From Amanita rubescens (taxonomy: Eukaryota; Basidiomycota; Agaricomycetes; Agaricales; Amanitaceae): a DNA stretch of 64,000 nucleotides. Positions 1 to 64,000 of the stretch are shown here, in pieces. How positions within the stretch are numbered: the first letter of the stretch is position 1; every line of letters starts with the position of its first letter. The translations under genes and the position numbers were made by a program. The notes beneath the pieces were generated by a model, which saw nothing but the letters and a program-made list of their open reading frames with translations, was not told where the DNA came from and searched no databases. The stretch lies in assembly GCA_015039365.1 (NCBI GenBank), contig WION01000021.1, forward strand, positions 310,001 to 374,000, given 5' to 3'.

Positions 1-422
1 TCTAATAGAGTTCGAGGTCCGTGGGGAGGGAGTGTGCCTGAGAAGCCGTTGGGCGGGTGAATTGCCGAAACAAAGAGAATTCTAGAATCAACGAGAGCAT
101 GGATACCTGTGAAGAGCATGGATGAGTTGAAAGAAATTATGCAGTGTTAGGTATTTTTATGATGCGCAGCAAAGGTGTTGCTTTCATGATGAGTAAAGCG
201 AAGGCGATTGCGGAAAGCTAAAGAACGTCGTTTCTCCATCTAGTCAAAAGATATTAAATGGCGAACTGATTAAGCCCGATCAGTATACTTGAGTGAGAGT
301 TGTGCGAAGATGAATTGATGCAACAAAACTTGGGCGATTGCATCTTTGCCAGTTCCTTTATTAGACCGGCCATGCACCCCGAGCTTTGAGGGAAAATGAT
401 GCGATAGGTGGCTCACACCTGC

Positions 423-1977
423 TCATCTCCTGTCGCCCATGTGCTCCGTATCTGACGGTGGCAATGGTGGTGAAGGAACAGGAGGTGATGGCGTCGCGAA
501 TGGAATGACAGTTGCTCGCACCGGATCATAACGACCCACACGAGACTGATGAGGCGGAGGTACTTGAGGCGCACTCGGCGGTGCATCCCTAGAGGTTTCC
601 TCAGCGATGAGCTCAGTTGCATCAATTCGATCAGTATTCGGAGTTGAAACAATTGGTAAGAGCGATGGACGCGCAAGAGGAACAAAAAATGGCTGAGTGG
701 GGGAGACGGGGCCTCGACTAGTGCTTAGGGGTGGCCAGATGGTTGGGCGAGTCGGTAGAGGTGTGAACAATCTCATGTCCCACTGTGGCTGAGGCTGTAA
801 GGTGGACGGAGGAGGGATGGAACCAGGCGCAGCACTGCCGCCAGTCAAAGTACCAGAAACACGGGGCGTGTAATGGATGAATGGCCTGTTCATCGTCGCA
901 GGCGGGGCTATAGTATCAACGTAAGGCTGACTCGCTGCGAGTGGCGGAGGAGGGGCTCCAGGCGGAGAAATGCTGGCTCTCGTTCGCTCCCCCGACCCAA
1001 GCGCAATTGGAGGGAGGGCGCAATAAGCGTCCTGATGATGTGAAGGAAAGCTCAATGGTATAGGCAATAGATTTCCTGGCGTTGGGCTTGTTGGCGGAGA
1101 AATTTTGTGCACCAGACGTGATGAACCTGCAGAAGAAGAGTGGACATCGAGTTGACCGATCTGGGGAAGCGAGATGCTACTGCTGTTGCGGCCACCAAGT
1201 GGCGTACCACGTGGATGCATATCCAACCCAGGCACACCTGGTCCGAGCAGCTGTGGTGCATCCGACAGACTCGAATATGAATCTGGCGTTGAGACTGGGG
1301 CACTTGCAGAGTGCAGTGATTGTGAGCTACCGGGAGCCAATTGCATTAATGACTGCGGGTCTGCACCAGGATGAGTGCTGAAGGAAGGCTGGACCCCGTA
1401 TTCGGGACCAGATGGAGGCATAGATGAAAATGCACCATACTGAGGATGCTTGGTGTTTGGGTCACTCTGGCTGCGTGGTCGTCTAGCCTTCTGACGTTGA
1501 TTCTACACGCGAATTCACATGAGAAAAATACAATTTAAGAAAGGTTTCCATCATTACCTGAAACCAGATCTAGACGTCAATTTAAGATTTGCGTTAGACT
1601 CGCGTGTTTGGTTCACACGTACCTGTACCTTCCTTGCGCTAAGGCCGATTAAGCGACCAACTTCCTCACGCTTTGCAGTGGTTGGAAAGCGAGACTGTTA
1701 TTGTCATAAAAAAGTGGTACTTACGTTCGACTTGATGGACACATACCTGATTCAATAATGAATGGAGGACTGCTGCTTGATAGGGCGTAGTCAACGTTCG
1801 CGTCCGCTTTTTCTTGGGTAGAACCGTTTCGCCGGCCGTATTGGATTGTGCACCCTGCGCCATCAATGTATTATTACTGGTGGAAGAGCTGGCAACATTG
1901 TCTTGTTGACATTGCAGTGACCCCGGAGGCCCATCGGATTCTGAGGTGACATTGGATGATCGAATTCGTTTCGCCAT
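423..1977 (-). CDS. Homeodomain transcription factor, 464 aa, 4 exons
   Basis: Nuclear DNA-binding regulator. Exons on the minus strand are 1977-1747, 1694-1623, 1569-1558 and 1502-423; phases close and give 464 residues. The homeodomain spans about residues 54-114. Helix 1 carries PYQAAVLHSLL, and recognition helix 3 reads KVQIWFQNQRQKAR once exons are joined, with the invariant W, F, N and R. The third exon is only 12 nt and encodes I-W-F-Q, the heart of helix 3. The long C-terminal tail (about 350 aa) is Pro/Ser-rich and looks disordered, like an activation or interaction region. The start is the ATG at 1977, since no upstream in-frame coding sequence was evident. There is no divergent HD1/HD2 partner or mating-locus neighbour, so a non-mating homeobox regulator is more likely than a mating-type gene. 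The target genes are unknown. Confidence 0.9.
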
Positions 1978-2137
1978 ATGTTGGTCGGGAATACTACTTT
2001 CGATAGGCCGAATAGGTCGAGTGTGCGGTAAGTTGATGTTCGGGAACTCGACTTTTGAGTGCAGGCCAGAAGGGTTGTCAGTATTTTGTGGAGAATTCTT
2101 CTCTTCGACGTTTCTTCGGGAGGCCAGGGAGGGATTC

Positions 2138-2176
2138 GTAGGGTAGGGGTAGGGGTAGGGTAGGGTAGGGTAGGGG
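2138..2176 (+). repeat. Telomere-like G-rich microsatellite, (GTAGGG/GTAGGGG)n
   Basis: Seven head-to-tail copies of GTAGGG or GTAGGGG lie about 160 bp upstream of the homeodomain gene start. On the gene's strand the motif reads CCCTAC. It resembles degenerate telomeric repeat and could bind telomere-repeat or general regulatory factors, or be a simple slippage product. Confidence 0.8.
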
Positions 2177-2219
2177 ATCGAGAGTCAGAGAGACGCTTGG
2201 ACATTCAACTGGGCGTACG

Positions 2220-4036
2220 CAGCGAAATAGAAGGTTTGTGATAGAGGTTCAGTACATCTAGCCAGAGATGCAAACAAGAGAAGCAGGGAAGAACCTGCTC
2301 TCATGAGTATGATAGAAGTTGCCGACGAGATGGGCCGAAAGGACTGAGTTATATCGCACTAGATAACGTTAACTTAGGCGGAAGGGCGATCGGCCATCCC
2401 ATTAATTATACTTTATGATTTCCAGAAGAGTGACCTAGTGAACGAGCATAACCCCGGTTGTTCCGAATCTCACCTGGCCCGATTTTGTCTCTCCGCTCAT
2501 GTCATGCTTTATTGAATTTTTACTTGGTATGCCGATAACTGTTATAGTATGGCACGAAAGCCGCTTTGCTATATGGTTATCCCCATTAAGCGGTGTGTGT
2601 GACAGTGACAGTTTTAGTTCCAAACCGTACGCGACCCTCGCGTAACAACACAATGGGGATAAACTCAAAGGGACAACCCCACCATGAATAATTGGAGGTC
2701 TGTCGGCATTTCTTGCAATAGACGTGTCCTACGTTCTCCTAGATCGTGCGGGGCTCTGCTCAGAATTCCATAGCCTTTTCCCCTTCATGGTCGCAGCAAG
2801 CTTTTACAGTTGAAACACACTTCGATAAGCTTGAACCCAAAAATGACATTCTGATGTCAGTTGGATCATCCGCGCCCTTTCATTAACAAACACCGGTGCA
2901 AGACGTGGTGATCGATGATCCCGATTCAAAGACCAACGCAAAAATGTTGCGTTCGTCCTGTCAGTTATTAGATCATTTCATGCACATGCCACTATATGTT
3001 GTTAGGCATTACACCGCGGCACAGTCCATTTGAATTCTAGGGACGTCAACCAAGAGCCAACAATCAATTGTGCGTGCATTGCCGCCGAATGTCAAGCCAG
3101 CCGTCGAGCCCGATCGGAATTGACACAGGCATCGTAATCCACGGTTAAAACACGTGTTGTGATCACATACAATTATATGTATCGTGTCCTATCGTGTCGG
3201 AGGATAGTCTCCGGGTGAGTAAGTATGTATCGTGACAATCACCGTCTTTTGAAGGTTCCTCTTTTAGCGCTTTTGTATACGCTTGTATGCTTCGCATGCT
3301 ATTACCGCATCAATTTTTGAAACACTTCTTTGAATTGCAAGGTGGGATTTTGAGTCTTTGACACTCCTGCCCACCCTCGTACATGCAGGTCATGCAGGTC
3401 GTAAACCTTGAAAATCACGCATGACATAAAAATGAAATGGTCCGATGGCGGTTATTAGTGTCTGCACGCAAAAGGTTAATCTCCCGTCAACAACGTCAGC
3501 AAGCTCCAACAAACCAAAAATCTGGCCCACTATTAAAGGACATACTACCACGTGTAGCTAACAACGAAGCTAATCTAGTTCCCCATGACCCCGTGATAAC
3601 GTGGCTCGACCCTTGGTATTCATCGCGATCAATGACCATTGGATGCTTACGTGTGCGCAAAATTACTCGAACGTATTGGAAGCGTATGTCATTGTCGACT
3701 TGACGCAGACAACGGGGTGATGAACCTGGGTTAACCTCTCCCAGAATCAGAATCGATGCACGTTATTTTCAGCTGCACCTGTTATTTAAAATTAAACGAC
3801 GGTATCCATCAGTTAGCTCCATGAAAACCTCGAGCACCGCAATAATGTTACACGGACGTGTGGGACAGCGAAGGCCGTTTTGCGCCAGGCTATGTTGACC
3901 ATGCGGTCCTGCAGGCCCTGCGCACTTCAAGTCGCGACAATTATTAGTAGACGGCTATCCTATTTTGGCAATCGCTGTGTGGTACCAAAATTGCTTATCT
4001 AATGTCTCACACACAACTCCGCCTGCCACAACAGAA
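2220..4036. other. Intergenic, no supported gene
   Basis: About 1.8 kb between the divergently transcribed homeodomain and bromodomain genes. Only short open frames without conserved motifs or plausible splice structure occur here. I see no tRNA, transposon end or long repeat. It should contain both promoters. Confidence 0.6.
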
Positions 4037-6713
4037 ATGGACGAACTCAACGTCCTTTCTCCCACTTACAGTCAGCCAGGCTCGCCGTCAATATCTCAAC
4101 TAAGGACACCAGCTCTGAATTCATCTGGGATTACTCTTGTGCTACCTTCTCTTAAGACTCTGAAGTCATCCAAGAATGGAAAAAAGGCGGGAAAACTGCG
4201 TCCGGGCTCGCAATTCCCTGGCGGGTTTTTGGATAGTGATTTGGTAGAAAAGAGGCCCCCGAGACCCGTCAAATTGAAGCCCCTTAAAGAAGTCTTGACA
4301 AAACTCATAACACAGATTAAACGGTGTGTTAATCTCAGGCGTGCTAATTAACGCGTAACTTACGAAAAGCATCCCCCAGGAAGGATGACTACGCGTTTTT
4401 CTTGCACCCTGTGGATTTAGGACAAGTCCCAGGTTATGCAGATGTGGTCAAACGTCCTATGGACTTGGGTACAATGACGACGAAGGTTGAGAAGGGGAGA
4501 TACCGATCGTTGGAAGACTTTGCAGTGCGTATCCAGAAGTTCCAATCTGTGCTTCATACTTAGTCACGAGCATCCCAGTCTGACTTACGATTAGTAACGA
4601 CGAACGCTAAAGCATTTAATCCTGCCGGTTCTATTTACTACACGGAAGCCGAACGAATTGAGGCATGGGGGTTAGACCATATTGCAAAGGCCGCACCCAC
4701 GGTCATTCAATATGAAGCTGACTGGAACATTGACGTCGAAAAAGATGACGAAAGTCACTTGGTCGATATCGATAATGACGATGACGTCTCTATGGATGTC
4801 GAGTCCGTGCATGATGGTCGTTCGGCTTCCGTGGTTTCGCAACCTTTGCCTGGCCCAAGCAGGAGAGGTCCCCGTGGGCCCTACAAGAAAGGGACTAGCA
4901 CCACCGTCACAGAAAGCATTGAGGCTGATGGTAGGCTGCCTGGTGCCAAGGATGGCCTTGGCGCGTTTCTCCCAGGTTCTGACTGGGCTCGCACTATGCT
5001 ACAGTTGAAAATTAAAGGTATATTTGGTTTTTAGTGTTAACGCGGCTTGATTGACAATATTTCTTAGGGAAACGTTATCGCACGAAGAAAGAAAGGCTGC
5101 GTATAGAGAAAGAAGGGCCTCCAGTCTTGCCGGAAGGTAGCCTTGATTATACAGAGAGTAAGCAATATCCTTTTGTCTAGCATAAACTTTCTCACTCTTA
5201 TTCGTTAAGTGGAAGACCCGTTCTCGGTCTTATCTTTTTTCGTACCCGACCCACCTACCCGACCTTACCTTACTCCTCTCTACCCGCCTCTATCCTCCTC
5301 CGCAATGCAAACTTCCGGACAATCTACACCCATATCTCGGCAGCCACGCTCAGCATTCCCAACAGCTACCGCAGCTCCGCTTACCTATACGTTCTCCTTG
5401 TCTCAGCCGAGTTCAGCGCCCACGTCAACGCTGAAGAGACGGTATTGGACCATCACACGGAATCCCGTAAGCCGGACAAAAGTCAAAGAAAAAGATGACG
5501 ACATCGAAATTAGTGACATCCCTGCATGGCAAACTCCGCGGGAGGCACATGCAACCGACTTCGGTCCCTTTGCTTTGTTAGCGGGAGAACTTGCGCAGGA
5601 GATGCGACGTCGTGGCGTCTCCGGTACAGGGGTGGATGAGGATCAGAGTACAATGCTGGACATGATTCGCAACAGTCTAGATTGTGAAACTGGCGCCAAA
5701 ACTGTTGCAAATGGGGCAACTATAGAGTCACTTCCGGGAACCGAGGAGTTGAGCAGTCCATTATTCCATGCGAAGGATTACTGGAGTTTGAAACGAGCCG
5801 CGGAGGCAGAGGAGTATCTACGTGATGTCGTGTATGGTGGTATGGACGGTCTGGCCTACGTCCGTAGTCTGGCTGAATTTGTAACAACATATTGGTCCGA
5901 GGTTTGTGCCCACGTTGTCAACCATCGATCCTCTTCTTATAATCGTGTCGCTATATACAGGATTCTGCCACAAATTATCGAACTCCTGCCGTCATTGGCA
6001 TGCCTCTCGCTCAGTGGGTTGAACGGGAAATTGTCTGGCATTTGACAGATGGTCGGCATGCACTACTTCAACAGACTGCCGAGCAATTGTCAAGCTTATT
6101 GTCGTCCAAAGGAAACGAGCCAACAAGCAACCCAAGTCCATCTAGAAGCGTCGCAGAACAGGTCTACCTGTCCCTATATCTCTACCCCGCTGCGATGGTA
6201 GCCTTGTCGGCACTGTTACAAATAAAGTCACATAAAATAGATATGGGTGCACTGATAAAGGCCCCGGAGGAGCTGTTCCAGAGTGAAGAAGAGTGGGCAG
6301 GAAAGAAATTTAGAGAGAAGAGGGATCAGAAGACCTCGCTGAAGTCGGAAAGTCTCTCAGATCCCATGAACGTTGAGACGTCAATGGATTCAGCGGATCA
6401 GAATGCCAACCCCCGGACTAATGATGCTGAAAGCCATGAAGAGCTACAAGAGGTGCTAGACTATGTTGCGGATGTTATTGTTCGCTACGACCAGGCATTA
6501 CGGAAGGGGATAAGCTCAACAGTGATTCAAGGCGAACCAGCGACTGCCAAGGCCGAAGAACCAGGTGGAGAGGATCACACGTTGCGCAATATTCGCCTCA
6601 ATCTACTTGCTCTTGCCAAACGGGCACCTCTGGATACAATAGCTCGTTTACCAAAGGATCTTGTTCCAGAGCACATCAGACGATTTGTGCCGACCCTTGG
6701 AGGGTCAGTGTAA
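4037..6713 (+). CDS. Bromodomain protein of the BRD7/BRD9 type, 801 aa
   Basis: Chromatin reader predicted to bind acetyl-lysine, by analogy with BRD7/9 subunits of SWI/SNF-type remodellers. Exons: 4037-4323, 4380-4524, 4579-5017, 5068-5157, 5210-5901, 5961-6713 (2406 nt, in phase). The bromodomain at about residues 75-175 shows YAFFLHPVD, KRPMDLGTM and TNAKAFNPAG; the Asn of AFN is the expected acetyl-lysine contact. A Ser/Pro-rich linker follows, then a conserved-looking C-terminal region (YGGMDGLAYVRSLAEF) resembling the DUF3512 region of BRD7/9. The acidic patch DIDNDDDVSMDVES follows the bromodomain. The start is the ATG at 4037, upstream of all conserved sequence. The last donor could alternatively be at GTAACA near 5880, also in phase. 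Family assignment is from motif recognition, not a search. Confidence 0.9.
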
Positions 6714-6719
6714 AACTTA

Positions 6720-8114
6720 AGCTATAGACTGCGAGTAGTATACATCATAATTTGTACTTTTTCATAGTGGTACGTCGGTAGGATGTACTTTCATATCCAC
6801 AGCTGCGTTTCGAACTTGAAACGCTGAGAGCAAACCTTGGCGTCGGACTGCCCGGTTTCACTTCGCCCGCTTAAACCATATGCATGTCCAGGATAATAGC
6901 GCAGTTACCCCCGAGAGGCCTTGACGCGTTCGCGAGCTACTACGGATCCATGTGTCAAGTCGTCACATAGACGAGATTGCATGTGCATGTCGACAGATAT
7001 CGATGTCTAGCGTGGTGCGTCTAGCCTTAAGTAGCAAATTGATTGGATGCCGCAAGAGACACTGTCACTTGTTCCTGCCCCTCGCTGTTCCAGATAGCCT
7101 GTAATAGCTTCCATCCAACCTATGAATATGGTGACACTAAGGCAACCGACAACCGCAGCAACTATGCGATCGTATACATAAAGTTGACTGCGAACCTGCT
7201 GAACGGTATTAGGAATGCCGTTTTCAACCGTTGATGACCTCATCGTCATATAGCAACACGTTTCAAGGTTAAAACCGAAAATGAAACTACCTATTCCGAT
7301 AACATTAAGGAATCGCAGAGGCCACGATCGAACCTCGAAGACAGTGTGGGAGTTTTCGATTGAAGGAGGTATGACCACACGCTGATCAAGCACTGGCATG
7401 CGTCAGCTACCTCGTGCAGCGTGCTTGACCACTACACCATGCTACGCCGTACCCACGTGCTTGAATACCGGATTTCGCGGGGCTATTTCATTCTATCAAG
7501 CAGCATCCACAAAGTAGCCCAATATGCAGAGGCGAGATTGATACATCTGATGCGACAGAGCGTTGCTTAACCGTTAGCTTAAGTTTAGATTTCTTATACG
7601 GACTCTCGGCCACCAGCAGATTTCTGTCGTACCTGTGAGATACTAACATGTGTGTTCGACATTGGTGTGAGTGTATTGTGCCATTAACAGAGCTCCGATA
7701 TGCCATGTTTGGGAGGCCCAATAAACAGGCTCAATAGAGTCCGGTTTATAATTCGACCCAAGACTGAACTGCCTACGCAATTGCAGGGCGTCCGCTATTG
7801 AAGAAAACGAGAACTAGAGATTTGAACTCTAGAAGCGACCGGAGCGGATTTAAAGAACAGAGCACGGCCAGTTTTACAGCTAATAGCGCGATCATCTCAC
7901 TCCGACACCTACGGCCCGATACGGACCTGGCCAATCAGGCACTCTGACAGCAGAACAAGCAAAGGAACTGTTCAAATACCATGATGGGGAAGGATATGTC
8001 ACTAATCGTATGGCAGGTTTCCTCATCAGGATCGGCTCATGGATTCATATGAATACACAACTTTTCAATTGCTAAGCCGCCAGCTATTCATTCCTTTCTC
8101 CCTCAATCTCCTCC
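6720..8114. other. Intergenic, tRNA-like fragments only
   Basis: About 1.4 kb with no supported protein gene. Two stretches (about 7395-7450 and 7800-7890, minus orientation) resemble pieces of tRNA: one has a D-arm-like GTGTAGTGGTCAAGCAC, the other a T-arm-like stem with TTCAAAT loop. Neither forms a full cloverleaf by eye, so no tRNA gene is called. Confidence 0.5.
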
Positions 8115-9477
8115 ATGGCGGTCTACCGCTTCCCGTTGAACACTGCGCAGATCGTCGCTTTGTTCGTGGAGAGCATCTTTTATGGGTGAGTCTATGTGCT
8201 GGTTGGCAAGTTTGCCGAACATGAGGTTAACGCGTTGCTTAGTCAGTTGCGTATCCGCTTTGGTAAATGTTAATGAGGTTTCTGACCGATTGCATTGTAG
8301 GCATGTTCTTGATTACGTTCTTTCATTGCCTGCGAGTACTTGTTTGGGAAGATGGTCATATTAAATCTTGGAGGCGACTGCATTGGAAAATGCTTGTTGC
8401 GTCTCTGTTGATGTTCATATTTGCTTCACTCGATGTTGCTTTCGGACTGCGGCATAATATCGAAGCGTTCGTGTATTTTCAAGGCGGCGCCATCGAAGAT
8501 TTTGAGAGGTTGTCCAACTGGGTCAACGTAATGAAAATGGTGGATTACGTTGGCCAAACATTCGTTGGGGACGCAATTCTCGTGTGTTCATCTCTCATTG
8601 TGGAAATCTAATGTTTATTTTATTGTTTTCGTAGCTCTACCGTTGCTGGGTCATATATAGTCGGAATTGGCTGGTTATAATGTTCCCTCTGTTAATGTGG
8701 CTTGGCGAGACGGGCAAGTTTCTGTTTCAATCGCCTTTCCGACCGGCTTACAAGTTGAATTACAGCTTGCGGTATCATGGCAGCTTACAGAGAGGCCACT
8801 TTACCAACTGACGGTTCGGGTATGCTTAACACATCCCGCTTATCGCCATGGATCACAGGCTTGCTCAGTCTAACTTTGGCCATGAATTTGATAACGACCT
8901 GTGAGGATTGAACATAAAATATTTGGTCACTAGCTGAATCTTTCCTAGCTCTCATTGTTTACAGGATTTGGAACATACAACGAGTTCTCAAGCATAGATC
9001 AGTGACGACTGTTTTCATGCCACTGACCAGTGTTACGAGAGTTCTCATTGAATCAGGCACCTTTTACACCATCAGCATCGTTATACTCTTTGTGGTGTAC
9101 ATGTTATCCAACAACGCTGAACTTGCAGTATCTGATGCTGTGAGTTTTTTTCTGTACTCATGAGAACAACTGATAACCGTGTTCCGCAGCTTGTCCAGAT
9201 TATTGTAGGTCTAACTGTATGTCCTATCCTTGTCCAGTTCAGCTCGACTTCTTCCCAGGGAATAACATTTAATATCATTATCACTCGGGCAGATCGAGGC
9301 GACGCAACCCAGCCTATTGATACAAAAGCTTCTGATGGGACAATACGATTTGCCATGCCATTGCATATGATCGACATCCGGACAACTGTCACCAGACACC
9401 AAGAACCAGATGAGATCTCAGAGTCCACCGCGAGCCCTATCGGTGCCAAGAGAGCTGGTTACTGGAATCCTCCTTAG
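8115..9477 (+). CDS. Polytopic membrane protein (basidiomycete 7TM-like family), 354 aa
   Basis: Uncharacterised integral membrane protein of a family expanded in mushrooms. Exons: 8115-8185, 8243-8262, 8301-8581, 8635-8713, 8766-8900, 8949-9139, 9190-9477 (1065 nt, in phase). About six to seven hydrophobic segments are visible, for example MFLITFFHCLRVLVW, MLVASLLMFIFASLDVAF, LVIMFPLLMWLG and ISIVILFVVYML. The conserved block NVMKMVDYVGQTFVGDAIL followed by YRCWVIY is a family hallmark. The second exon is a 20-nt microexon adding QLRIRF within the first membrane segment; it is needed to keep frame but is the weakest part of the model. The intron at 8714 uses a GC donor. The hydrophilic C-tail may be cytosolic. 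No ligand or function is known to me. Confidence 0.8.
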
Positions 9478-9910
9478 GTTGTTTGGTTTTGTCACGACAA
9501 GGTAATAGGTTGTGTAAATTGGTTGTGTATTATTAGCGTTGTGTTGCTTCTCTACACCGTTTCTTTTCTTTTCCTGCAGGATTAATACGTGGCGATATAA
9601 ATGAAAAGCAACTCTAACCTGCAGGTTGTGATGCGTACTGGACAGAAAGCTGTGCATTCTACCATTTACCATGGCTCTGCTGAATTGCTAAGACTATCTG
9701 GGAACTGCCAAGCCAACAGGTGCACCTCATTCCGCGGCAGACGTGGGAATAAATAACATAAAAATAGGTCCGCGGAAGTCTAGAAACAGGTTGCTATGAT
9801 GATCAACCTAAATTCCTGTGCGAGCGGTCGCTTCGGCACGGTGCGGCCGTCGCAGCCAGGATATTATATCCACCTCTTGATTCCTAACCAGTATCGCGAA
9901 AACAGGTACC

Positions 9911-12900
9911 ATGTCTTCTATCCTAAGCGACCTTCTCGATGGCACGGAAGACATCTTTCAGTTGGGCAGGAAGGGCTTCACGCATGCTCGCAACGAAGTC
10001 ATAGGTATATTATATCCATCTTCTTTAACTCACGATAACATTTTTCATCTTGCAGGGCGCTTGAATCCCAATCGTAAGAGCATTGAGCGCGAATCGCGAT
10101 CATTTTCTCATCGAGAGTTCTAGGTCGACATGATAACCCTGAAGAGATCGCGGAAGATAAGATTCGCCAGCAGATTAATGATAGTCACCGTTTTCAGAGC
10201 TTTGCGGATGAAAGAAACTTTAATATCGTCAAATGGTCTGGAATTACATTGTGCTATCCATTGTTCCCGAATTTAAGACAAGGATAGGCACGTCGATGGC
10301 CATGATTACATGTGGGCAATATCTGAGATGCTCGACAACGCCAGGGAAGCGATCTTCATTTTGGTACAGCGCTCACATATTTGTCGATCAGACGTCTGAT
10401 TGCTGCGATTCAGGATTGGTGGCTTACTCCGGAATTATACCTCCGCCGCCCTCCTGCCCATTACCCTGAATGGAGACTGGATCGCGTTTTGAAGCGCAAG
10501 GCAGAACAAGGAGTCAAGATCCATGTTATTGTATACAAAGAAGTATGTCCGATCCCAGTCGTCGTCAGATAACTAATCGCCGTTTCCGACTAGGTTACTC
10601 AAACGATGAGTATGAGCTCAAAACACACGAAGGTTTGTCCTTTCGATCACTGTCAGGAACCGAGGAAGCTAATTCAAATATAGAATACGCTTGAAGCTTT
10701 GCACCCTAATATAACTTGTATGCGTCATCCTGACCACATTGGAACAAAAGGTGGGCGCTACGTCGAGTATCAACGCGTGTCGGTACCTGACCAAATTCAG
10801 ATGATGTCGAAATCTGGTCTCACCACGAGAAGGTTTATTAAGCGCACATTCCTATCAACGCAATTTGACGTATTTCCCTGTAGGTTGTCGTTGTTGATAA
10901 TCATTTCGCAGCTATTGGTGGACTTGATCTATGCTTCGGTCGTTGGGATACGCACAACCATCCTTTAGCTGATGTTCATCCTACAGAATTTGACAAGACT
11001 TTGTTCCCCGGCCAGGACTACAACAACGCGAGAATCAAAGATTTCAAAGACGTTTACAATTATGCGAGTGGTACTGTTTCCATTCTTGAAAGCGCAAGGA
11101 TGCCTTGGCATGACGTCCACATGACCTTTATTGGCCCTGTCGTGCTGGACGTTGTGCAACATTTCGTTGAACGCTGGAACGAAATAAAGAAGCGCAAGGT
11201 ACTTAAGTCTCCCGAGCCGTTAGAACGTCCAATTGACCTATTTGTAGTATAGGAAGGAAGAGTAAGTCGTTAAACTTCTACTTAGCGACTTCTCACGGCG
11301 ATCATGAAGTAAATACCCCTGGTTGGCTTTACCCCACGACCTTGGGATCCCAGAGGAAAGCATCTACAGTGAATCGAATTCATTCGCCGAACATCACCCG
11401 GAAACTCATGTTCCTGTTTTATAGATCACCCACATCTTCATCGGTGGCGTCAGATGGGACATAGATATAAGCAACGTTGGATAGGCCCCGACGCTGAAGA
11501 CACGGACGATTATGTTTATCCGCGCCTGAGAGGGAGCTGCAAAGTCCAAGTCGTTCGCAGCGTATCAGACTGGTCGCACGGTGTTTTGACAGAACACAGC
11601 ATCCAGAACGCCTGTATGCCTACTATTTAAAGCTTGTCATCCGCAGATTCATGGTTCTTCGGTAGATATCAAGTTGATCCAGGAGGCGGAACGATTCGTT
11701 TATATCGGTATGTATTTCTGAATCGTCATGAACATTATGAGCCAATGCTTAGTGCTTCCACAGAAAATCAATTCTTGTATGTCCAAGCGTCGCATTGCAG
11801 GGCCGCTCATAACTCACACATGCAAAAGCATATCGAGCACTATCCAAGGTGACGTTGTGAAGAATCAGATCGCAAGAGCAATTGTGGACCGCATTGTGAG
11901 AGCGGCACGAGAGGGAGCCCCATTCACTGTCAGTGAAATCCTATAGGGAATTGCTCGCCGCTGACAGTTCCCCGCAGGTCGTCGTTGTCATCCCAGAGCT
12001 GCCTGGATTTGCCGGTGATGTCAAAGATACTACTTCTTTGAAATTCATCTTGGGAGCTCAATACCGTACAATCAATCGCGGAGGCCATAGTATATATGAA
12101 GAGGTCCGTAAGGCAGGATACGAACCGTGAGCGCCACTCCACCATTGGCTTCTTGTCACTTAACGCGCCTTAGGATGAATTACATCCGGTTCTACCACCT
12201 TCGCACCTACGACAGGATTAATGCTCCGTTAGGTAAAAGGGATCCATTCCACTGATATTAAGTCCCTGATCTCCGTGACAGAAACTTTGATCCGGCAAAT
12301 GGAAGATAATTCCGGAGTCAAGTTCCTTCAAGCGCAAGTCGCTTTGGCTCGGCAATGGCTCGCGGGTGATCCGTTGACTCAACAAAAAGAAGTCGCTGTG
12401 GTTATTCCTCAAGAAACCAAACAGGGTATCGTGGTTCAGAAACCTGAAAAAGAAAAAGACAAAGACAAAGTTGAGAATATACCGATTCCAACATCGGAAG
12501 ATGAAGCGCGTAACATCATTGCACGTTTTGAGAGTGGCGCGCCGAGGGGAGATTCCGGTGTATCAGACAGTGTTTCGTCGCATGTGCTTCGTGATAAAAC
12601 TAGTTTACTTGACGAGAGGTGGTATGGTACGGAACAAGAGGAGCTAGATTCGTGAGTCCGTTCGCTTTATTTTTCATTAATATTTACACTGATGGCGCAG
12701 ATACGTGACGGAGCTACTTTACATTCATACCAAGCTTATGATTGTAGATGACCGCCGAGTCATTGTGAGTGCAGGCTTGCAGTGTGCGCGCATTCGTTAA
12801 ACTTGTTTGAAAGATGGGATCCGCGAATTTCAACGACAGAAGTCAGAAGGCGAGTCTGATCTTGGGGGCATACTTCGCTCGGGATGATAACACGGCCAAT

Positions 12901-13633
12901 CTAGGGAGATGGTGATTCCGAAATCGCGCTAGTCGTCGAAGATGTTGCGCAAATCCCCTCAACCATGGATGGTAAACCTTTCAAGGTCGCTAGCTTCGCT
13001 ACGACCCTGCGCCGCAAGCTATTCAGAGGTATCCTGCATTGCCGTACGATAGTTAAAAACGATGGAGATCTCATGCATCCTTTACAGAACACCTGGGCCT
13101 AATCCCACCTCAAAGCCCTAATCCTAAAGATCAGAAAGTCGCTGCCAACATGAAGCCTGCACCTCACCCTTATGACTATGACTTTGGATCCCGGGAAGAC
13201 GCCTTGGTGGCCGATCCTGTCGCTGGATCTACGATGCGATTGTGGCAGCAGACTGCCAAGAAGAACCGTGAAATCTATACGGACGTGTTCAAGACAGTGC
13301 CCAATAACATTGTAAGGAATTGGGAAATATATGAGGTGAACGACATCACATCGTTGTTTTTCAACCGGCGCTGATTGGATCGGTCCGCAGCAATACATTC
13401 CGAAGGTTAGGGCCGGTCATGTGGCTCCCGGAGTGACCCTTGACAGGGTTAAGGAACGCTTGAGTCAGGTTAGGGGCCAATTAGTTGAATGTCCCTTGGT
13501 CCGTCAATTGTTTTCACGTGCCGTGCCATGCTTCATGCTGATAATGCTATAGGACTTCCTTATTGAAGACAAAGGCTTGGTATCTGGTCCCGAATGGACG
13601 GAATTGAACCCCACGTTACCGATATTCCTTTAG
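9911..13633 (+). CDS. Phospholipase D, 835 aa, 24 exons
   Basis: Hydrolyses phosphatidylcholine to phosphatidic acid and choline; in fungi used in vesicle traffic and sporulation. Exons start at 9911, 10056, 10124, 10288, 10414, 10594, 10684, 10801, 10884, 11248, 11310, 11425, 11666, 11764, 11829, 11978, 12174, 12282, 12701, 12814, 12905, 13088, 13391, 13553; total 2508 nt, all phases close. Both catalytic HKD motifs are present: HHEKVVVVD and HTKLMIVDD, the second followed by [15 protein letters not shown] and the FNIVKWHVDG entry to the first catalytic domain are also visible. There is no PX or PH domain, so it resembles the shorter fungal PLDs rather than yeast Spo14. Exons of 18, 14 and 13 nt occur, and the intron at 12850 has a GC donor. 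The conserved C-terminus ends [11 protein letters not shown] charged, lower-complexity insert (KEKDKDK) precedes the second HKD. Confidence 0.95.
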
Positions 13634-14153
13634 AACATATATCAAAGGCAGTCCTTCTCGATGATCTAGGAAGGTGCTTGTGTTGTCATCTGTATTAGAA
13701 TACCTGTGTTATATGGCGCGTGTATCACTTTGTCGTGATGAGTTTGAGATCCTAAGGGGAGAATATGACAACCAAATTTCGGTTAGAGATCACTCTGATG
13801 CATCGGATATATCTGTCTTCGCTGCATAGCTCAACGTCAACTTGACTGCTACTTTGTTTGACTCTCCTGCTCGATCGAATCCCGGTCAAATATATAATTA
13901 CAACTGTAACGCAACACCCGCACTCTCCTCGTTTCGACTCACCGCCCACCATCGCCCAAATTATATTCCGACAAGAAGCATCAATATGTTGGCATGGTTG
14001 ATTAATTCGTTCTAGCGTCTATTTAAGGTTTGATGTGCATGCCACATGCGAATTGATTCTGTTCACATCAGAAGCAACCCCAAAGAACTTAAAAGGACAG
14101 TTCGTCCGCACTCCACTCTTGCCTCACGCTCCCAGACAGCTAAGGACCTTGCC
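13634..14153. other. Intergenic, promoter of the secreted GPI protein gene
   Basis: About 520 bp between the PLD stop and the next start. Nothing recognisable apart from a pyrimidine-rich stretch upstream of the ATG at 14154. Confidence 0.5.
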
Positions 14154-15022
14154 ATGTTCAAGCATATTCTCGTTACTGCTATTTTCTTGGCTACCTTTGC
14201 CAATGCCAGTTTGATTGGCTGTAAGTTGTGCCGGCAGTTCATTGCTTTGACAACGTGTTGACTCTTCATGCGAAGCGACCGCAGTGTTCCGCCGAAGGCT
14301 GTTAAACGACCTTCAAAACACCGTTCTGAGACGTCAGACTACCGGGTCTGGGAACAGTACCATCCCTCTGTCGGCCTTCCCGCCTGAGGCAAGTTGACCA
14401 ATCCAGTCATCTGCGTTGGCGGTTTTTGAACGGGGTTTACATTCAAATAGTGTCAATCAGGATGTACCGTGGCGGTTAATGCGATCAACGTATGTCCTGT
14501 TTCCACCCGCAAACCATCTCATGTTGTGACCAACTACCCAACAGACATGCGCAAACGCTACTTGCCTTTGCACTAAAGCCGTAGATAGCAGTCTTCAAGG
14601 ATGCCTTGACTGCGTTCTGCAATCCTCTGAGGCCGCTAACCTTGGCGCGTCTGCAGGACAAGTCGTGACTCGTGGGTTTTTTTTCACGTTGTTTTTATCA
14701 TAATTCACCAAAATTATCGTTTTTTTTAGTCTACAACCAAGAGTGCTCCGGGTCCGGCATACCATCTATCTCGCTCGCCTCGGGTGTGACTGCGAGTGGG
14801 ACTGCGACCACTACCGGCACGGAGGTCTACCCGTCCTCAGGTTCCTCATCAGCAGCCGGCGGGACCACTGCCCCGACCCTCACTTCAACGCCTACGGCAA
14901 CCGTTGCTACTACTGGTTCCAGCGCTCCTACCTCTACTAAGACGAGCGGCGCTTCTGTGACGAGTGCCGGCGTTGGGTTACTCACCATCGTGGTCACCTT
15001 TTTGGCCGCCTTCATGGCTTGA
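14154..15022 (+). CDS. Secreted eight-Cys (CFEM-like) GPI-anchored protein, 212 aa
   Basis: Predicted cell-surface protein. Exons: 14154-14220, 14276-14388, 14451-14489, 14545-14671, 14730-15022 (639 nt). An N-terminal signal peptide (MFKHILVTAIFLATFANAS) is followed by an eight-cysteine region with CQSGC, CANATCLC, GCLDC and NQEC, resembling CFEM-type domains although spacing was not tested. A Ser/Thr-rich stalk and a hydrophobic C-terminus ending VTFLAAFMA fit GPI attachment. The intron at 14389 uses a GC donor (GAG|GCAAGT). CFEM proteins are known for haem or iron capture and surface adhesion; whether this one does either is inference. Confidence 0.82.
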
Positions 15023-15822
15023 TAAAATTGTGAATGATTTGCTTACGTCTATACGGATGGTATTTGCTATCGGGACCTTCACGTTTGAACAAGATTTATG
15101 ATCATGGACGTTGCGTTCTTGTTTATATCTTTGTAAGGAATTCTTAGTTTATCGACAGCTTTAGTGCCTCATGTAAACGAAAAGTTGGACAATGCCAGTT
15201 GCTTTTTTTGAATTTACTGAATTTGTCAAGGGGGTTCACATGATATGTAATGTTTTGAAGACAGATCAATATGATAATTAATTTACGTACACGTCCTTGA
15301 CCATATGACCCTACCATCTTTTCTATTCACGTGGATGAGCCTATCTGTCAACTGGGAGATGAATGTGAAATCATGATGTATCTCGTTGTTTTAAGGTAAA
15401 GCCGTACCAACGTGGTATGGAGCGTTGCGAATGGGGTAAAGTGTGTCTATTAGCAATGTTGTACAACTGAACCAAAGCATAGCCCAGTCAGTAGACGCAA
15501 GGCGCTATTCATCATGATCGAGACAGGACCATCCACTTTGTGCTCCCGCATCAAACCAAACCTTGCCTTTTGGTAGTATGATAGTTCTAAGAGTCGGGCA
15601 TGCCTCATGCCATCTCTTCGCTATGTTTCGTTCATCAATGTCCTCCTCGGTATTCATTGTAGCCATGAATGTTATATACTATAAAAGTTAGTAAACACCA
15701 AAAAAGTCTGCTTATAGCACGCACACACCTGCAGTGATCTGAACTTTACAAGATGAGCTGTGGTTGAATTTAATAATGCCTAAAAAAAATGCAAAAGATA
15801 AGCCACACTTTTCGAAACAAGA
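15023..15822. other. Intergenic between convergent genes
   Basis: About 800 bp holding the 3' ends of the convergent GPI-protein and F-box genes. AT-rich; no gene or repeat seen. Confidence 0.5.
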
Positions 15823-16959
15823 CTAGGTAGTATATATCCCCACCGAATTACATTGCGTCAGTAACAAGACGACATGGAGAGCTTCCAGCCGAGGAAACCT
15901 TTCTGCGAGCTGAGCAAACAAGAAAGCTGGCGCTTCGGGGTCAAAGCTGATTAAGCTCAACCTCCGAATAGCACCTGACGTCAAGGTCAGCGCATCCAGT
16001 GTTCCAGTGGCACACCGAGGGAATAACGGCACGGACGCCGTACGCACTCCACGTCCGTGCGCAACCGTGCGAATGATGGGTGGACCAGCGTGAACCGCGT
16101 TGAACAGAGTCAACGACGGTAACGAGTCTTGCTTGAGCTCAAAATCTGTCGATAGAGGTTCGATATCCATTTCCGGGTTGATAATGTTGAACGGGTTGAG
16201 GGACGACTTGGCGTTTTGGAAGCCTCGGAGGGTTAATTCCACTATCCCCGGCTGAGATTCGAGGAACCTGGCGAGTGGAGCTTTGCAATGCAGGGATGTG
16301 GTGAAGTGGCGCAGGGAGAAGATACACCCATCTAGTATCCAAGTGGGAGATTGGTGAGTGGGGAAGTCGAGGTTGAGAAAGTTGAGTGACGTCAGAGACT
16401 TGAGAACGGTGTGTAGCAGACGGTATAGGTTATGAGTGGGTTGGAAAGGCTGCCACTCGACGTCCAGGGAACGAACTAGAGGTGGGAGAGAAGGATTCCG
16501 GGTGAGTGTACGAAGACAGCGTATCCATTGGTGAGTCGGCAGCGACCTCAACGTGATGTCCTGGTATAGAAGCCGGATGGCAATATTATAGAATGCATTG
16601 CTTGCTTGAGTGAGCAATGCGAGATCCCTGCGACAGACACGAGAGAAAATCAAGCTGAGCAACTCGGTTGGAAGTCTGGAGCGAGTGGAGGGGCTGATGG
16701 AGGCGTCAGGGTAATCACAACACAAATCCACTAGACCCGATATTCCGTGTCGCGCTCCTCTCCTGATAGTCACCTGCACAATCTCCTGTCCATTCGGCGT
16801 CATGACGAATGATGAACGAATAAATGAGTCGCCAGGGGCGGCGTCGTAGTCGGCGGTCGTGGCAGGTGGGAGCCGAACGAAATAAGCTTCATTCAATACG
16901 TCGCAGTGTCCGATTACTGGATGGGCCGTTATCAACCATTTTACCTCGACAGTTCTCAA
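15823..16959 (-). CDS. F-box protein, 378 aa
   Basis: Single-exon gene. The F-box LPTELLSLIFSRV lies at about residues 96-108 and continues to the typical end LLYQDITL. After it comes Leu-rich sequence without regular LRR spacing (LVRSLDVEW, LTSLNFLNLDF, IVELTLRGF), as in many mushroom F-box proteins. It would link to Skp1 in an SCF ubiquitin ligase, with the C-terminal part binding an unknown substrate. The N-terminal 90 residues have no motif I recognise. The final residues are hydrophobic and could be incomplete or spliced. Confidence 0.8.
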   Translation of the reverse strand: MRTVEVKWLITAHPVIGHCDVLNEAYFVRLPPATTADYDAAPGDSFIRSSFVMTPNGQEIVQVTIRRGARHGISGLVDLCCDYPDASISPSTRSRLPTELLSLIFSRVCRRDLALLTQASNAFYNIAIRLLYQDITLRSLPTHQWIRCLRTLTRNPSLPPLVRSLDVEWQPFQPTHNLYRLLHTVLKSLTSLNFLNLDFPTHQSPTWILDGCIFSLRHFTTSLHCKAPLARFLESQPGIVELTLRGFQNAKSSLNPFNIINPEMDIEPLSTDFELKQDSLPSLTLFNAVHAGPPIIRTVAHGRGVRTASVPLFPRCATGTLDALTLTSGAIRRLSLISFDPEAPAFLFAQLAERFPRLEALHVVLLLTQCNSVGIYTT

Positions 16960-17174
16960 GTTCTCATCTCGAAACTATTTTACATCAAATTTGGTAAATT
17001 AATTCAACAATTTGGTTGCATGGACGTTCCCTACACTACAAATCCGAGTCTAAATCGGAACATTACATTACAATAAACTCGAAGTTCCCTTCAATTTGGA
17101 TCGCTCCTTTCCATCATATCGATACCATGTTGTTCAGGACTACTTGAACCCTCTTTCCCATATTTGGATTTTTC

Positions 17175-19667
17175 CTAGCAGATAGCGTCATCCCGCTTGA
17201 AATACTGGAAATCAAAGAGCTTATTTACCTCTTCAAAATCGGAAGGTGATTCTGGAATCACCGGCTCTCTACCCAAAAGTTTAAGTCTAATGAATGGTCG
17301 AATCAGCGCAAGAGACGATGTTGAACAAATGATACACACATCCAACCAGGCAAGATGCTCCCTGGGGGTATAACCCATTCTTCTGCATTGTGGTGGTCAG
17401 CGGGTCTTATCCTTCCGCCTGTAGATTTCGACAGAAGGTAGGCAAAACCGTTTAGAAGGACGTAGGATGTGATCCCAGCAATGACGCCATAGGCGATGCT
17501 GCACAAATATCACGGTATCAGTGAAGAATTTTCATATAAAAACCAGGGGATACGAACTTGTAGGTAAGGGGAATAATAATGAGTGTCAAAAACGCAGGAA
17601 CGGAATCACCAACATAATCCCAGTTGATCTCCATAACGCTGAAATGCCAATTAATATATGCGCATCGTTGAAACAGGAACCTTACTTTCGAATCATGAGC
17701 GAACCGACGATTACCAGTGCGCTACCCGTGGCCCAAGGGGGTATAGATGCAAATATTGGTGCAAAGAATACCGAAACGAAGAATGCGAGTCCCGTCGTCA
17801 TCGCTGTTAAACCAGTCTTGCCACCCTCTGATAGTAACATGTATATGTAAGGTGTATCAATTATCGTTGGGCACGTACCACTAATTCCTGTAGCACTTTC
17901 AACAAATGAAGTGACAGGACTAGTCCCCATGAGAGCTCCCATGCTGATACAAAACGCATCTACACAGTAGGCAATCGTTGAGTTTTCAAAGTCGAATGTT
18001 ACTGGATCACGCAAGCCCGCAAACTTCGCCATTGAATACAGAGTACTGGATGTATTTCAGTCAAGTTATGATGGAGTTTGTCCAAAAACACGTACCCAGT
18101 TGTATCTAATTAGTGTAAAGGGCGGTAAATAATGGTAGTAACAAGGATTTGTTTAATGCTCACCGAGGATGTCGACATAAAGGAACGTAATCAAAGCATA
18201 CCAGACGCGACCGTTCCTATGTATTAATGTTGAACCACTTGGAATAGTGTATACAAGGGGGAAGCCCACCCGTAATTATACTGATAGTTAAATGTCAGCC
18301 TTGTCAACTCAAAGAAGAAATTGGACTCACATCAAGAGCGTTTCCAATCTTCTCTAACTTGCGGAACGCAACAACCTGCTTGAAAAAATCAAACATTTCA
18401 TCTCCAGCCGCTGTGTATGGGAAATATGTCACGGCAGTTGGTCGAGGCCAAGAGACGATAGCCGTCAAGAAGATACCAATCAGAATGGCACCCCGAACAC
18501 GGTACATCATCAAGAGTACGGTCACGACTCTGAGAAATGGTAAGTTATCGATGGGAATGAGGAACCGATAGCTATGATACATACCCTCCGACGAAAATCC
18601 CCAACCACACCGTCGGATTCCTCAGCACTCTGCTATTGCAATATCCGACCAGGTCCGAGCTAATGTAGTCTTGCGGAAGACATCCTCCCAGAGCGACGAG
18701 GGTCGACGTGCTGCCGCCTATGATCCCAAGACCACCCGATGCTAGACATATTTAGCTTCACCATCGTTTTCTGTGGCAAAAAAACTCACAGAGACCGATA
18801 AACCTGCCCAAATTAGGTTTCTTATCGCAGCTCTAGGCACGGAATGTGTTGAACAATACTCACGCTATAAATAAACCAATACCCGCGCCGACGGCGAGCA
18901 CGAGAGATTGTGGCATAATTCGAACAAGCCATTGCCGCAAGCCGATGAGGGACAGGAAGAGGAAGATCCATCTGATCAGGAGGTGGCGTGAGTGATATCA
19001 CATGGTGTTCAAATAGATGAAGCATACCCCTCCATGAATACTGCCGCGAGAGCTTCACGATAGGTGATTAGGCCAGTTCCATGAAATCCTACTACGGAAT
19101 ATGTAAACTGTATCAACCGTCACGATAAGTCAGATGGAGAACATCATATAGTACGCACGTAAGCATTGAGACCCAGTCCAGGTGCCAAACCAACTGGCAT
19201 ATTGGCCAACAACCCCATCAAGAATGACGCCAGGGCGGAAATTGCAGCCGTGGTTGTGATAAGGTCACGCCGCACTTCATTGACGCAGGATAGATAGGTG
19301 GTGTCGTTAACGCAACTGTCGGACAAAGTGCACACGCAGGTGCCTCCTGTATCAGATATTATGGACGCATTGACGGATATCTGGGGCCCGAAGTGAGGTT
19401 ATAAATGTCGGTGCGAGCGTCGGAATGTATATAGGACGTACAATGTAAGCCATGGCCGCCTTAAACGCGAGGAGGATTAGGGACCTGTTGCTCTTTAACA
19501 GCCTGACGAATGCGCTCACCCATGTTGTCAGCCCAGCTCGGATCTCGGTCTATCGTAATATCTGTCGCGTGACCGGGTGGCCTTGCAAGGAAATGGTGCA
19601 GAGACGTACTGTAAACCGTGAACCTGTTCTTTCTTTGGGTTTTCCACATCCGTCGAGTAAAAACCAT
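17175..19667 (-). CDS. AzgA-type purine (hypoxanthine/adenine/guanine) permease, N-terminus abnormal
   Basis: Plasma-membrane purine uptake carrier of the AzgA branch of the nucleobase/ascorbate superfamily. Recognised blocks in order: [120 protein letters not shown]. About 13 introns, with microexons of 14 nt (18790-18803), 11 nt (18270-18280) and 10 nt (18096-18105); frames close from the MAYI exon to the stop. Upstream, an exon (about 19460-19667) encodes family-like [19 protein letters not shown], but about 30 conserved residues expected between it and MAYI are missing and only 25 nt separate them. Translation may start at the MAYI ATG (19453), or the gene may be impaired. Confidence 0.8.
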
Positions 19668-20290
19668 CGGCCTATGAATGAAGTTGCGACCTGTTATAGT
19701 ATGGGCAAAACAGAGTTAACGTAAGTGCCTGTTTTCGTTGAACACAGATGTAAATAGAACGCACACGTTCGTCCAAAGCATCCACTAATTGCATTACCTT
19801 TCCCATTGCCTCTCGCCTGCGCTACGACCTCGGTTCAAGGGAAGGAGCGAATGATAGGGAGAGAATGCCAAACAGTGCGTTCAAAGCCATGCTGGCCCTT
19901 TAGTACTTGCGTTCTATTAATAGGAACTGCCATTTAGTCGTACCTGACAAGATAAGAAATTTGCATAAAGCAAGTGTCCATGTGCACTTTGACGTCTATT
20001 CAATGGCTGAGATCACAGGATCGCTGCGCTGATCGATGTGCCACAGAGGGGCTTATGGTTACCCTTGGCAATCATTATGCATACTAGCGTGCCGTCGTTC
20101 ATGCTCAGGTCAGCATTGCGGCTCAAAAAGTACCGCGGGAACATTGGAACGAAGTCGCTGCTCTGCGGAACACACGCGATTAGATTATACTAGTCACGTT
20201 ACCTGGTCGCGCTACTACCGCGTGTTGTGCGCAGCGAGAACATGGCAGGTCTTCTGTTCCAAACTTCCATCGCACACACACTCTCCGGAC
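19668..20290. other. Intergenic, no supported feature
   Basis: About 620 bp upstream of the permease and of the decayed kinase. No conserved reading frame recognised. Confidence 0.45.
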
Positions 20291-21679
20291 ATGTCAGATT
20301 ATCCAGAAACTCGTACCCTTTTGTTTCTACGCGCTATTCTTAAAAATTTGAAGAGCGTATGTCTCTAAAAGGTTCACATACGCTTTACTCACCTCGGAGC
20401 CAGCAGCCTCAGTCCACCCGTATATCGAATGCAGGTGTATCAATACTTTATTATCGCAAGAGGACTACGTCAAAATTGCGTCACATATAAAAGATGCTTC
20501 AGACGCGGGGAATCTGATGGATTTTATACTCTCCCTGCTTCGTAATGAATTGCTTTCCAATGGTGAGTTGAAGGAAAACCGATGGGCGAGGCGACTACTG
20601 TTGAAGGAACGTCTATCATACCGAGGTCCTTATTCCTAAAAGGTCACCCCCGACTACATTAGCCGTGGGGGGTTCGGGCTTGTTGTGAAGGGCGAATCAG
20701 GAGAAGTGTTCGTGGCGCTGAAATTTCTATATAAGAGCGCTCATCATAACAGTGTCGTAAGTTGCCCGTGGATCTCCACACCGCTAGTTGTGAATTTTTG
20801 CTCGAACAGGACTTTTGTCGGGAAGCGTTGACGTGGCGATCCCTCGGTCACAAGTTTGTACTTCCTTTGTTGGGCATTTACGAAGATCAGGACGCATCGC
20901 AATTGTTCCTGGTCTCACCATATATGAAGAACGGCTGTGGGCCTGGCGCAATGGTGCAGAACAGCGAATCCGTCAACAGCTGAGATAGAAGAACGAGTAC
21001 GGTTATCCAACCTTTGGCTACTCATGATACCCACCTTCCTACAGATGCTGGAAGTGGCTCAGGGCATTCAGTATATCCATTCGGAAGGTGTAGTTCACGG
21101 TGACCTTCGAAGGGTAGTGATTCTTCGTGAACACAACACGTTGGGATGCTCAGGCTCACGCCGTTATTAGGAGAATATCCTCTTGGACGCCCACTTTCAC
21201 GTGCAGATCGCCGACTTTGGACTAACTCGACATCTAGAGGCTACCGTTACGATGTCGGGAGCGCTACATCATAATTTTGTCGCGCCCGAGTTATTCGGTG
21301 TCGAAGATGACGCCGAAGATGATAACATGGCAAGAACGCAACAGTCGGATATCTATGCGTTCGGCTGTCTTTATTACGAGGTAAGTAGTTCAAAATGTCC
21401 TAGCAATTTAGTAATGCCTGAGATGCACAGATCCACTATGATGCTGTGCCGTTTGCTGGTTCGAAAGGTTTTCAAGTTACCAGGCTTGTCTGCCGAGGGG
21501 AGCGTCCGCCTCGATTGGAAGTGCCATCTTTGGGTGACGGGGCATGGAAATTGTACTTTTGGGTATCCTTTTTGGCACCCGCTACATATGTATCCGTGTC
21601 AGAGGTTTACTCGTGGGCGCTAGATAATAGCACAGGCAAGCAACCCTTGGGTTTCAGAAGCCCGCAAGGGCAGCCGTAA
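20291..21679 (+). pseudogene. Decayed HGDLR-type protein kinase
   Basis: Remnant of a mushroom-expanded tyrosine-kinase-like serine/threonine kinase. Visible kinase landmarks: Gly-rich loop ISRGGFGLVVKG (about 20660), VALKF with the lysine, FCREALTW helix, HSEGVVHGDLR catalytic loop completed after an intron by ENILLDAHF, IADFGL, VAPELFG, and the YAFGCLYYE block. Frames do not join: two bases appear lost just before VTPDYISRGG (about 20640), and a base-level shift occurs after YMKNG (about 20937) before LAQW. The expected C-lobe end after WKL is replaced by unrelated residues. An N-terminal helical segment (EDYVKIASHIKDASDAG) precedes it. Functional kinase output is unlikely. Confidence 0.72.
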
Positions 21680-23729
21680 ATAGTGCGATGTATATGCGTG
21701 AGTCAAAACTGGGCAGATGGGCTACGCTGTTTGGGCGAGGACGACGCCGAGAGGGATGTACGGCCCAATGCTGGCATCCCCATCTAGAGAAATGCCTCTG
21801 TCGCTGGCATGCGACGACAAGCATTATGGACATAGTCCTTGACCTCGAATCGAATGCCACGTTTGTTGAAGAGATTCTCGAGAGCACTCTTAATTTCTCG
21901 CGCATACGCCTGATATTTTATTGATTAGTAGTACTTGTCGCTCGATGAGAAGTGACTTACTGGTTCCATGGCAGAATGAAGATTGGCGAGCGGGGCAACG
22001 GATTTTCCTTTGACTGTCTCTTAAGGAGCCATCCCCTTAGTCCACGTCATGCTGTAAATATTTTCCGCTGCAGACGACTAGGGTCGTCAATCTTATATTG
22101 TGTGCATATGACACGGCGTGGTGTCACCTTGCTCTGTCCCAGGAACTATGCTTTCGGTGACGTCAATGAAATATCAGTCAATTTACCTACGACGCCCATT
22201 ATGCCAGATCTAGAAACTCGATGGTTCCATACGGCCGCTGCCTGACGTAATAAGACATAATCCTAATCTGCGAAACGATAAGAGGGTTTTCGGCCTGGAT
22301 CAATGATGCGATAAGTAAGTAAGTGGAGCTCCTATATGTTGCTTCATTTTCGCTTATACATTAGAACACCGTGGACGTACGAAGGGCAATCCCGTGGTGA
22401 ATATGCTGTGCGAGCCAAAAACAAGCTAGATACAAAGATATTCTCCTTTATCTCTCTTCGCGCGTGGACGTCCTATATCCAACAGTTGTACACGGGATCC
22501 ACAGTCCTTTGAGCGGTACGTTGGGCATTGAAGAATATTGATCGGATGTGCGTGCGCGCCAGATGATCGTGGCACCTAGTGGCCTGGACTTCAGGGGTGA
22601 ATAGAACACTAGAACACTATCCCATTGTTGGCTACTAGGTCGTCATCTAGAACAGCGATAGACAGTTCTCCTTAAATACTAGAAATGAACAATCCGGCGT
22701 CATTTGAGGAGTTACCGTGACGAAGTTGAAAATGATGTGAAAAAAACACGAAATTCAGCGGTCCCGTCGTTACGCAGATACGCTAACGAAAGACTGTCCA
22801 GCGCTTTTCGATCTTATTGATAATTTCGTTTCAGTCATAAGCAGAACAGCTTGAGGGAGAATGATCGAACAAATATTTGTGGCCATTTGGTTGACGGCGG
22901 ATTGGAAACCTCAGCAACAACCTCAATACTGTGCATCGGTTTCAGCAGCATCTCTTGCCATATACACTCATATACATTATGTTGTTTCATCACAGTTCCC
23001 TAAAATAATCGAAGCCCGTTCCTAGGCATTCGTGCTCCAGTACGTTGTACAATCATATGCTACAATGAAGCACGCAAGCTGCATACCAGGAGGGGTCGAA
23101 CTTCCTCTTCAACAATGGGAAACCTAACAGGTCTTGGAAGAAAGTTTCCGCAACGTCAGCGTGGAGATGGTCTAGAGGTTTAATGCTGGTGACATTCACG
23201 TTACCGCAGCTTTGTCTTGCTGGGAAATTCCGGTAAGCCACGTCCTTACGATCACCCAGAGGCGGTCAATCTGATGACCGTTCTAGCGTCACAGGAGGAA
23301 CGGTATCAAAGCACTTCTTGTAAGCCGGTGCTTATGGACGCTTCTCTTTGCCCTAATCGCTTGTTCTCGCGTAGTAGACGACGCATACATTCCTGTGGCC
23401 TACGATGGCGAATAAACCACTATTAAATCAAGAATCTTGTGCATAGATCGTAGTCGTGGATGCCAGCGGGACGACCATGTTCTAAAATTATGAGTGAGCG
23501 CAGACAAATGTATATAAGGTTTTTTTCCCATTTCTATCGGCTCGTCGCCCTTGTCTTTCGCAAAGCATCCGCAAAAACATCATAGCCATACGTCACATTA
23601 TAGCAAATACACGCCAATTACGTAAATCATATACGACAAGAGCAAGATGAAGTAACTGTTGAAAAGCAATGACTACACCCATCAACACGCCGAACTGTTC
23701 CTTCAATAGCCGCAGCTCACCTCAAGACA
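21680..23729. other. Long intergenic stretch, no supported gene
   Basis: About 2 kb with only short open frames. No recognised domain, transposon terminus or tRNA. Confidence 0.45.
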
Positions 23730-25113
23730 TCAATAGATCGACCCGCTCAACCTCTGCTTGGTGGCTAACTCGTCCGCCGCACGCATGGTAGCCTCGGCGT
23801 CGCTCAACTTGCTGAACGTTCCCGACTCGGGTAAACCACAACACTTGAAGTCCATGGAGCTCTCACTGCGAATGTGACCGATTCCCCCTCGTTTGCTGCC
23901 GCCGCCACCTTCTCTACCCATCTCAAATGCTCCGACTCCAGCCTCGTTCAGGGATACTCCCGAAGCTGCTTTCAAGCTCGAGGTCGAAGTCTTCTTCTGG
24001 ATCTGCTTGTTTAGCCTCTCCAGCCTATCGGACAGCGATAACGAGAACGTGGAGTGGCAATTTTGATATTCCGTTCCCGCGTTGATCGGTGGGGATGACG
24101 GTAAGGACGAAGGGGTGAGTATGGGCGAATGCGTCGAGGATTTTGTCGGGGCAATGATCGTGCTCTCCGAGAACGACCTCGGCCTGGACGAACAAGCATG
24201 GAAAGCCGGCGCAGGGGGACGGAACGTGCATGTGCCATCGTCGGCAATATGGTTGTACGGATCATCGTAATCCGGAACCGTGCCTTGAATGAGAGTCGCG
24301 AAAAACCGTGAGCACCGGAAGCGAGGCGCGGCTCGGAGAACTCGCGGGCTCCAGATGACATACGACCGGGAACTTGACTCTCCGCTGAAGGCGTAGCGCG
24401 AAATATGCCCATTTTGAAGAACTGCATGACGCTGCGCTCTTGGGAGTGCTGATAGAATAACAGTGATGATGGGGTGTGAGAAGAGATGTCGTCCTCCTTG
24501 TCAGCCTCCTCGTCTTTCTCTTTTATATCCTCCTCTACTTTGGTGGCTGACTCGGAAAGTTCGGAACTGCTGCCGAAGGTAATTTGCTTCAGTTTTGGTT
24601 CATCCTCTTCTTGCGACTCGTCCTCACGAACTGATTCTGCATCGCGGCGGGATTTACGACGATGCATGGCATTGGATCATTACGACCACAACCAACGCTA
24701 CAAAGGGAATGACGAACATGGGCACCAATGTGACGACGAGGACCCATGCCGCCGAGTTCCAGTCACTGCAGGCGGCAGCGTTGGGATTGCTCGCGGCCCA
24801 GTTGTCGTCGTTTCGTGGCGTTGAAAGTACCTTGAAAATCAAGTGAGCTTAGCGAAGATGACTTGAGGTTGGAGGTGACATTACAATTATACGTAGAGGT
24901 GTTGTATAAATATGACTTCACAATGAAAGCGGGGGCCGGCATATTCCAAGGCGCCGTTGTTGGGATTGGAGACGCAGGATAGCGATGGCGTGTAGTGACG
25001 GCGCTGTAAATGGTTCCCTGAGTCAGGGCACGGTTCTGGATGCGGAAGCGAGGAGTGGTCTTGAGCCGCAGACAATGATGGTCGAGTTCAGAGGACACTG
25101 GGCTTTGTTTCAT
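23730..25113 (-). CDS. Putative single-pass membrane protein, gene model unresolved
   Basis: I do not recognise the family. Visible pieces: a membrane span WVLVVTLVPMFVIPFVALVV (about 24680-24750); before it a short Cys-containing stretch AAACSDW; after it an acidic segment (QEEDEPKLKQITFGSSSEL, ATKVEEDIKEKDEEADKED) in another frame; then a third frame with DYDDPYNHIADDG and SLSDRLERLNKQIQKK that runs to the stop at 23730. The last two join neatly through an intron from about 24380 to 24286. The membrane exon does not connect in phase to the acidic exon with any intron I tried, so either a small exon is missing or there is a frameshift. The architecture (short ectodomain, one span, long disordered cytosolic tail) suggests a surface protein. 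Confidence 0.4.
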
Positions 25114-25412
25114 ATGGCTAGCTGAAGGTCATGGAGTAGTATTTCAGATACGCAGTCTAAACTCGGACTTGGCACTGGCGTGTGTTCAGGTGCTCCGAAT
25201 TTGATCCTGCGAAGCTTTCGGGAAGGCTTTCCTCATCTACTGCGTATATATAGGCGTTTGGGGCTCGGGAGAATGATGTCGAGAATGACGTTATTCATAA
25301 TTAACCTAATGTACGGAAGCGAAGAAAAGGACAGGCTGATGCTCAAATTTCTGCTGAATGTTCCGCTCACCATTATAACAACGCGTACATGGTCACAGTA
25401 ATACAGGGCGAA

Positions 25413-27152
25413 TCAAGCATAATATGCACGAAAATCCCAAGCCCAGCCTGTATGCGGGCTTCTGATCGGCGTCTGCCGGCCTGTGTTCTTAATACGGTCT
25501 GCCGTCAGCTTCGCGATCCTCAAGAACAACGTTCCGTCCAGGCTACCAGCACCGGGGAACTCGGTAGCGCTGAGTCTTGGATCATTCAGTCCCTTGAATC
25601 CGTACAACTGGGCATAATGCACCAACGCGCGTTGCAGTTTCGCCACATGCTCTTCTGGATGAACAATAGCCGATTGCAAAATGGGAAACCAAGGGTTGGC
25701 TGGGCTCGTATTAGGCAGCTCTTTCTGCTTGGCTTGTGCAAATCTGTCGATGTCGATTTGAGCTCTGCCTCTTCCGATCCACCAGGCCAACGAGACAGCA
25801 AAGTGAGAACGCAAAAGCTAGCGTTTGAGAAGATAGTTGGAGCTTCGGTGCGAGGGAGAAAAGGAACAAGGATGATGTGACAATATGCAGACTGGATGCG
25901 CCGTTAGACGACTCTACAGCCCAGTGAGGGCGCGATGACTTACGTCACGAAATCAGCGTTTAGAGTTTGATCCTCCGTCCATCCTGATAACCCGTAAAGG
26001 ACGGTATACGTCCACGCCAACTCTTCAAGGTTGTCTTCCAGCTCCTTTTTATTTCGTTCCGTAGCTCCCATGTGCATATCCAAGGACCACTGCCCCGCAT
26101 ACTCGCTAATCAGTCTGCTAAAGTTCTTCATCACGTCTGGATATGTCTCGAATAGATTAGACTGCCTGAATCCATCGAACCGTGCATCGTTTGAGATCCG
26201 TGCTAGAACTGATAAGGCGTGCAACTTAGTTTCTTTGGGCCTCGAAGGCTCCGACAAGTTGAACTTTTCCAACAGGCCCCGTATGTGCGATGCGAGGGTC
26301 TCGAATATCTCTGCGCTTCCTTCAGTACCAGCGAATCCGTGAGGAAGAGGGATATGGGTTGTAATGTCATACAGGCACCGTTGAAAGAACACCGGCGTCA
26401 ACAAAGCTTCAGATTCGTTATGATGCACTGCAGCCTGCGCAAGACCTGTGATATTGTGGATGCATTAGATTCTTCCTCTTCCCCGAAAATGATATAACTA
26501 CCTTCCGCGACCAGGCCAGGGATGTTAAATTCAATCCCATAACCTATGAGAATCAGGGGGTGGAAGATCAACGCAAGACAACGGCTTAGCATCGCGGGAT
26601 GCTCTCCAGCGTGACTGAAGTTACAGTCAAACGAGAAGACGTAATTCTTCAAGTGCGGCTATGGCACCTCGCTCTCTCACGACTTGAGAAAAGAAGTCGG
26701 AATACGCTCGGAAATAACTTGTTTGAAAGTGGGTTATTATCACGATCTTATCGTCGGAATAGAGAAGAACTCACTTGTCATCGCCGAGGTGTGCCCTCCA
26801 ATTAGAGCTGTGTTATTTCTGCGGGTGACTTTATAGCCGGTAACTGGTGGGACGAATCTTCTGCGTATGCGTGCTCTAGAGCTATTTCATTTGCTCCAAG
26901 TGGCCAGAGAGCAAGGGCGTGGAGCGTCGCATGGCTTTGGATCATGAATCAGAAGTCGCGAATGAAGTACAAAATGTACTTGTGAAATTTCGTCTCTCTG
27001 TTAAAGTAGCAATGCCATTTCTCGTGGCTATCCTTCAGGATATTGACCAGTGTCGCGCTCGTTTGAGGGTCTGTCCCGGGCAATATGGTGGGAGATACCG
27101 ATGATCGCTCTGGGCGAGGCGCGGGAAATAGGTCCGAGTTGCATTCCATCAC
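25413..27152 (-). pseudogene. Questin-oxidase-like gene, frame-broken
   Basis: Resembles questin oxidase-like proteins (Baeyer-Villiger-type ring cleavage of anthraquinones in other fungi). Family blocks appear in order: LVNILKDSHEKWHCYFNRE, HATLHALALWPLGANEIAL, NWRAHLGDD, HPLILIGYGIEFNIPGLVAEG, AQAAVHHNESEALL, LVTSSLFL, FAVSLAWWIGRGR and a C-terminal WDF. Introns link most blocks, but at least three joints need a base change: between ITQL and NWRAHL (about 26800), between AIAAL and KNYVFS (about 26650), and between LAF and RSHFAVSL (about 25820). I see no flanking polyketide genes. Either three small errors or a decaying metabolic gene; decay is favoured because housekeeping genes nearby are clean. 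Confidence 0.65.
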
Positions 27153-28711
27153 TGAAGATTGAGTTTCACTCTGGGGAATACGATATTTCGCATTCTCAGA
27201 GGGCCCACTAATTTATATATGGCGCGACTTGTAACGATCGAATTCAAAAGATTCCCGTATGGTCTCGACATGTCTCAGTTTCGTCGCTATTGTTGATGTT
27301 GAGGTGGAGACGCGAAACGTCACGCGCCCTGTACGGTGAGGCTATTGCAAATACCTCCAGCGTTTACCAAACGCTCCTAATTACGATCTTCACATTTGGG
27401 CCCGTTGGAAATTCGCCAGAAGGTTTCACGTACGCGCTTTCTGTCCATTCTATGATTTGGCCTGTCTGTTCTGACCACACGATCTGTAATCTCGTACAAG
27501 AGACGAACGAAATCAGGAATTCGAGAGACGAGGTATTCCGCGATCTGTAGAGTTAATGCTTCCTGAGGGAAGAACATTCCCAACGCTGTAGCGCCACTGA
27601 CGAAAGTTGGATTGGTAGAGTAGGTTGAGATGCAGGTGGGCTTGTGGAAACACACCGTGCGAACTTCTAGATCACGTATGCAAAAGACCTCTCACCTGCG
27701 CAAGTGGTGATCTAGCTGACGCGGCGGCGGCCTGCTTTCTATATATCATATCTTACCAGTGGATATCCTTGTGTCTTTCCAACTGCTGCTCAAGACTCCT
27801 TGCTTTCCCTCTATGCTTAGGCCCCATTTCCCTCTCGAAGTTTTGACAGACGCTGCTTTAGAATCTTCTTCGATCTTGATCGACGGCTTGGTTTTATGGC
27901 TCGGAGCAAGGGCTGGAGATTACCTCTCTTCGCACTCTAGTCATCTACGCGCCGACGGATTCATGGGCAAGGGAGCCTGAGGCGGCCCGAGGGAATCACG
28001 CGTTAAATGGAGGAAGACAGCGGCAAATATCGTACAAGGGTGACGTTCGGAGTTTGGCAAAATCATTACTAAGGAAGAGGTTCGCAAGCAGCTTGGATGT
28101 GTCGAGCACGCCAACCATGAACAGGGAATGAATGATCAGACGTGCTTAGGATACGTTTCCTTTTAGACCTCGATGTCGCCTCTTCCTCTTCATACGCAAA
28201 TACAGCCTTATGACTCTCATATCCGGAGAGGCGAGTCTTCGATAATGTGATAAGTTCCCCAGGCCCATGCCCAAGTAATGGTGACGGTGAAAACTAGTAC
28301 CATTTTTGCGTGTTCCAATTGACATTAAATAACATGCTGCTCAGCCTTGATGCATGATGAACGAAAATTAAATCTCATCCGAGTCAACTTGTAGTTGATA
28401 GCAAACCCTCTACTTTAGCACCAAAGTAAAGTCGTTCATTCAAGCTATCAATCGGATAAGATTACAAATATCAGGATATCGCAAATCCAACACGAGTTTC
28501 GTAAAACGATCCGGAATTCATCTTTAGGATACCTAAAATCCTCCAAATCATCCATTCGAACGGCGTTCTGCGCTTTGATATGAAAAGTGAGTAGTTAGGC
28601 ATGCATAAAGCGCTTTCGCTCCTCATCATAGTCATCCTCGTTCCACACAAGTAATTCCGAAGGCGTTAAAGGGCCGTTGTCATCTCCTGTGTTTTGCACC
28701 CAGTGGTCAAA
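27153..28711. other. Region without a supported gene
   Basis: A minus-strand frame at 27377-27655 (92 residues, IAEYLVSRIPDFVRLLYEI) looks protein-like but has no recognised family and no clear partner exons. The rest is short frames. It may be another gene remnant. Confidence 0.4.
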
Positions 28712-31582
28712 TCAGGAAAATAGATAAAACGAAAAATGGTGCGCACCATCCCATTCCACTGAAACAACAGGCAAGTCCAGGAAATCAGAGATATCGGGTG
28801 AGTTTGGAGCAAATCCAAAAATTTCGTGAAAGATGCGTGGATTCTCCCGCGTATCAAGCACGGCGTTCTGTGCCCTCAAGAAGAGTCTCGACTGACGAGG
28901 TTCGCCCAGTCCCAATACGAGCATGTCAGCCGGGCTGAGACGTTGCAGCCCTTCAGAATCCATTGCCCAGAACCACGGTATTTCAAACGCGTTTTCAACG
29001 TCCTGGAGGTTCTGAACAAAGAAATAGACTGCCTTTGGAGCTTGGAAGGACAATGGCGTAGAGAAGCAGCTCTGAAAGAAGATATCGCGCTTCACGCGTG
29101 TCACTAATCAGCGCATCTTATTACACCATCTTTTCCCCTATTTTAAGTTGGCTTGCATACCTAGTGCCATCATGTACTCCGAGAAACTGCTGCACTTCGA
29201 TTTGATTTGGGACATGATTATCTTGCTTTGGGCTATCCACATCAAGTGATACAGTGGGGGAGCATCAAACTGTGAAGTACAGCAGATATGGGCGTGGATT
29301 CGTTCGGTAGAAACTTTATGGGGTACTCTAAAACTTTAGGAGGTCAATAGTGATTGAACCAATAGTCGCGTTCTGAAGTTACCGTGTCCAAGAGGCATTC
29401 CCAACAGTTATGCGAGACATTCTAATGTCCATGTTCCGTCCAATCGGTGAAAAATAATTCCATTCGTGCCATGTAAAGCGACATTCACGGTTGGAAGTCA
29501 GTCGTGCGGCCTTGACATACCTCATTGGAGAGATCAATATCAACGGACTTTGTGCAGGACAATAAGAGTGCCATCCCCTTTTGATCAAAGCGGCATAAAT
29601 CGCAAGCAAAGATGCCTTTTTGTCGATATGATGGCCATCGGGTATAGTTTTGCAGGATACTAATGCAGTCTTGATCGCTTCCACGGCATGGAAGGAAAGC
29701 TCTGGAATGAAGAAAATTGAGGAGAACTCTACCAGTCTACGAGGGATGTGTGGAGCTTCCTAAGTGCAAAGGCATCTATGTTATAGAAAATGAGGCGTGG
29801 TTGACCGAGGAACGTACGATGGATACTTGTAAATGCTGAGAATCGTCCACATAGAAATGACAGGTGCAATTACTCCAAGAAACGTAGTCACCCGGCAGCA
29901 CGGGGGAGCCCATAGAGTTTGTGGGCAGCAAGTTGTTGTATGCACAGTTTTCAATGAATTGACCGTCCTGTGTCAGGAAACTACAAGGAAAGTCATGAAG
30001 CCGAAGCTCTCGTATCAGGTAGGAAAAAGCAGCCTTAAGGCAAGAGGTTCGAATCGAAATTTGCGGATGATGTGATACTAACCTGGCATTCTGCATACTG
30101 TATATATGTGGGGTTATTATTCATGGCTGATAAGTGACATGACGGCATACCATCTGGTATAGTCGACACCACTCGTCTCGTGACTGCGGACGCATAAGCA
30201 AACCAGTTTGCTCGAATCTTTTAAGGTCTCCATATGAGTGTCAGATGCAGGCTGTCAATCCGAAGTTTAGAAGAGATCGCACCCCCATGAAATACAAGTG
30301 TAGGAACTTTTCTCGATAAACAAATTCCAAAAAGCTGAAGAACATATGGATATCTTTATGTATCAGTGAGAATATAGGGTCTTGGCCGATGATTATGACG
30401 AGACTTGCCGAAAATTGTGATCCAAAATCACCTTGACATCGTCCTTAAAATACTACAACAATATGACCTCCAAATTGTTATCAAAGCTAAGCTTGCAATG
30501 GTACTCACTTGCCAAGGGGATTTTCCTTTGTATGTTCTAGCAGTCATGATCTGATCTTGAATACGAACAGTGTATTCCTCCACTACATCCTGTTCATGTC
30601 CATCGTCCAGTAGGATGCCTTTGTATCTCCTCCGTGGCACACTGATAGCTCGAATATCACCATATTTAAGGGCTCTGTACTGTTACATGTCAGCCGGGAT
30701 GGCAATGTGGACGACGATAAGCGTACATCCGAGAAATCAAGATCATCTATTATCCCTGGCGACGCCTGCTCAGTGATTGCATGGCCTTGGATTGTCTATA
30801 AATGGCGTTGTTAGGATCATATGGACTGGGAAATGGCATACTACATATTGGTTACCGTGAATCTCTGTGATCGTTGATCCCATGATTGTGATATCCCTAG
30901 AGTTTGAGAATATACCGGTCGACGACGTTAATGGTGAAGAAGGTGACAACGCCTGCCATATCTTTTGTTAAAACATTTACAGTCAATCTTCAACATTGGT
31001 ACTACCTGAAGATCGCTACGCAGGCACCTGACTCGGAATTGGTACGAAGATAGAACAGTTTGGTACGCCTTCGCTTCCTGAGAGCGCTTCCCACATATCT
31101 GCTCCATTTCGGATTGCATGGATGATATAATACTAATTGTTTACGGTCAGCGAGCCTGAATACCCGGAGCGGCGACTATACTGACCAAAGGAAATTATCG
31201 CATACTCTTTTATATTTCTCAGTCGCTGACTCGTGTTCTCTTGCATACCGAACGACCGACTCGATAAGGCTTCCGATCTCATTAGTGATCACATAAAACT
31301 CGTCCCTATTTTTTTCATTCCCTTTGAAGAAATAAGCATGTTACGCACGCAGAACAAAGTAGTCAACCTCACTTGAAGCCGTTCCAGCATTCGCGTAAAA
31401 ATGTCCGCGACACCTTTGATAGATGGAACATGTTCAAGGTCATCAGCCATCGCGGCGCATCTTGCAATGTCCAGAGCGCTCCAGACCCAATCGTCAGGAG
31501 TTGATCCAGACGCTGTTGAAGGCGCATCTCGCTTGGAAGGCGTACGAACGACTCTGACTTTGTCACTTCTGACGAAGGGCAT
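28712..31582 (-). CDS. Four-helix-bundle (MLKL-NTD-like) protein with kinase-like region
   Basis: N-terminal about 165 residues match the helical adaptor/4HB domain common in mushroom signalling proteins: SIKGVADIFTRMLERLQ, NRDEFYVITNEIGSLIESV, EMEQICGKRSQEAKAY. After a linker (ITIMGSTITEIHGNQY) comes GDIRAISVPRRRYKG, then EYTVRIQDQIMTARTYKGK and YVLQLFGICLSRK, which look like the N-lobe strands of a kinase but without a clear VAIK lysine. The C-terminus (SEGLQRLSPADMLVLGLG) belongs to a Agaricomycete-specific uncharacterised family. Exons resolved: 31582-31373, 31321-31186, 31132-31006, 30961-30845, 30795-30727, 30679-30509, 30452-30409 (GC donor after it), 30353-30283. The second exon is one A short in an A7 run, which breaks the frame. 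Exons from about 30230 to 29110 are only partly resolved. Possible cell-death or conflict role is inference. Confidence 0.6.
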
Positions 31583-32481
31583 GGTAGCAACAGTTTGAGT
31601 GCTCAAAGCGGCGCTACAGGCATGCCACTCGGAGGGCAAGGCGTATTTATGCAGAGTTGGCAGTTTCCATACGACGAAACTTGGGAACTACCTCCTCTGC
31701 TCATGGTCCGTTGGAACACGTCGGGGCGTCACGGTTTCCTTGTTGTGATAGCAAAGATATCTCATGCAAAGCTTCGGGGCCTCTTTTGGCTTGAAAATGC
31801 CTCGGAGTCACTCTGCCAATAGTCATCGGAGGTAGAGGAGATCGCAATGATGGATCCCAGGTCGCGGGGGAAATAGTTGCGCTATCATCGGCGTCACAAC
31901 CACTTCAGTAACAGAATGAGCAAAAATACACCATGGCGCGCGTAAAAGTACTTGCAACTAGTCACTTGTTCAAATACAATAGCGTGCGAATTTGTTCTCG
32001 TCCGCTCCGAAGATCTGACCAGTGAAACGCACCGCTAAACTCTATTGGCGTATACTCCGATAACATCCGAATTAGATAAAGACATGGCAGCGTTGAGCGT
32101 GAGTGAAACTTTGTCTTACTACATGCTAGGACTGCTCAAGCGTTTTCTTCAGGTGAATGATCAATCAACAGTTCAAGCTGATGACTTGCCCGACCCCGAC
32201 AGTCCATATCTGTTGCCATTGGCTCCTCGGCTGGCCGATCACTATGAATGAACTAGCGCAGCTACCATTCAAGCACGATGGCTGGCCAAGAGGTTACGAC
32301 GAGCCAGCAAATATAGATCTATCCAACATATTCGTCTGTACCGGATGACGAATCAACCATCTCTATCTTTGTTAGTCAAAAATTATGGATGGACAGGCGT
32401 CATCCTCCGAAGGTGAGGCAAGTGAAGTGTTGTTGAACGGAATATATACGGTGCAAATAAACACAAATTTTGACCGCCTCG
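31583..32481. other. Divergent intergenic region
   Basis: About 900 bp between the 4HB gene and GPI13. It contains a 67-residue frame at 32045 without a known motif. Promoters of both divergent genes should be here. Confidence 0.45.
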
Positions 32482-35400
32482 ATGTTGCAGCTCACATGGG
32501 TCTTCGCAGTGCACATCATTGGCATTTATCTTTTCACTCGCGGTTTTCTCTTATCTCGTCTTTCTCTGTCGGATTACTCCTCTTGTAATCTTTCTAACTG
32601 CACTCTCACACCTACTCACAACCGCGTAGTCTTTCTCATCATTGATTCACTGCGTTTCGACTTTGTTTCTCCAGACCCACCACTTCCTGCTTCTCCAAAC
32701 CACCACAATGTACTCAACATCCCTAGACAACTTACTGAAAAGCATCCCACGCGCTCATTTATCTTCAACGCGTACGCGGATCCACCAACCACAACACTAC
32801 AGCGCATCAAGGGCCTAACGACTGGCTCCCTCCCAACTTTCGTAGACATGGGAAACAACTTTGGAGGCTCTTCTATAATGGAAGACTCTATATTGAAGCA
32901 AATGAGGCTTGCAGGAAAAACAGTGAGGTTGACTTTTTATATTCCTTCGACAAAACATCTAACAGAATTCCTGAGGCAAGTCGGCGGCTTTCATGGGCGA
33001 CGATACGTGGATGTCTGTTTTTCCAGATGCATTCCATCCCAACATGACATTCCCATACGACTCTTTCAATGTAGAAGACCTTCACACCGTCGACCAAGGT
33101 GTTATAACCCACCTCTTCCCGCTACTGGAAGACCCATCCAAGCCCTTCGACATTCTGATAGGTCACTTTCTGGGCGTAGACCATGTCGGTCATAGAGTCG
33201 GTCCAGACCATCCCAGTATGAAAGCTAAACTGCGGCAAATGAACGATGTTCTACAACGTGTCGTGGACAAACTGGACGACGACACTTTATTGGTCGTTCT
33301 CGGTGACCATGGCATGGATCGCTCCGGAGATCACGGCGGAGACGGTGAACTAGAGACTTCAGCAGCGCTCTGGATATACAGTAAAGGTCCAGCGTTAACT
33401 TCAGCTACTTCCACGCCTCCTTCTGGGTTACTTCAATACAAAACTTTCCCAGGGAGTGCGACGCGTCATCGTTCCATCCAACAGATAGACATATTACCAA
33501 CAATTTCGCTTCTTCTCGGACTACCTATTCCGTTCAACAACCTAGGTTCTGTCATACCCGAAATTTTTTGGCGTACCGGTAACGGCGGCGACTTGAAACG
33601 CGCCTTGGAACTGAATGTTGATCAAGTCAGGAGATACCTAGACACATACCGCTCCAGCCCGTCTGGCAGAGAACTCAATGATTCCTGGGATCATATCCAA
33701 AACGCGTATGATGCGATTCAATCAGTTTCGCATCTCAAAGATGCACAGTTGGTCGCTCTTAATAACTTTAACCGCGTTGCTCTCGGAGTCTGTCGAGCTA
33801 TGTGGGCGCAATTCAATCCAATGCTTATGGGCTTTGGACTAGCAGTTCTATCTATCGGAATACTCTCAGCTTGGTTTGTATATGCGGCATTATCAAAAGC
33901 TCAAAACGACTGGCAAAACTGGGTCAAGGTGCATATGCCTCGCTGTATTCAGTTCGCTAGCGCCGGCGCCTTCATAGGCTTGGTCGCTCACTACTCTGTT
34001 TCCACCTATACCCCAGGAATCCGAGTATTCGATTGGGTTCTATGCTTTGCCTCCCTCGGTTCTTGTCTCGCGTTCATCATCACTTGTCCCTTCCCACCAG
34101 TGACACTCAAGTCTTTCCCCATCCTTCTCGCCCTTCACACAGCAGCCTTCTTCTCCAACTCATTCACATTCTGGGAAGATAGAATAGTGCCTTTCATGCT
34201 TGCCACCGCCGTCCTTGCCAATTTCGCCCATCGTGGTATCACCGCTCCCACATCCCATCTTCGTCAGCGGATTCTGGGATTCTCGGCTCTTTTCTTGGTA
34301 TGCGTACGATTAATCTCCATCAGTACAGTATGCAGAGAGGAACAACAACCGTACTGCCACATGACATTCTTTGCCTCGTCTTCCTTACCTTCACCGCCCA
34401 CTCTTGTTCTCATCCTCGCTCTCCCAATGGCAGGCATCGTCATACCATTGGTAATCCAACGCATACTGCGAATAACAAAGTCAGATGTAGGCGGTGCCGG
34501 TACAATTTTGCAAGTCATCGTCCGTCCTTCGTTGATAGCCGGATCTCTCTTCTGGTACGCCGAATGGGCTGATTCGACGCACGTGCTGGGTGCGGGGAAT
34601 GATAATGATTTCTTGGCGGCGGTTTTGAGGATGATTAGATCCTTATTGGCCATATTCGCAATGGGATGGCCGATCTTTGCTGGTCTTTTACTTTGGTGGC
34701 GTATCCCGTTGTGTCTCCAGATTGAAGTGAACGAGGAGGATCCTGGATCTAAACCGAAAAAACGCCAAGTTACGGTTCTTGGGTTTGCCAACGCGTTTGG
34801 ATCGCCTTATTTGTTGTTTTGGACGATTTTTCTGTGTGTGGTGCATGTGAGCGTGCAGTTGAGCGCGCAGATCGTGTTGGGGCTCGCGACGGTGGCTTTG
34901 CTGGCGTATTTGGAAATAGTGGATAGCGTGAGGGACGCGAGGGTTATAGACGTTGCGTTTGCGACCGGCGCACCTTCCTCTGTCTTGAATACCCCTTCCA
35001 CTTCCACTACCCCTAGCTCGCCAGAAACAAGCGCAGCAATCCGAACAGCAACTCAACTCCGATTCTCCGATATTGTACCCATCTCGCTTCTCGGTCTTCT
35101 TACCTTTTACGCAACTGGCCACCAAGCAACCGTTTCGAGTATACAATGGAAAGCGGCGTTCTTGCTGACCGAAACGGTCAAGTATCCTTGGTCGCCGTTG
35201 ACCGTCGCCAGCAACTTTTTGGGACCTGTGGCTGTGTTTGCGGGTTTGGGCGTTCCTTTGGTTGCGGTGTGGAATAGAGCTCCGGTTATGTCCCAGGACG
35301 CCTCTCAGAATCAAAACCGGAAAGAGGAGGCTGCTGCTGCCGTAGCATACGATGCGCAGGTGAAGGCGGACAGTACGCTCGCTGGGCTAGGCGTGATGAT

Positions 35401-35611
35401 TTACTTTGGAATGCTCTTGCTGGGTGCGGCTATGAGTGCTGCGATACTGAGGCGGCATCTTATGGTTTGGAAAGTGTTTGCGCCTAGGTTTATGGCGGCT
35501 GCGGTGCACCTTTTGGTCGTGGATGTGGGTGTGCTGGTGGGTGTTGGTGTCGGCGTTGCGAGGATCGCAAAGAAGGTTGGGGAGGTGTTCAAGGGGATGG
35601 TGAGGACATGA
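32482..35611 (+). CDS. GPI13: GPI ethanolamine phosphate transferase 3, 1023 aa
   Basis: Adds phosphoethanolamine to the third mannose of the GPI anchor in the ER (PIG-O/Gpi13). Two exons, 32482-32922 and 32981-35611. The luminal alkaline-phosphatase-like domain shows FLIIDSLRFDF with the metal-binding Asp, FMGDDTW spanning the splice junction, GHFLGVDHVGHRVGPDH and VVLGDHGMDRSGDHGG. An N-terminal signal-anchor is present and at least a dozen membrane spans occupy residues 265 onward. Length is close to the yeast protein (about 1017 aa). The acceptor at 32980 (GGCAAG) was chosen because it keeps SAAFMGDDTW in frame. Its product may serve the GPI protein at 14.2 kb, among many others. Its 3' end is only 75 bp from the convergent neighbour. 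Confidence 0.96.
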
Positions 35612-35686
35612 CGGGCGTGTATAGACACTTTCACATGGACGTCAAAAAGTGACATGTATCCTATATGCGAAAATGTATATGATACA

Positions 35687-37738
35687 TTAATTTCTGCGAT
35701 TAATAACTATTTGCTTATCGCCATCCGTTTCCAATGGCCAGAAAGTTGCACCGATGCCTGGGACCTCACAAGGGTCAATCAGATTCCCATCAGCGAGAAC
35801 TGTTGCAACCCCGCGGGACGTCTTCATTTGTATTTCGTATTTCTGTCCAATCTTGAAGCTAAAGACCTTTGAGACCTTTGCTATATGCGAGGATACGGCA
35901 TCTCTAGTCCTGAGCGCGACAGGAGCGTGGTCGATGATGCTATGGTTCCTATACACTCTCGCTTCGATAATGATCCCGTCCTTTTGCAACCGGTTTTCGA
36001 TGAAGATACCCTCGGCGATAACGTCATTTTCGTCGGCCGTTCTGGTGAGCTTCCCTTTCCCGTCTCTTTTGCCCTGTACCCAATCACCATGATACGTCGT
36101 ACCATCGCAATACGTGGCGATTCCAACGCCGTGCGGCAATTTCGCATGAACGCTGCCAATGTAGCGCCAACCTTCATCTCGATTCATCAATACGCCCCAT
36201 CCTTCTTGGCCCAAGATGTTCCACCTCAATTCCCGAATATACCCTCTACTTCCCGAAATCCCAAATGTGACAAATGCAGCTTCCATTGTCTTTGCTGTGG
36301 TTTCGACTGCGGTCCGTAAGGTCTGACTATCATCGAGCTTGAGAAAGTCATCGATTATGAGGGGGTCCATAAACAAGGAGTAGTAGACCGTTGGAATGGT
36401 GGATCCATCATCCCTCGTCATTGGATTACCCCCTTGCCACTTCCTGACGGCGCTAGCGTAGAGACGGTACATATTGAAGAGAGGTATGGTCCCCACCACA
36501 TGGGGGATAAGAACCAAGGCGATAGTCGCACCATCGGGTCTGTTCATTTCACCGCGCAAGTGCGTTACATTCGTCAACTTGAATTGGTGGTCGTCCGCCG
36601 CATGTTTTTTCTCCAGCAAGTCCTCGAATGTAGCCCAGTCGATCTTGTATCGTTCCTCCTCCGTGTCAAAACGTGGTTGATTACATCTTATGAAATCGTC
36701 AGCGGTCTTGTTGTCGGAATTACTGCGGTAAGCATCTAAGAATCGACGTAATGCGGAACGCGCGTTGATGACAATCGAATCTACTTGGTTTTTCCGCTTT
36801 CGACATTCCGCTAATAGGGTCGGGAAAAGAGACTTGTAGTTATTCTCCAGCTGATCCAGAATGTACCTGCGATCGATCTGTAGATTGACGATACGATTGT
36901 AAAAGTCTATAATAGCCTTCAAATCGGCATCTTCCAGCTCCCGAAAGTTGGTGACGACATTGACCTTGTTGAAGCGGCTGAGGGGAGTCAGGATGATGTC
37001 GCAGGGTACACCCTGAGAACCGATTAATTTGGGAGATCTTCTGATCAGGTCGATCAAGTCGGTTGGTTTAGTGGGCAGCGGATCCTGAAATTTGAAATCG
37101 GACACATAATTGACGTTGACGTTATAATCGTCGATCCTTGATTTCTGTTCGGAGGAAAGTTCAGCTTCCACTTTGGTACTGAAGGCTTTGGCCATATCCT
37201 TGAATACTTCTAGGTTAAACGTTCCTTTTTTTTCCGTCTGCGAGTCCTCGGCGCTAATCCTCTCTGTGATATTCCCGACCGCATTTCCACCATACGTGAT
37301 GCCAGTGACGACATGAGTGGCACCGATGTATTCAATTTCATCTTCGTCAAGCCTAACGGCATCATGGAGACCCTGCGTATCGAGGTATCTGTGTTCCGTC
37401 CGAATGCGCGCTACTGCAGCTACGGTCGTCGAATGGATAGAATCTTTGCTTCGGTCAAGATACGAGCCGTACGCGCCAATGGGAATGGCCCCGGACAAAA
37501 TGGACACCGAAACCGACGGGGACACCTGCAGTGTATTTGCTCTATCCTCGAGGCTTCTGACTTCCTTGTATTCGAAGTCTGTGCTTCTTTTAGGAATTGT
37601 CTTGATTGTTGCGGCGGCTTTTTCAGTGTCAAACAAGAATTCGTTCTGAAAGGTAGATGCGGTTGCATCGTAGAGTTGGCCTAACTGAACAGGCCTTGCC
37701 AATGCTTTAATTTCGAGTTGTTGTTTGCTCTGATCCAT
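35687..37738 (-). CDS. SNTX-family-like protein with C-terminal MORN repeats, 683 aa (paralogue A)
   Basis: Intronless. The N-terminal third resembles the MACPF/CDC-like domain of the stonustoxin (SNTX) superfamily: start LGQLYDATASTF, then SLEDRANTLQVSPSVSVSIL and the hallmark ATHVVTGITYGG. A helical region (about residues 265-360) and a thioredoxin-like region (about 385-480) follow as in that superfamily. Residues about 525-575 carry MORN-type motifs (YIGSVHAKLPHGVG, YHGDWVQGKRDGKGKL), known for membrane-lipid or protein binding. No signal peptide, so it is predicted to be intracellular. In animals some relatives are cytolytic, but most members are not characterised as toxins; activity here is unknown. 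A second copy lies 1.2 kb upstream, beyond an HNH gene. Confidence 0.8.
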   Translation of the reverse strand: MDQSKQQLEIKALARPVQLGQLYDATASTFQNEFLFDTEKAAATIKTIPKRSTDFEYKEVRSLEDRANTLQVSPSVSVSILSGAIPIGAYGSYLDRSKDSIHSTTVAAVARIRTEHRYLDTQGLHDAVRLDEDEIEYIGATHVVTGITYGGNAVGNITERISAEDSQTEKKGTFNLEVFKDMAKAFSTKVEAELSSEQKSRIDDYNVNVNYVSDFKFQDPLPTKPTDLIDLIRRSPKLIGSQGVPCDIILTPLSRFNKVNVVTNFRELEDADLKAIIDFYNRIVNLQIDRRYILDQLENNYKSLFPTLLAECRKRKNQVDSIVINARSALRRFLDAYRSNSDNKTADDFIRCNQPRFDTEEERYKIDWATFEDLLEKKHAADDHQFKLTNVTHLRGEMNRPDGATIALVLIPHVVGTIPLFNMYRLYASAVRKWQGGNPMTRDDGSTIPTVYYSLFMDPLIIDDFLKLDDSQTLRTAVETTAKTMEAAFVTFGISGSRGYIRELRWNILGQEGWGVLMNRDEGWRYIGSVHAKLPHGVGIATYCDGTTYHGDWVQGKRDGKGKLTRTADENDVIAEGIFIENRLQKDGIIIEARVYRNHSIIDHAPVALRTRDAVSSHIAKVSKVFSFKIGQKYEIQMKTSRGVATVLADGNLIDPCEVPGIGATFWPLETDGDKQIVINRRN

Positions 37739-38026
37739 GACGGGCTGGAATCCAAAAGTTCATTAGATACTACTCACAGCACCTTGAGATACATACAGTA
37801 AATCGTTGTTGTGCGAGTAACCGAACGTGAGTGCTACGGTACGTGCAGGTGGCAGCATGTTTACGATGCGAGCTAGTTCATGACCTCATGTTGTCAGCAT
37901 TGTGATAATGAGATTCGTTTCTGTAATTGGTGTTGGCCACGATGACGTTCGAGTTGAAGGTTGGTCTGTTTGGTTTGGATGATCGGAAATAAAACTACTA
38001 GTACACTCGAAATAACTAATCTCCGT

Positions 38027-38778
38027 TTACCCTCTTCTTACTCCAAATTTTTGCTTCGAAGCATATTTCCTCCATCGCTGTATATCCTCCCGCTGAAGCA
38101 GAAGTTCTATGGTATAATAATTTTGAGCTAGGTCTTCACATCTAGCGACATGATGTACAGTACTATGGCAAGGCCTGACGATTTTAAGAAAGTGTGTTAA
38201 TTTATAGGCGACTCAACGCACCTGCACAACCACGCAACTGAATTCAACATGCTCTCTGGATGCCACCTCCTTTTGAGCACCTTCTCATGCGTAGACCGCG
38301 GTATTAGATGATGATACGTCAAAGGAACTTCTCTCCCGCAAATCTCGCACTCGGTTGTTCTAGTGGACGACCAAACCGGCGGAGGTGCACATGCCTCCTG
38401 GACGAAATCCCGCAACACGCGTCGGAGGAATGATGTTGATTCCTCTGTGTCTGACGTGACAGCGTACACTATCATCGTATCGAAAAAGGATGTGGGGATA
38501 GAATCGAGCGGTAGAACCTCGGGATCTGGTACGGCGTCACGAGATTCATACGTCGCGGTCTGGAGCGAGGAAGGCAGAGAAGGCCATACCTCGGACGAGA
38601 GATACGACGAGAAATCGTCAAGATCTGATTCTTGCCCTGCGGAATCCAGATCTCGGGAGTTATCTACGACGTCCAGGCGGGCGAGTAGAGTTCGGGCAAG
38701 GCAATGTTTGAATACATGGTATTGCGATGATTCTTGAGAACTTTGTTCATAGGGCGACATCCGCCGTTGGTGCTTCAC
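38027..38778 (-). CDS. HNH endonuclease-like protein, 230 aa
   Basis: Two exons, 38778-38222 and 38162-38027 (693 nt). The C-terminal half has CEICGREVPLTYHHLIPRS, a Cys pair followed by the HH of an HNH/McrA-like beta-beta-alpha-metal fold, then LNSVAWLC and after the intron STVHHVARCEDLAQ, which supplies the last His/Cys side and a typical fungal tail (EDIQRWRKYASKQK). The N-terminal half is acidic and low in motifs. Fungal proteins of this type are predicted nucleases of unknown role. It sits between two paralogous SNTX/MORN genes on the same strand, with about 290 bp and 140 bp gaps. Confidence 0.8.
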
Positions 38779-38919
38779 ACCAGGTCACTGTGGTATGCAA
38801 GTAGTTGGGGCAGCTCTGTATTTAGAAGTACTCTCGGGACCGCTCCCAAGCCTAATTCTAATTCACACACCCACCGCAACAAATCAACTGCAGTACATTC
38901 CGGCCATACACGGGAAATA

Positions 38920-40929
38920 CTAAATGGTATTGATTTTAATGGATTTTTGGCCATCTAGGGGCCACGTAGTCGAAGCCTTGCTAGACGCGTCAACGAAAGG
39001 CCCATTCGCAATGACCGATTCTGGCATGAATGTATTGTCAACCGAGCACAGAATGACATCAAAGCGCTGGCCAATCTTCAATCCGAAAACATCTGCGATT
39101 TTGGCAACATGATCTGAGACTGTGTCACGGCCGCCAAGCGCGATAGGCACAAACTTGATAGGTATGTCGTTCCGGAAAAGGGTAGCGTTGACCACAACGC
39201 CATCTTCCCTGACACGATCATCGATATAAACCTTTTCTTCGCCAGTGCCCGTCCTGCTGATCAGCCTTCCCAGGCCCTCCCGGCGTCCCTTGTACCAACT
39301 CCCCGCATACCGCGTTTCATCTGCGTAAGTTATGACGCCTGAACCGTGCTTCATTCCATCCCGAACGTTGCCAATGTACCTCCACTTGTCTTCTTTGTTG
39401 ATTAAAATGCCCCACCCGTCTCTGTTCATCGAGTTCCATTCAAGTTCTCCAAGCTTATTCAGCGCGACCCCAAATGTGAGAAACCCGGTTTGTTTGCTAT
39501 CGCGAATGCTCGCGATAGCTGTCATCAGAGTCCCGTCTGCATCGTCGAGAAGCCTCAACGTATCGTCAATCTGAGGGTCGGCGTACAGCGAACGATAGAT
39601 AGTTATCTCGCCCCTGTCGCCTTCGCCACGTTGACTATCTTCAACTCGACGCCATTCGCGGATATCGTCTGCCAATACTCGGTAGATGTTCAAAAGGTTG
39701 ACGGTATGAACAGATTCCGGGATAACGACTAATGCAATAGTAGCATCGTCCGTTCTATTCATCAACTTCTTCAACTTTGTGACGTCGATTAATTCGAATC
39801 CGGAATTATCAGCGGCTTTCTTTCCTTGCACGAGATCCTCGAATGTGCCTTGGTCGACTTCATAGACCCGCTGCTCATCAGTGTACTTCTCTTTCGCAGC
39901 TGTTAAGAAGTCGACATTGGGCGCCGAACCCGGTTTTGAACTGAGGTAAGCCTGGAGGCACCTGCGAAGTTCCCGACGCGCATCTCGCAGGCTTTGGCTT
40001 ACCCTTTTGGACTTCTCGCGACATGCAGCGGTGAAAGAGGGGAAGTAGGTCATATAATGCTGGTCCATCTGGCTAAAAAGATGGATCCTGTTCTGGTCCA
40101 AGCTGATGTACTTGTCGTAAAAGCTCAGGATCTCGCTGAGCTGCGCTTCGTCCATTTGTTGCACAAAGGAGACCGAACTGAATTTGTCCCTGAACCTCCG
40201 AAGTGAAGTCAAGTGGACCTTCAGAGGCACGCCTTCCCCAGCTGCAGGAGTGGCCTGCACCACCATACTGAGCATATCAGCCGCGTTGGTGGGAAGTGTC
40301 GATTCCAACTGAATATCCGCAAGAAGTCGAACCTCGCAGTCGTATAACTCCAGTTTCTTCTTTTTTTCCATCTGAAACTCGCCGCTAACTTCAAAGAATT
40401 TGCACATCCCTTTCAGGACATCGATTGAAAGTTCTCCGCACGAATCCGTTTTTGTCTTCTTTTGGGTAAAAGTACCGACTATATTGCTACCGTATTCAAT
40501 GGCGGTGACAACATGGGTAGCGCCGTTCTCTTGAACTTGCTCTCCAGTCAACCGGACAAATTTCTTGTTGTCAGGTATGTCTAATCTTTCCGTTTTGGTA
40601 TGGATTCGAGCTGTTACAGCGATTGTATGAGAACTGCTGCTGTCATCTGCGCGGTCCAAATATGAACGATAACCATCCACGGCAAGGGCACCAGATAGGA
40701 TCGAAACGGATAGCGAGGCAGAAATATTGAGTGAATGAGCCCTGGATTCGAGACTCTTGATTTCTCGGTAGTCGTATGAGATACCAGAGGCGGGCTCTGG
40801 TTTGGATAAGACTAGCTGAGTCGGATCGAAGAGGTTTTCATTTATAAAGGTCGAAGTGGTTGCATCGTAAAGCTGGCCGAGATATACGGGTTTGCCGAGC
40901 GGTTGAATTTGGATCTCGCGGACTCCCAT
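38920..40929 (-). CDS. SNTX-family-like protein with C-terminal MORN repeats, 669 aa (paralogue B)
   Basis: Intronless paralogue of the gene at 35.7 kb with the same order: LGQLYDATTSTF, SLESRAHSLNISASLSVSIL, ATHVVTAIEYGS, helical and thioredoxin-like regions, MORN motifs (YIGNVRDGMKHGSG, YAGSWYKGRREGLGRL) and the shared end (LGGRDTVSDHVAKIADVF). I chose the start at 40929 because the 18 residues upstream in the open frame are not shared with paralogue A. No signal peptide. The conserved overall length and intact frames in both copies argue that both are under selection. Function unknown; see paralogue A for the family caveat. Confidence 0.8.
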   Translation of the reverse strand: MGVREIQIQPLGKPVYLGQLYDATTSTFINENLFDPTQLVLSKPEPASGISYDYREIKSLESRAHSLNISASLSVSILSGALAVDGYRSYLDRADDSSSSHTIAVTARIHTKTERLDIPDNKKFVRLTGEQVQENGATHVVTAIEYGSNIVGTFTQKKTKTDSCGELSIDVLKGMCKFFEVSGEFQMEKKKKLELYDCEVRLLADIQLESTLPTNAADMLSMVVQATPAAGEGVPLKVHLTSLRRFRDKFSSVSFVQQMDEAQLSEILSFYDKYISLDQNRIHLFSQMDQHYMTYFPSFTAACREKSKRVSQSLRDARRELRRCLQAYLSSKPGSAPNVDFLTAAKEKYTDEQRVYEVDQGTFEDLVQGKKAADNSGFELIDVTKLKKLMNRTDDATIALVVIPESVHTVNLLNIYRVLADDIREWRRVEDSQRGEGDRGEITIYRSLYADPQIDDTLRLLDDADGTLMTAIASIRDSKQTGFLTFGVALNKLGELEWNSMNRDGWGILINKEDKWRYIGNVRDGMKHGSGVITYADETRYAGSWYKGRREGLGRLISRTGTGEEKVYIDDRVREDGVVVNATLFRNDIPIKFVPIALGGRDTVSDHVAKIADVFGLKIGQRFDVILCSVDNTFMPESVIANGPFVDASSKASTTWPLDGQKSIKINTI

Positions 40930-41607
40930 AACTGCAGAACTAGAGGTGAGCAATGGTAGGGTGCATAAACCGACAAAACTCACTTATTGACGCTGCACCT
41001 CAAAAACGTATCAAGACCGCGGTGAGCGTGGCTTCCTCGAGGCTCGAAGTGAGCCCCGAGCTGGCAGCTCATACGAATCAACATCCATGTCAAGTTCCAG
41101 CTTGGTTCAGTTCATTCCTGCGAAGGACTTGAGAAGAACTTCTCAATCGATAACGAAGCGCTGTACCTTTTCCATATAATAGAATTTCTCCGCGTGGGGC
41201 AGCGAAGATCCCTTGAAGAGTTTAGACTCAGAGAAGTCTGAGTTTCGGGGCTTGCCGAGCTTCGGGCCGACCCTGCTCCGCTTCGTACAACGATGCTACT
41301 CGCTGAGTCGCTCGGTTTTTGTCTAACAACAGGTCTGACGACATGCATTACTCGAGCATTTGGATATCGAGACGAGCCAATGGAGGTTGACAGACCTGCA
41401 GTGGTACAGAACTTCTTGAAATATGGCAATCTGCAACGTCTGTCGTTGGGACTCAGTAATATCCGAGTCAGACTCGAATACTGATCATAGACATTAACAT
41501 TGAATCTCATAAATGCTTAATGCAAGGGCCCAAACTCGTTCTGACTCACTCAGATGGTTACAATTTATCTAACAAGGTATGTCGTTCGCGCTTCAATCAT
41601 AATTGCT
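40930..41607. other. Divergent intergenic region
   Basis: About 680 bp between paralogue B and the GTPase gene. A minus-strand open frame at 41112-41510 has biased composition and no motif; I do not call it. Confidence 0.45.
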
Positions 41608-43530
41608 ATGTTGAAGCAGTCATTTAGCGACGAACAAGTAGATTCTAGTCCGAAGCCTGCATCTGTACTTTCACTGTCAGACATAGAGTAACCGTGCCTC
41701 AAAACTACTCGATCGTTGATAACGCTATTACTTCAGGTGCGCATCTGATGATGATGAACAATTCGCGCAAAGCGATACGAGCGATACGATGGACGAAGTA
41801 AATAAGTCCTTGAAGTAAGTCATCGCTCACTTGAGCCGCATCAAGAGTCACATATCTTCATAGCTCTGTCGACGACCTGGCTAGAGGGATTATTAAAACC
41901 GATAAAAACCAGTTGAAGGAATACACCATTATACTCGTCGGTAAGAATGCCCTCACCATTCGGTTCGTCCGTTCATCCCTCGCACTGCAGGTGAAACAGG
42001 TACTGGTAAGACCAGTCTGTTGTCCTTGTTTGCAAACATTTTGGCTGGTCGAGTTGCTGGCGATTACGAATTTGCACATGACAAGGATAATGAAGCCGGA
42101 GGTAGCGAGAAACATAGTCAGACCAACTCGGCGAAGCTATACGAATTCTGGAGTAATAATGGCGTTAAAGTACGCATCCTCGATACACCAGGGCTTGCAG
42201 ACACCCGTGGTCTTGGGCAAGATGAGCTCCACAAAGCGAGCATCGCGCATGCCATCAAAGATAACATTTCTACCTTGCATGCCGTCATCATCCTAGCTAA
42301 CGGTACTGTACCGCGACTCGGTGTCGCCACAGACTATGCTCTCGGCACGCTTTCCTCGATATTTCCTCGCACGCTTGCGCAAAATATTGGCATTTTGTTC
42401 ACAAATGTAGCCAGCCCATTGTCGTGGAACTTTGATCAAAATTCTCTACCGGGAGTGCTGAAAGGCACTACTCACCAGTTTTTACTCGACAATCCTCTCG
42501 CATTATGGAAGAAGTATACTACCCTCCGCCTGCAAGAAAACGTAAACTGGAGGCTAATGACCAAGCTTGAGGATTCGGTGCACGAAAGCTACTGTCAAAG
42601 CATTGGAAGAGGTTGCGACCATATTTGACTGGCTTGATACATTGGAGCCACAGCCAACGTCGGATATCGTAAACCTACACGCTCAATCTCAGGAAATAGA
42701 GCGTAGCATTGGAAATGCATTGACGCGTGCATCTCAGCTAGCGAACAAGAAGAAAGAGCTTAACGACATGATCAAACTCGCGGAAGGGAGCAGATTGGTA
42801 TGGTCCTACGTCCTCTATAACCGAAAATTGGATTCTGACCAGCGTTCCTCAGACCATGAAACAATTCCGAAACTACCAAAGTGTTATCACGAAACAGGTC
42901 TGGGTACAATCGCCAACCCTGAGGCATAATACGGTGTGCTCTGTGCCAGATTGCTACTCCAACTGCCACGTCCCCTGCCATTTGATTTTCACGTTGGAAC
43001 CCAAGGGTCTGCTGCAGTGCGCGGCGATGAGAGGAAGGGATACGTGCCAACATTGCAGGCACTCGTATCTGGACCATCGGCATTATAATTCTCAATGGAA
43101 ACAGGAAGACGATACGCAGACAACCATCGATAAAGACGCTCAGAAAAAGTATAAAGAGGCTACAAGGAATAGCACCCTGCAACGGAAGATGTTGGCCGAT
43201 CTTAAAGGCGCGGTTGCAAGCCTTGACGTGGACATGGAGGAATCTCTCGCTCGAGTTGGTTTTCTCACAGAGTCATATGCCAAGCTGTCCCTGTCGGGTA
43301 GTTTTGCTGGTCAAGTCAAGAAGTCTGTCCGGTTGCTTGAGACAAACTTGCAAGCCATGCAAAGTAACAACGCTGATCACAAGTCCGTCGAGGCGGTGGA
43401 GAAAAGCTTGGATAGTATGAAGGCGAAGTTGAAGGTGGTTGAAGAAGCCAAAGCGAAAACCAAAGAGCAGATTAGCCGACCGGGATGGTTGTCCAGAATG
43501 AGAACCGCTTTGATGGGATACAAGCAGTAG
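41608..43530 (+). CDS. AIG1/TRAFAC-like P-loop GTPase with Cys/His cluster, frameshifted
   Basis: Exons: 41608-41687, 41737-41814, 41864-41940, 41991 to about 42796, and 42860-43530. Walker A is GETGTGKTS (split by an intron after the first Gly), G3 is LDTPGLADT. After the G domain comes a helical part (FDWLDTLEPQPT, HAQSQEIERSIG), then a metal-binding-like segment with NCHVPCHL, CQHCRHSYLDHRHYNSQW, and a coiled-coil C-terminus. This layout matches a widespread fungal family of unannotated GTPases. Between LMTKLEDSVH and KATVKALEEV (about 42590) the frame shifts by one base and no intron repairs it; everything on either side is well preserved. The gene may be a recent pseudogene or carry a sequence error. 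It lies head-to-head with SNTX paralogue B. Confidence 0.72.
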
Positions 43531-44245
43531 GTTAAAGCTTCGACTATAAACTAATCTCAAGGTCTGGCATCTGCTGTGCACGTGTCGCAACAGCTAGGCG
43601 AACCGAATTTGAAGGACTGTGCCTTAGAATGATTGTCACCCTGCGACATGAATGTATAGGCTCCTAGTCGTAACGGTATAATGTTGGGCCGTTTCTGGGG
43701 CAATTTTGTCAACTTGTGGCTGGTTACCCGTCCTGAGGATTTAATGATGGACGATAAAGGTTGAGCAACCATAATTGATTTCGACATGGCGAAAGTTCAG
43801 GCAGGTAAACGACCTCGTCAGCCCAGCAGGTGACGATATCATTCATGGAGGCATCTGATCTGTGTTGCAAGATACCATGACTACATTCAATTATTACCTA
43901 CCGCGCGATATCGATAAGTCTGCACTCACTAATGGTTCATACTCTCGGTCTCCCGATCAGGTGAACGCTCTGGGCGGCGCGATCCGTAGAGTACCCCCCA
44001 CCTTGCCAAGGCCTCGGACTGCCACTGTGTGTATGATTCGTGAACTGCATAAAGTAGTTGAGAAAAATAACCTTGCCCAAGTCAACGTCAATGTCAGCTA
44101 TACCGAGCTGAAGAAACTGACAAAAAAAAACATTAACGGTGGGCGTTGCTATACGATATAGTTTTATATCAGGCAAGACGTGAATGATATTGAATGAGTG
44201 CGCGCAGAGTCAGGACAAGCCTTTCTATACAAAATACGATCTGTA
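43531..44245. other. Intergenic, one possible small frame
   Basis: A plus-strand frame (43862-44161, about 99 residues, with RELHKVVEKNNLAQVNVNV) lacks a recognised family. Not called as a gene. Confidence 0.4.
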
Positions 44246-44995
44246 CTAGGTATCAATCGGATTGAAAACCCCAGTTCCCCACAGGTCTGGCTGCGTGTTA
44301 ATAGTTCCCTGCAATAATGGTAAGTCATCATGATAGCATGGTGGCCATCAGTTAGAATAATCATAACTTACCTGGGGATCAGTGCAGTAAGCGTATGTCC
44401 GACGGTAGCGATCAATTAGTTCGCCAAGTTGGGCGTCGTCCTGAGGCCCTGAGCCATCTAAACGGATCCCGAGGCACTTGCCCATTCGGGAATCATTTCC
44501 ATGAAAATCTTCCATCACACGATCCTCAGCGTGAGCGTCTGTTGCCAGACGCCATATGGCCTGACAAACCGTGCGCGCAAACCAGAAGCAATTCATCTTC
44601 GTTATACGGTACTTTGGCCCGTCATTTGTCTCCCCGATGGTGTATAATAGTACAGCCAGTTGTAACAAATTGACTTGGAATTGGTCCGGCGGGTTCGGCA
44701 GCGTGATAGTTCTGACCCGAGTCTCGCCATAGAACTGGCGGGGTGGTTCCTCGGTATGGATAGGTCTAGCATAATCAAATGCAGGTTTCCAGCTTCCGTC
44801 AGTAAACGACGACCCAGGAGAGAATGAGCACGGCAAGAGGGAGGTGAAATCGAGGTTCCTGTCGACGAGCACGTGGAACTGGTTGCCAGATGCAGATCGA
44901 AGAGTAAACACGACAGATTCGTGTTGGAAAACGGACCCCTGCTTGTAAACGCACACGGTGCGCAGGAGACAGTCGTTTAGGTCAGGTAGCGACAT
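44246..44995 (-). CDS. Uncharacterised basidiomycete protein, 228 aa
   Basis: Two exons, 44995-44372 and 44308-44246. The second exon completes a C-terminus (GTINTQPDLWGTGVF) that the unspliced frame would replace with a short unrelated end. Visible features: SVFQHESVVFTLRS near the start, and KMNCFWFARTVCQAIWRL, a conserved Cys/Trp-rich segment seen in a mushroom family without assigned function. An open frame continues upstream to 45166, but those 57 residues look like translated leader, so I prefer the ATG at 44995. No signal peptide or membrane span. Confidence 0.6.
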
Positions 44996-45651
44996 ATTTT
45001 TCGCATAGTGAATTCGTGTCAAAAGATAGAGTCTCAATAGTAAATCTGGCGCGCTTGAATAGTTCGTTAAAGAGTCGCTGGGCGGGGATCGCAGAAGATT
45101 GGGGGAGGGATGCAAAGAGGCAACCCTCCTTTTTATCCTCCCCAGTCTGCTTCTCCCAAACCCCAATGGCGATCTGAACGTCGTATGATGTCATTTACCT
45201 ATTTAGTAGGTCAATAAATAGTAATGACGAATGCCTGCCATACAGTTTGTTGCAGGTCGTTGAAGACTCGGACGTCGGCTCTCAGACATAGTTAGACAGA
45301 AGTGATTACTAAGCTGATCGTGACTAGTACTAGACCAGTCTCGTCTGGAGGACGTCTGGTTGACATGGGTCCGAAAGTCCAATGCGCACAAACTGGAACA
45401 CGGGGTGGGGAGGATCAACGTGGACTTAAACTGGAAGGCAAGGGGGAACTACTAGTCGTGGGCAAAAAAATGAGGCCAACAGACGCGGCCGAAGGAGGAT
45501 GGACACATGGCCCAAGACAGGAACATGGGAGCCTAACGAGGGACGACGGGACAGGTGGACGTGGACGAATGCAGGCATGGATGGTTCATGCCGAGGTGGG
45601 ATATATGCCCCAGGACTTGACAGCGACCCCAGGAACTCCTAAACGGTCGGC

Positions 45652-47024
45652 TTATGACAAAGGAGCGATAGCTCTCCCTTCAAATTGTAACCAGGCCGCG
45701 TCCAGAATGTTGTCCTCATCAGAAACAACCCTGCCTTCCTTCCCGTCCTTGACAACCTCATCGCGCCATTTCATAATATCCATGTACTGGTCGCCATCGA
45801 ATCCATCCGCTTCCTCGGGACCAATATTGCCGCCTCCTCTACCTCTGTTGCTCCCATTACTGCTTCCCCCGGCTTCTGTCCGACGACGTTTTCTACTATG
45901 GTCAGGACTACGCCACTTGTGGCTCTGGAGTGTTGTTTCAGTTGGAGTATTCCATGTCTTGAGCTCCAAGGCGAGGGTACCCTGGAGCTCCCTCTCGAGC
46001 TTTGAACAAAAAACGTATAGGCGTATCACCTGAACAGAGTCGGAGAGATTAAACTGTTGCTTGTGCGCGTAGATGCGAACGAGCTAAGAAAGTTTTGAGT
46101 TTTTGGCAGCTGATACATAACTATGAACATACCGAGTCGTCAGTTGTCCAGTATGAAGAGAAAATTTGCACGATGCCACAAGAGGCAATAGCCCCCATGA
46201 TGATAGATTGCTTGAGTAAAAGAGCTTTCCGCTGCGCCTGTGCAGTGGCAAGCACCATGATTAGCTGGTTCTTATTGCAGTCGTTCTCATCCTTCTTGAA
46301 TTCTCCAGCGAACCCAATGATTGAGAAGCCGTCTGTCGACCCGCCAGTGGACCAATACAGGTGTTCTGAAATCGTTCGGTCGCCTTGAAAGGAAAACCGA
46401 TCCTCTCCTATTTTATCAGCGATTATCACTGAAGGGATTGTCACCAAGGTATCGGATTGCGCATCTGGATTGCCAGCCGACGCCACAAGGCGATAGCTTT
46501 CTTCAGTTCTAATGGCAAGGTTATAGGAGATATGTGCGAGCCCGAGGGGAGAAAACGTACTTGAAGTCACAATGACGATCAAGCCTCGCACTAAAAGCTA
46601 ATTCGATAATGTCGTCAATACCACGACGCTGACTATGTTCTTTGGAGTGATTATCTGACATTTTGCGAACACGACTGAAAGCGAGGGCGAGAGTGGAAAG
46701 AACGGGTAGGATTCCATACTCGTCTCCTTCCACAGGGCGAAGTGTCGAGGCCCATGTACGCACGGCGAGCTGGAATTCGGGTTCGTTGTCTAAAACTGGT
46801 GTCCGAAAAGGACCCTACTTAGAAATTATGAGTGATAGATATGCGGGCAGGGGGATACTAACCTGAACCAGAATGCTGGGCACTTCTGCTAACTGATACA
46901 ACTTATCAAAGTGGTCTGTAACTTCTACCGGGGGGATCCTTTTCTCGACAACTTTCGCGCCATCCCTCCAGGCACGAAACAGAGAGGGTGACTTTGCAAC
47001 CCTTTGCAAAACGATGAAACCCAT
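45652..47024 (-). CDS. Uncharacterised protein, possible PD-(D/E)XK-like fold, 407 aa
   Basis: Exons: 47024-46863, 46814-46561, 46508-46133, 46083-45652 (1224 nt, in phase). The middle contains VIIADKIGEDRF, later GFAGEFKKDENDCNKNQL and AQAQRKALLLKQSI. An Asp, a later E-x-K and a following Gln-rich helix are the pattern of PD-(D/E)XK nuclease-like domains, but I cannot verify the fold. The C-terminal 100 residues are polar, with a basic stretch (SRKRRRTEAGG) that could act as nuclear localisation signal. No transposon hallmark. The plus-strand frame opposite (45302-46033) is a shadow. Confidence 0.6.
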
Positions 47025-47259
47025 CGAAATCGCTGAGCAATACGTGTCGACTCACTTCGATGGTGACGCACTACTGGGGCAGTCGGAGACCAAGGATGGG
47101 GTGCCAGGCATTGATTGGGCCGTAGCGTTAGGGTTCAAAGGAGATAAACGTTTACGGAAGCCGAGCAGGACATCCTAGAGATCTATCGTGCTTGCCTTTT
47201 TGTTAGGGGGCCTTGGAACTCTGTGACAGAATTATTCAGCTTCGGCATCATGTTGGCCT

Positions 47260-47283
47260 GTCGGCTTGTCGGCTTGTCGGTTG
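47260..47283. repeat. Short tandem repeat, 8-nt unit GTCGGCTT x3
   Basis: Three near-perfect head-to-tail copies in the gap between the uncharacterised gene and YPP1. The rest of 47025-47459 shows nothing else. Confidence 0.7.
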
Positions 47284-47459
47284 TTCAACAGTCAGTCGCG
47301 TACACATACAAACACATTTTGTCCGATATGGACAGTCATAGGGACCCCTTTCTTGATGTCAAAATCTAGACTGCTAGATGTTGATGAATACTGTGTGAAC
47401 GCCTCGTAAAATTGGTTATCCATTAGTCTATAGGTATTTTGGAGTACGATTATTGTGTT

Positions 47460-50400
47460 CTAAGCAACCCAACCAATGGCTGCGCTCATCTCTCTCACGC
47501 CCCGATGCTCTGATAGCTCCAGCGCGAACGCTAGACACTCGCGTTCCCGATCCTTGCGGCCTTGCAATCCGTAAGCTTTCGCGAGGAAATACCAGGCCTC
47601 CGGAACATCCCAAGCTGGGCCACGTGTCAGGTGAGAGAGAAGACCCGCAGCGAGGTCAACGTCCTCTTGCTTGACTTCAGTTTGTGATGAATTTCCGCCA
47701 TTCGATGCAATGTCAGGTGTCAGGTAAAGCCTGGCAAGATGAACGGTCGCAGAAACGTCCTCAGAGGAGATGAACAAGGCTTTTTGCAAGGCGTCGATGG
47801 CATGCTGGCGTTGGCCAAGAGCGATGTAATATAGTCCCAGCTGTTGCAACGTGAACGTCGTACCTGCTACCGCACGATTTCGATGTGCTTACCTGTACCC
47901 AAACAGCCGGATTACTTTCATCGCGCACCTCAGCTTCTTGTATCGCACCCTTGGCCTGTTCGATCTTTCCGAGCCGCCTAAAAGTGGCTGCAGACATGAG
48001 CCAGACATTGCTTAGCATTTTGTTCTCTCTCGCAACGCGTGCATCTATCTTCGTCTGTCCAACAGGAGGCACTGGTGGTGGCGGGGGCGGAGGAGATGCC
48101 GCCGGTGTACCATCCTGTGAATGAATGATTGAGCTCACTCGGCGGCGTGAATGTATTGAAGACGCCTGATATGATGTTGGGTGAAGTACGGCATGGAGGT
48201 CTAGGCCGACGTTAGACATCACGACAGAATCCATTGGACAAGAAATCACCTGGGGTGGAATTCGTCCTTCTTAGACTTCCATGTCGTGCAACTCCGTGTC
48301 CGATCTTCCTTGAGATTGTCGTGATCCTCTCTTGTCCTTTGTGTACACCCGTTTTAAGCATTTTCTGAACTTTTTCTTTCTTCGATTTTGAACCGTCGCC
48401 TCTTTCCATGGATGAGGATCTCTTTTGACGAGATCCACCTTTCTTGTCGGACGAATCCCGGCGTTTCTCCTTCTCCTTCTCTTTTTCTTTCTCCTTTTCT
48501 CCTACTTCTTCTATTGGCGGTGGAGGAGAGATAGTTATTGGTATCGCAGGGCTTGATGTAGCCTGGTCTCCATCGACGTTTACCACATTGTCAGCATCCT
48601 CCGATACTCGTATAATTGTTGTTGCATATGACGCAGCTCCAATGCTCAGATCGAGGGATGGTCTGCCAACCATTGCAGGTTCTTGTGTCCCTAGATCGGC
48701 GGAGAGCCCTCCCGTAATTGGAGGAGGTGGGGCTGAACAGGAAATAATTAAATCGAGGTCAAATCAGTCTTTGGATACTTACTGTCACCAATGGTGGCCT
48801 TCTTTGCGGATATCCAGCGGAACACCTCGACCCACTTCTGTTCCGCAGCTTCCGCTCCATCGACAGCTTCCGCGAGATAAACTTGCGTAAGCCTAAGCTG
48901 CAGAGAATTTTCAACGATCTCGAAAGACAATGGCCAACACTGATCCACGATGGAGCCGAGTAAATCTGAGCTAGGAGGCATCTGTTGAGAGTTTCGCTCC
49001 AATACGTAAACTTCGTCCCTGTACGGCTGAGTAGGAGTCACCGTCAGGTCATCTGGCCTTGCAGTTGATGCTGCAAATGAGTCTGCCTCGCCTAGGTTGG
49101 TACGGTAGCTTTGCTCCCACACCGGTATACCCAAATGATGATTTCGATCTGATTCGGGATTGACATCGACCGACTCAGGTACCTCTATATCATCGAGTGC
49201 TGCCCCTCGCTCTAGGATCTCTGCCGCAGCTTTCCATTGCTCGGTAGCAGTGAGAAGAATGCCTAGAAGGTGCCAGTATCTCACTTCGCTCGAGTTATCT
49301 TCCACGGCTTGTCCTGCGTAAACAGTCGCTTGTTCCAAATCCTGTAGCGCGCCTGCCCGAGCTAGCGAAAGGGCAAGGTAAAAGTATCCTAGGGCCGTAG
49401 GATATGCCTCGACTGACGAACGAAAGAGGTTGTAAGACTTCTCCAATCTCTGTGACCGAGTAAAGGAATCTTGCTCTAAAAATGCGGAGACGAATTAGAT
49501 GAGGCTTGGGCGACTTAGACGGTACGCTTGCCTTTCAATGCCATAACAGTATTCCATATACCTTCAGTCATGTCAACGTGCGCCATCAGCCTTTTGTCAT
49601 CATTATCCAAGCGCGTTCGGACCTTCTCGACTAATTCCCCTGCGTCTCGCGCGTCCTTCATTCCTTCCGTACCAGGGTTAGAGACAGCCACCTTGCATAG
49701 CATGCGTACGCCAAAGACAAGCAACTCGACCCAATTTTCGTTTGTATCCGTTTCTTCGCACATTTGAGCGCCTTGCGTCTGCCATGCTTTCCCGACGACT
49801 TGAGCATAAACTTTAAGGGTACGCTTTCCCAGTGATGCGTCCCCCGACAGGAATAGAAGGCGAGTCATATGCCTCAGTACCCGAGGTGAATTGAACGTCA
49901 GGCGCGTCGCCCACCACATAATCTAAAAGTCGACGTTAGCATCTGGAACTGAGTCAATGAGAAGGTGGCTTACATCAATAAACCAGTTGGCATGTTCTCC
50001 AATAGCTCCCGCCGATTCCCATATCGCTGTGCACAGGTCTACGAAGTCTTCAACCTTGTTATTATGCTTGCCTGCGCGAGGAAATTTTGTAGTGATGTTC
50101 AAGATACTACGATAAGTGTTGATAACCGAACGTGCTTCTTCCAGCCAGGCGGGCACCTTCTTTGCCCGAGACGATACAGGGGTCACTGGCATGGACGAAT
50201 GAAGAGATCGACCGTGTTTTATTGCTAATGCTCGAAGATAGATCACAGATATCGTTGATCGATGAGCTGTGCGAAAGTCTGATGGCCAGTTGATGCTGCA
50301 TCTCGAATAGTGTTTGAGCCACGTCCATAGACTTTCCTCCGGTTCAGCATTTTCCGCATCTTCGAGGAGAACATTGTTAGTCCGCGCACATATGACGATG

Positions 50401-51393
50401 GCCCGCCACACGAGGCGGTCTACCCAACGCCACAGCTCCCGGAATCTCAGGAATGGCGTTAGCTCCGATTTCGTGCCAGATGCTTGCGAGGGTGGAACAA
50501 GTGGACTGAACGAAAACTCGGTGGCAGCGACGCTGATCAAGGGTAATGCTGCACGATAAGCCGATAATGCCTTCTTAGGATCCAAAGGATACAGTTTCTC
50601 GTAGGACATGCCTGTACTTAGTCTTTAGAAAATGGATATATACGTCGGGTGGAGACGGAGGTGAATGCTGACCTTGTAGACATACGCTGCGCAATGCCTC
50701 GACCATAGCCCAACTTCTCCCATCTTTGATCTCGGTCCACAAAGAATCCATCATTGTAGCATACATCGAGCCCCCAGTAGACGAGATCGACGTTCGAGCG
50801 GATGAGGCTGGAACGGTAAGTGCTGTTGAGGGTGCCAATGAATTTGATCTCGACTCTTTCGTAGGTATGTAATCAGAAACGTTGCTTATGTCGTGTACTT
50901 GTGGTATATGCGACAAGCATTCGCTTGGATTCCCAAGAGCATATGCATAATACGCCAGAGCGGAATTTTGTGACTGGATGCGACTTGAATGTTTTATGAG
51001 AGGATTATGCTGAGAATTCGAGGAACGTACATTAGAATTGTGAGTATGAAGCTTCTTCAAATCCTCATAACAACCCTTGGCCTCCTCAACGTGTTCATGC
51101 GGCAACATGGACTCATCTCCTACAAGCAACGGGAAATCCACATCTGAACTGGTGTTGTTATCTTCATCGTCCATTGAGCGAGTGGCAAGTAACAAGGCCA
51201 AGGTCCGCGTCTGCGATGCCATTTCTGCGACATCTCTGAACCCGACGCAGTGCTTGTTGAACTTGCGGAGTAGCTCAGGCCAGCTGAGATTAGCGCCTGT
51301 TGGTGCTTTCGCTGGGTATTTCGCAGTCCATTGACCAGCTGTGAGAGTTGCCCTGAGCTGAGTCCAGTAGTGGACTTCCTTGTAGTTCGACAT
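47460..51393 (-). CDS. YPP1: Cargo-transport protein YPP1/TTC7 homologue, 1204 aa
   Basis: Scaffold of the plasma-membrane PI4-kinase (Stt4/PI4KIIIa) complex. Exons: 51393-50673, 50611-49974, 49922-49532, 49475-48783, 48732-48250, 48200-47893, 47840-47460 (3615 nt, in phase). TPR-like helices dominate: YFYLALSLARAGALQDLEQA, WHLLGILLTATEQWKAAAEI, LMSAATFRRLGKIEQAKGAI, LGLYYIALGQRQHAIDAL, AWYFLAKAYGLQGRKDRE. A disordered basic insert (KEKEKEKEKEKRR, then RQKRSSSMERGDGSKSKKEK) sits between the TPR halves and may be a phosphoregulated or membrane-contact segment. The intron at 49531 has a GC donor. Identification rests on overall TPR arrangement and the N-terminal Asn-Tyr-Lys YWTQLR start. Confidence 0.85.
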
Positions 51394-51616
51394 GACGCGA
51401 CGTAAATAAACTGGTGATCACACAATTTCCTATTTAGTACTAGCTGGCCAGCAAAAAATGTTGAACGTTGATATTCTATGACCCAACCACTAGAAAATGT
51501 TGCAAAAGAAGCGTTATCTATCCCTCATTTCTAGCGTTTTAACTTAGTTGAAGAAAGTAGACAAGTCTGCCGCAATGTGTGACGGAAGTGTGACACGGTC
51601 AACTATCTAATCTACT

Positions 51617-53640
51617 ATGACAGAACCAATCACTGCCTTCTCATCGTCCAGCGAAGACGCTATCACGCGGACGATTGATGTCAATCCAGACACAGCTGCA
51701 GACAAGCTATCCGTGGAGGACTTTAACGACTACTACGAGATTGAAGAAACAGCAGCAGAGATTTTGAAAAATGATTACAAACGGGTATGGTTTCAATGCC
51801 TATCAATCAAAGCACATGTTGATCTATTTCACGGCAGATAGCTCTACAATTCCCGGATGAACTGCTCCACGATTCTGTCCCCATTTACCAGCGACTCAAA
51901 GGCCGGATTGGTACCGGAAGAGAGCTATACGTTCTTGCGGACACATCTTATGGCAGGCATGCGAACACGTTTAACAGGTTTTATCGGGTACCCTGACCAT
52001 CCGTTTTGGAAATATAAGCTGTTGCGTGGACGAAGTTGCCTCACAGCACGTTGACGCGGACGCTATGATTCACTATGGATATGCATGCATGAGTCAGTGC
52101 GTATCACATCCGCTTTATCTTACATGAAATGTCTGATGCCATTCAGGACTTCGCGCTTACCAGTTGTCTACGTTTTTGGCAAGAAAAAGATCGACATTAA
52201 TCATTGCGCGGAAACGCTCGTGGATGCGCTGAATTCTCAGGTGCCATGCGATGAGCAGCGCACTGATAGCCCAATACTATTGCAGCACGATGTTGCATTC
52301 ACCCACCTCGCAGGTGCGTGTAATCCAATCTAAGAAGAACAAATGTCACTGAAACCGAGAAAGACGATCTTGTTCATAAGTTGAAGGAGCTACTAAGCCC
52401 TCTAGGTCACACTATGCACTATACGAAGCCACCCACTCGATCGATTCCAGCAACAGAGGACTCTTCTGAATCTCATGTTCAATTCCCGACGATTTTTTAT
52501 ATCGGACAAGAGAGTCTCGGTCTTACGAATCTCATAATAACCAACGCAGCTAGCAATGTAAGAAAGTCCAAATCTAAATTCTTGATATTTCTCAACAACG
52601 CTAGATTATATCCTATGATCCGGCGACATCCAACACTCGATTCGAGTCCTCCAAGACAAACAAGTTACTTATGCGGCGCTATGTTGCAGTCCAGAAGGCT
52701 CGAGATGCTGACGTATTTGGAATACTGGTCGGGACCTTGGGAGTGGGTGAGCCTTTTTAACGTTTGCGATAAAGATTTCGGTTGATCAGATTGCATTCAG
52801 CGTCGTATCTCCCAATGATAAAACATCTACGGACTCTGCTGGCCAAGAGCCGCAAAAAAAGTTATACAATATGCGTAGGCAGACTCAACCCGGCAAAACT
52901 GGCTAATTTCCTGGAGATCGAGTGTTTTGTCCTCGTAGCCTGTCCAGAAAATAGCCTCATCGAGGCAAAAGTCGGTTCCCTTTAGCCGAGCTTGATTTGA
53001 GCGCTCAAACATATTTACTAGGATTTCTTGCGACCCATTGTCACCCCTTTTGAGCTGAAAGCCGCTTTACAGGCTCAACAGACCTGGACAGGGAGATACG
53101 TACTGGACTTTGGTCAGCTGTTGGCCGAGCGCGATGATGAGAAACCTGTCGCAGGTTCGTACTTGGCGATAATTGTCATGAAATTGTAGTGATCATAGTA
53201 CGTTTAGACGAAGACGAAGAGAATGGCGTAGAAGAAGATATAGATAAACCCATGTTCTCACTGATAACGGGGAAATACAGACACGCGAAACGATACGGAG
53301 GTATGTCATCCGATTTCTTAAACGCTTCCTCTACATTGACGCGACAACCAAGATAAAATCGAGAGTAGGATAACAGAAGGAGAAGATAGCTCGGCAGTAA
53401 TACTTCGTAATCAGGAAGGACGAATCACCAGATTAGAGGATAGCGCGGCAGGTAAGCTACGTGACCTTGCGAACCTTTTTGAGGGTGCTAATGCAACCAA
53501 TCCCCTTAGCCCAATTTCTTCATAGTAGAACATATCGTGGCCTTGATCCCCGGGTAGGTCAAGATGCGCCCGGTGTGCTCGAACAAGGTAGAAGCGGGCT
53601 GGCCAGAGGTTATGAAGACGTTCGGACATTAAAATCGTAA
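51617..53640 (+). CDS. DPH2: Diphthamide biosynthesis protein 2, 497 aa
   Basis: Subunit of the Dph1-Dph2 radical-SAM iron-sulfur complex that makes the first diphthamide intermediate on eEF2. Exons: 51617-51784, 51838-51956, 52019-52096, 52147-52313, 52364-52557, 52605-52746, 52801-52970, 53022-53154, 53208-53300, 53353-53451, 53510-53640 (1494 nt, in phase). Motifs: [29 protein letters not shown] (cluster-region cysteines, spanning an intron), [20 protein letters not shown], and the C-terminal [16 protein letters not shown] then GLARGYEDV. The second intron has a GC donor, required to make SCCVDEVA. The fifth exon begins at 52364 because using nearer AGs breaks the frame. Length is close to yeast Dph2 (534 aa). 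Confidence 0.94.
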
Positions 53641-54348
53641 ATTTGTTTCGTATTTGAATTCAATCCGCGGCGCCGGGATCAGTTCGATACATCTCCGTTG
53701 TAAAGCCGTGATTCGCGTGATATTAATAGGCGCGATAGCCATGACACGTGCCGTCAATCACAGCACCCACTTCAAGTTCTTGCAAGGTTGACAAGCATCT
53801 AGCTGTTCTGTAACTTTGAATGATCAACCACAAACTACATGACAGATGCTGTCGTTGACGCGTGGCCGAAAATAGACCCGGCAACCATTGTTCTAACGTT
53901 CTAATGGGGTCCGCGACTCCGCGCAGCAGATCATCAGTTGAGACCGGGGTCCCTCACCTTACTAGTCACTTGCGGCGTCCCTCGCTCACGGACCAACGTT
54001 CACTGCCAACTCTCAAGTCAAATCCCGCCCCACTCATATTTTGCCCCCACAACTCTTCAGCCAAACAAGGCATTAGCATCTATTCTCTCGCCCGTTCCCC
54101 CGATCGATCATCGATTATCGCTCGAGCCGGCTGCCTGTATCCATTGTTTCACGGTTGATTTCCTCGCGCGCCATCGGTTAACGCACACGGTGACAGTTTG
54201 GGCTTCGCACACCATCTGTTGCCTCCGATCACATTCATCCCAAATACTACGGTTACCTTGTCCGCTCCAAGTCTGCTGAGCCCTGAGCTTCGTGCTATCC
54301 TGCTATCAAATAGGCCTACGGTATCGTTTTGTACTGGCATAAACAGGG
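53641..54348. other. Intergenic, CpG-rich promoter region of the second GTPase
   Basis: About 700 bp with abundant CpG and repeated CGATC-type words near 54098-54125. No reading frame supported. It contrasts sharply with the CpG-poor segment that begins inside the next gene. Confidence 0.45.
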
Positions 54349-57300
54349 ATGTCAGACAGTGAAGTTGAATTCCCACCAAGTATGTCAAAATTTGCGCCTT
54401 GGCATTGTTGAACTTTTTCACTGACGTTATCAAATACGTTATACAGACGAGGAACAGGTTGCATTGCTCAGGGAGCGATACAGGTGTCCTCACTTCCGTA
54501 TCCTTGTCATTGGAAGGGCCAATGCAGGCAAAACGACTATTCTTGAGAAGGTTTGTCGTGTGGCAAGGGGAACAATCCCCATCATATATGACAAGGAGGG
54601 TTAGTCAAACCAGATTTCTCGCACTGTTTAATATTGAGCATCTATCAGGCAAACCACTGCAACCTACTTTGACACATTTAATACCATCAATTGAAGTGAG
54701 TTGAATGGTGCATATTGGCATATAAGTGTGCTTGTTCACATCTCACAATGTTAGAGAGGCATACATGATATTGAGCACCAGATTACATACAAAGGCAGCA
54801 ACTTCATCTTTCATGACTCTCAGGGCTTTGAATCTGGTGCAACTGATGAGTTGAATGTTGCTTGGGGATTCATTGACAAGAAATCTGCTGAATCAGAGCT
54901 GAGAAACCAGTTGCATGCAATCTGGTATCTTGGGTTATTATTATTATCTTTTATAACCAGCTCACCAAATATCTCATAGGTACTGTATCCCCATGGACAG
55001 TCCTCGTCCACTTCTGCATACAGAACTCCAGTTCTTTCAAAAAGGAACAGGAAAAGGTTAGTGTTGAAGCTATTTTCTAGTGTATTGATATTTGGTTGGC
55101 ATTGCAAGTTACTGCTTCACCTTTTTTACTGCTCTGCTGTGCATTAATCACACATACATATTAACCAAATACTGACATCTTCACAGTTCCTTTGGTGGTA
55201 GTATTTACCAAATTTGATGGTCAAATAGTCAATGAGTATGTCAACATGAAGGATGCAGAGAATTATGAAGATAAGTGGGACTTAGCAAGGGTGAAAGCTG
55301 ATGACAGTTTTCAGAGGATTTATCTTCCCAAAGTCTTGGATACTGAATATCCTCCCAAAGCATTTGTGCGATTGGCAGGTGAAAATTGTTAACCTTTCTT
55401 GCTTAAACAAACTTAGACATGATGATTTTTCACAGATATGGATTTGGATGAGAATGACTGTCCTGAATTGACTGAGCAGACTGCTGGTGCACTTGATGAT
55501 GACATCATTCAACAGCTGTTCATCTCAACACAGATGAATAACCTTGATCTTTGTGTCAAAACTGCCCTTCAGTGAGGACTGTACTTCTATATAATGCTGC
55601 TGCAAATGCTGACTGTTCTTAGACATACCCTGTCTTCTGCATGTCGATATGACACATGGATAAAGCAGACTCCTAGAATTCTCAACAAGTTTCCACATTA
55701 CTGGGTACAATGATATTTTCTAAAAGTTTTGACATGGATGTGGAAAACTAAACCGAGGATGCAATAGATTGACAGAGAAGTATGTCTCTTTCATATTAGA
55801 AGGGAACTAAAAATGATAAATGTAATAGGATGTGAGCACACAAACATACTTTGATGCTCAAGTTCTTTAACCATTGCCCTGATGAGCAGGCTGTAAGTAA
55901 CACATAATACATTGATTATTTTGCTGAGCCATGGTCCTATTTTAACAGCAAGATGAAATAAATGTGAGCAACATAAACATTCTGTGGTACATGCATTAAT
56001 ATCTTGCATATGTATTAGTGGGTAAATGATGTCAAAGTGGTTGCAACTTCACTAGATCTGATTTTGTAACCAACAGTTTGTGCGTGATGCATCATTTTAC
56101 TGCTGGGTTATCTGATCCTAGTCTTACTTAACAGGAAGTAAGTGACATTAATCACATTCCTGACAGCATCCTCATCATATTTATTATATGGCCAATAGGA
56201 GGCGAGTAGTGCTTCCCTATGGGTAAATTCAAACTCATCTTTTGAACCATACATATATACAGGCAGTGAGTAGTACTGCACTATTTTATGCCCCACAGTT
56301 TCACTTCATCTGAAACTAGAAAGTGAGTAACACACATTTCCACCAGCCTCATCACCTATCATATGGCCAACAGCAAGTCTGTAACCTAGTGCTTTGTTCC
56401 ATTAGAAGAGCTCATTAAATGTTGCCCATGATGAACAGGATGTGGGTGACATTCAAGTTGTCATTCTTTCTGTCTGTACATCTAATTCTATGATAATAGG
56501 CAGTAAGTGGCATAACCCATCACTTGTCCTTGATGACCATATTACATGTCATCCCATGAATAGGATGTTAGTGGTATTTATTTTGTCCCAGTTAGAGATC
56601 TTATGGTCAAAAGGATGTAAGTAGCACTGCACTTCTTGCATCAGAAAGACTTGGTCATGGATTATTGCATGACTTGCAGGAAGTGAGTAACATGTTATAT
56701 TGTCAATTCATCTGCAGGAAGCTGATTTGCTCCCAATTTCCTGTAGAGAGTAGGCAGTTCTACAAAATCTTTTTCTAGAGTATTTGATACTAACATCACC
56801 TACAGGATGTGAGTAGCACTCTTGCATAAAGTAAAGTTTGATCACACCCACCCATGACCAATGGCAGTTTGTGAGAATTCTGCAATTTTGTTCTAGGTAT
56901 TCTGATCACCCCTCTTCCTGTGTCTCCAGTTTGTTAGTCCCATAGTATTATTCCCTGACAGTCTCAGCAAGTTAACACTTTATTTCAAATAGGCAGTGAG
57001 TGGAGCTACATCATATATTCCCATGCACCAGATATTAAATGCCATTGTAGGAAGTGAGTAATATGCACATTGCATATCATCAAGATCTAACCTATTGTCA
57101 ACAGGGGGTGAGGGATTTCTTGTTTTGTTTGCTAACCAATGCTAATTTATTGTGGTCAACACTGAACAGACAGTGAGTGACACTCCTTCTCCTCCAATAT
57201 ACATAATCTGATTGCATATGACACATGATCGACAGCATGTGAGTGACAACAGTGGCTTGTCTGTTGCAAATGAATTGATATCATATCCTATTCACAGTGG

Positions 57301-59935
57301 GTGAGTAACAATAATCTTTTATTTTACAGCTATGTCATAGTCACAATTTCACAGCATGTAAGTTATGACCATTTATTTCGGTCATGCTCATCCATGATCA
57401 ATAGAATGTGAGAAATACTGCAAGTTTTCTTGTAAATCCTCTGATCCATATCATGTGCAACAGATTGTAAGTGATACTTCAACTCATCATGAAACTTCAT
57501 GGCTCACTATACACAGTCAGTGAGTGAAGCTACAAATTATACAAGCTAGCCAGGCTGCACATCATTTTCATGACAAACAGAATGTAAGCTTTTATCCCAT
57601 TTATTCTCTGAGGTTGGCTCATCATCTCAATCTACTTACCTAACAGAATGTGAGCATACATGCTTTTTAGTGACAGTTCCACCTTATCCTGTGATAAATA
57701 GATAGTGTGTGACATTGCTTAGTCTTGTTAAGCAGTCCATCTGATTATCACATGGGCAACAGAAAGTAATGACATTATCTCAGGCTTTCCTGCTAAGCAG
57801 ATTAATCTCATCATGAGCAGTTTGTAGGTAACAATACTTTTTGACCCAGGCAATTTCATCCCCATTAAACAGGATGTGAGTTTTAACTGCCTTATTTTTT
57901 GAAAAATCCTTATCACAACAAACAGAAATATGAAGTGAGTTAAAACCAGGAATACTTTTGCTGTCTCATCACACAATCAATAGAATGTAAGTAAACAGTT
58001 CCAAATTTTGCCCACATACTTCTTACATTCAACCATTGACCCATAGGATGTAAGTGACACTGGGTATTCTGCTGCCAGAAAGTCTTAATGGATATCTTAT
58101 GACTTATAGCCTGTAAGTGACATTCTACTCCTCCAGGAGCTCTCATTATATCATATAATGATGCCAACAGGGAGTGAGCATTATTTTCTGCTTCTTGAGC
58201 CTATTATGTATAATAAATCACATACACAACAGTTTGTAAGTGATTTCTCTTGCAGGGTGATTTTTTCACATCTCTTCCACTATTGAACAGAGAGTGAGAG
58301 CACTGTACATTTTTCCTGGAAGTAAATCTCATGTATCTGGTCATACAACTGACAGGGAGTTAGTAATGTTTCATGATTTTTCAAAGGGAGACTTATCAAA
58401 GTCATATCTATCTATTTATCTATCAATAGGGAGTAAGTTGACATGTTTTCCTGAGAAGGCTGCAATCTCATCACAAATCTTCTTACAAACAACAGGGGGT
58501 GGGTGACATACTATTTGTGTTTATTAAATAAGTTTCATCCATTTTGGCTTATGACCATCAGTCAGTGAGTGATATTATGCTTTAATCTATGGTGACATAT
58601 TAATTACATCTCATGTCTTAAAATGTCAGAATGTGAGTGACAGAAATGCAAGCTGAAGCAGAATTTTCATTGTATGACCATCAGGAAGTGAGTGTCACTT
58701 GATTTTTGGTAGTGACATTATTTCTCATGTGTGCAATATTAATAAATAGGATGTGAGTAACATTGTAACAGTTTTCTCAAGCTATTTTCACAACTCATAC
58801 CTTGGTCAAAGCAAGTGAGTTATGTTTGCCCTTATGTCTGTTGCTTGTCTAATGGTGGACAGTTTGTGAGTAAGAGCACACAATTTAAGCTGATTGATTT
58901 TATTCCATGACCAACAGTTTGTGAGTGGCTCACATGATATTGCTGGGGAGATTTTGTCTCATGACCAACAGTTTGTGAGTAACCCTACACATGTTCTACT
59001 AGGTAACTTATGCAATCTTGCACAATGAACAGGGAGTGAGTTACATTGTGAATTGATGTCTGCTTTGGCAACTCTCATCAACTGTCATCTCATGATGAAT
59101 AGGAAGTAAGTGATTATGTGCACTTTCCTGTCTGAGAGTTGTCTGATTTAAGGACCAACAGCAAGTAAGTGACATAAAACATTTCTTCTTAGTCTCATTT
59201 CATTTCATCTGATGAACAACAGAGAGTCAGTAAATTTGCACTCTTATCAGTATAAAATCCTATCAGAACTCATCCCATGAACAGGATGTGAGCAAGACCC
59301 CTTTCTCTGATTAATGCATCCTTCTTATGTAAATTTAACAGAAAGTGAGACCATCAGCTTTGTACTAGTATTTTATACTGCTGATATTATCATAAATAGA
59401 TTGTAAGAAATGATGCCTTTGCAATATTCCTTTCTGATGGCTTTCCCTATTACTTACCTCTCTAGGTAAGTATTGGCAGTTCAAGGTATAGAAAATTTCA
59501 TGCTAATTTGTATGCAGTTTGTATGTTTGATGTACATGGGATATTTTGCTCTTGCTCATGGATAGTCTGTATTTTTCTCCATGTTTGGAGGGAAAAAAAC
59601 AACAAAATTTTCACCAAAGGTAAGAGGTGCTTATGTCTGTGGAGTACAAATGATAGTAACATAGACAGCCTTCAACCTGCCAAATCATAGTTGGTAATAT
59701 AACTGATTCAATTTATATTTTCTTTGGTTAACTCTATGCAGCAATGATTATCATTTGCAAGCTGTCATTCTGGATAAATAAGCCATTCAAATATTCAATC
59801 ATTGAGGCTTTAGACCAATTCAAGAGCCAAGGATATGAGAAGAAGCTGAAGACTAGCATTACTTCCCTGTCCCTGCCCAAAGATGGTGATGAATTGCTTA
59901 AATTCCTGTATGATCTGATTAAGGACAAGTTCTGA
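54349..59935 (+). CDS. P-loop GTPase gene with a chain of about 60 ultra-short exons
   Basis: Ordinary exons: 54349-54379, 54447-54600, 54650-54696, 54755-54924, 54980-55056, 55187-55378, 55436-55571, 55623-55704, 55768-55779; then 60 tiny modules (55829-59402); a few small ones at 59480-59693; final exon 59742-59935. G domain: HFRILVIGRANAGKTTI (G1), FIFHDSQGFESG (G3), VVVFTKFDG (G4), as in a mushroom-expanded GTPase family. The final exon (FWINKPFKYSIIEALDQFK to DLIKDKF) matches the expected family C-terminus, so the tiny modules lie within one gene. An extra T at about 54540-54543, just after the Walker A exon sequence, shifts the frame. The phase into the final exon is unresolved. The gene might be expressed through many microexons, spliced by skipping the chain, or be decaying. 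Confidence 0.6.
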
Positions 59936-60565
59936 TGGTTTGTACTCCATCTAATTTTACACCATCTCACTTCACAATTGAATTTTTGAAGCAAAAGATA
60001 TCACACAAATTGCCATATGGCCCGGGATACAGAGCCTGAAGGATCATTTCTTCTCTATGCCTGCCTGGTTTATGCCAATATCTTCTTTTTTCCTATGCCT
60101 GCCTTTGTTGTACCAACACTTTTGTCCTTTCCCCAGGCTGGTTATTCTTCCTGCCTGGATATATCAATGTACACCATTTGTCTTTTGCTTACTATGATAG
60201 TCCTCTTTGGGTACAGACTGTTGTTTACATAAAACTGAATGTCACTGCTGTGTGCTTCAGGTTTCAGTGTTTGAGCTGGGGAAGATTATGACAAGCCTGT
60301 TTAACAATGAACTTGTTGATTAAAAATGTTCATGAAAGTGTTGAACATCTCAAACTTGTTCTGAGATCTTTCTCACCTTCTAATCAGATGGCCATGCTAA
60401 GATATGCACACCGGGGTTACCTGACAGTGAAGTATGGAATTTTCCAAGCTGAACAATCAGGCTGGCAACACATAATGCACAAGCAGATCCAAGAGAGAAT
60501 AGTGAGCAGTGTGTTTGTCTGGCATTGTTATTGCTATCATAAAGGTGGACTAAATAAGTGATACT
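54640..60565. other. CpG-depleted, AT-rich segment of about 5.9 kb
   Basis: Counting by eye, only about a dozen CpG dinucleotides occur here, whereas about 200 would be expected from base composition; TpG and CpA are abundant. Sequence on both sides is CpG-normal, and the left boundary falls between the second and third exons of the GTPase gene. The right boundary is near 60565. Beyond the last GTPase exon (59936-60565) only short frames occur and no gene is supported. The pattern fits long-term cytosine methylation with deamination, or insertion of foreign DNA. Confidence 0.8.
55829..59402 (+). repeat. Array of 60 AG-NNN-GTRAG splice modules (one-codon microexons), about 61-nt period
   Basis: Each module is an acceptor (mostly AACAG, AATAG or GCAG), three bases, then a donor (GTGAGT, GTAAGT or close). 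58 modules carry exactly 3 nt; two carry 15 nt (55949) and 9 nt (57926), also multiples of three. Module starts include 55829, 55890, 56077, 56135, 56263, 56806, 57051, 57236, 57581, 58047, 58171, 58562, 58918, 58972, 59033, 59162, 59342 and 59400. Spacing is 50-74 nt, mean 60.5, matching the intron length of this genome. None of the 58 triplets is a stop codon; GAT (9) and TTT (8) are commonest. The spacer sequences are not alike, so this is not a simple minisatellite. One donor (56202) is GC. Confidence 0.85.
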
Positions 60566-60708
60566 AATTACGGAAAACATACGTGCACGCAAACAAGGAT
60601 AAGAACGGATGAGGTTGTTCAATAACGGATGACATGTATATGTTAGATGGCGAGCTCTATCGTATGGTGTCAGGGTTGATATATCGACAAGTCGGACGGC
60701 ACAGCCGC

Positions 60709-63200
60709 TCAGAACATGCCCCGCGCGAGCTGGTTAAGCTGCGCCGCCTGGTCGGGATAATTTTTCTGGAATTCGATCTGTGCTTCTGTAGCCTGTGAAT
60801 CGACTCCAATCAATAATCGTTCATGACTCAAGTGCAAGGCAATCACTCACGTATTTATATGTTAGGGCGTTGTTCAGCTCCGGTTCGTTCCTCGCTAGTT
60901 GGACTTGCTTTTCGAACATCTCGGCTGCTTTGTCAATTTTGCCTTGTTGTAGGTTAAGCTGCGCCAGGGTCGCTATCGCCGCTTCGCACTCGGGGTCAAT
61001 GCGGAGGGCTTCGTTGCAACACCGTTCGGCAGCTCCAGCATCTTGTTTCCATTGGAATAGTGTAAGACCCTTGTTTACGAGCGGGAGAACGTTCGCAAGG
61101 CGTCTAGCATGAACCTGTCAGAACCAGGACGCAGAACATTGGAAACACTCACTTGTCCTTTTCCAACTCGAACGACTTGTCAAACTTTTCCGCCGCTTCC
61201 TCGAACCTTTGTTGGTCCAACAAAAGCTCTCCGCTACGCCCCGTCATCAGATTCAACACAAGGTCCGAAAAGAAGATACACTTACTAATAGTTGTATGGC
61301 TCGCTCCTCTGCGGGAACGCTTTCAACGTTTTCCTAAACGTAGCCATGCCATTTGCCAAGCTACCCGACTTGTACTGTGCAACGGCCAACTGGATATGGC
61401 TAAACACGAATTTGTCATCCAACTCCGTCGAACGGGTGTAGTTCTCCGCCGCTTCGTTAAACTCGTTCATGATAAATAGCACTAGCGCAGGTCAACGGCT
61501 GGAATCACACGTAGAGTGCACACTCGTACCTTGTCCTCGGTGATAGAAGGCATCAGGGTCGTTCGGGTTTTGGCTGATCGCATCGTCAAAGCATTGGAAC
61601 GCTTTTTTAGGATCGCCTTGTTCCATGTATACACTGGCCAGCTTGACGAGACTTTGAGTAAATTCCGGAGCAACTGCGATGGACGCAACGAAGTCGTCTT
61701 TGGCCCCATCGACGTCGCCAGTCAAGAACCTAGTCAAAAATCAGGCATAAAATTCGTAAGAGTGCACTTTGGCAACGTACTTGAACGTTCCACGAAGGTT
61801 GAGTGCCTCAGCCTTTCCTGCAGGCCATGAAATCCCCTGCTCCAGCGACTCGTTGATATACGTCAAAGCATGGGGGTAGTCCGGAGCATCGAGCGCCTCC
61901 AGCGCCAGTTTTAGGGTCTGGTCGCCTTGCGACGGATTTTCGGGCAGTGTAGGGTGTGATCCTGCTCGAAAGAAAACATGTGGTTAACAATGGTTAGCGT
62001 TCGCAACACGCCAGGCTTACGGAGACGGAATGCAGCAAAGTAGGCTTGAATAAAGTTGAACGATGGTAATCGAGGTTCCCGAGTCTGCCGGCCATGCAGA
62101 GCAGCGTCAGCTACCAGCTTTAAAAAAGAAACGCAGAACAGAAACGCACTGCCATAAGCTCGGCACTTTTTTTCGTCGCCAGTTTTTTCAATACGCGTTC
62201 TACAGATTGGGCAGTATTTTGGTTTTGGAACTTGTCCAAGATGGTTGCGGCGGTAAAATCTGCAGTGGTGTTAAGTGAGGAAGGAAAAGAAGGGGGGGAT
62301 AGAATTGCATACCTCGCAGAGACTCTTCGTATCTCTCCAACCCTTCCAACGCCAGCGCGCGCCTATTCAATGCCTTGACGTACCCCGGTTCCAGTTTCAG
62401 CGCCTCATCGCAGTCATTGACCACAAGTTCGTGCTTAGGTGGGGACATGTTGATATAACCTGTAATTCGTCTTGTTAACTGTCTGTATTGTGACGGCGAA
62501 GAGCTTCACAAACTCACATGCTGCACGGTTCGAGTAAAATACCGAGTCAGCCTTAGGCGAGACCTGGATCGCTTGCGTATACAACTCTACAGCCCTTGCA
62601 AAGTCCTTGCCCGTGTACGCCGTGTTGCCTTTGGATTTGTACTCTGAAGCTTTTTTCGTCCGTTCCTACACCATACCCCGCATGTTTAACACATAACGAA
62701 AAGGTTGCAAGAATACAGGACCCTTACCTCAGTTGACATCCCGGCAATCTGAGCCTCTGACAACACTTCGACCTCACCCTCGCCTACAAAAACGAAGTAT
62801 CCAAGTCAGCATCGAACACCAGGCAGGACAAACTGCACATAAGACAAAACTCACCACTGGTGGATGCAGGCTTCACTTCCTCTAAAATCGGGCCGTCCTC
62901 ATCCTTCACCGTCTTCTTCTTCTTGCTCTTCCTCTTCTTTCCGTCACTCCCCGCTTCTCCAGCGGCACCCTCCCCCTTTTCCACATCCACACCTCTCTTC
63001 GTCCGCCTTCTCGAGCCACCTGCACCGGCAGACGAAGAAGCCACATGGTACTGGTAGGCCGCGACACCACCTACGGCCAAGAGAGCTGCAGCAGTACCAA
63101 TGAGAACCGCGCGTTTATTCTCAGCAACGAAGCCTTGAATTCTCTCGATAATCGACGTGCTCTCTTCTACGCCATAATTTGAGGCAGACTGCGAGGTCAT
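60709..63200 (-). CDS. TOM70: Mitochondrial import receptor TOM70, 622 aa
   Basis: Outer-membrane receptor that takes Hsp70/Hsp90-bound preproteins to the TOM complex. Twelve exons: 63200-62855, 62783-62728, 62665-62518, 62459-62313, 62259-62150, 62084-62021, 61964-61781, 61729-61530, 61481-61286, 61233-61153, 61103-60851, 60792-60709 (1869 nt, in phase). An N-terminal anchor ([20 protein letters not shown]) is followed by a basic linker, then the clamp TPRs ([32 protein letters not shown]) and the C-terminal TPR array ([39 protein letters not shown]). Length nearly equals yeast Tom70 (617 aa). The start at 63200 was chosen because it leaves a short polar leader before the anchor. Confidence 0.95.
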
Positions 63201-63379
63201 GGTGTTGGTAAGGATGGTCGAGGATGTACGGCTGTTCAATGGCTTTTTTCGGGATCGTGGGAATATTCGGCATCCCATTCGGCACTTCCTGATTGGTTGT
63301 CCGTAAACGTTTCCACACTAGTAGGATACTAATGTACTACTAATACGCTACAATGCAATGTGTATTAAAATCTCAAATC

Positions 63380-64000
63380 TCATCTGGCACTCCGCTTCTC
63401 CTCCACGACCTTCTGCACCCATCTCAGCAGTACAGTTTCCAACATATCCTCCCATCCCTCGTCTTTCCTCGCCACGATGCGAGCGTCAAACTCGATGACC
63501 GGCTCCGTTGAAGACACCGGTCGTATTTTGGGCGGTGATGTACCTGGTCCAGGCATGCCAGTGTGACTTGTTGATCCTGGACTGGAAGCAGATTGAATGT
63601 GCCCAATGAGTTTCAGCGAATTCAGCGACGTCTGATTGAGTGGTTGATTTGGCGTTTGAATCGGGAGCAAGTACCGAAGCTTCAGTGCCCTGTAAAGTCA
63701 TTGAATCGCTTAGGACAGACAACAAATACCAACGAAACACGTACCCGGCCCAGAGTCTCAAATTATCCGTCCTCCTAAACGTCCATCCCTTCTTTTCACT
63801 ACTTTCCGTCTCCGATTGGGCCTTTTCAAGCGAAATGATATCGTGTATGCTGTCTTTACTGACGTATCCCCACGGCTTCTTGCTCTTGCGCACGCACGTG
63901 TTATACGCCATGCACAACAACTGGCCAGAGGACAGACTGCTTAAAAAGTCTGTCCTTGAATGAGGAGAACCCAACGCAGACAAAAGTTGCGAAGACAAAA
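63380..64000 (-). CDS. Uncharacterised fungal protein, 5' end outside the window
   Basis: Exons 63745 to beyond 64000 and 63689-63380, joined in phase at WAG|ALKLRYLLP. The open frame runs off the window edge without an ATG, so the N-terminus is missing. Visible blocks: SSLSSGQLLCMAYNTCVRKS, KPWGYVSKDSIHDI, GWTFRRTDNLRLWAGALKLRY, and at the end ARKDEGWEDMLETVLLRWV. The LLC-AYN-KPWG pattern seems conserved among fungal proteins of unclear function; a calponin-homology-like fold is possible but unproven. Confidence 0.65.

What the first reader, a model, noticed from the sequence alone, without database searches (positions are those of the whole stretch)
55829..59402. Chain of about 60 one-codon exons inside a GTPase gene
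Sixty acceptor-NNN-donor modules follow one another every 50-74 nt (mean 60.5), with exact 3-nt cores in 58 and 9 or 15 nt in the other two. Ordinary GTPase exons flank the chain on both sides, and no core triplet is a stop. If spliced as it reads, about 3.6 kb would encode roughly 66 residues, one per exon, far beyond known microexon genes such as the schistosome MEGs. Exons this short should defeat normal exon definition, so intron definition or stepwise (recursive) splicing is implied. The chain could instead act as a splicing ratchet or timer, a source of isoforms, or the outcome of repeated intron gain.
Basis: partly seen in the sequence, partly recalled or inferred. Interest (0 to 1): 0.97.

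Follow-up and report, generated by a model that had tools for sequence, protein, structure and literature searches.

The report
Gene split at nearly every codon
In the mushroom Amanita rubescens a 3.6-kb stretch of a predicted GTPase gene reads as 60 tiny exons, 58 of them a single codon, and a public sequence only 1.1 kb long encodes the same 66-residue peptide but for one residue, so the fungus likely splices this part of the protein together one amino acid at a time.

Summary
Confirmed and strengthened. Window 55829-59402 holds 60 consecutive acceptor-core-donor modules (58 cores of 3 nt, one of 9, one of 15; 59 introns of 47-71 nt); shuffled sequence gives none. The chain was decoded before any homologue was seen. 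Its 66-residue peptide then matched P0002, encoded on a public contig of 1107 nt, at 65 of 66 residues. A full model (73 exons, 59 of exactly one codon, 457 aa) aligns with P0002 gap-free, 286 of 295. The contig has no room for the introns, so it is very likely spliced RNA. The genome is Amanita rubescens; the deposited gene model stops in the intron before the chain. Of seven further genes of this family sampled, six carry clear chains at the same place and one a weak one, with homologous peptides (WFE..AD..A..ER..). A rough extrapolation is 10^4 one-codon exons. The introns are one self-similar family. In five young arrays introns are 97-99% identical while codons differ at 43-66% of positions, and intron similarity does not predict codon identity (24 tests). 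Introns therefore appear to copy independently of the codons they separate. Splicing order, function and origin remain inferred.

The parts
54349..54379 (+). Exon 1 (31 nt), ATG start MSDSEVEFPP
   Evidence: Gene model; public protein P0001 agrees with the model at 296 of 297 residues
54447..54599 (+). Exon 2, P-loop GRANAGKT
   Evidence: 150 scored relatives of this exon in the genome, haplotype copies included
54649..54695 (+). Exon 3
54755..54924 (+). Exon 4, G3 motif DSQG
54980..55056 (+). Exon 5
55187..55378 (+). Exon 6, G4 motif TKFD
55436..55571 (+). Exon 7
55623..55704 (+). Exon 8, ends KFPHYW; the deposited model P0001 reads on into the next intron and stops (FPHYWVQ*)
55768..55779 (+). 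12-nt exon encoding IDRE, upstream of the chain
   Evidence: In the query; IDRE is in P0002
55829..59402 (+). Chain of 60 micro-exons separated by 59 introns, encoding DAQDEINWFEEAKQDADDERDFFAEGTHWHNISNNIKFDKYENDPGFRGGGSNEDQFFFGEQRDKI
   Evidence: First base of each 3-nt core: 55829 55890 56019 56077 56135 56199 56263 56320 56374 56439 56500 56564 56614 56680 56747 56806 56868 56930 56993 57051 57105 57170 57236 57298 57355 57405 57464 57517 57581 57647 57702 57763 57821 57873 57984 58047 58110 58171 58233 58291 58356 58430 58496 58562 58630 58685 58750 58812 58863 58918 58972 59033 59103 59162 59223 59285 59342 59400; longer cores 55949-55963 and 57926-57934. P0002 matches 65 of 66 residues.
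55949..55963 (+). 15-nt core, QDEIN
57926..57934 (+). 9-nt core, KYE
59518..59520 (+). A further one-codon exon (TTT, F) after the chain
   Evidence: Placed after seeing P0002
59566..59619 (+). Exon SVFFSMFGGKKTTKFSPK
   Evidence: Part of it (MFGGKKTTKFSPK) was in the query; extent set after seeing P0002
59669..59693 (+). 25-nt exon, PSTCQIIV plus one base
   Evidence: Placed after seeing P0002
59742..59935 (+). Last exon, C-terminal helical domain and stop
   Evidence: 150 scored relatives of the paralogous exon of L025 in the genome, this one among them

Best explanation
This is a predicted GTPase gene of Amanita rubescens whose 66-residue linker reads from the DNA as 60 consecutive micro-exons, 58 of one codon, and the spliceosome very likely removes the roughly 57-nt introns between them one by one to give a continuous mRNA. 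Shown here: the modules, the decoded peptide, its match to a public protein encoded on a 1.1-kb contig, homologous chains in paralogues, and a single self-similar family of introns. Inferred: (1) the contig is spliced RNA; (2) each short intron is recognised as a unit (intron definition), and neighbouring introns, only 3 nt apart, are removed in turn rather than together; (3) the introns multiplied and stay alike by copying from slot to slot (introner-like gain, gene conversion between introns, or both), leaving the codons in place; (4) because nearly every slot is a whole codon, gaining, losing or skipping a unit changes the peptide by one residue without shifting the frame, so the linker can vary freely. 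The linker is predicted to be a helix and loop, both of low confidence, and a confident second helix, between the GTPase domain and a C-terminal helical domain.
For: Decoded 66-aa peptide matches P0002 at 65/66; frames 1 and 2 score 25 and 5 against 369. The peptide was in the query sent, before P0002 was read. P0002 lies on a contig of 1107 nt, and P0003, P0004 and P0005 (461, 445, 478 aa) on contigs of 1506, 1492 and 1486 nt, leaving no room for introns. Full model 73 exons / 457 aa aligns gap-free with P0002, 286/295. L021's chain, decoded in two pieces, matches P0005 with one inner gap, 40 of 48 residues by my count of the alignment. Homologous chain peptides occur in paralogues. Of nine other public proteins inspected for the WF.. 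chain motif, six carry it: P0003-P0006, P0008, P0058. 4 stops in 742 triplets against 48.5 expected from positional composition; none in the window (the set includes near-duplicate arrays). Allelic arrays L060/L061: 3 of 41 codons differ and all parsed cores are 3 nt in both, while 18 introns differ by indels. Intron family: interiors of 57 chain introns score 2.58 against the 62-nt consensus (shuffled -3.31), 7 ordinary introns of the same gene -5.14 (shuffled -6.20). Genome-wide 3097+2703 strict module pairs against 0 for the reversed pattern.
Against: I could read only the protein and the contig length of P0002, not its nucleotides or sample type; at 97% identity it comes from another individual or close kin. 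Only this one contig covers this gene. Between alleles L060 and L061 codons are not clearly more constrained than introns per site (3 of 123 nt against 42 of 1293 nt in introns of equal length). Some young arrays contain 2- or 4-nt cores that would shift the frame (L064, L066), and L022 has a TAA core, so not every array is clearly functional. P0008 and P0058 carry the chain motif but end without the C-terminal domain, which may mean mis-splicing or another frame. No splicing intermediate, protein or phenotype was seen. Two searches with the chain part of P0005 found only P0005 itself.
Confidence: 0.9

Rival explanations
1. Tandem duplication: the array is a minisatellite whose 60-65-nt unit (intron plus its codon) was duplicated as a whole and then diverged.
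For: Exact 3-nt pitch and constant phase follow from one ancestral unit; the most similar introns lie closer together than average in all 12 arrays tested, slightly or strongly; adjacent identical codons are enriched at p < 0.05 in 2 of 14 arrays (L066 0.011, L025 0.02) with L064 at 0.054.
Against: In L062, 24 successive introns carry one substitution in all, yet the codons between them vary. Codon diversity is 0.43-0.66 against 0.008-0.028 in introns in five young arrays. The most similar introns share neither the upstream nor the downstream codon above chance: 0 of 24 tests at p < 0.05. In the youngest arrays many intron pairs tie, which weakens that test there.
Confidence: 0.25
2. Recursive or ratchet splicing: the cores are stepping stones that are removed, and the chain is really one long intron.
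For: Regular AG-NNN-GT junctions over 3.6 kb resemble a chain of recursive sites.
Against: P0002 keeps all 66 residues. Classical recursive sites are AG|GT with nothing between (recalled), whereas the spacing here is 3 nt. Stops are depleted in the cores.
Confidence: 0.03
3. Relic or non-coding repeat that is not expressed.
For: Some arrays have frame-breaking cores (L066, L064), L027 has only a weak chain, and L028 is an array fragment with no GTPase match in its 9 kb.
Against: A transcript-sized public contig encodes the chain of this gene, and another that of a relative of L021; all 59 chain introns have GT or GC donors and AG acceptors while their interiors have diverged.
Confidence: 0.03
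4. Adaptive diversity generator: arrays are kept because codon-sized exons in identical introns let recombination rewrite the linker in frame, serving non-self recognition.
For: P0003 and P0004 are near-identical outside the chain (279/292 and 84/89) but differ in chain sequence and length (37/61 aligned, 80 vs 63 aa). L063/L064 differ in clusters of codons inside identical introns. The family is very large. Podospora HNWD repeats diversify by repeat rearrangement (PMC2873952, abstract).
Against: No functional data; a free linker could also vary neutrally; frame-broken arrays exist; haplotypes of the window gene and of L023 have identical codons.
Confidence: 0.3

Closest known systems
Schistosome micro-exon genes (MEGs)
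   Same: Many symmetric very short exons, hard to annotate, coding a variable protein
   Different: MEGs: 10-20 exons of 6-81 bp (abstract: 3-81), mostly 15 bp, introns of 0.1-5 kb, 35 genes (PMC10526429, passages read). Here: 59 exons of exactly 3 nt in one gene, introns about 57 nt, a large GTPase family in a fungus.
Single tiny exons: 1-nt exon of Arabidopsis APC11 and of Fusarium CYP621A
   Same: Shows that a spliceosome can include exons of 1-3 nt
   Different: Reported as one such exon in the gene (PMC4674806, abstract and outline; PMC12940212, search listing only), not a run of about 60
Introner-like elements of fungi
   Same: Families of near-identical spliceosomal introns that multiply
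   Different: The abstract of PMC4457414 tells of genes with two gained ILEs each. Here copies are packed at almost every codon of one segment in one gene family; 7 of 8 sampled clusters lie in GTPase genes and one is an orphan fragment.
Stwintrons
   Same: Closely packed fungal spliceosomal introns
   Different: Stwintrons split a splice signal of an outer intron (PMC8469720, search listing). Here each intron has its own GT/GC and AG and whole codons lie between.
Podospora HNWD WD-repeat arrays
   Same: Repeat units under concerted evolution and rearrangement in a polymorphic fungal NTPase family
   Different: There the repeats are protein WD repeats of a STAND protein (PMC2873952, abstract and outline). 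Here the repeated part is intron and only one codon per unit is exonic.

Membership tests
Micro-exon gene (MEG type) | Run of very short exons in multiples of three | tested here: met
   58 of 60 cores are 3 nt, the others 9 and 15
Micro-exon gene (MEG type) | Long introns (0.1-5 kb) between them | tested here: not met
   Chain introns 47-71 nt
Micro-exon gene (MEG type) | Secreted protein with signal peptide | not tested
   No signal-peptide tool used
Introner-like elements | Many near-identical spliceosomal introns in one genome | tested here: met
   410 matches to a 62-nt intron; the listed 100% matches lie on 11 contigs, some of which may be haplotypes
Introner-like elements | Copies inserted in many unrelated genes | tested here: inconclusive
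   7 of 8 sampled clusters in GTPase genes, 1 orphan fragment; hit lists are truncated
Introner-like elements | Presence/absence polymorphism or a known insertion mechanism | not testable with these tools
Recursive splicing | Ratchet sites AG|GT with no retained nucleotides (recalled definition) | tested here: not met
   3-nt spacing; cores retained in P0002
Stwintron | An internal intron interrupts a splice element of an outer intron | tested here: not met
   All 59 chain introns have their own donor and acceptor with codons between
TRAFAC-class GTPase (MMR_HSR1-like) | G1, G3 and G4 motifs | tested here: met
   GRANAGKT, DSQG and TKFD in the predicted protein; motif assignment recalled
TRAFAC-class GTPase (MMR_HSR1-like) | Pfam MMR_HSR1 above its curated cut-off | tested here: inconclusive
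   Window protein 19.9 bits, its GTPase part 21.7, P0003 19.3, P0004 18.1, all below the cut-off of 21.9; not listed for P0005
Immunity-related GTPase (IRG) fold | IRG match well above other GTPases | tested here: inconclusive

The most novel reading that the evidence does not exclude
Amanita has evolved a codon-by-codon split gene family: on the order of ten thousand one-codon exons, in well over a hundred IRG-like GTPase genes, separated by a self-copying intron that homogenises without touching the codons. Because nearly every exon is exactly one codon and the introns are interchangeable, recombination, unit gain or loss, and even splicing errors stay in frame, so the spliceosome and the intron repeats together make a diversity generator for a hypervariable linker, plausibly used in non-self recognition.
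Probability: 0.3. Interest if true: 0.99.

Novelty: categorically new. Interest (0 to 1): 0.96.

Why it matters
If confirmed with RNA reads, it would be the most finely divided coding region I could find: tens of consecutive exons of one codon each. It would show that exon definition and a minimal exon size are not needed even for runs of dozens of exons, it would give a natural assay for intron-definition splicing and its order and fidelity, and it would catch introns multiplying at codon spacing in many paralogues. It also means that standard annotation truncates a large fungal gene family. Literature searched without finding such an array: (open-licence PMC only; no bioRxiv).

Tried and rejected
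Chance: rejected by shuffles. Assembly artefact: disfavoured, as the same chain is on a second contig (L059, 0 codon differences, 54 of 57 compared introns identical) and its peptide is in a public contig of other origin. Plain minisatellite duplication: disfavoured. Frame 1 of the young arrays is also open and reads as an acidic peptide; I judged this a side effect of core composition (third base A or T, few xTA cores), because frame 0 is the frame of the conserved ends and P0008 goes on in an R/G/Q/L-rich style like frame 0, but this is not proven for young arrays.

A slip and its repair: the pairing of introns with codons slipped by one after each break in arrays decoded in two or more pieces. 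One search repeats the test in register on 12 arrays; the one p < 0.05 (L025) vanished and none of 24 tests is below 0.05. Only one search is used.

Led nowhere: relatives in viral contigs (none); chain-only protein searches (only the query itself); L068 as an informative allele of L023 (99.86% identical, same 77 codons); PDB sequence search (five marginal matches: septin-11, Der, Arl2); one pdb_via look gave no decisive family. Locating P0003's gene in this genome failed: its best C-terminal match is 63% and its best N-terminal one 88% over 49 residues, so P0003 and P0004 are probably from another species, and I do not know their exon structure.

Counts to read with care: the estimate of about 11,900 one-codon exons scales 5800 strict pairs by 693 cores / 338 pairs in 15 arrays that were not chosen at random, and the assembly holds both haplotypes of some loci, as do the 150-row lists. 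The 742-triplet stop count includes near-duplicates (window/L059, L060/L061, L063/L064); of its 4 stops, 3 TGA are in L066, where they look like misparsed units, and 1 TAA is in L022. The diversity figures use only units with a 3-nt core and a 62-nt intron and leave out L066. The set of 7 ordinary introns is small and includes one of 130 nt.
Full report
OBSERVATION. Decoding gives 60 modules from 55829 to 59402, 58 with 3-nt cores, one of 9 and one of 15; 59 introns of 47-71 nt, mean 57.2; 198 coding nt without a stop in frame 0. Strict YAG-NNN-GTRAG occurs 42 times against a mean of 0.23 and a maximum of 2 in 500 dinucleotide shuffles. Without presetting the core length, the distance from GTRAGT to the nearest upstream YAG is 3 in 189 of 239 donors on the array strands of L021-L026 and in none of 22 on the opposite strands.

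THE GENOME IS FULL OF IT. The window lies in a 75.7-Mb eukaryotic assembly of 786 contigs. Two strict modules in succession occur 3097 + 2703 times, and 0 times for the reversed control pattern. Of eight clusters at the head of that hit list, seven lie in genes of the same GTPase family and one (L028) is an orphan fragment. In the seven genes (L021-L027) the array region follows an exon ending FPH(Y/F)W; in L027 the chain is weak, 7 + 7 modules with doubtful long cores. The P-loop exon has 150 scored copies (263 candidates) and the last exon of L025 has 150 (220 candidates), haplotypes included. The young arrays L062-L067 lie on contigs where both these exons, or for C239 the first of them, were found around the array. 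Scaling gives very roughly 10^4 one-codon exons.

THE CODONS ARE CODING. Peptides decoded from separate arrays are homologous in frame 0: WFEEAKQDADDERDFF (window), WFESADNAAAKERQYY (L021), WFEESGVMAKRERDFF (L022), WFERADRVAGRERSFY (L024), with endings such as RDKI, REI, RKI and LKI. Over 742 triplets there are 4 stops against 48.5 expected: three TGA in L066 and one TAA in L022. Two allelic arrays (L060, L061) differ in 3 of 41 codons, while 18 introns differ by indels; per site, though, the codons (3 of 123 nt) are not clearly more constrained than introns of equal length (42 of 1293 nt).

TRANSCRIPT-LEVEL EVIDENCE. I assembled the window protein from the DNA and used it as a query. Among the hits, P0002 is 295 aa on a contig of only 1107 nt. 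It contains DAQDEINWFEEAKQDADDERDFFAEGTHWHNISNNIKFDKYENDPGFRGGGSNEDQFYFGEQRDKI, the decoded peptide with one substitution (65/66; frames 1 and 2 score 25 and 5 against 369). The chain alone covers 3.6 kb of genome, so this contig is very likely assembled RNA from which all 59 introns were removed. With P0002 as guide the rest of the gene resolves: 73 exons, 1374 nt, 457 aa, 59 exons of exactly 3 nt, gap-free against P0002 at 286/295. After the chain, the exons at 59518 and 59669 and the extent of the one at 59566 were set with knowledge of P0002; everything before, and the last exon, was in the query. P0005 (478 aa, contig 1486 nt) matches the chain decoded from L021 with one inner gap. P0003 and P0004 (contigs of 1506 and 1492 nt) carry linkers of the same type, but their genomic DNA was not at hand. 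The deposited gene model P0001 stops at FPHYWVQ, a read-through into the next intron. Of the 120 listed hits I set 23 aside as JGI or ENA sequences; 34 of the other 97 reach FPHxW, and 33 of them end within 53 residues after it; P0049 (98 residues) goes on to the C-terminal domain without a linker, and P0022 includes the beginning of one.

THE INTRONS ARE ONE FAMILY. Young arrays consist of an almost invariant 62-nt intron at a 65-nt pitch. In L062, 24 successive introns carry one substitution while the neighbouring codons include CGA, CTT, CAA, GGA, GAA and TTC. Within five young arrays, per-site diversity is 0.43-0.66 in codons and 0.008-0.028 in introns. The interiors of the old, diverged introns of the window still resemble that consensus (mean score 2.58 against -3.31 when shuffled, n 57), whereas seven ordinary introns of the same gene hardly do (-5.14 against -6.20). 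The most similar introns do not share codons: 0 of 24 tests in 12 arrays at p < 0.05 (which replaces the misregistered). L063 and L064 are sister arrays in which private intron variants are shared, one variant sits in a different slot, two neighbouring introns changed together, and clusters of codons differ. I read this as introns copying from slot to slot without carrying codons, by insertion, gene conversion or both.

HOW IT WOULD WORK. Introns of about 57 nt are normal for this gene (its other introns are 45-67 nt, with two of 115 and 130), so each can be recognised as a unit. Two neighbours 3 nt apart can hardly be occupied by spliceosomes at once, so removal in turn is likely; once an intron is removed its codon joins the growing exon and the next donor sees a normal upstream exon. 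This is inference. A skipped or added 3-nt unit changes the protein by one residue and does not shift the frame, which may be why the architecture is tolerated. The AlphaFold model of P0005 (mean pLDDT 79.9) places the chain as a low-confidence helix and loop followed by a confident helix, between the GTPase domain and a helical C-terminal domain. IRG, EngB and septin GTPases are among the nearest solved folds, without a decisive winner. P0003 and P0004 are 94-96% identical outside the chain but share only 37 of 61 aligned chain residues, with lengths of 80 and 63, so the linker is a variable region.

AGAINST. Some young arrays hold 2- and 4-nt cores (L064, L066). P0008 and P0058 lack the C-terminal domain. 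I saw no nucleotides of the RNA-sized contigs, no intermediates and no phenotype. Expression of the very young arrays is not shown.

NOVELTY. Single exons of 1-3 nt and genes with 10-20 micro-exons are known, and so are multiplying introns. A coding region cut at essentially every codon by a repeat family of introns was not found in nine literature searches, which cover open-licence papers only. I rate it categorically new as a gene architecture; its parts (spliceosomal introns, micro-exons) are known kinds.

Noticed in passing
P0001 and 33 other genome-derived family models, among them A. brunnescens, A. polypyramis, A. muscaria and Mycena: 33 of 34 models that reach FPHxW end within 53 residues after it, several with a V (GT) right after a short xxRx exon, hinting that similar hard-to-annotate arrays may exist in other Agaricomycetes.
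   Followed up: partly
L066 (C13:581650-584950): A young array with cores of 2 and 4 nt, runs of CTA and CAA, and an adjacent 4+2 pair summing to 6 nt, as if one intron sat one base off.
   Followed up: partly
L028, around C1:764768: An array fragment with no GTPase match in 9 kb; an orphan piece or relic.
   Followed up: no
C650:4-65 and C88:4-65: Two contigs begin 3 nt before a perfect copy of the 62-nt intron, so assembly appears to break in the arrays.
   Followed up: no
window 61285-61740, - strand: Two open stretches with tetratricopeptide repeats, an ordinary neighbouring gene.
   Followed up: partly
P0003 and P0004: Two near-identical proteins, probably of another species, whose difference is concentrated in the chain segment.
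   Followed up: partly
young arrays L062-L067: Core composition differs from old arrays: CGA instead of AGA for R and hardly any AAx cores; unexplained.
   Followed up: no
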